NCBI GenBank assembly: GCA_004768415.1
Contig: SRMO01000084.1
Coordinates: forward strand, 1-32,556
Origin: Aphanocapsa feldmannii 277cV
Lineage (GTDB): Bacteria > Cyanobacteriota > Cyanobacteriia > PCC-6307 > Cyanobiaceae
DNA length: 32,556 nt
Reading direction: 5' to 3'
Both the position numbers and the translations under genes were made by a program. The notes under the pieces were generated by a model. It did not search any database and was not told where the DNA came from. It saw nothing but the letters and a program-made list of their open reading frames with translations. Below are positions 1 through 32,556 of the stretch, one piece after another (position 1 is the stretch's first letter; each line of letters starts with the position of its first letter).

Positions 1-148
1 AGGTGCTGAGAATCGAGGCCTCGAGCACCTGGTCGCTGGAGCGCAGGTGCTGCAGGGAGTGCTCCAGGCCCTGCTCCGGGATGCTCAGCTTTTCGCGAAC
101 CTCTACCGGCGCTGTGCGATGGCTGAGACCGATGACGGCGATGTGCAT
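1..148 (-). CDS. hemA: glutamyl-tRNA reductase, N-terminal part (runs off window start)
   Basis: Reverse complement from ATG at 148 reads [49 protein letters not shown], the HemA N-terminal signature ([13 protein letters not shown]). Not in the ORF track because it is truncated. Confidence 0.93.
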
Positions 149-274
149 GAACGTGGCAAGTGATGTGGCCCCGTTTCGCCTGGGGACACCCCCTCTCGCC
201 CCGCCGCTCCCACTGCATCTCCCAGGCTGGGAAATGGCGGGAGCTGAGGCCCCAGGAGGAAACTATGTCAGCTT

Positions 275-1279
275 TCAGCGCAGGGCAATGCTCGTGGCGC
301 CGGGTTTCATGTGAATCGTAGTGGTGAAGCGGGCGGTGTTGTCCAGCGTGGAGATCACCAGGCTGCTGGTGCGGATGCAGTCCGACTCGAATTGCACACC
401 GTCGAACAGCAGGCCAGGGGTGATGCCGCTGCCGGCAAACACGACGTTCTCCCCGGAGGCCAGCTCCTCGGCCTCGTAGACCTTGTCGATATCGGTGATG
501 CCCATCTCGTTGAGGCGGGCGATGTTGCCCTCCCTGGTGTAGTCGGCCCACTCGGATGTCTGGGCGATGGCAGGGTCGTAGACCAGCTGACCCTGGAAGT
601 GGCCCCCCAGGGCGCGCATGGCGGCGGCGGAGATCACGCCCTCGGGAGCTGCGCCGATCCCCATCAGGCAGTGGCTGCCTGTGCCACTGAAACCGCAGGC
701 GATGGCAGCCTGCACGTCGCCATCACTGATGGGCTGTACGCGGGCACCGCTGGCGCGGATCTCCTTGATCAGATCCCGGTGACGGGCACGGTCCATCACC
801 ACGACCGTGAGCTCGCTCAGGGCCAGGCCCAGGCACTGGCTGAGGATGGTGAGGTTCTCGGTGGCGCTGTTGCGGATGTCCACCTTGCCCTTGGCGGCTG
901 CAGGCGCAGCCAGCTTGTTCATGTAGAAATCGGGGGCATTGAACAGACCACCGCGATCGCTGGCCGCCAGCACCGCCATGGAGCCACGCTGGGCATTGGC
1001 GCAGAGGTTGGTCCCCTCGCAGGGGTCCACGGCGAAGTCAACGCCAGGGCCGTTGCCGGAACCGACCTCCTCACCGATGTAGAGCATGGGTGCCTCGTCA
1101 CGTTCACCCTCGCCGATCACGATGCGGCCCTGCATCTCGATCTGGCCCATGCGGCGGCGCATGGCCTCCACGGCGGCGGCATCGGCCTCATCCTTCTTGC
1201 CGAGACCGGTCAGTTCAGCTGACGCAATGGCTGCCTGCTCCACCACCTCGAGGATTTCCTGAATCAGCGTCCGGTTCAC
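275..1279 (-). CDS. glpX: class II fructose-1,6-bisphosphatase / sedoheptulose-1,7-bisphosphatase
   Basis: 334 aa; [44 protein letters not shown]..., [25 protein letters not shown]: GlpX family. Confidence 0.95.
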
Positions 1280-1469
1280 GTCAGCGTCGCAAAGTGCCTG
1301 TTGCCGCAGGCCCGGAGGCCCGGAGCGGGCGCAACTGTATCAGCTGCGCCCGGCTGCAGATCGGTTGCGCGACACAGAGGATGACGGCGGCCTGGGGGCG
1401 GCGGAACCCGACGAGCAAAGGCAATGCCTGCTTCTGTTCGTAAAGTCGGCGTCGCTGCGTTCCTCCGCC

Positions 1470-2153
1470 ATGAGCGACAAATCCCTGGTCATTGCCCCAT
1501 CCATCCTTTCGGCCGACTTCGCTCGCCTCGGTGATGAGGTGCGGGCCATCGATGCAGCCGGTGCCGACTGGATTCACGTGGACGTCATGGACGGCCGCTT
1601 TGTTCCCAACATCACCATCGGCCCCCTGGTGGTGGAGGCACTGCGCCCAGTGACCCGGAAGCCCCTCGATGTGCATCTGATGATCGTCGAGCCCGAGAAG
1701 TACGTGGCTGATTTCGCCAAGGCAGGTGCCGACCACATCTATGTGCAGGTGGAAGCCTGCCCCCACCTCCATCGCAACCTCAGCCAGATCCGGGATCTCG
1801 GCAAGAAGGCCGGCGCCGTGCTGAACCCCGGCACCCCCCTTGACAGCCTCTCCTATTGCCTGGAGCTCTGTGATCTGGTGCTGATCATGAGCGTGAACCC
1901 GGGTTTCGGTGGCCAGAGCTTCATTCCCTCTGCGGTCGACAAGCTGCGCCAGCTGCGTCGCCTCTGCGACGACCGTGGCCTGGACCCCTGGATCGAGGTG
2001 GATGGTGGCATCAAGGCCAGCAACGCCTGGCAGGTGGTGGAGGCCGGTGCCAATGCCCTCGTGGCCGGATCTGCCGTCTTCAAGGCGCGTGACTACAACA
2101 CCGCCATCCGTGACCTTCGCAACAGCCGACGGCCTGAGCCCGTGGCTGCCTGA
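1470..2153 (+). CDS. rpe: ribulose-phosphate 3-epimerase
   Basis: Within ORF 1365-2153; likely start [64 protein letters not shown] motifs. Confidence 0.96.
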
Positions 2154-2324
2154 CGCCACCCCAGGCCACATCCACTGCCGGCAGGCAGCAGTCCCCGCTG
2201 TCTGTCCTCCTCCCACTGAGCCCCACAGCCGGCCCCTGTGGCTCGATCCTGTTGCTGACCGATGGGGTGGGCCAGGCTGCAGCGCCATTGACCGGCAGTG
2301 CTCCCTCTCACCGGCGTGGTGCCA

Positions 2325-2618
2325 TCAGAGGGAGCCGATGGCCTCGATGATGCAGTCCTCCCGATTGGCCTCGGTGAAGCGCTGCAGCCAGCCGTCGTCA
2401 ACTGGAAGCCGATCGTCCCGGAGCAGGCCCGAGGCCAGCAGTCGTTGTTCCAGACAGCTGCAGCAGGGGTCCACCAGGAAACCGGGTGCTCCTGCCTGAC
2501 GGGCTTCGCTGCGGCAGGTCCTGCCGTAGTCCTGGAGGCTGATGCGCTGGCCGGCCAGGCCGGCCTGGCTGGCCAGCACAAGCAGGCATGAGGCCCTGAT
2601 CAGGAGCTGAGGAACCAT
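2325..2618 (-). CDS. small exported Cys-rich conserved hypothetical protein
   Basis: Probable start at internal Met ([24 protein letters not shown]...), signal-peptide-like N-terminus, [31 protein letters not shown]; overlaps the 3' end of the upstream ccsA-like gene by about 19 nt on the same strand. Confidence 0.6.
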
Positions 2619-3511
2619 CCGTAGCTGTGCAGGCCAACACCAAGAAGATTGACACCGATGTAGCAAATGATGATCACCGCCAATCCGCCTGTAGCCAGCA
2701 ACGCCGAGTGGCGTCCCTGCCAGCCACGGTTGAGACGCGTGTGCAGATAGGCAGCGTAGAACAGCCAGCAGATCAGCGCCCAGGTCTCCTTGGGATCCCA
2801 GCTCCAGTAGCTGCCCCAGGCCTCATTGGCCCAGACGGCGCCGCTGACGATGCCGACGGTCAGCAGCATGAAGCCCACCGTGATCGTGCGGTAGCTGAGG
2901 TTGTCCAGGCGCTCTGCCTGACTGAAGGCCACGGCAGCAAGGGCAAGACCTCCCTTGCCAGCGGAGGCTGCCTGCCGGTAAGCGCCGCTGCCCACGGAGC
3001 TGCCACGCAGCTGAACCCGTTGGCCCCGATCCGCCAGCAACACGCCGAGAGCCAGCAGGGATCCCACCATCAGGGCGGCATAGCTGACCATGATCACGCT
3101 CACGTGCATCACCAGCCAACTGGAACGCAGGGCCGGCACCAGGGGGCTGCTTGTCTGCAGCTGATCCGGCAGGGCGAAGGAGGCGAAGCCCAGGCTGACC
3201 AGAGACAGCGGTGTGGTGAGGGCGGGAATCCAGGCTGAAGGTGCTGCCCGCTCCACCAGCAGCTGCGCCAGCGTCGCCCCCCAGCTGAGGAAGCAGAGCG
3301 ACTCATAGAGATTGCTGACGGGGAAGTGGCCACTCTCCAGCCAGCGCAGGATCAGCTGGCTGGCCAGCAGTGCGTTGGCTGTGGCGATCAAGCCGCGAAC
3401 CACCGCCCTGAGGGGGGGCCGGGGAGTGGTGAGCGTCCAGAAGGCCAGAGGCAGGGCCAGCAGCAGCAGGGCAAAAGCCGCGAGACCCAGCAGCAGAACA
3501 GGTTGACCCAT
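2600..3511 (-). CDS. ccsA: c-type cytochrome biogenesis protein, CcsA/ResC family
   Basis: Multi-TM protein with the heme-handling motif [29 protein letters not shown]. Confidence 0.92.
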
Positions 3512-3532
3512 GGGATGGATGCATTACAGCGA

Positions 3533-4705
3533 TCATCGCAACTGGACATTGCTGCTGTGCAGCAGCCAGCCCCCAGTGGCCAGCCCGATCACAACCGGCG
3601 CCCATGCGGCCAGGAGTGGAGGCAGGGTTCCATTCACGCCGAGGGCGCTGAATGAAAAGGAGACGAGGTAATAGGTGAAGATCAGCAGGACGCTCAGACC
3701 AAAGCCCTGGGACTTGCTGGTCAGCCGGTTCGGGCGTGAGCCCAGCACTGAGCCAATGGCAGCAAAAACAAGGCAGGCAGCGGGAATTGACAGCTTCTCG
3801 TGGATGCGCACACGCAACTTGCGAGCATTCCGTAATTCGCCATTTTCAAAGAAGTACTTCTCAGCAATCCTTGCCTCGTGAATACTCATGTTCTCAGCGT
3901 TCTTAGACAGGCGCATATTCTCTACGACATCTGCTCCGATTGGAAAGATCTGACTCTGAAAGCTTGCCTTGCTGATGAAGTCACCTGTGTTAGAAACTAT
4001 CAGTGTGGTTCCATTGCTAAATCTGAAACCATTGGACGAGGAATCAAATTTTGCTGTTTCAGACTGGATAATTGTTTTTCTGCCAGTGTCAGTAAAGTCG
4101 AGTAGGGTAACATTTTGTATGGTATTGTCTGGCAGCAGGGTTTTGCCATGAAAAAGATAAGACAATTCGTCACTATTAGGATCGAAGTAAGGATAGACAA
4201 TTTTGTTGTCTTTAATCAGCGAGCTGGTCACAACCTTGCCTAGCCCAGCACTGAGTTCAAACTTGGCTTGCCTGGTTGCTGCTGGAGCAATGGAGTCGTT
4301 GATCAGTAAACTTCCCAGCATCATCAACAGCCCGATAGCAATCGCAGGCAGGAGTGTACGTTTTCGGCTCACACCAAGACTTCGCAGTGCGACCAGCTCA
4401 TTGCTGCTGGAAAGCTTGCTGTAGCACATCAGGGTGGCCAGTAGCGTGGCCATTGGCAAGGAGAGCACCAGAAAGCCAGGAAGATTGAGTATAAATACCC
4501 TGATCGCAACTTCAAAATGAAGTCCTTTCTCTACAATTTTGCGAATTAGATCAATCAAAACACCGGCCGAGAGAGACACTACTGTGAAAATAGAAATCCC
4601 GAAAATCAATGGTGGAATCATCTCTCCCAATAACCAGCTATCAAGTATGCTGAGTGGCAACTTGAAGCTGCGTCTACTAGACTTAGGAAAGCGTTGGTAA
4701 TTCAT
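3533..4705 (-). CDS. LptF/LptG (YjgP/YjgQ) family permease
   Basis: 390 aa; LDSWLLGEMIPPLIFGISIFTVVSLSAGVLIDLIRKIVEKG, LPMATLLATLMCYSKLSSSNELVALRSLGVSRKRTLLPAI; adjacent to an LptB-type ATPase. Confidence 0.88.
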   Translation of the reverse strand: MNYQRFPKSSRRSFKLPLSILDSWLLGEMIPPLIFGISIFTVVSLSAGVLIDLIRKIVEKGLHFEVAIRVFILNLPGFLVLSLPMATLLATLMCYSKLSSSNELVALRSLGVSRKRTLLPAIAIGLLMMLGSLLINDSIAPAATRQAKFELSAGLGKVVTSSLIKDNKIVYPYFDPNSDELSYLFHGKTLLPDNTIQNVTLLDFTDTGRKTIIQSETAKFDSSSNGFRFSNGTTLIVSNTGDFISKASFQSQIFPIGADVVENMRLSKNAENMSIHEARIAEKYFFENGELRNARKLRVRIHEKLSIPAACLVFAAIGSVLGSRPNRLTSKSQGFGLSVLLIFTYYLVSFSFSALGVNGTLPPLLAAWAPVVIGLATGGWLLHSSNVQLR

Positions 4706-5433
4706 CAGAAACTGAATTTTTCACCAAGGTAATACTGTCTCACCAAGGGATCAGCTGTAATCCTGTCAGATGTTCCTGTGGCTAACAAAGTACCATCAGT
4801 CAGTATGTAGGCATGATCTGTAATTGTGAGTGTTTCACGAACATTATGATCGGTGATCAGAATACCGATATTTCGAGGCTTTAAAGCAAGAATCAACTGC
4901 TGCAGGTCATGTACAGAAAGAGGATCAACACCAGCAAATGGTTCATCCAGAAGCAGGTAGTCAGGCCCCTTGACAGATGTGGCCAGGGCTCTCGCCACTT
5001 CAGCACGACGTCTCTCGCCACCAGATAATTGAGCACCTCTGCGATCTATGAATGACTCCAGATTAAACTCTTTAATTAGACTGGACAGCAATTTCTTCTG
5101 CCTCTCTCCAAGGATTCTATGATAGTTCATCACAAGCAGAAGATTTTGCCGCACGGTGAGATTCCTGAAGATACTCGCTTCCTGTGGTAGGTAGCCTATC
5201 CCCAGACGGGCACGCCGAACTGTGGAGGCGTTGACGATATCAAGGCCATTCAGCAACACGACGCCTTTGCTGGGCCTGAGTTGTCCTGTGATGAGATTGA
5301 AGGTGGTGGTTTTACCTGCGCCATTGGGACCCAGCAGGCCAACAATTTCGCCTCGATCGATCGATATGCTCAAGTCCCTGACCACCTCGCGACCGCCAAG
5401 TCTCGCGCTTGCGTGAGCCAGTCGGAGCGTCAT
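4705..5433 (-). CDS. lptB: LPS export ABC transporter ATP-binding protein LptB
   Basis: Walker A GPNGAGKTTTFNLITG, signature LSGGERRRAEVARALA, Walker B YLLLDEPFAGVDP, LptB-like EREKKLL/HNVRETL context. Confidence 0.92.
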   Translation of the reverse strand: MTLRLAHASARLGGREVVRDLSISIDRGEIVGLLGPNGAGKTTTFNLITGQLRPSKGVVLLNGLDIVNASTVRRARLGIGYLPQEASIFRNLTVRQNLLLVMNYHRILGERQKKLLSSLIKEFNLESFIDRRGAQLSGGERRRAEVARALATSVKGPDYLLLDEPFAGVDPLSVHDLQQLILALKPRNIGILITDHNVRETLTITDHAYILTDGTLLATGTSDRITADPLVRQYYLGEKFSF

Positions 5434-6173
5434 GGCTGACCACCCCCGCTCACCCCTCCCCCCAGTTGAATGGTCGTTCTGACCTGTTCTCCTCTGGACG
5501 GATCGGCAAGCAGTTTGCCGCTGTTCATGTCAATCACGATGCGATCAGCTTCGATGGCGTTGCCGCCGTCCTCGCTGATCATCACAGAGCCTCGAAATAC
5601 AATGCGCTGCTCACGGGTGAAGTACCGCACCTGATCAGCCCGGGCCTTGATGCCACGGGCAGGATAGTCCAGCTGGACGTGGCCGACAGCGGTGAGGATG
5701 CCGAGGTCGTTGTCTGCCTCCTGCAGATCGGAGCGGATCGAGATGGGGTTGGAGGGACCCTGACCGGCAAGGGCGGAGAAGGGTGACAGCCCAGCCGGCT
5801 CCGGGGAAGCACTGTCTGGTTGGCTGCTGACAATGGCGACGGTTCCGGCCGGCACGATGTCCGCCTGCGCTGTCTCGGCTGGAGATGGAACGGCCGTTGC
5901 AGCAGCTGCCGGTGGGGCTGAAGGAGACTCGACCACAAGGCGTCTGGTGATCTGCCGGTCCGGTTCCGCCGCGATCGACTGGCTGCTCCGCTGACAGACC
6001 GACAGGGCCAGGCCAGGGATGCCGACCACCAGCATCAGCCCAGTGCAGCTGGACAGGCCGCGACAACAGCGGAGGACCCGACGGAGCCCCAGCCGCCGGG
6101 AGATGCCGAGGGTCGTGTTGATCACTCCAGTTGCTCTGAACCTGGAACGCCGCCATCTAAGCGCCGGAAGCAT
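5430..6173 (-). CDS. LptA/OstA-like periplasmic protein
   Basis: C-terminal half ...ISIRSDLQEADNDLGILTAVGHVQLDYPARGIKARADQVRYFTREQRIVFRGSVMISEDGGNAIEADRIVIDMNSGK resembles the OstA repeat domain; 4-nt overlap with lptB. Start at internal Met 6173 avoids overlap with the DUF309 gene. Confidence 0.8.
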   Translation of the reverse strand: MLPALRWRRSRFRATGVINTTLGISRRLGLRRVLRCCRGLSSCTGLMLVVGIPGLALSVCQRSSQSIAAEPDRQITRRLVVESPSAPPAAAATAVPSPAETAQADIVPAGTVAIVSSQPDSASPEPAGLSPFSALAGQGPSNPISIRSDLQEADNDLGILTAVGHVQLDYPARGIKARADQVRYFTREQRIVFRGSVMISEDGGNAIEADRIVIDMNSGKLLADPSRGEQVRTTIQLGGGVSGGGQP

Positions 6174-6175
6174 GC

Positions 6176-6550
6176 TCAGCAGCCTTTGCAGGGACGGAGC
6201 ACCGGTAGAGCCATGGCGCAGCCGTCGCCACCCTGCTGACACTCCAGCAACCAGCCCTCCACACTGTGCTTCAGTGCCGTCATGTCCACCCCTCCGTAGC
6301 TGTCTTCCCGGTAATGGGACAGGCGGCCGAGGGCCTCACCCAGCAGGATCGTCGCTCCCCGTCGGTTGCCCCGCTGTTGATGCAGCATCGCCACGGCCAG
6401 CTGGAGCAGACCCTGCAGAAAGGTGGCTTCCGGCTCGATGGCCTCGTGCCAGAGGGCTTCCAGCAGATCGTGACAGCGGTACCACTCGCCGCGGTTGAAG
6501 GCGGCGATGGCGTTGCCGTAGCGGCTGTCCCGAAACGCCCCCTCCATCAC
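6176..6550 (-). CDS. DUF309 family protein
   Basis: AAFNRGEWYRCHDLLEALWHEAIEPEATFLQGLLQLAVAMLHQQRGNRRGATILLGEAL matches the DUF309 pattern (F-x-G-x-Y-x-x-H-[DE]-x-x-E-x-x-W ... GL-x-Q-x-A). Confidence 0.8.
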   Translation of the reverse strand: MMEGAFRDSRYGNAIAAFNRGEWYRCHDLLEALWHEAIEPEATFLQGLLQLAVAMLHQQRGNRRGATILLGEALGRLSHYREDSYGGVDMTALKHSVEGWLLECQQGGDGCAMALPVLRPCKGC

Positions 6551-6560
6551 TGCAGCGACC

Positions 6561-8354
6561 TCAGCGCCTGGCGGTCTTCCTGACAGGAAGCTTGCGCAGA
6601 CGGATGGACTGCGGGGTGACCTCGAGCATCTCGCGGGGACCGATGTATTCGAGTGCCCGCTCCAGGGTCATCTGGAGGGGCGGCTGGAGCGTATCCAGCT
6701 CCTCGGCACCGGCCGAGCGCATGTTGGTGAGCTGCTTGGTCTTGCAGACGTTGATGTCCAGGTCAGTGGGACGGTTGTGCTCGCCGACGATCATGCCCTT
6801 GTAGACCCTGGTGCCGGGGCTGATGAAGTAATGGCCACGGTCTTCGGCATTTTTGAGGGCATAGAAGGTGGCCACGCCCTCCTCGAAGGCGATCAAAACA
6901 CCGTTGCGACGGTTGTCGAAGTCACCCTGCATCCTGCGGTACTCCAGGAAGGAGTGGCTCATCAATCCCTCACCGCGTGTGAAACGGATGAAATCACCAC
7001 GGAAACCGATCAGGCCGCGGGACGGAATGGTGAACTCCAGCAGGCTGCGGCCATCGGCCGTGATCTCCATGTTCTGCATCTCGGCCCTGCGACTGCCAAG
7101 GCGCTCGATGCAGCCACCCACGCAGGGCTCCGGCACGTCCAGCACCAGTGTCTCGTAGGGCTCGCAGATGTCGCCGTCGATGGTGCGGAAGATCACCTGA
7201 GGCTGGGACACCTGAAACTCATAGCCCTCGCGCCGCATCGTTTCGATCAGAATGCCAAGGTGCAGTTCACCGCGCCCGCTCACGGCGAAACGGTCAGGCG
7301 AATCCGTGTCGGCCACCCGTAGGGCCACGTTGGTCAGCAGCTCCTTGTGGAGGCGGTCGCGGAGCTGACGGCTGGTGACGAACTTGCCTTCCCTGCCAGC
7401 GAAGGGGGAGTCGTTGACCACGAAGGTCATGCGCAGGGTGGGTTCATCCACATCGATCAGTGGCAGAGCGCTGGGCTCGCTGGCACAGGCCACCGTTTCT
7501 CCGATCTCCACAGCGTTGAATCCGGCAATAGCCACCAGATCACCGGCGCTGGCGCTGGCGACCTCCACCCGCTGGAGCCCCTCGAAGCCGAGCAGCTTGC
7601 TGATGCGTCCCTTGCTGACCGTCCCGTCGCGCCTGATCAGGGCAGCCCGCTGGCCTGTGGTGATGGTGCCGTTGTGCACCTTGCCGATCACGATGGTGCC
7701 GAGGAAGTCGGAATGGTCGAGTGTGGTGACCTGAAGTTGCAGGGGTTTGCCGGGATCACCCACTGGTGGCGGTGTGTGGCGCAGGATCGCGTCGAAGAGC
7801 GGACGCATGTCACCGCTCTCGCTGTCCATATCAGGCCTGGCGAAGCCGCTGAGACCGGAACCGAACAGGTAGGGAAAGTCGCACTGGTCGTCGTCAGCGC
7901 CCAGTTCGAGGAAAAGATCCAGCACCTTGTCCACAGCCACTTCAGGGGCGGCCTGGGGGCGGTCGATCTTGTTGACGAAGACGATCGGTCGCAATCCCTT
8001 CTCCAGGGCCTTTTTGAGCACGAAACGGGTCTGGGGCATGGGCCCCTCGTTGGCATCCACGATCAGCAGGCAGCCGTCCACCATGCCCAGCACGCGTTCC
8101 ACCTCACCGCCGAAATCAGCGTGGCCGGGCGTGTCGACGATGTTGATGCGAACACCGTCGTAATCCACGGCGGTGTTCTTGGAAAGAATCGTGATTCCCC
8201 GTTCCCGCTCCAGCTCGTTGGAATCCATCACACAGCTGGGAACCGCCTGGCCTTCCCGGAAGATCCCCGACTGGGCGAGCAGGGCATCGACCAGAGTGGT
8301 CTTGCCGTGATCGACGTGGGCAATGATCGCGATGTTACGGATCGCTTTGCTCAT
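6561..8354 (-). CDS. typA: translational GTPase TypA/BipA
   Basis: [71 protein letters not shown]; start placed at Met44 of the ORF. Confidence 0.96.
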
Positions 8355-8549
8355 GACATGGAGGATCGGAAGCCTGGAGGTTCTGCAGGAACACCTGGCC
8401 GCCGCAGCGAGGCGAGACAGCTGCCGAGAGTACCGGTTGGAAGATCGTAATCTATCGCAACGCTTCGGTGGGTTCCGAGCCATCGGCCTTGCCGGGATCT
8501 GGGTGCTGTCAGGGCTCGGCGGCAGTCTCGACAGGCAGTGTCGAGGCGC

Positions 8550-9290
8550 TCAATGCTCTCGCAAGGTCTCCCGGGCTGTTGCAAAGGCGGTGAGCGCCGC
8601 TGAGGTTCCTTCGAAGCGCCAGTGCCAGGGCTCATAGGTCACGCCTTGCTTGTTGCCCCGGGGAAAGGAAAGATAAAAGTGAAACCTCGCGGCGTTGCGG
8701 GCCAGCCAGCCGAAGGCCGGCGACTGCTCGAAGCTTTCGGAGAGGTCGAGGGACGGGCGGTCGGTGTCACCGATGTCCACGGCGTAGCCGGAGTGGTGCT
8801 CCGAATAGCCGGGAGGGGCGCTCACCCGGGATCGCTCGTCGGGATCCTGGTTGCGCTCTGCCATCAGATCGAAGAACAGCGCTTCCTGCAACGACAGGTC
8901 GCGGAAGCCGCTGAGGGGATAGATGCCCACGCCATCGCGACGGGCGGCAATCCGCATACGACCGAAGGCTTCTGCGGCGTCACGGTGCAGCAACAGGCCG
9001 GGCCGCAATTCAACCAGCTCCTCCGGAGTGGCCAGGGGATAGGGGAAGTGGCCGAGCAGGCGCCTGTCGTCGTCCACCTTGGCGTAGAGGGACTCCAGTG
9101 CCGTCGGCGGCCGCTCCACCTCCACCGTCACCTGCCGCACCAGATGTCCGCTGCGCCAGAGCCCCAGCGAAACGAGCAGTGCCAGCAGAGCGCCGCAAGC
9201 GGGCCAGAGCAGACGGCGCCAGAGGGGCTGGGGTGGTCGTAGAACGTTGTAGGCGCGTTGTGCTACAGGCAGGTCGTCGACGTCGCGCTT
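8550..9290 (-). CDS. VanY-like D-alanyl-D-alanine carboxypeptidase, membrane anchored
   Basis: SGFRDLSLQEALF, APPGYSEHHSGYAVDIGD, EPWHWRF: VanY/peptidase M15B motifs; one TM helix near the N-terminus. Exact start uncertain; the ORF extends open to 9629 but that part overlaps chlP. Confidence 0.85.
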   Translation of the reverse strand, partial: KRDVDDLPVAQRAYNVLRPPQPLWRRLLWPACGALLALLVSLGLWRSGHLVRQVTVEVERPPTALESLYAKVDDDRRLLGHFPYPLATPEELVELRPGLLLHRDAAEAFGRMRIAARRDGVGIYPLSGFRDLSLQEALFFDLMAERNQDPDERSRVSAPPGYSEHHSGYAVDIGDTDRPSLDLSESFEQSPAFGWLARNAARFHFYLSFPRGNKQGVTYEPWHWRFEGTSAALTAFATARETLREH

Positions 9291-9411
9291 CAAAGGCCTG
9301 CGGGGAACTGCCTGGATTATCCAGCAGACACCTGTGTGAAAAGACTGCCGAGCTGCGGACCGTGGGGGATGCGGTGTAGGTTTTTTTGAGATCTTGGCGC
9401 CCGGAGGGGAC

Positions 9412-10899
9412 ATGCTGCGCGTTGCTGTGATCGGGGGCGGCCCAAGCGGTGCCTGTGCTGCCGAGATCCTGGCCAGGGCAGGCATCCGGACCTGGATTTT
9501 CGAGCGCAAGCTCGACAATGCCAAACCCTGTGGCGGTGCCATCCCCCTGTGCATGGTGGAAGAATTCGACTTGCCGGATGCGATCATCGACCGCAAGGTC
9601 CGCAATATGAAGATGATATCCCCCTCCAACGTGGAGGTGGATATCCGCCTTGATCCCCTCGGTTACAGCAAAGATGAATACATCGGTATGTGCCGCCGAG
9701 AGGTGTTTGATGCCTTCCTGCGCAACCGCGCTGCAGAACTCGGCGCCACGCTGATCAACGGTCTGGTGCAGCACATCGAGACAGGCAGTGACCGCCAGGG
9801 ACCTTATACCATCCGCTATGCCGATTACACCGGAGGGGGCCCCACCGGTGAGATCAAAACTCTGAACGTGGATTTGATCATTGGTGCCGATGGCGCCAAC
9901 TCCCGCGTTGCCAAAGCAATGGATGCGGGGACTTACAACGTGGCCATCGCCTTCCAGGAACGCATCAAGCTGCCGGCGCAGGAGATGAAGTACTACGAGG
10001 ACCTGGCTGAGATGTACGTCGGCACCGATGTCTCACCTGATTTCTACGCCTGGGTGTTTCCCAAATACGACCATGTGGCCGTGGGCACCGGCACCATGCA
10101 GCAGAACCAGAGCCTGATCAAGTCGCTGCAGCGCGGCATCCGCACGCGGGCCAGCAAGCGTCTGTTCAAAGGTGACGTGATCAAGGTGGAAGCCCACCCC
10201 ATTCCCGAGCATCCACGGCCTCGTCGTGTTGTCGGCCGCATGGTGCTGGTGGGTGATGCCGCCGGTTATGTCACCAAGAGTTCCGGCGAAGGCATCTATT
10301 TTGCGGCCAAGAGTGGGCGCATGTGTGCCGAAGCCATTGTTGAAGTTTCCGGTCAGGGTAGGCGTATCCCAACTCAACAGGAGCTCAGGAGAACCTATCT
10401 ACGTCGCTGGGACCGCAAGTATGGCACCACCTACAAGGTGCTGGAGCTTCTTCAGAACATCTTCTATTCGAGTGATGCTGCCCGGGAAGCCTTCGTCGAG
10501 ATGTGCGATGACAAGGATGTGCAGAAGCTGACCTTCGACAGCTACCTCTACAAGCGGGTGGTGATGATGAATCCCTGGCAGCAGATCAAGCTGACGTTCC
10601 GGACGGTCGCCAGCCTGCTGCGTGGTCAGGCTCTGGCGCCAGCCCGCTACACCCCTGTTCCCTCCGCAGTCGGCCGCTCGGAGCAGGACTTTGCCGCCGA
10701 GGCGGAGGAAGCCGCCCCTGTGGCGGCAGCGGTTCCCCATCCCGCCAGGACGGGCACAAGCGGGAGGGCACAATCAGAAGACGGCAGCGGGGGCGCCATC
10801 AGCGAGACCAACGGGAATACCAGGATGCCCAATGCTGCTGGCAAGGCCAGCGGGCGGAAGGATGTCAAGGACGCGAAGGAGCCGGTGAGCGCCAGCTGA
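9412..10899 (+). CDS. chlP: geranylgeranyl diphosphate/chlorophyllide reductase
   Basis: MLRVAVIGGGPSGACAAEILARAGIRTWIFERKLDNAKPCGGAIPLCMVEEFDLP; full-length ChlP with C-terminal ...LAPARYTPVPSAVGRSEQDF then a low-complexity tail. Confidence 0.95.
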   Translation: MLRVAVIGGGPSGACAAEILARAGIRTWIFERKLDNAKPCGGAIPLCMVEEFDLPDAIIDRKVRNMKMISPSNVEVDIRLDPLGYSKDEYIGMCRREVFDAFLRNRAAELGATLINGLVQHIETGSDRQGPYTIRYADYTGGGPTGEIKTLNVDLIIGADGANSRVAKAMDAGTYNVAIAFQERIKLPAQEMKYYEDLAEMYVGTDVSPDFYAWVFPKYDHVAVGTGTMQQNQSLIKSLQRGIRTRASKRLFKGDVIKVEAHPIPEHPRPRRVVGRMVLVGDAAGYVTKSSGEGIYFAAKSGRMCAEAIVEVSGQGRRIPTQQELRRTYLRRWDRKYGTTYKVLELLQNIFYSSDAAREAFVEMCDDKDVQKLTFDSYLYKRVVMMNPWQQIKLTFRTVASLLRGQALAPARYTPVPSAVGRSEQDFAAEAEEAAPVAAAVPHPARTGTSGRAQSEDGSGGAISETNGNTRMPNAAGKASGRKDVKDAKEPVSAS

Positions 10900-10918
10900 G
10901 GGCCCCAGCTGGCTTCCA

Positions 10919-11231
10919 TCACCATGGGATAAGGCCGCCAGCTGGGGGGGCCACAGCCTGCAGACCCCTGACCAGGCTCTCGTAGCTGCCCAGATCGCGG
11001 CCAGCGGTGCCAGCTGTTGCAGTGCCATGTGGCCATGGGCACCGGCACCATGGAGCAGAACCGGAGTCTGATCAAGTCGCTGCAGCGCGGCATCCGCACG
11101 CGGGCCGGCAAGCGTCTGCTCAAAGGTGACGTGATCAAGATGGAAGCCCACCCCGTTCCTGAGCATCCACGGCCCCGTCGTGTTGTCGGGCGCATGGTGC
11201 TGGTGGCTGATGCCGCCGGCTATGTCACCAG
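10919..11231. pseudogene. mosaic remnant: glyS 3'-region fragment (10919-11025) fused to internal chlP fragment (about 11026-11231)
   Basis: 10919-11025 aligns to 15300-15412 inside glyS (same + strand orientation, one extra g, about 7-nt deletion). 11026-11231 aligns to chlP 10071-10276 with 13 hand-counted mismatches in about 206 nt. Confidence 0.93.
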
Positions 11232-11232
11232 G

Positions 11233-11259
11233 GCACCTCGAAAAATCGCTTCTTCCTTA
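11233..11259 (+). repeat. 27-bp repeat copy 1 (gcacctcgaaaaatcgcttcttcctta)
   Basis: Matches 11766-11792 with 3 mismatches; the pair flanks the small secreted protein gene. Confidence 0.8.
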
Positions 11260-11267
11260 GAAGAAGC
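11248..11267 (-). terminator. Rho-independent-type terminator of the small secreted protein gene
   Basis: Minus strand reads GCTTCTTC-TAAG-GAAGAAGC followed by GATTTTT: perfect 8-bp stem, 4-nt loop, T tract; the TAA stop of the gene lies in the loop. Confidence 0.7.
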
Positions 11268-11670
11268 CGTCACTCCAAATATCTAGATCTATGGAATAAT
11301 CAGAATAAGGAGGTTTGGTATCGGAATGGGAGAGATCTTTACAGTAGTAGACGCCACGCACGTGACCGTTACCGCTACCTTTCCTCTTCCTGGAGCCGTT
11401 GAGGTGCCATGTCTTATCTTTGGCATTCTTGACATCGACCTTGACGACAATCTTTCCCTTGTCACTACAGAGGTTGCGTGCCCAAGCGTACCATTTTGGA
11501 TTCCAGAATGAATTGCCCTTATTCTTGTAACCACCTTCCATGCACGGGACCCTATCGGGGTGGAGTCGTTTACCTTTTTCGCATGACGCAAGCACAGGTC
11601 CACCCGTAACTGCCAGCGGCGTCAGCACCGCTGTAAGCCTACTGGCTAACTTCATTGTTCTGATTTGCAT
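11257..11670 (-). CDS. small secreted basic Cys-containing hypothetical protein
   Basis: Signal-peptide-like MKLASRLTAVLTPLAVTGGPVLA|SCEKGK..., mature region with four Cys (SCEK, VPCMEG, RNLCSD, YYCKD); followed directly by a terminator-like hairpin; AT-rich upstream. Start may be 11670 or 11655. Confidence 0.62.
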   Translation of the reverse strand: MQIRTMKLASRLTAVLTPLAVTGGPVLASCEKGKRLHPDRVPCMEGGYKNKGNSFWNPKWYAWARNLCSDKGKIVVKVDVKNAKDKTWHLNGSRKRKGSGNGHVRGVYYCKDLSHSDTKPPYSDYSIDLDIWSDGFF

Positions 11671-11765
11671 TAGGCTGATCTTTAATAGAAGACTCTAATA
11701 AAGAAAGGTAAATAGCAGATTACTAGATCAAACTTTTATACATCTTAATAGTGTGTTCTGACTAG

Positions 11766-11792
11766 GCACCTCGAAAAATTGCCTCTTCTTTA
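11766..11792 (+). repeat. 27-bp repeat copy 2 (gcacctcgaaaaattgcctcttcttta)
   Basis: Near-identical to 11233-11259; its core gcacctcgaaaa recurs at 12728-12739. Confidence 0.8.
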
Positions 11793-11893
11793 TCTGGAAA
11801 GCCCGGCCGACTCACTCAACCCCTTGCCACTACTTGTGCCTTCATAGCAACAGGCCATCCCGCCGGGCAAAGTTGCTGGATTTTTCCAGGTGC
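11766..11893. mobile_element. possible small MITE/IS-end-like element with imperfect terminal inverted repeats
   Basis: Left end GCACCTCGAAAAAT; right end reverse complement GCACCTGGAAAAAT (1 mismatch in 14); interval about 128 bp without a convincing ORF. Confidence 0.35.
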
Positions 11894-13151
11894 TCTACAG
11901 CCGTCCGACCACCGTCTGTTCATGACCGACGCTGGGCTGCACGGCCGGAGACCTGCGCAGCTCGATCAGATCACCACTCTGCACGGCGACGCTGGCCAGC
12001 CGCCGACCGAAAGCGCAACAGCACCGGAAGTAGTCGACACATCGTCCAGACCACTCCGGACCACCAGGCCGGGACAGCCAGCAGAAGGCGGCAACCCCAC
12101 CAGGGAAGAGAACGACACCAGAAAGGGAACGACAGCACCGCTGATAACCAGCAGCCACCTGGCTGTGACCAGGGTCAGACCAGGGGATCATCCACATCTA
12201 TATCCAGCAGCCGCGGCGACGGCGGCGACCCCGGCTCTGCCTGCATCCGCGATGCTTGCGTCAGCGAAGGGGAGGCAGCATCAGCAGCAGGCCCGACAGC
12301 GGGCAGGGATGCTGCTGCTGCTGTTGGCGTCGGTGAGGCTGTTGATGCTGGTGTTGGTATCGGAGCCGGATCAGTGGAGACGGAGACAAGGCGCCAGCCC
12401 TGCTCCTGCCATCCAGGCAGATGCACGGGCCAGGTCCATCGCTGCTGTCTTCCCTTGCAGATGTTCACCATCCGCTGCGGTGCCTGGGGCAGGCGAGGCT
12501 CCCTGGCTGGCTCCGCCTGGGGCGTACCGCCTGAAGTAGCGCTGGCCGGGACGGCTGAGGCCGACGTTCATTCCCTCCGGTGTGGAGGATGTCACCAGGG
12601 CCTTGGTAAGGCAGACCGCCAGCAGATCCGCTGCCAATCCACAGCAATCGCCACGGTTGCGGCTACTGCTGGATGAGGTTCTGAAAGCACTGCAGACGTG
12701 TGAGAACGAACTCGGAACCTACCCAGAGCACCTCGAAAACCAGCCAATCTGCCTCTATAAGATGGTTGGTTACCATGAAGGCATCAGCAGTGACAGAGAA
12801 TCAAGTGAGACAGCAGTGTTTGACCTGAGAGTTTGCTGAAAAACCCGGATCCGTTGTGCCAGAAGAGATCTGACTTGTCGATCCCCTTGTCGATGGGCAA
12901 GGGAAGCTCTGAATTGGCCGGAATCAGACAGCAGCAGACTTGGACGTCTCTCTCTTCACAGGATTTTCAGAAGCTCGGCAGAGACAAGAGGGACTTGCTC
13001 AGAGGTTCCCTCACCTCGCCATTATGAATCTCAGGGCCAGCGGCAAGTCCTTCAATAAACATGAATAAATGTTAAGACACTGATTCCAGCTATTGCCAAG
13101 AATGCCACGCAGGCTGCACACTGTTAGCCAGTTGCTCTTGATTGAGAAGCA

Positions 13152-14414
13152 ATGCCGTTGAACAAGATCAGCCGCATTTTGATGCCCGCATTGCTGAGCT
13201 TGTCAACCGCTTCCTTTTCCTTCGCTGTCCAAGCGGCTGAGCGAGGCAGGATCAGATCCCTACAGGGCAAGGCCGATCTGCTGCAACACGACCTCGCCCC
13301 TGGCATCAACACGCCGACGTTCGTCAACGGAGGAGCAAGGGACAGCGCAGCACTGGATAATAACATGAATAACCTGGAAGGGCTGCATATCAGTCAAAAC
13401 CGGCTGTCGGCTCCGAAATCCGAAAGAGATGTGTTGATTGAATTCTACGACGCGACCAATGGTGATAATTGGGAAAATAACACTAACTGGAAGAGTAATA
13501 AACCCCTCAGCGAATGGTATGGCATCACCACCGATAGTTCAGGGCGGGTGACCGAGCTGAAGCTTCGCAACAACCAACTGACGGGAAGTATCCCCGCGGC
13601 CTTGGGTAACTTAAACAATCTCACAGAGCTGGATCTTGCCTCCAACAAACTCAGAGGATCGATCCCCACGGCCTTGGGCAACTTGAGCAATCTCAAAAAA
13701 CTGGATCTCAGCAATAGCAAATCAGCCAAAGAGATTGCTCGCATAGATAAAGATATTGCTCGCACAAGTAAAAATATTCAGCTTCATAACGAGATTCAAA
13801 GAGGTATTGGCGAGCTTGGTAGCCTGCTTGGAATAGAAGATGAAGATAACACATCCAAGCAGTCATTGAAAGAAGGTAAAGATTACGAAAAAATGGCTAA
13901 ATATTACGAACAACTTGCTACAAATATAAATATACTGACGGGACCAATTCCCACAGTGTTGGGCAACTTGAATAATCTCACGGAATTGAATCTTGGCGGC
14001 AACGAACTGACGGGACCGATCCCGCCAGCTTTGGGCAACTTGACTAACCTCAGAGAACTGAATCTTTACGACAACCAACTATCGGGAAGGATCCCGGCCG
14101 CTTTGGGCAACTTGACTAATCTCAGATTGCTGGATCTTTCCGACAACCAACTATCGGGAAGGATCCCGCCAGCTTTGGGCAACTTGACTAAGCTCGCAAG
14201 ACTGTATCTTAACGACAACCAACTGACGGGAAGGATTCCGGCCGCTTTGGGCAACTTGAACAACCTCAAATCCCTGAATCTTTCCTACAACCAACTAACG
14301 GGAAGGATTCCGGCCGCTTTGGGCAACTTGACTAAGCTCAAAACACTGGATCTTGACGGCAACCAACTGACAGGATCAATCCCTGCGGCGCTAAAGGAGG
14401 CGCTAGAGCAATAG
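13152..14414 (+). CDS. secreted plant-type leucine-rich-repeat protein
   Basis: Signal peptide-like N-terminus, cap region ERDVLIEFYDATNGDNWENNTNWKSNKPLSEWYGIT, then 24-aa repeats LxxLxLxxNxLxGxIPxALGNLxN. Confidence 0.92.
   Translation: MPLNKISRILMPALLSLSTASFSFAVQAAERGRIRSLQGKADLLQHDLAPGINTPTFVNGGARDSAALDNNMNNLEGLHISQNRLSAPKSERDVLIEFYDATNGDNWENNTNWKSNKPLSEWYGITTDSSGRVTELKLRNNQLTGSIPAALGNLNNLTELDLASNKLRGSIPTALGNLSNLKKLDLSNSKSAKEIARIDKDIARTSKNIQLHNEIQRGIGELGSLLGIEDEDNTSKQSLKEGKDYEKMAKYYEQLATNINILTGPIPTVLGNLNNLTELNLGGNELTGPIPPALGNLTNLRELNLYDNQLSGRIPAALGNLTNLRLLDLSDNQLSGRIPPALGNLTKLARLYLNDNQLTGRIPAALGNLNNLKSLNLSYNQLTGRIPAALGNLTKLKTLDLDGNQLTGSIPAALKEALEQ
13551..14395 (+). repeat. 72-bp (24-aa) LRR-coding tandem repeats, interrupted by a non-LRR insert at about 13722-13934
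   Basis: Repeated nucleotide blocks such as ggaaggatcccggccgctttgggcaacttgactaa; about nine protein repeats counted, the third split by the insert. Confidence 0.85.
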
Positions 14415-14858
14415 CGGCTGCATATGGAAGCCAATCAATTTACCAACTGACAGATTGTTCCCCTGACGATATTAAGAAAGCTCTGAAAAACTGACACAAC
14501 ACGCAGGTCGGCCACCAGCGCACATTGCACCGCAAGAGATTTCAGCAAGAGCATGATGAGAATGAGGAATTACCCAGAGTTTTCCCAGGTCGTCGATGCC
14601 CGGTGAACAGGACAGCCTTCCTGTGGGCGATCAGTCAACATGATTGAAGACATATCACCACTCCGGCACAGCCAAGCAAGGTCCAAACTTTCCTGCGAAA
14701 CCGAAGCTTGAAGCCGGTAGATCCATCTCGCCGCCAGCAAGGTCCGAGCATATTGTTCTGGTATTCCGGAATCTCTCTGAGCAGCCTCTGGACAACTTCC
14801 CATCGTCAATCTGAAAGCCAGGTTGCGGCAAGGGGTTTGGCTCACAGATCGGTCAACA

Positions 14859-15122
14859 TCACGAATGGTTCAGCGTATCCTTGTCGCTCAACGGTGGTCG
14901 TGAGAACGAGCCCAGCATGCCCTGCTTCTCCAGCCGAGCCTTGACGGTGAAGGAATGCATGGCCTTGTCGTGATCGGCATGGAGGATCAACTGACGGGTC
15001 TTTTCCCTGATGCTGTCAGGCAAACTCTGGACAATCTTGCATCTCGAATTCCATTGCCAGTGGCAGCAAGGCTTTTCGGCACCGAGACACTCCTTTTCGC
15101 CGCTTATCCAGACCTTCCTCAA
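14859..15122 (-). pseudogene. IS3-family-like transposase (integrase core) remnant
   Basis: Minus-strand translation ...SLPDSIREKTRQLILHADHDKAMHSFTVKARLEKQGMLGSFSRPPLSDKDTLNHS resembles the IS3 OrfB core LHSDNGxxMxxxTxxAxLxxLGVxxSFSRPxVSDDNPYSE; the rest of the transposase is not recognisable. Confidence 0.75.
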
Positions 15123-15181
15123 GCACAGCCAACATGATCAGACATGCTGCAGCGCAGTGGATCTACTCGTACTCGTTGCGG

Positions 15182-17347
15182 TCAGCCCGTGAGCACCGAG
15201 AAATCAGCCAGGGCGGCGGCCTGGTTGCGCAACAGACCCAGCAGGTTGAGACGGTTGCGGCGTATCGCCGGATCGTCGGCCATGACCAGGACGCTGTCCT
15301 CACCGTCGAAGAAGGCGGCCAGCTGGGGGGCCACAGCCTGCAGACCCCTGACCAGGCTCTCGTAGCTGTCCCGATTGCGGCCAGTGGCCAGCGGTGCCAG
15401 CTGTTGCAGTGCAGCGAGGAAGGCCCGCTCACTGGCTTTCGAGCTGAACAGGGACGGATCCACCACAGCTTCGGGATCCACCACATCCCTTGCCAGATCT
15501 CCTTTCACCGCCAGGCGCGCCGCCCGCTGCACCACGGTCTGAATGGGAGCGAGGCCACCGCTGGCCCGCAGACCCTGCAGCAGATCAGCGCGTTGCAGCA
15601 CATCGAGCGGACGACGCAGCGGTGGCTTGATGGCGAACACAGCGGCGGCGATGTCATGGTCCACGCCACGTTCCTCCAACAGGGCAAGGAGGCGCTGGCC
15701 GAGGAAGTGCTCGAGATCCTGTGTCAGCTGTTCCCGTTTCGGTGACAGGGTGGTCAGCGTGTCCAGCGTTGCGGCGATCTGCTCCTGCAGCACGGCCGTG
15801 AGGTCCGGTTCCCAGCCGGCAGCGGCAAGGATGCGCAGCAGCCCGTTGCCGGCGCGGCGCAGGGCGAAGGGATCGGAAGAACCGCTGGGACGCTGGCCCG
15901 TGCAGAAGATGCCGACCAGCAGATCGAGCCGGTCGGCCAGGGCCAGCAGCTGCCCTGCAGGGGATGCGGGCAGGTCGTCAGCGGCACCCCTGGGCAGGTA
16001 GTGCTCCCGTATGGCCACCGCCACCGCTCGGCTCTCGCCACTGCAGAGGGCATATTTTCCCCCCATCAGCCCCTGCAGTTCGGGAAATTCACAGACCATC
16101 CGCGACACCAGGTCGGCCTTGCAGAGTTCGGCGGCACGATGGGCCGGGCCGGCGACCTCAACCGGCAGCTCGAGGCGCATGGCGAGGGCGTCAACGCTGG
16201 CGATGAGGCGCTGGCGTCGGTCTTCCAGGGAGCCGAGCCCTTCGGCGAAGGTCATCGCTGCAAGGCCGGGCAGCAGGGTCTCGAGGCTGGCCTTGCGATC
16301 CTGCTCATAGAAGAAGGCACCATCGGCCAGCCGTGCCCGCAGCACCCGCTCGTTGCCGCGGCGGATGCTGTCGCCGGCATCGGGGTCGGCGCCATTGGTG
16401 ATGACCAGGAAGCGGGGCAGGAGAGTGCCCCGGGCGTCCAATGCAAGGGGATCCGCTGTGCCCGTGAACAGCGGCACATAGCGCTGGTGGCTGGTCATGA
16501 CCATGGCGGACACTTCCGCCGGAAGGTCGAGGTAGCGCTCTGCGATGCTGCCGACCAGAATGCCGGGTGCTTCCACCAGATCGACCAATTCCTCCAGCAG
16601 CGGCGCCTCGAGTTGCGCTGTGGCCTGAAGCGCGGACGCTTCGGTCTCGATCAGCGCGGTGATGGCGGCGCGGCGAGCGGCCCGATCGGCCATGACGCCG
16701 GCGGTCGCCAGGCTGGAGAGATAGGCATCGGCATGGGGAATGGGCAGGGGGGAGGGGTCACTGCCCCGGCGCAGCCCCCGGGAGAGGGCAGCGCTGCTCA
16801 CCGCCGTGTCGCCGCTGCCGAGGCTCACGGGAAGAATCCGATCGTCCTGCAGCGCCACCAGCCAGCGGATCGGCCGGCTGAAGCGCAGCTCGCCTTCGCC
16901 CCAGCGCATGAAGCGCTTGCCCTGGATTGCCGCGATCCAGCGCGGAATGGCCTCGGCCAGCAATGAACCGCTGGAGCGTCCAGGTTCAATGCGGTGGGCA
17001 AACACGAAGGCACCCCTGGGGGTGTCACGCACCTGCAGGGACTCCGGCGCAACACCGCAACGCCTGGCGAAGCCGATGGCGGCGCGGCTGGGTCGGCCGT
17101 CGTGGAAAGCCTGCGCTGCAGGAGGTCCCTTGCGTTCTTCACGCCGTTCAGGCTGCCGCTCGGGCAGGTCCTCGATCAGCAGGGCCAGTCGGCGTGGGGT
17201 ACTGAAGCTCGAGATCGAGAGGGTTCCCAGCGGGAGGTGCCAGTGCTTCAGGGCCTCCGTTGCCAGTTGCTGCAGCTGCTCGCCGGCGGAAGCACAGAAC
17301 GTGGCAGGCAGCTCTTCGCTGCCGATTTCGAGCAGAAACGTGGCCAC
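15182..17347 (-). CDS. glyS: glycyl-tRNA synthetase beta subunit
   Basis: MATFLLEIGSEELPATFCASAGEQLQQLATEAL..., FMRWGEGELRFSRPIRWLVALQDD, GTLLPRFLVITNGADPD: GlyS. Confidence 0.96.
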   Translation of the reverse strand: MATFLLEIGSEELPATFCASAGEQLQQLATEALKHWHLPLGTLSISSFSTPRRLALLIEDLPERQPERREERKGPPAAQAFHDGRPSRAAIGFARRCGVAPESLQVRDTPRGAFVFAHRIEPGRSSGSLLAEAIPRWIAAIQGKRFMRWGEGELRFSRPIRWLVALQDDRILPVSLGSGDTAVSSAALSRGLRRGSDPSPLPIPHADAYLSSLATAGVMADRAARRAAITALIETEASALQATAQLEAPLLEELVDLVEAPGILVGSIAERYLDLPAEVSAMVMTSHQRYVPLFTGTADPLALDARGTLLPRFLVITNGADPDAGDSIRRGNERVLRARLADGAFFYEQDRKASLETLLPGLAAMTFAEGLGSLEDRRQRLIASVDALAMRLELPVEVAGPAHRAAELCKADLVSRMVCEFPELQGLMGGKYALCSGESRAVAVAIREHYLPRGAADDLPASPAGQLLALADRLDLLVGIFCTGQRPSGSSDPFALRRAGNGLLRILAAAGWEPDLTAVLQEQIAATLDTLTTLSPKREQLTQDLEHFLGQRLLALLEERGVDHDIAAAVFAIKPPLRRPLDVLQRADLLQGLRASGGLAPIQTVVQRAARLAVKGDLARDVVDPEAVVDPSLFSSKASERAFLAALQQLAPLATGRNRDSYESLVRGLQAVAPQLAAFFDGEDSVLVMADDPAIRRNRLNLLGLLRNQAAALADFSVLTG

Positions 17348-17532
17348 CCATCGGACCCTGCGTGCTGCCAGACTCTATGGGTGCACCAGGACAGCCTGGG
17401 CAAGCTCTGCAAAACGGCACTGGCTTGTGACTGTCTTGTCTTGCCGGCTGCCACAAGGCTGCAACCCTGCAATGGCCCGGTCCTGGCAGGCCACTGGTTG
17501 TTTAGGTTCATGGGCAGTGTGGTTCGGCGTGC

Positions 17533-19299
17533 ATGGCTGGGGTTCCGGAGAGGGAGGCCATCGCGGCTGGTCTCCTGGCAGAAAACGGCAACGGTCCCAC
17601 CAAGACCGAGCAGTTGAAGCTGGGCAGCGGCTACCTGCGTGAACCCCTCGCTTCCGAACTGGAGAACGAGCAGGCGTTCTTCAGCAACGACGCCGTTTCG
17701 TTGCTGAAGTTCCATGGCAGCTATCAGCAGGACAACAGGGACCACCGCATCAGGGGGCAGGAGCGGGACTGGGGGATGATGCTGCGCCTGCGCACTCCCG
17801 CGGGCCGTGTTCCCGCCCAGCTCTATCTCGCCCTCGATGCCATCGCCGATCGCTATGGCAATGGCAGCCTCCGGGCCACCACCCGTCAGACGTTCCAGCT
17901 CCACGGCATTGCCAAGCAGGACCTGCGCACCGTGCTCGGCACCATCGTGCGCAACCTGGGCTTCAGTCTGGGTGCCTGCGGTGACATCAACCGCAATGTG
18001 ATGGCGCCGGCGGCACCCTTCGCGGGCAAGGGCTACCCCGCTGCGCGGCGCCTTGCCGACGAGATCGCCGTGTTGCTCACCGCCAGGGCTGCCATGGGTG
18101 CCTACCTGGATCTCTGGGTGAACGGAGAGAAGCGCTACCGCATCCGATCCAATCCCAAGGTGAGCCGCGCCAAGCGCTTCGATGCCACGCCGGTCGTCCA
18201 TAGCGGAGACAAGTGGGAGCCCCTCTACGGAGCGCGCTACCTGCCGCGCAAGTTCAAGGTGGCTGTGACGGTTCCCGGAGACAATTCCGTGGACCTGCTG
18301 ACCCAGGATCTCGGCCTGGTGGTCTTCACCGACCTTGGCGGCCGCCTGCGTGGCGCCAACGTCTACGTGGGTGGCGGTATGGGCCGCACCCACAACAAGG
18401 AAGAAACCTTTGCCCGCCTTGCCGACCCACTGGGCTACGTCACCGGTACCCAGCTGCTGGATCTGGTCAAGGCCATCGTTGCCATTCAGCGGGACCATGG
18501 CGACCGCAGAAACCGTCTCCACGCCCGTTTCAAATACCTCATCCACGATCAGGGGCTCCAGTGGCTGCGGGAGCAGCTGAAGCGCTACTTCAACGGGACC
18601 ATCGAACCCTTGCGCAGGGAACCCACCCCAATCCTGGAGGACTACCTCGGCTGGCAGCGACAGGGAGATGGCAAGTGGTTCGTCGGTCTGCCGGTGCTCA
18701 CCGGTCGGATCGAGGGAAACCTGAAGCAGCTGTTGCTGCGACTGGTGAGCAAATACCAGCCGGAAATCCGGCTCACACCCAACCAGGACATCCTGCTCTG
18801 CCAGATCGCCGCCAACCAGAAGGCCGACATCCAGCAGCAGCTCGTCGCCGCCGGCCTGGCTGATCCCGCCAACCCGGACCGGCTTGCCCGTCACGCCATC
18901 GCCTGCCCTGCCCTGCCCACCTGCGGACTGGCCATCACCGAGTCGGAACGCAGTCTGCCGGACGTGCTGAGCCGCATCGAGGCCCTGCTGCGGGCCGAGG
19001 CGATCGACCAGACGGTGCTGGTTCGCATGACCGGTTGCCCCAATGGCTGTGCAAGGCCCTACATGGCCGAAATCGGTCTGGTGGGAAGTGTGCCCGGCTG
19101 TTATCAGCTCTGGCTCGGTGGAACGCCTGGTCTCACCCGACTGGCCCGTCCGATTCTCGATCGCATGCCTCTGGAGCGGCTGGAACACACCCTGCAGCCC
19201 CTGCTGCGGGACTGGAAGCAGGATGGCCCGCAACACAGCTTCGGCGACTTCTGCAGCGGCCTGGATGACGCTGCCCTGCTGGCCAGGCTTGGCCGTTGA
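17533..19299 (+). CDS. sir: ferredoxin-sulfite reductase
   Basis: Siroheme/4Fe-4S reductase motifs ATTRQTFQLHGI, GACGDINRNVMAP, ACPALPTCGLA and TGCPNGCARPY; GDINRNVMAP favours sulfite over nitrite reductase. Confidence 0.94.
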   Translation: MAGVPEREAIAAGLLAENGNGPTKTEQLKLGSGYLREPLASELENEQAFFSNDAVSLLKFHGSYQQDNRDHRIRGQERDWGMMLRLRTPAGRVPAQLYLALDAIADRYGNGSLRATTRQTFQLHGIAKQDLRTVLGTIVRNLGFSLGACGDINRNVMAPAAPFAGKGYPAARRLADEIAVLLTARAAMGAYLDLWVNGEKRYRIRSNPKVSRAKRFDATPVVHSGDKWEPLYGARYLPRKFKVAVTVPGDNSVDLLTQDLGLVVFTDLGGRLRGANVYVGGGMGRTHNKEETFARLADPLGYVTGTQLLDLVKAIVAIQRDHGDRRNRLHARFKYLIHDQGLQWLREQLKRYFNGTIEPLRREPTPILEDYLGWQRQGDGKWFVGLPVLTGRIEGNLKQLLLRLVSKYQPEIRLTPNQDILLCQIAANQKADIQQQLVAAGLADPANPDRLARHAIACPALPTCGLAITESERSLPDVLSRIEALLRAEAIDQTVLVRMTGCPNGCARPYMAEIGLVGSVPGCYQLWLGGTPGLTRLARPILDRMPLERLEHTLQPLLRDWKQDGPQHSFGDFCSGLDDAALLARLGR

Positions 19300-19441
19300 G
19301 GCAGGGCTGGCAAGCCCCTCGGCTTGGCGCTGGCCTCAAGCAGGTTGGCGCTCGCCTCAGGCCCCGAGCAGCCATGGTGAGGGCTGACAGGCTGGGCCTT
19401 GTCAGTTGCTGGAGGTGTCGTGGCTGAGCGGCCACCCCGGA

Positions 19442-20212
19442 TCAGCTCCGCTCGAGCCGGCCATAGCGGGCCCCACCGGCGCCGCTGGACCAGCTCCAGA
19501 GCTGATCGCCATAGCTGAAATGCCACCACTCCAGTGGATGGGGTGTGAACCCTGCCCGCGCCATGCAGGAGCGGAGCAGCAAGCGGCTGGCATGGGCGCG
19601 TCGCAGGCCCGGATCCGTTGCGTCGGCAAAATGGAAGGGGTGGGAGCATTCGCCCATGGCGTCGATGGGCGAACCCATGTCGAGGGGGCCGGCACGACCC
19701 TGCAGCGTGAGGTCAACCGCGGCCCCTGTGCTGTGGGGTGGCGGAGTGGCCGGATCCGCGCTCGGCTCGGCCCAGAAGTCGTTCACCCGCTGCCGCACAA
19801 GGGCCAGCTGGTGAGGATCACCACGCTGCGCTGCAGGCAGCCGGGCCAGCTCCTGCCGGATCGTGCGGTTCACCATGAAGGTCTGAACCGCAAGGGGCCG
19901 CCAGGCGTCAAAGATGATCAGATCGAGCCCTGTGGCGCTGCCCAGCAGCAGTGAACGTGCACGAAGCAGCCGCTGCACGACGGCGAGTCGCAGGAAGAAG
20001 GGGTTGCTGCCGGATGGATAGGGGGCGCCAAGGCACGCATAGGGATGGGGGTCCCAGCGACCGAGGCTCCCAGGCAGCTCCACCAGGGGCTCGCCGCACT
20101 CCCGGATGGCCTGCGCCAACCAGGGCTTGCCCTCTGCCGGTGCGTTGCCGGGCATGGCTGCGCCTGCGGCGGCAGGCGAATGACGATCAGGCAAGGTATC
20201 TGGGGATTGCAC
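19442..20212 (-). CDS. VanX-like D-alanyl-D-alanine dipeptidase
   Basis: IFDAWRPLAVQ, HSTGAAVDLTL, FHFADA, LEWWHFSYGDQLW: M15D dipeptidase motifs. Start may be internal Met at 20155. Confidence 0.88.
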   Translation of the reverse strand: MQSPDTLPDRHSPAAAGAAMPGNAPAEGKPWLAQAIRECGEPLVELPGSLGRWDPHPYACLGAPYPSGSNPFFLRLAVVQRLLRARSLLLGSATGLDLIIFDAWRPLAVQTFMVNRTIRQELARLPAAQRGDPHQLALVRQRVNDFWAEPSADPATPPPHSTGAAVDLTLQGRAGPLDMGSPIDAMGECSHPFHFADATDPGLRRAHASRLLLRSCMARAGFTPHPLEWWHFSYGDQLWSWSSGAGGARYGRLERS

Positions 20213-20237
20213 AGGCCATCGGACTGCGGTGGCGGGA

Positions 20238-23006
20238 TCAGTTCAGCTGTGCCGAAGCGATCAGACGTTGCTGTTGCTGCTCCAGTTTCTGACGCAGCAG
20301 CGGCAGCGCGGCAAGGGCCGGATCCCGGTCAATCAGCTCCCGGGCTGCGTCGCGGGCCTGATCCAGCACGTCACCGTCCTCGCTCAGGCTGGCGAGTGCC
20401 AGGTCGGGCAAGCCGGATTGGCGGGTTCCCAGCACCTGGCCAGGGCCGCGGAAGCGCAGATCCATCTCCGCGATCTCGAAGCCATCGTTGGAGCGGACCA
20501 GCAGCTCAAGGCGCTGATGGGCCACTGCCTGCTTCGATTCACTCAGCAGCAGGCAGTGGGAAGCGGCAGCACCACGGCCCACACGTCCCCGCAGCTGGTG
20601 CAGCTGGGCCAGCCCGAAGCGATCGGCATGGTCGATCAGCATCACCGAGGCCTCCGGTACATCCACGCCCACCTCCACCACCGTGGTGCTGACCAGGATC
20701 TGAGCTTCTCCGCGGGCGAAGGCGTCGATGGCTGCCTGCTTCTCCGCCGAGGGGAGACGACCATGGAGCAGGGCGACCTCACAGTCCGGGAAGACGTCAT
20801 CGGAGAGGTGGCGGTGCTCCTCGACGGCGGAGCGCAGTGCCAGCTTGTCTGATTCCTCCACCAGGGGAAAGATCACATAGGCCCGCTGTCCGGCCTGAAT
20901 CTCCCTGCGGATGAGATCATAGGCCAGCTGCCGCCGGGATGGTCCGAACACCTGGGTGCGAATCGGCGTACGACCGGGGGGCAGTTCATCGATCTGGCTC
21001 ACATCCAGATCCCCGTGCAGTGACAGCGCCAGGGTGCGGGGAATCGGAGTGGCGGTCATGCTCAGCAGGTGGGGCTGGGCACCTTTGGCCAGCAGGCGGT
21101 TGCGTTGATGCACACCGAAGCGGTGCTGCTCATCGATCACCACCAGCCCGAGTGTCTGGAACACGACGGGGTCTTCCAACAGGGCATGGGTCCCCACCAG
21201 CAGCTTGGTGGAGCCATTGACGAGATCGCGGAGCAGAGAGCGACGTTGACGCGGTGTTGTGGAGCCAGTGAGCAGTGCCACGGGCAGATGCAACTGCACG
21301 CACCAGTCGCAGAGCTTGCGGTAGTGCTGCATGGCCAGCACCTCCGTCGGTGCCATCAGGGCCCCCTGCCCCCCCGCGGCGATCACCTCCAGCAGCGCCG
21401 CAACGGCGACCACGGTTTTGCCGCTGCCCACATCGCCCTGCAGCAGGCGGCTCATCGGGGTGCCGGAGTGCAGATCAGCGCGAATCTGCGCCAACGTCCG
21501 CTCCTGGGCAGCGGTGAAGCTGAAGGGCAGCAGGGCCTGAAAACGCTGCAGCAGGGGAGAGCTTGCTGCCTTGTCCAGGCACAGGTCCACCGCCTTGCGC
21601 TGACGGAACCGGGCCCGGCGCTGCAGCAGGCCCAGCTGCAGCAGCAGGAATTCATCAAAGACCAGACGCCGGCGTGCCGAGTCCAGCGCTGCGCTGTCGG
21701 CGGGTTGATGAATCGCCTTGAGGGCATCACCGAGGGCCATCAGCCCCCATCGATCGCGCAACGCCGGGGGGAGGGGATCGGCGCAGCGCTGCAGGCAGGG
21801 CAGCACGGTCGCCACGGCCTTGCGCAGGGTGTCCGCACCGATGCCCGCAGCCAGCGGATAGACAGCGAGAACACGGCCGATCTGCCCCGACTGCAGGGGT
21901 TGTCCCGGCTGATCGAGCGCTTCCAGCACTGGATCCAGCAGGCTGAGGCCGTAGCGACTGCGTTTGACCAGGCCACTGGCCGCAACGGTGGCGCCGACGG
22001 GAAACAGACGGCACTGGGCCATCTGCCACTTGGTTGAACCGAAGCGCTTGCCGACGAAGAAACGGGTGACCTTGAGGCGGCCCGTCGGATCCTGCAGCTG
22101 GATCTCCATGACCGTCAGGTTGCTGTTCCTGCGACTGGTGAAGCTGTGGCAGCGCCGCACCGTGGCAACCACGGTGGCTGTGGTGCCGGGTTCCAAGGCC
22201 TCGATCCGTTGCAGGCGGGAGTAGTCGACGTAGTCCCGCGGGTAGTAGCGGATCAGATCGCCGGCCGTGAGCAGGCCCAGGCGGGCCAACCTGCCGGCCA
22301 GCCGGGAGCCCATACCGTGCACATCCGCCAACGGTGTCGAGGGCTGCAGACGCGCCGCTGCAACGCCACAGGCCTGCCGTGCCGTCCTTGCTGAACTCCC
22401 TGAGGCCGGGGTGTTCGAGGCGGCCACGGCCGTGACGGATGAGGCCGATGCAGCCATGGTCAGCCGTGGTGGCCCCGGCGCCGCGGCCGGCCGCAGACGC
22501 TGCAGTTCGCGGTGGAGCAGCTGGCGTGTGCGCACCACCAGCTGGCGTCGCTGCAGAGGCGGCGTGTCACCGTAGATCCCGTAGGCCCGCGACAGTGCGA
22601 GCAATTGCTGCCGGATGGGGTCCAGCGCGGCGGGAGCAGCGCAGAGTGCACCGTTGAGAAAGTCACTGAAGCGGCTGGTCCTGCCCTGGAGATCGGCATA
22701 TCCCCCCTCGGCTTCCAGCCGCAGGCTGTGCTGCAGTCGCTGGATCCAGGCCTCCGCCTGCCTCGGCTCTGCCGCCAACCCTGTCAGCTCTGCTGCCTGC
22801 TCCACTGGCGCAGTCGGCACAGGCACAGGATGTGGCCCAGCCTGAGCAGGAGGAGCAGAGCACGCCACCGTCGCGGCAGCCTCCGGGCCGCCATGGTCTG
22901 CTGCGCCCCGGGCGATCGCTTCCGCAGGGCGTGCTTCCGTCAGGGCCCGCTCGCCGATCCGCCGCTGCGGGGGGGCGCCTGGCTGCTCCTGATGGCCTGC
23001 AGCCAC
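20238..23006 (-). CDS. recG: ATP-dependent DNA helicase RecG
   Basis: MGSRLAGRLARLGLLTAGDLIRYYPRDYVDYS, LLQGDVGSGKTVVA, DEQHRFGVHQR, MTATPIPRTLALS; N-terminal extension of about 200 aa. Confidence 0.95.
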   Translation of the reverse strand: MAAGHQEQPGAPPQRRIGERALTEARPAEAIARGAADHGGPEAAATVACSAPPAQAGPHPVPVPTAPVEQAAELTGLAAEPRQAEAWIQRLQHSLRLEAEGGYADLQGRTSRFSDFLNGALCAAPAALDPIRQQLLALSRAYGIYGDTPPLQRRQLVVRTRQLLHRELQRLRPAAAPGPPRLTMAASASSVTAVAASNTPASGSSARTARQACGVAAARLQPSTPLADVHGMGSRLAGRLARLGLLTAGDLIRYYPRDYVDYSRLQRIEALEPGTTATVVATVRRCHSFTSRRNSNLTVMEIQLQDPTGRLKVTRFFVGKRFGSTKWQMAQCRLFPVGATVAASGLVKRSRYGLSLLDPVLEALDQPGQPLQSGQIGRVLAVYPLAAGIGADTLRKAVATVLPCLQRCADPLPPALRDRWGLMALGDALKAIHQPADSAALDSARRRLVFDEFLLLQLGLLQRRARFRQRKAVDLCLDKAASSPLLQRFQALLPFSFTAAQERTLAQIRADLHSGTPMSRLLQGDVGSGKTVVAVAALLEVIAAGGQGALMAPTEVLAMQHYRKLCDWCVQLHLPVALLTGSTTPRQRRSLLRDLVNGSTKLLVGTHALLEDPVVFQTLGLVVIDEQHRFGVHQRNRLLAKGAQPHLLSMTATPIPRTLALSLHGDLDVSQIDELPPGRTPIRTQVFGPSRRQLAYDLIRREIQAGQRAYVIFPLVEESDKLALRSAVEEHRHLSDDVFPDCEVALLHGRLPSAEKQAAIDAFARGEAQILVSTTVVEVGVDVPEASVMLIDHADRFGLAQLHQLRGRVGRGAAASHCLLLSESKQAVAHQRLELLVRSNDGFEIAEMDLRFRGPGQVLGTRQSGLPDLALASLSEDGDVLDQARDAARELIDRDPALAALPLLRQKLEQQQQRLIASAQLN

Positions 23007-24424
23007 TGCTGCTCAGCTCCGGACACTTCAAGACAGTTCTGCCAGTGCCAGTAGCGCTCGGCAAGGCGATGGAGACGCACCTCGTGCTGGCGGATCTGCT
23101 GGCGCAGCCTGCGCAGGGGGGGGTGCTCGAACTCCATGTCTTCGAGTCGCAACAGCACGGCATGCACGTCCAGCTGGCCGCGGCTCGGCTCGGCTTCGCC
23201 GTCCTCGGCGTCGGGGACCTCGGGGCCCAGGGGGAGGACCAGATGCAGCAGATTGGCCGGAGCAGGCAGAGCCTCCGCCTGACCCGTCAACGCCGCGTCG
23301 AGCAGCTTCACGGGAACGAGGGTGCGCACCACACGGCTGCGCAGCAGTTCAACGTTCACGGCATAGGACAGGTTGCGCAGACGCCGCATCAGGGCGCGCT
23401 TGTACCACCGCAGCCAACGCCGCAGGCGATCAGGGCGACGGGGCAGAGGCAGGCCCTCCAGCTGGGGATCATCGCCGGGACGGAGCAGTCCATCGTCGTC
23501 ATCGCTCTGCAGCAGGCTGCTGAGCAAGCGGCTGTCACCCCCTTCCAGCGGCGCGGAGATGGTGGTTGGTGCCTCGCCTCCCTGCCGGTCCCGCCGGGGA
23601 CCAGTGGGGCCAGGACCCTCAGGGGTCTGCTGCAGGGTCGGATCAACCGATGGAAGACCCCTGTCGGCTGGAGTCAGCATCCGCAGCAGGTCGTCATCGT
23701 CACACTGCTGCTGCATCAGCATGTGTTCCAGCGCCGCGAAGCTCGCTGGTTCACCCTGCGGCCGACCTGGGTCCCGGTCCTGTGCGTCGTCGCTGCGTGC
23801 ATCGGAGGGGTCGGCAGCGAAAGCGCTGGAGTCGCCTGCTGCCTGCTGCGGATCCGCTGGACCCTCGTCTGGGCCCTCGTCAGCTGTCTCCTGGCTCGTG
23901 GGCCCCTTCGACAGCCAGACGGTATGCCAGGCATTGTCCAGATCGATGTCGCCGCCGCGGCGATGTGGCGATACCCCTTCGGCAGGGGCGGCCTCGGCCG
24001 GATCCCGGGGCTCGGCGGGCCCGGTGCCAGCGGCCGCATCCCGGCTCGGATGCCCCTCGTGCAGCAGCTGCAGGGCCGCCTCGGCCCCACGCTGGCGATC
24101 CTTGCGCCGCTCCCACTGCAACCGCTGGGCGAGGGGTACCAACTGCTCGACGGTGAGCAGGACGGTACAGCGCTGCAGAAGTTGATCGAGGTGCTGGCGC
24201 AGACGGCTGCGCTCAGCGCCGTGAAGTTGCCCGAAGCGGCGGGGGAAGCGCTGGGTGCACAGCAGAAACACTGCCTGGGGAAGCTGGCGCGCGAGAGTCT
24301 CACGCAACAGGGCCTGGTAGCGGTCCAGGTCTTCGGAGAGCGCCCTGGCCAGGGCGTCGGTCTGGGTTTCCAGCTCCCGAAGCCGGGCGGTAGCGTCTGC
24401 GATGGCGATGAATGACTGGTCCAC
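22940..24424 (-). CDS. conserved hypothetical protein with acidic low-complexity centre
   Basis: Long minus ORF on the strand and in the gene order of its neighbours; hydrophobic/charged helical C-terminus LSYAVNVELLRSRVVRTLVPVKLLDAAL ... LRQQIRQHEVRLHRLAERYWHWQNCLE. Likely GTG start at 24424 (VDQSFIAIADATARL); overlaps the recG ORF 5' end by 67 nt. Confidence 0.7.
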   Translation of the reverse strand: MDQSFIAIADATARLRELETQTDALARALSEDLDRYQALLRETLARQLPQAVFLLCTQRFPRRFGQLHGAERSRLRQHLDQLLQRCTVLLTVEQLVPLAQRLQWERRKDRQRGAEAALQLLHEGHPSRDAAAGTGPAEPRDPAEAAPAEGVSPHRRGGDIDLDNAWHTVWLSKGPTSQETADEGPDEGPADPQQAAGDSSAFAADPSDARSDDAQDRDPGRPQGEPASFAALEHMLMQQQCDDDDLLRMLTPADRGLPSVDPTLQQTPEGPGPTGPRRDRQGGEAPTTISAPLEGGDSRLLSSLLQSDDDDGLLRPGDDPQLEGLPLPRRPDRLRRWLRWYKRALMRRLRNLSYAVNVELLRSRVVRTLVPVKLLDAALTGQAEALPAPANLLHLVLPLGPEVPDAEDGEAEPSRGQLDVHAVLLRLEDMEFEHPPLRRLRQQIRQHEVRLHRLAERYWHWQNCLEVSGAEQQWLQAIRSSQAPPRSGGSASGP

Positions 24425-24458
24425 GCATGGGGCGCCTGATGGCGCTGCAGAGGAAAGC

Positions 24459-25115
24459 TCAGTCGGCGGCGCCCATGGAGGCGACCTCAGCGGCAAAGTC
24501 GGCTTTCTTCGCCTTCATCCCCTCACCGAGGGTGAAGCGGGTGAAACGGCGTACCTGAATGTTCTCGCCGATGGTGCCGGCAGTCTGCTTCACCAGTTCT
24601 TCGACGGTCATGCCACTGTCCTTGATGAAGGGCTGATCCAGCAGAGCAAGCTCCTTGAGTCGTTTGGCGATACGGCCGACAACAATCCGCTCGCGCAAGG
24701 CCTCTGGCTTCGAGGCCAGGTCGTCTTTACCACTTTCAATGGATTTTTCCTGATCGATGATGTGCTGGGGAATGTCAGAGGTTCGCACATATTCCACCTG
24801 CGGGCAGGCGGCAATCTGCATGGCAATGTCGTGCACCAGGCTGTGAAAAGCTTTGCCGCGGGCGACGAAATCAGTCTCGCAGTTGACTTCCACAAGCACC
24901 CCCACACGACCGCCGGTGTGGATGTAGCTGCCCACCAGACCTTCCGCTGCAATCCGGTCTGCCTTCTTCTCGGCGGAAGCGATGCCCTTGCGGCGCAGCC
25001 ACAAGGTGGCTTTGGTCATGTCACCATCGGTTTCGCTGAGGGCCTTTTTGCAATCCATCATTCCTGCGCCGGTCGATTCGCGCAGTTGTTTGACGAGCTT
25101 GGCGGGAATGGCCAT
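24459..25115 (-). CDS. tsf: translation elongation factor Ts
   Basis: [44 protein letters not shown]; start at internal Met 25115. Confidence 0.96.
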
Positions 25116-25196
25116 CGGTCGGGTGTAAAGGCGAGATGTAGAAGAACTGTGGAGTGTCAGGCACAGGCTGGCTTGGGCCGAATCTGGCACTCCGCA

Positions 25197-25895
25197 TCAC
25201 TCGGTGTTGGCGGAGCCATGGCGGCCTTCGTTGATGGCATCAGCGAGGCGGCCAAGCATCAGCTGAACTGAACGTACAGCGTCGTCGTTGCAGGGAATGG
25301 GCACGTCACAGAGGTCTGGATCACAGTTGGTATCCAACAGCGAGACGATGGGGATGTCCAGCTTGCGGGCTTCAAGCACGGCATTGTGCTCTCGCTTCTG
25401 GTCCACCAGCACAATGGAGTCGGGCAGGCGACGCATGGTCTTGAGACCGCCCAGGTACTTCTGCAGACGGTCCAGCTCGCGGCGCAGCACGGCTGCCTCC
25501 TTCTTGGGACGCATGGCGATGGCGCCGCAGGACTCCATCCGCTCGAGGTCCTTGAGACGGTCGATGCGGGCCCGCATGGTGGTCCAGTTGGTGAGCATCC
25601 CTCCCAGCCAACGCTGGTTGACGTAGGCGGAGCTGCAGCGGGAGGCCTCGATGGCGATCACCTCGGAGGCCTGCTTCTTGGTGCCGACAAAGAGGAAGCG
25701 CTTACCGGCCCTGGACTGGTTCCGGGTCCACTTGTAGGCGTTGTTCAGACAGACTGCGGTCTTGACGAGGTCAATGATGTGGACCCCGTTTCTGGAACAG
25801 TAGATGTACTGATCCATTTTGGGATTCCAACGACGGGTCTGATGCCCGAAATGGGCACCTGACTCCATCATTTCCGCCAGGGTGACGATGGCCAT
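25197..25895 (-). CDS. rpsB: 30S ribosomal protein S2
   Basis: [46 protein letters not shown]. Confidence 0.97.
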
Positions 25896-26020
25896 GCTGT
25901 GGCTGGGTTTCGGGTTGTGCCTCCACCCGCCAGGGAATGCCTTGTTGCCCGGGAGGGGGCACAGGGATTCACCCGAAACGCGCGGGTGTGCGGTGTCTGG
26001 TGTGCCTGGCCAATCTATCA

Positions 26021-26064
26021 GTGGGCGGTATGGCAGGAATCCTGATCTCAGGCATACCGCCCAC
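26021..26064 (-). terminator. long inverted repeat over the glycosyltransferase stop codon, upstream of rpsB
   Basis: GTGGGCGGTATG (26021-26032) and CATACCGCCCAC (26053-26064): perfect 12-bp stem, 20-nt loop; no T tract on the minus strand, so terminator versus leader element is unresolved. Confidence 0.5.
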
Positions 26065-26977
26065 GGGCTTCGCGGAACATGGTCCGTACGCTGATCAGGT
26101 TCAGTGGCAGCCGCAACAGTTCCAGGGCCAGGCCGGGGTGGCCGCGCCGGATCAGCCAGGCGAGCAGGGGCCGCAGGCTGCGCTCGTTGAGCAGGCCGGC
26201 GAGGCTGAGCAGCTCCCAGAGCAGGAGGTGCAGTGGTGTGTACTGAATCATGCAGCGCACCCGCCAGCAGGGGTGCTTGCGCAGGAACACCAGCCCCATG
26301 CGGGCCCGTTCCCGCTCCTGACGGATCAGCCGGGGGACCTGCTCCAGGCTGAATGGGGGATGCCAGTGATAGCCCACCGCCTCGGGACAGCGCACGAGGG
26401 CGACCCCCATCCGCCGCAGCCGCTCACCCAGCTCCAGGTCTTCCCAGCCGTAGAGACTGAAGCTGCTGTCGAAGAGCCCGGCGGCTTCCAGCAGGTCCCG
26501 GTCGATGGCCACGTTGCCGGTGGCGAAATAGGCCCAGGAGAGATCGGTGAATTTGTGGGAAGCGGCGGTGGGATTCTCGAAGTCCGAGGTGTTGATCACG
26601 GCGCCGTAGGTGAAACAGCGGCGGTGTCCATCGCGCTGCCAGCGTCGCCGCAGGGCACGGGCGTGGCAGGCCAGAAAATCCTCCAGCACCACCAGGTCGC
26701 TGTCGATGAAAACGATCACATCGCCCTGTGCTTCCGCTACGCCACGGTTCCGACCCACGGCGGCCCCGCCATGGTCCTGCCGGTGCAGCTTCAGGTGGGG
26801 ATAGTGCGGGGCATCCCGCTCCAGGGTGGCCACGGTGGCATCGCTGGAACCATCGTCGACGACAACCACCTCGAAACCATTCGCTTCGCCATCCAGCTGC
26901 TGCCGCTCCAGGGCGCCCAGGCAGCGCTGCAGAATCGGCAGGCGATTGTAGGTGGGGATGACGACGCTGAGGAACAC
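26048..26977 (-). CDS. family 2 glycosyltransferase
   Basis: [76 protein letters not shown]. Confidence 0.93.
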
Positions 26978-27030
26978 TGCGCGGTCTTCTGGAGCAGGCG
27001 TCGTCAGAGTCTGACGGGGAACTGGCGGGA

Positions 27031-27186
27031 TCAGTCGGCCGCACCACCGTTGCTGGCTGTGCCGGTCACGCCGTTGCCGGCACCTTCGCCGCGGCCGTCG
27101 TTGCGCAGCTTGCGCTTCTTGAACTTGCGAGCGTAGGCCTTGTTACGCTCCTGCTTTTCTTTTTTCAGATTTCTGCGCTTTGCCAT
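27031..27186 (-). CDS. 51-aa strongly basic hypothetical protein
   Basis: Not in the ORF track (below 60 aa). Reverse complement reads MAKRRNLKKEKQERNKAYARKFKKRKLRNDGRGEGAGNGVTGTASNGGAAD-stop. Confidence 0.7.
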   Translation of the reverse strand: MAKRRNLKKEKQERNKAYARKFKKRKLRNDGRGEGAGNGVTGTASNGGAAD

Positions 27187-27223
27187 CGCCAGGTGGGTAT
27201 CAAACAGTCACTCTAGGCGCTGA

Positions 27224-27967
27224 TCAGGCAGCTGCTGCCATGGCCCTGATACGGCCGTCCTCCATCACCAGCAGGCGGTCCGCCACGTCGAGGATGCGCG
27301 GATCATGGGTGACCATCAGCACCGAACAACCGTGGTCCCTCACCATGCGCTGCAGCAGTTCCACCACTTCCCTGCCGGTATGGCTGTCCAGGGCGGCGGT
27401 CGGTTCGTCGGCCAGCAGCAGGTGTGGTTCCGCTGCCAGGGCGCGGGCGATGGCGACCCGCTGGCGCTGACCCCCGGAGAGGGCGGCCGGCAGTTTGCCA
27501 AGCTGGTCGGCCAGGCCGACCTCCCGCAGCAGCTGGTGGGAACGCAGACGACGCTCCCGGTAGGGCAGCTGCCGGTTGAGGTCCGCGCCCATCTGCACAT
27601 TCTGCTCAGCGGTCAGACAGCGCAGCAGGTTGTGCCCCTGGAAAATCACGCCGATGCGACGACGCACGCGACGCAGCACCACCTGTGAGGCACCTCGGAG
27701 CTGTTCCCCCAGCACCTGAACGTCCCCGTCCTGCACGGCACGCAGCGCTCCCATCAGCGTCAGCAGCGTGGTCTTGCCGCAGCCGGAGGGGCCGCTGAGG
27801 ATCACGATCTCCCTTGCCCTGAGATCGAGATCGATCCCCTGCAGAACATGGCAGCGCTGCTCACCCTCGCCGAACCAGTGGTTGAGGCCCCTGATGTGCA
27901 CACGCGTCGTCGCGGCATCGAGGCCGGGCTGCGCGAAGGCGTCGAGGCTGGCGGAATGGGCGGCCAC
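27224..27967 (-). CDS. devA: DevA-like ABC exporter ATP-binding protein
   Basis: Walker A SGPSGCGKTTLLTLMGALR, LSGGQRQRVAIARALA, LLADEPTAALDSHTGREVVELL; adjacent to DevC/DevB-like genes. Confidence 0.88.
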   Translation of the reverse strand: MAAHSASLDAFAQPGLDAATTRVHIRGLNHWFGEGEQRCHVLQGIDLDLRAREIVILSGPSGCGKTTLLTLMGALRAVQDGDVQVLGEQLRGASQVVLRRVRRRIGVIFQGHNLLRCLTAEQNVQMGADLNRQLPYRERRLRSHQLLREVGLADQLGKLPAALSGGQRQRVAIARALAAEPHLLLADEPTAALDSHTGREVVELLQRMVRDHGCSVLMVTHDPRILDVADRLLVMEDGRIRAMAAAA

Positions 27968-27970
27968 GGT

Positions 27971-29170
27971 TCAGAAGATCTCCGCCGGATCCGCCTGATT
28001 GAGCTTGCGCATGGCCAGCAGACCGGAAGCTGTGCACATGCCGAGAATGAGGCAGAACACCGTGGTGGCCATGGCCTGCGTCATGGCAATGGGAATCATG
28101 GTCTGACTGCGGGTGAGGGCATAGAGGCCGAGGCCGGCCACCCAGGAGGGAAAGTAACCCAGCAGGGCCAGCAACAGGGCTTCGCGCATCACCACGCCCA
28201 CGAGGCTGCCGTGGCTGTAGCCCATGGCCTTCAGTGTGGCGTATTCCGCCAGGTGATCACTCACATCGCTGAACAGGATCTGGTAGACGATCACGGAGCC
28301 CACCACCACCCCCATGGCAGCGCCGAGGGTGAAGATGAACCCGATCGAGGTACTGGATTTCCAGTAGTTCTGCTCAAACGCCAGAAACTGATCCTTCGTC
28401 AGGGGCCGCACGTCGGGTGGTAGCACTGCCTGCATCTGCCGCACCAACGCCTCGGCATCGGCCCCGGGGTGCAGACGCAGCAGCCCCAGCTCGATGGAGC
28501 CATTCGTGGTGCCGACGCCACCGCGGGAATTGCGGAATTTGGCGAAGGTGCGATCACTGGTGATCAGATTGCCGTCGGCGCTGAAGGATGCACCCATCCG
28601 GACCAGGCCTTCCACCTTCACCTCCACATCGCCCACCTGGGCACGCACTTCACGACCCTGCTCGAACCACTCGGGCACCGGACCGAACTCCTTCCTGCTG
28701 AGCCGGTCATAGAGCACGCGGTTCCCGAGGCGCAGCTTCGGCTGCATGGTCTCCAGCTCCGGCAGCAGGAGCACGGAATCAGCGGGATCGAAGCCGAGGG
28801 CCAGGAGGCTGCGGGGTTTGCCGGTTTCGGGGTTTTTCCACTGCACGAAGTTCCAGCGCACCGGTGCGACGGAGGCCACCTCCTGCCAGCCTGCGGCCTG
28901 GTAGAGGCGCCGGCGGGGGAAGGCCTGCATGGCGTTCGAGCTGGTGCTGCGGGGGCTGATCAGCACCACATCTGCATCGAAGAGTCTGTGGATCGTGATG
29001 CTGGCCTCGAACAGGGCGTCACGGAAGCCCAGTTGCAGGAACATCAGTACGCCGGCGAAGCTGATGCCGGCCAGGGCGACGGCAAGACGCACCGGTTGAC
29101 GGGTCAGCAGCATCCAGGCCAGCGGCACGCGGCGGCGCTGCCAGAGGTGCAGCAGCCGTTCAGGAAGCAT
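27971..29170 (-). CDS. devC: DevC-like ABC exporter permease
   Basis: MLPERLLHLWQRRRVPLAWMLLTRQPVRLAVALAGISFAGVLMFLQLGFRDALFEAS; FtsX-type C-terminal TM region; start set at 29170. Confidence 0.88.
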   Translation of the reverse strand: MLPERLLHLWQRRRVPLAWMLLTRQPVRLAVALAGISFAGVLMFLQLGFRDALFEASITIHRLFDADVVLISPRSTSSNAMQAFPRRRLYQAAGWQEVASVAPVRWNFVQWKNPETGKPRSLLALGFDPADSVLLLPELETMQPKLRLGNRVLYDRLSRKEFGPVPEWFEQGREVRAQVGDVEVKVEGLVRMGASFSADGNLITSDRTFAKFRNSRGGVGTTNGSIELGLLRLHPGADAEALVRQMQAVLPPDVRPLTKDQFLAFEQNYWKSSTSIGFIFTLGAAMGVVVGSVIVYQILFSDVSDHLAEYATLKAMGYSHGSLVGVVMREALLLALLGYFPSWVAGLGLYALTRSQTMIPIAMTQAMATTVFCLILGMCTASGLLAMRKLNQADPAEIF

Positions 29171-30155
29171 TGGCTGGAGATGGATCGGGGGACCTGGATG
29201 GGCGGTTGGCAGGCGCTGTCCCGGCAGGTTCGTCCTGTGTGTCGATCCGCACCAGCACCTGCATCCGGCTGAAGCCTCCGACCACCAGCGAAGCCTCGGG
29301 ATCGAGGGCGATCTGAACCTCGACCACCCGGGCATCCACATCTTCTGTGGGGTCGGTGCTGAGCACGTCACGACGGCTGATCTTGAGGCCGATGCGCTCC
29401 ACCCTGCCCCGCAGGCTGCCGCTGAACCCGCCATGCTCGGCCTGGATCAGGGCGGGCTGTCCCACGGCGATGCGGCCAATGTCGGTTTCGTAGATCTCGG
29501 CGATCACCGCCATGCTGTCGGTTCGTCCAAGCTCGAGCACACCCTCACCATCGCGAGGACGCTCCCCCTCCCAGGCGAGGATCTCCAGCACCGTGCCGTC
29601 GAAGGGTGCCCGCAGCTCACTGTTCAGCATGTCGGCCTGGATCGCCGCGGCCCTGGCCTGGGCCGCCAGATACTCACCTTCCAGGCTCAGAGAGCGACGC
29701 TCCCGCACATCCACGGCATCGGGTGTCACCACACCGAGGCTCTCCAGGTCGAGATAGCGGTTCAGTTCGTCCTGGGCGACGGCGTGCCGTTGCTTGAGCG
29801 AGGCCGTCTGGGCATTCTGGGCGGCCAGGTCGGCCTTGAGCCTGGCGTTGTTGTCGAACAGTGCCAGCAGCTCTCCCTGGCGCACTGTTGCTCCTTCCTG
29901 GACCAGCAGCTGTGCCACCCGGGGCACACCGCCCGCGCCGCTGGGGGCGTCGAGCCGACGCAGCTCGCCAATGGGCTCCACCCGACCCAGACCGGTGACA
30001 TAGCGGGGAGCGGCCGGGGGGAGGATCGCAGCGGGGGGCGGCGGATCGACGCTGAATCGAGCCTCGCGATGCTGGCTGACCAGCACCGGAGTGGCCAGCA
30101 AGGCTCCGATCAGCAGCAGCAGCCAGGCGCTGAGATTCCGCAGGGGAAGAGTCAT
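29160..30155 (-). CDS. devB: DevB-like membrane fusion protein (HlyD family)
   Basis: ALGRVEP-type motif VTGLGRVEPIGELRRLDAP, coiled-coil hairpin, LRAPFDGTVLEILAWEGE, ABC-associated RVERIGLKISRRDVLSTDPTEDVDARVVEV. Confidence 0.9.
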   Translation of the reverse strand: MTLPLRNLSAWLLLLIGALLATPVLVSQHREARFSVDPPPPAAILPPAAPRYVTGLGRVEPIGELRRLDAPSGAGGVPRVAQLLVQEGATVRQGELLALFDNNARLKADLAAQNAQTASLKQRHAVAQDELNRYLDLESLGVVTPDAVDVRERRSLSLEGEYLAAQARAAAIQADMLNSELRAPFDGTVLEILAWEGERPRDGEGVLELGRTDSMAVIAEIYETDIGRIAVGQPALIQAEHGGFSGSLRGRVERIGLKISRRDVLSTDPTEDVDARVVEVQIALDPEASLVVGGFSRMQVLVRIDTQDEPAGTAPANRPSRSPDPSPANAS

Positions 30156-30988
30156 GCGGCACCGACTTGAGGACTGTCAAAGAGAAGCTCCCTGATGTAG
30201 CGGTCGGCCCAGCTGTCGTCGAATGCCTTGGCCAGGACCCTGCGGGTCTTGTCGTTGCATTGCTGCTGGCGGCAGTAGCGCCGTTGCCCCTCCAGCCTGG
30301 CCAGGCTGGCCGGGTCATCGCTGCCGTCGGGGATGATGGATGCCTTGCGATTCAGCAAGGCATCCAGGTAGCCGAGGGATTGCTTCAGGAAAGCGTTTTC
30401 CTCCTCGGCGCTGCCGGGGCGGACGAAACAGACGGCTGCCGAGAAAATCGACCCCCACTCGGGCAGGTCTCTCGGCGTGGCGTAGGCAAACCGACGCAGG
30501 GGTGCCAGGGCCTCCAGCCACTGCCCATCCAGGGCTGCAGCAGTGGGTGAAAGGTCCACCACAGCGGCGGTCACGCGTCCCCGCGCGGTGACGATGTCGC
30601 AGCCGAACAGTGGCAGATCCCAGCTGTGATCGGGGAACATCACACAGTGCAGGATGTTGAGCCCGGGCCCGAGGTTGGCCACCTCCAGGTGCAGTTTGCG
30701 AAACCCCTGGGCGCTGAAACAGACATTGCGGATCAGCAGGGCCTTGCCGTCAAAGCGGCCATGGATCTCGGCAAAGCCAGGTGGAATGGGCAGCACGGCA
30801 AGGCCGTCGAGCTGGCGCCAGCGCTTCAGAATGCCTTGACTGAGCGCCGAAACGAGGTCGTGGTCGTTGCACGCCTTGAAGCAGGCGATCGTCCGGGCTG
30901 AAAGGCCTTCATGCCCGCTGCTGCTGACGCCGTTGCGGCCGAACAGGCGTTCCAGCCTGACCCTCAATGTGCTGAACGCGGGGATCAT
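30152..30988 (-). CDS. pcyA: phycocyanobilin:ferredoxin oxidoreductase
   Basis: FRKLHLEVANLGPGLNILHCVMFPDHSWDLPLFGCDIVTARGRVTAAVVDLSP, LPEWGSIFSAAVCFVRP, GQRRYCRQQQCNDKTRRVLAKAFDDSWADRYIRELLFD: PcyA. Start at internal Met 30988. Confidence 0.94.
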   Translation of the reverse strand: MIPAFSTLRVRLERLFGRNGVSSSGHEGLSARTIACFKACNDHDLVSALSQGILKRWRQLDGLAVLPIPPGFAEIHGRFDGKALLIRNVCFSAQGFRKLHLEVANLGPGLNILHCVMFPDHSWDLPLFGCDIVTARGRVTAAVVDLSPTAAALDGQWLEALAPLRRFAYATPRDLPEWGSIFSAAVCFVRPGSAEEENAFLKQSLGYLDALLNRKASIIPDGSDDPASLARLEGQRRYCRQQQCNDKTRRVLAKAFDDSWADRYIRELLFDSPQVGAA

Positions 30989-31107
30989 CAGCCTGAGTGG
31001 GAATGAGGGTAGGGGAAGGAGACGGCGGAAAGGGCCTGCTCCAGGACTGTGCATGGGGGCACCACCGCTGGAATGGGCCAGGATTGATTGTCTCACGGGG
31101 TGACCGG

Positions 31108-32376
31108 TTGACCCAGCAGAACAAGGTGATCGAGCCCTTCACAGCGGCGACCACTCAGCTGGCCAATGGCCTTGTGGTGGGCGTGCAGCGTCAAGCCGAT
31201 GCGGGGATGGTCTGCCTCGACCTCTGGTGCGATGCAGGAAGCCGGCAGGAAGGTGACGAGGAAACGGGCATGGCCCATTTCCTCGAGCACATGGTGTTCA
31301 GGGGCAGCGAAACCCTCCCGCCGGGCAGCTTCGACCTGCGCGTGGAGGCCATGGGGGGCAGCAGCAATGCGGCCACCGGCTTTGATGATGTCCACTACCA
31401 CGTGCTGGTGCCGCCGCCCCATGCCGATGAGGCCCTGGCGCTGCTCACGGAGCTGATCCTGTCTCCGCAGCTCGCAGCCGATGCCTTTGCCGTGGAGCGC
31501 CTCGTGGTGTTGGAAGAACTGAGCCAGAGCGAGGACCAGCCCGATGAGGTGGTGTTCCAGAGACTGCTGGCCAAGGGCTGCGGAAGCCATGCCTACGGCC
31601 GGCCGGTGCTGGGGTATCGCCGCAGCCTGGAACACCTCACACCTGCGTCCATGGATGCCTTTCACGGGCGGCTCTACCGGGCCGATGGCCTTGCCCTCGC
31701 CATCACCGGCGCCATCGATCCGGAATGGTGGTTCAGCCGCCTCGAACACTCGCTGCTGGGAAGCCTGCCGCGGCGTCGCCAGCTGGGGAGACGCCCAGGC
31801 GATCTGCTGGTCAGGCCGGGGCGAACGGTGGAGCGGCTGGAGCGGCTGGAGGCAGCACGGCTGCTGATGCTCTGGCCTCTGCCGAAAGCGGAGGCAGTGG
31901 ATGCTCTGATCGGTGCCGAGCTGGCCACCACGCTGCTGTCGGAAGGTCGGCGCAGCCTGCTTGTGCGGTGTCTGCGGGAAGAGCTGTGCCTGGTGGAATC
32001 GGTGGATCTGGAGGTGCATCCCCTGGAAGACGGCAGCATGGCGATCCTGGAGGCTGTCTGTCCTCCTGATCAGCTGGAGGCGGTGGAAGAGGAGATCCAC
32101 AGGAGGTTGTCGGCCTGGTGCAACACGGCGGTCCACCCCGCTGACCTGCAACGGGCGCAGCGCCTGCTGGGGAATGGCTGGCGTTTCGGCCTGGAGGGAC
32201 CCGGCGGACTCGCCGCTGCCATTGGGCCCGGCCTGTTGCGCGGTCGGGTCGATGCGCTCGGAACCTACGTCCAGCAGATTCAGGCCTGGTCCTGCGAGCG
32301 TCTGCTGGCGGACGTGCAACATCTTTTTGCCCCTGAACACGCCCTACGGCTGCTGGCCCTGCCAGCGGGAGGCTGA
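31108..32376 (+). CDS. M16 family zinc peptidase (active subunit type)
   Basis: GMAHFLEHMVFRGSETLPPG contains HxxEH; start uncertain (TTG at 31108 plausible; ORF open from 30997). Confidence 0.9.
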   Translation: MTQQNKVIEPFTAATTQLANGLVVGVQRQADAGMVCLDLWCDAGSRQEGDEETGMAHFLEHMVFRGSETLPPGSFDLRVEAMGGSSNAATGFDDVHYHVLVPPPHADEALALLTELILSPQLAADAFAVERLVVLEELSQSEDQPDEVVFQRLLAKGCGSHAYGRPVLGYRRSLEHLTPASMDAFHGRLYRADGLALAITGAIDPEWWFSRLEHSLLGSLPRRRQLGRRPGDLLVRPGRTVERLERLEAARLLMLWPLPKAEAVDALIGAELATTLLSEGRRSLLVRCLREELCLVESVDLEVHPLEDGSMAILEAVCPPDQLEAVEEEIHRRLSAWCNTAVHPADLQRAQRLLGNGWRFGLEGPGGLAAAIGPGLLRGRVDALGTYVQQIQAWSCERLLADVQHLFAPEHALRLLALPAGG

Positions 32377-32377
32377 C

Positions 32378-32556
32378 GTGCGCCTGGATCTCGATCGAAC
32401 CCTGGCTGGTGGCCTGCGGCTGCTGGGTCAGCGCAGGGCCAGTGGCGGTGTGCTCTCGATGCGACTCTGGGTTGCCGGCGGCAGCGCCAGGGATCCCGAA
32501 GGGCAGCGGGGTCGCGCCCAGCTGATGGCGGGCAGCCTGCATCGGGGGGCGGCCGG
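32378..32556 (+). CDS. second M16 family peptidase, N-terminal part (runs off window)
   Basis: From GTG 32378: VRLDLDRTLAGGLRLLGQRRASGGVLSMRLWVAGGSARDPEGQRGRAQLMAGSLHRGAA; aligns with the M16 N-terminus but without HxxEH. Confidence 0.75.
   Translation, partial: MRLDLDRTLAGGLRLLGQRRASGGVLSMRLWVAGGSARDPEGQRGRAQLMAGSLHRGAA

Follow-up and report, generated by a model that had tools for sequence, protein, structure and literature searches.

The small open reading frame studied here, within a 32,556-nucleotide stretch of cyanobacterial DNA (the window), is, as judged from sequence, one member of an undescribed multigene set of exported, disulfide-stabilised β-domain proteins. We favour, with a probability of roughly 55%, the interpretation that this family is a secreted extracellular binding module acting at the interface with a sponge and amplified after horizontal transfer. 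We infer binding at the sponge interface because relatives of the family are fused to Calx-beta domains and autotransporter barrels and are found mostly in sponge-derived bacteria. A secreted effector or adhesion role, offered as speculation in the preliminary description, stays putative but has gained support from the same fusions and largely sponge distribution. The ligand of the domain would probably be a sponge-derived glycan or surface protein.

The gene had been described as an orphan, which a search of its own genome (2,549,273 bases in 100 contigs, 94.4% complete) refuted. The window protein found 45 matches and an alignment of the core found 43, and further relatives were found in alphaproteobacteria, largely sponge-derived. 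Reading the stretches around family matches yielded 33 intact copies extending from the leader to the last core cysteine; the remainder were truncated, interrupted by stop codons or located at contig ends. In two of the 33, no ATG stands where one would be expected, so that a different start codon would be required. Because dN/dS ranged from 0.26 to 0.79 in the 30 closest pairs, with every value below 1, we consider the intact copies to be selected coding genes under purifying selection. There was no sign of positive selection, a point against our preferred reading. For the window copy paired with the relative closest to it by dS, dN/dS was 0.37, and this value together with the 33 intact paralogues argues that the window open reading frame is coding rather than a product of chance.

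The signal-peptide-like leader noted earlier proved real, as a hydrophobic core and an A-x-A-like end occur in nearly all paralogues. Judged by inspection and hydropathy, leaders across the family resemble Sec signal peptides in their positive N-region, in the hydrophobic core that follows and in an end of the VLA↓S or AHA↓A type, and nearly all copies carry such an export-type leader. In the window protein, the VLA↓S end sits immediately before the first cysteine. Because the paralogues begin with MKL, translation of the window gene may start at the second methionine, giving a protein of 132 amino acids. The mature product is about 109 amino acids long, with four cysteines (at positions 2, 15, 40 and 82 of the mature protein, in a family domain of six predicted strands), a pI of 9.5 and a net charge of +9, which bears out the basic, four-cysteine protein initially described. 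The last residues of its C-terminal extension are predicted to be disordered in the AlphaFold2 model. Features of the window gene and its surroundings are collected in Table 1.

Table 1. Positions of the window gene, its parts and adjoining repeats and gene fragments within the window
Feature	Position	Strand	Remarks
Window open reading frame, 137 aa	11257..11670	minus	stop codon 11257-11259
Putative start at second Met	11653-11655	minus	paralogues start MKL
Signal-peptide-like leader ending VLA↓S	11587..11670	minus	hydrophobic core and A-x-A-like end
Family domain, ~86 residues	11326..11586	minus	alignment A1, AlphaFold2, genome matches
C-terminal extension, 17 codons beyond stop position of nearest paralogue C46	11260..11310	minus	3' end alignment
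Terminator-like hairpin, 8-bp stem, TAA stop in loop, then ATTTTTC	11248..11267	minus	
Left repeat, a lone truncated MITE-like end (28-bp remnant)	11232..11259	plus	
Complete 130-bp MITE-like element with 15-bp inverted ends, starting with right repeat	11765..11894	plus	
chlP fragment copy	11025..11230	plus	source 10071-10276, 94% identical
glyS fragment copy	10919..11025	plus	source 15300-15412, 86% identical

In the core alignment, C15, C40, G44, K49, C82 and D84 were invariant, and C2, R7, N22, N38, D57 and S86 were conserved in at least 90% of sequences. A third cysteine pair was complete in 20 rows and wholly absent in 12, with one exception. AlphaFold2, run with 33 sequences, predicted a six-strand β domain (mean pLDDT, 83.8). 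We detected no credible match to the family in Pfam, NCBIfam, PHROGs, PADLOC or the sequences of the PDB. Foldseek searches of the PDB and of viral models returned nothing at an E value of ≤0.001, and we judged the weak β-sandwich matches uninformative; that no known binding fold was matched in structure counts against a binding role. The earlier statement that no known family could be recognised therefore holds for the public libraries searched, but dozens of paralogues and outside relatives exist. An apparent orphan gene can thus belong to a large family that all profile libraries searched have missed. None of the viral contigs searched carry the family, and a phage or defence origin was unsupported. 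A literature search returned no description of the family; the passages of PMC6506613 examined do not describe it, and the words "hypothetical" and "secreted" are absent from the main text of that paper.

The paralogues fall into two branches. The window gene belongs to a basic, single-domain branch, and nine longer paralogues (164 to 188 amino acids when mature, 12 cysteines) are acidic and contain a second domain that the window protein lacks. In a pairwise hhalign comparison with cyanovirin-N, for which the sequence used was identical to the PDB chain, domain 2 aligned with the second repeat and scored 25.7 with a probability of 49%, a score unmatched in 300 shuffles (best, 18.8). Only one repeat-length unit aligned, and the model of domain 2 contains three long strands, a short helix and a hairpin. 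The Pfam CVNH profile matched none of 17 domain-2 sequences at an E value of ≤10, so we call the domain CVNH-like, apparently resembling half of cyanovirin-N, and not a CVNH member. This cyanovirin-like partner hints at glycans as the target, although its failure against the Pfam profile and its absence from the window protein weigh against the binding role.

A disulfide-stabilised domain present in many copies could instead be a structural protein of the envelope or matrix, coating the cell or its sheath and shielding it without specific recognition of the host. The small size, the cysteine framework, the copy number and the existence of surface-anchored relatives are compatible with such a coat, as are very weak Foldseek matches to Ena fibre subunits. 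Those matches, however, are not significant, and the divergence of the paralogues (25 to 78% identity) and the opposite charges of the two branches would be unusual for one coat polymer. We therefore regard a coat as unlikely.

Relatives outside the genome further support a binding role. A single protein used as a query against genome contigs gave no match. The two-domain alignment, searched against 84,980 species genomes, identified nine loci. They lie in eight genomes that all carry an alphaproteobacterial label, one being a Defluviicoccus and one a Rhodospirillaceae. These relatives are 36 to 44% identical, and in eight of the nine loci the match covers nearly the full length; each genome has one to five matches, and the open frames that contain them reach 865 codons. 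At least six of the eight genomes are sponge-derived, a count that covers bin52, bin95, the jk18x bins and Spongia_Bin9 and leaves out L090 (p16x60) and L092 (CO36404). The source of bin52 and bin95 is the sponge Aplysina aerophoba (PMC5649159), and that of the jk18x bins is Caribbean Ircinia sponges (PMC9531527). In several of the alphaproteobacterial proteins, the family unit is followed by Calx-beta. The autotransporter barrel TIGR01414 scored above its curated cut-off of 16 bits in L094 (25.7 bits) and L088 (23.1 bits); no such match was found in L089, L090 or L112. The window protein itself ends about 25 residues past the core domain and has no C-terminal outer-membrane β-barrel. We also observed a diverged alphaproteobacterial branch (L115, L116, L120 and L123) in cysteine-rich proteins of 380 to 580 residues; when inspected by eye, some of these seem to contain several domain-2-like units.

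The same relatives bear on whether the family is a secreted antibacterial protein directed against competing symbionts. Its window branch is small, basic, cysteine-rich and by prediction secreted, and the host has a dense microbial community, both of which favour this explanation. Against it, the paralogues with two domains are acidic, fusions to Calx-beta and autotransporter barrels occur among the relatives, no PHROGs or PADLOC family was matched, and we noticed no constant partner gene of the immunity type among neighbours, which were viewed unsystematically. An antibacterial function thus seems quite improbable.

The family was absent from all 399 other genomes sampled from the same cyanobacterial family and from all 385 sampled from other cyanobacteria across the phylum. 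Among sampled alphaproteobacteria, 5 of 385 were positive; 3 of 11 were positive in the family of genome G429, which alone was positive among 399 in its phylum. Because identities are only 36 to 44% and the GC content of the loci (65 to 69%) is in line with that of two Aplysina bins (66%), we rejected the idea that the alphaproteobacterial copies stem from contamination. When 51 domains were placed in a tree, 32 of 33 cyanobacterial copies clustered together (96/96), and this cluster was nested among alphaproteobacterial sequences. The remaining cyanobacterial copy fell outside, and a single cyanobacterial clade was not rejected (p-AU, 0.495). The simplest reading of these sequences would be acquisition followed by amplification in the cyanobacterium; since the root is not known, we only infer the direction of transfer.

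Passages of PMC6506613 describe "Ca. Synechococcus feldmannii" 277cV as a facultative, horizontally acquired symbiont in bacteriocytes of Petrosia ficiformis, and the source cyanobacterium probably lives within sponge cells. In our model, the signal peptide would take the cyanobacterial protein across the inner membrane, and two or three disulfides would stabilise the exported domain. Its site of action would then be the envelope or the immediate surroundings of the cell; provided that the genome belongs to the bacteriocyte symbiont, these surroundings would be the host vacuole. Alphaproteobacteria would display the two-domain unit, with its cyanovirin-like domain, as an outward-facing portion of an autotransporter. 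The two-domain form probably passed from such alphaproteobacteria to the cyanobacterium, the direction being that assumed above, and amplification there would have produced the basic single-domain branch, including the window gene, and the acidic two-domain branch. Because distant relatives form part of outer-membrane-anchored proteins in unrelated sponge bacteria, the family may be a shared tool for contact with the sponge.

An intracellular location raises the further explanation that the proteins are host-acting effectors that alter sponge cell physiology, for example vacuole maturation, beyond binding at the surface. The organism is probably intracellular according to parts of PMC6506613, and it has many diverging secreted copies. 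Yet searches of Pfam, NCBIfam and the PDB found no enzymatic motif or effector family, and Sec-type leaders reach the periplasm or medium, with no route to the host cytosol identified. We give such effectors a low probability.

How sponges discriminate symbionts from food is a long-standing question. To our knowledge, few testable bacterial molecules are available for this discrimination beyond ankyrin, LRR and FN3 proteins. Binding at the sponge interface, our preferred reading, could form part of a wider repertoire for contact with animals, carried by unrelated sponge bacteria, in which diversified secreted recognition domains, with a cyanovirin-like glycan-binding unit, help a horizontally acquired bacteriocyte cyanobacterium to recognise sponge cells, to enter them or to escape being digested by them and have spread between phyla inside such animals; we put this forward as tentative and on balance doubtful. 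The family supplies small soluble proteins that could be produced and assayed for sponge-cell binding. It is useful for such tests because it is large and predicted to be exported, is missing from the cyanobacterial relatives sampled and also occurs in unrelated, mostly sponge-derived bacteria.

Near-identical direct repeats had been noted on both sides of the window gene, and these are present (28 bp at 11232-11259 and 11765-11792, 89% identical). They are ends of a short, non-coding, dispersed MITE-like element with 15-bp terminal inverted repeats and a length of 128 to 131 bp across its many copies. With at most one mismatch allowed, the genome contains 105 instances of the 15-bp end, GGCACCTSGAAAAAT, versus none in a reversed control, and short direct repeats (CTA, CTAAA or TGATG) border some copies and not others. 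Alignment of 3' ends indicated that the stop of paralogue C46 is missing in the window copy, so that the frame continues into a MITE remnant, which contributes the stop position of the window gene, one hairpin arm and the T-run. The terminator-like hairpin, whose loop contains the stop codon (stem arms, GCTTCTTC/GAAGAAGC), is likewise present as described, though only weakly above chance (one found versus 0.6 ± 0.8 in shuffles; folding z, -1.99). The idea of a self-contained cargo unit is only weakly supported: repeats do flank the gene, but they are remnants of a MITE-like element that neighbours many though by no means every family member, and the surrounding stretch carries copied chlP and glyS fragments. 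Since the repeats are ends of a dispersed element, the "cassette" is best read as mostly mobile-element debris. A functionless amplification, in which the gene hitch-hikes with MITE-like elements and most copies are genomic debris, is very improbable: the density of MITE ends in the 600 bp around family genes exceeds the genome-wide density 7.5-fold, several copies are decayed and inverted ends at 11232 and 11880 could delimit a 663-bp unit, but 33 intact open reading frames are under purifying selection, many members have no MITE end nearby, alphaproteobacterial relatives exist, and MITE-like elements and accessory genes may both gather in tolerant DNA.

The window gene lies in a 4.3-kb insertion (10900-15182) between convergent chlP and glyS, which are close together and convergent in seven of nine other genomes examined from the same family. 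Both gene-fragment copies adjoin the family gene inside this island. The island also encodes, at 13152-14414, a secreted-looking leucine-rich-repeat protein of 420 amino acids with relatives in family regions L045 and L054. As these are the only two other family regions with such a relative, constant linkage was rejected. We also rejected this open reading frame as a type III effector, as its NCBIfam matches were far under the cut-offs and reflect LRR repeats only.

Compared with known systems, the family shares features with three. According to PMC6506613, sponge symbionts are enriched in eukaryotic-like proteins (ankyrin, LRR, FN3 and cadherin), which their free-living relatives rarely have. 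The window gene has an LRR gene at a distance of 1.5 kb, whereas the window family itself has no detectable eukaryotic repeat or domain. With CVNH lectins (PF08881), domain 2 of the long paralogues and alphaproteobacterial relatives shares a cysteine pair and an N-x-x-G-x-L end; it differs in falling below Pfam detection, in having a single repeat rather than two and in its additional cysteines, and the window protein lacks the cyanovirin-like domain altogether. Finally, while the window protein, like its paralogues, is short, free, barrel-less and, by prediction, secreted, the alphaproteobacterial family unit resembles Calx-beta autotransporters in lying N-terminal to Calx-beta and, in two proteins, in being joined to a TIGR01414 barrel as well.
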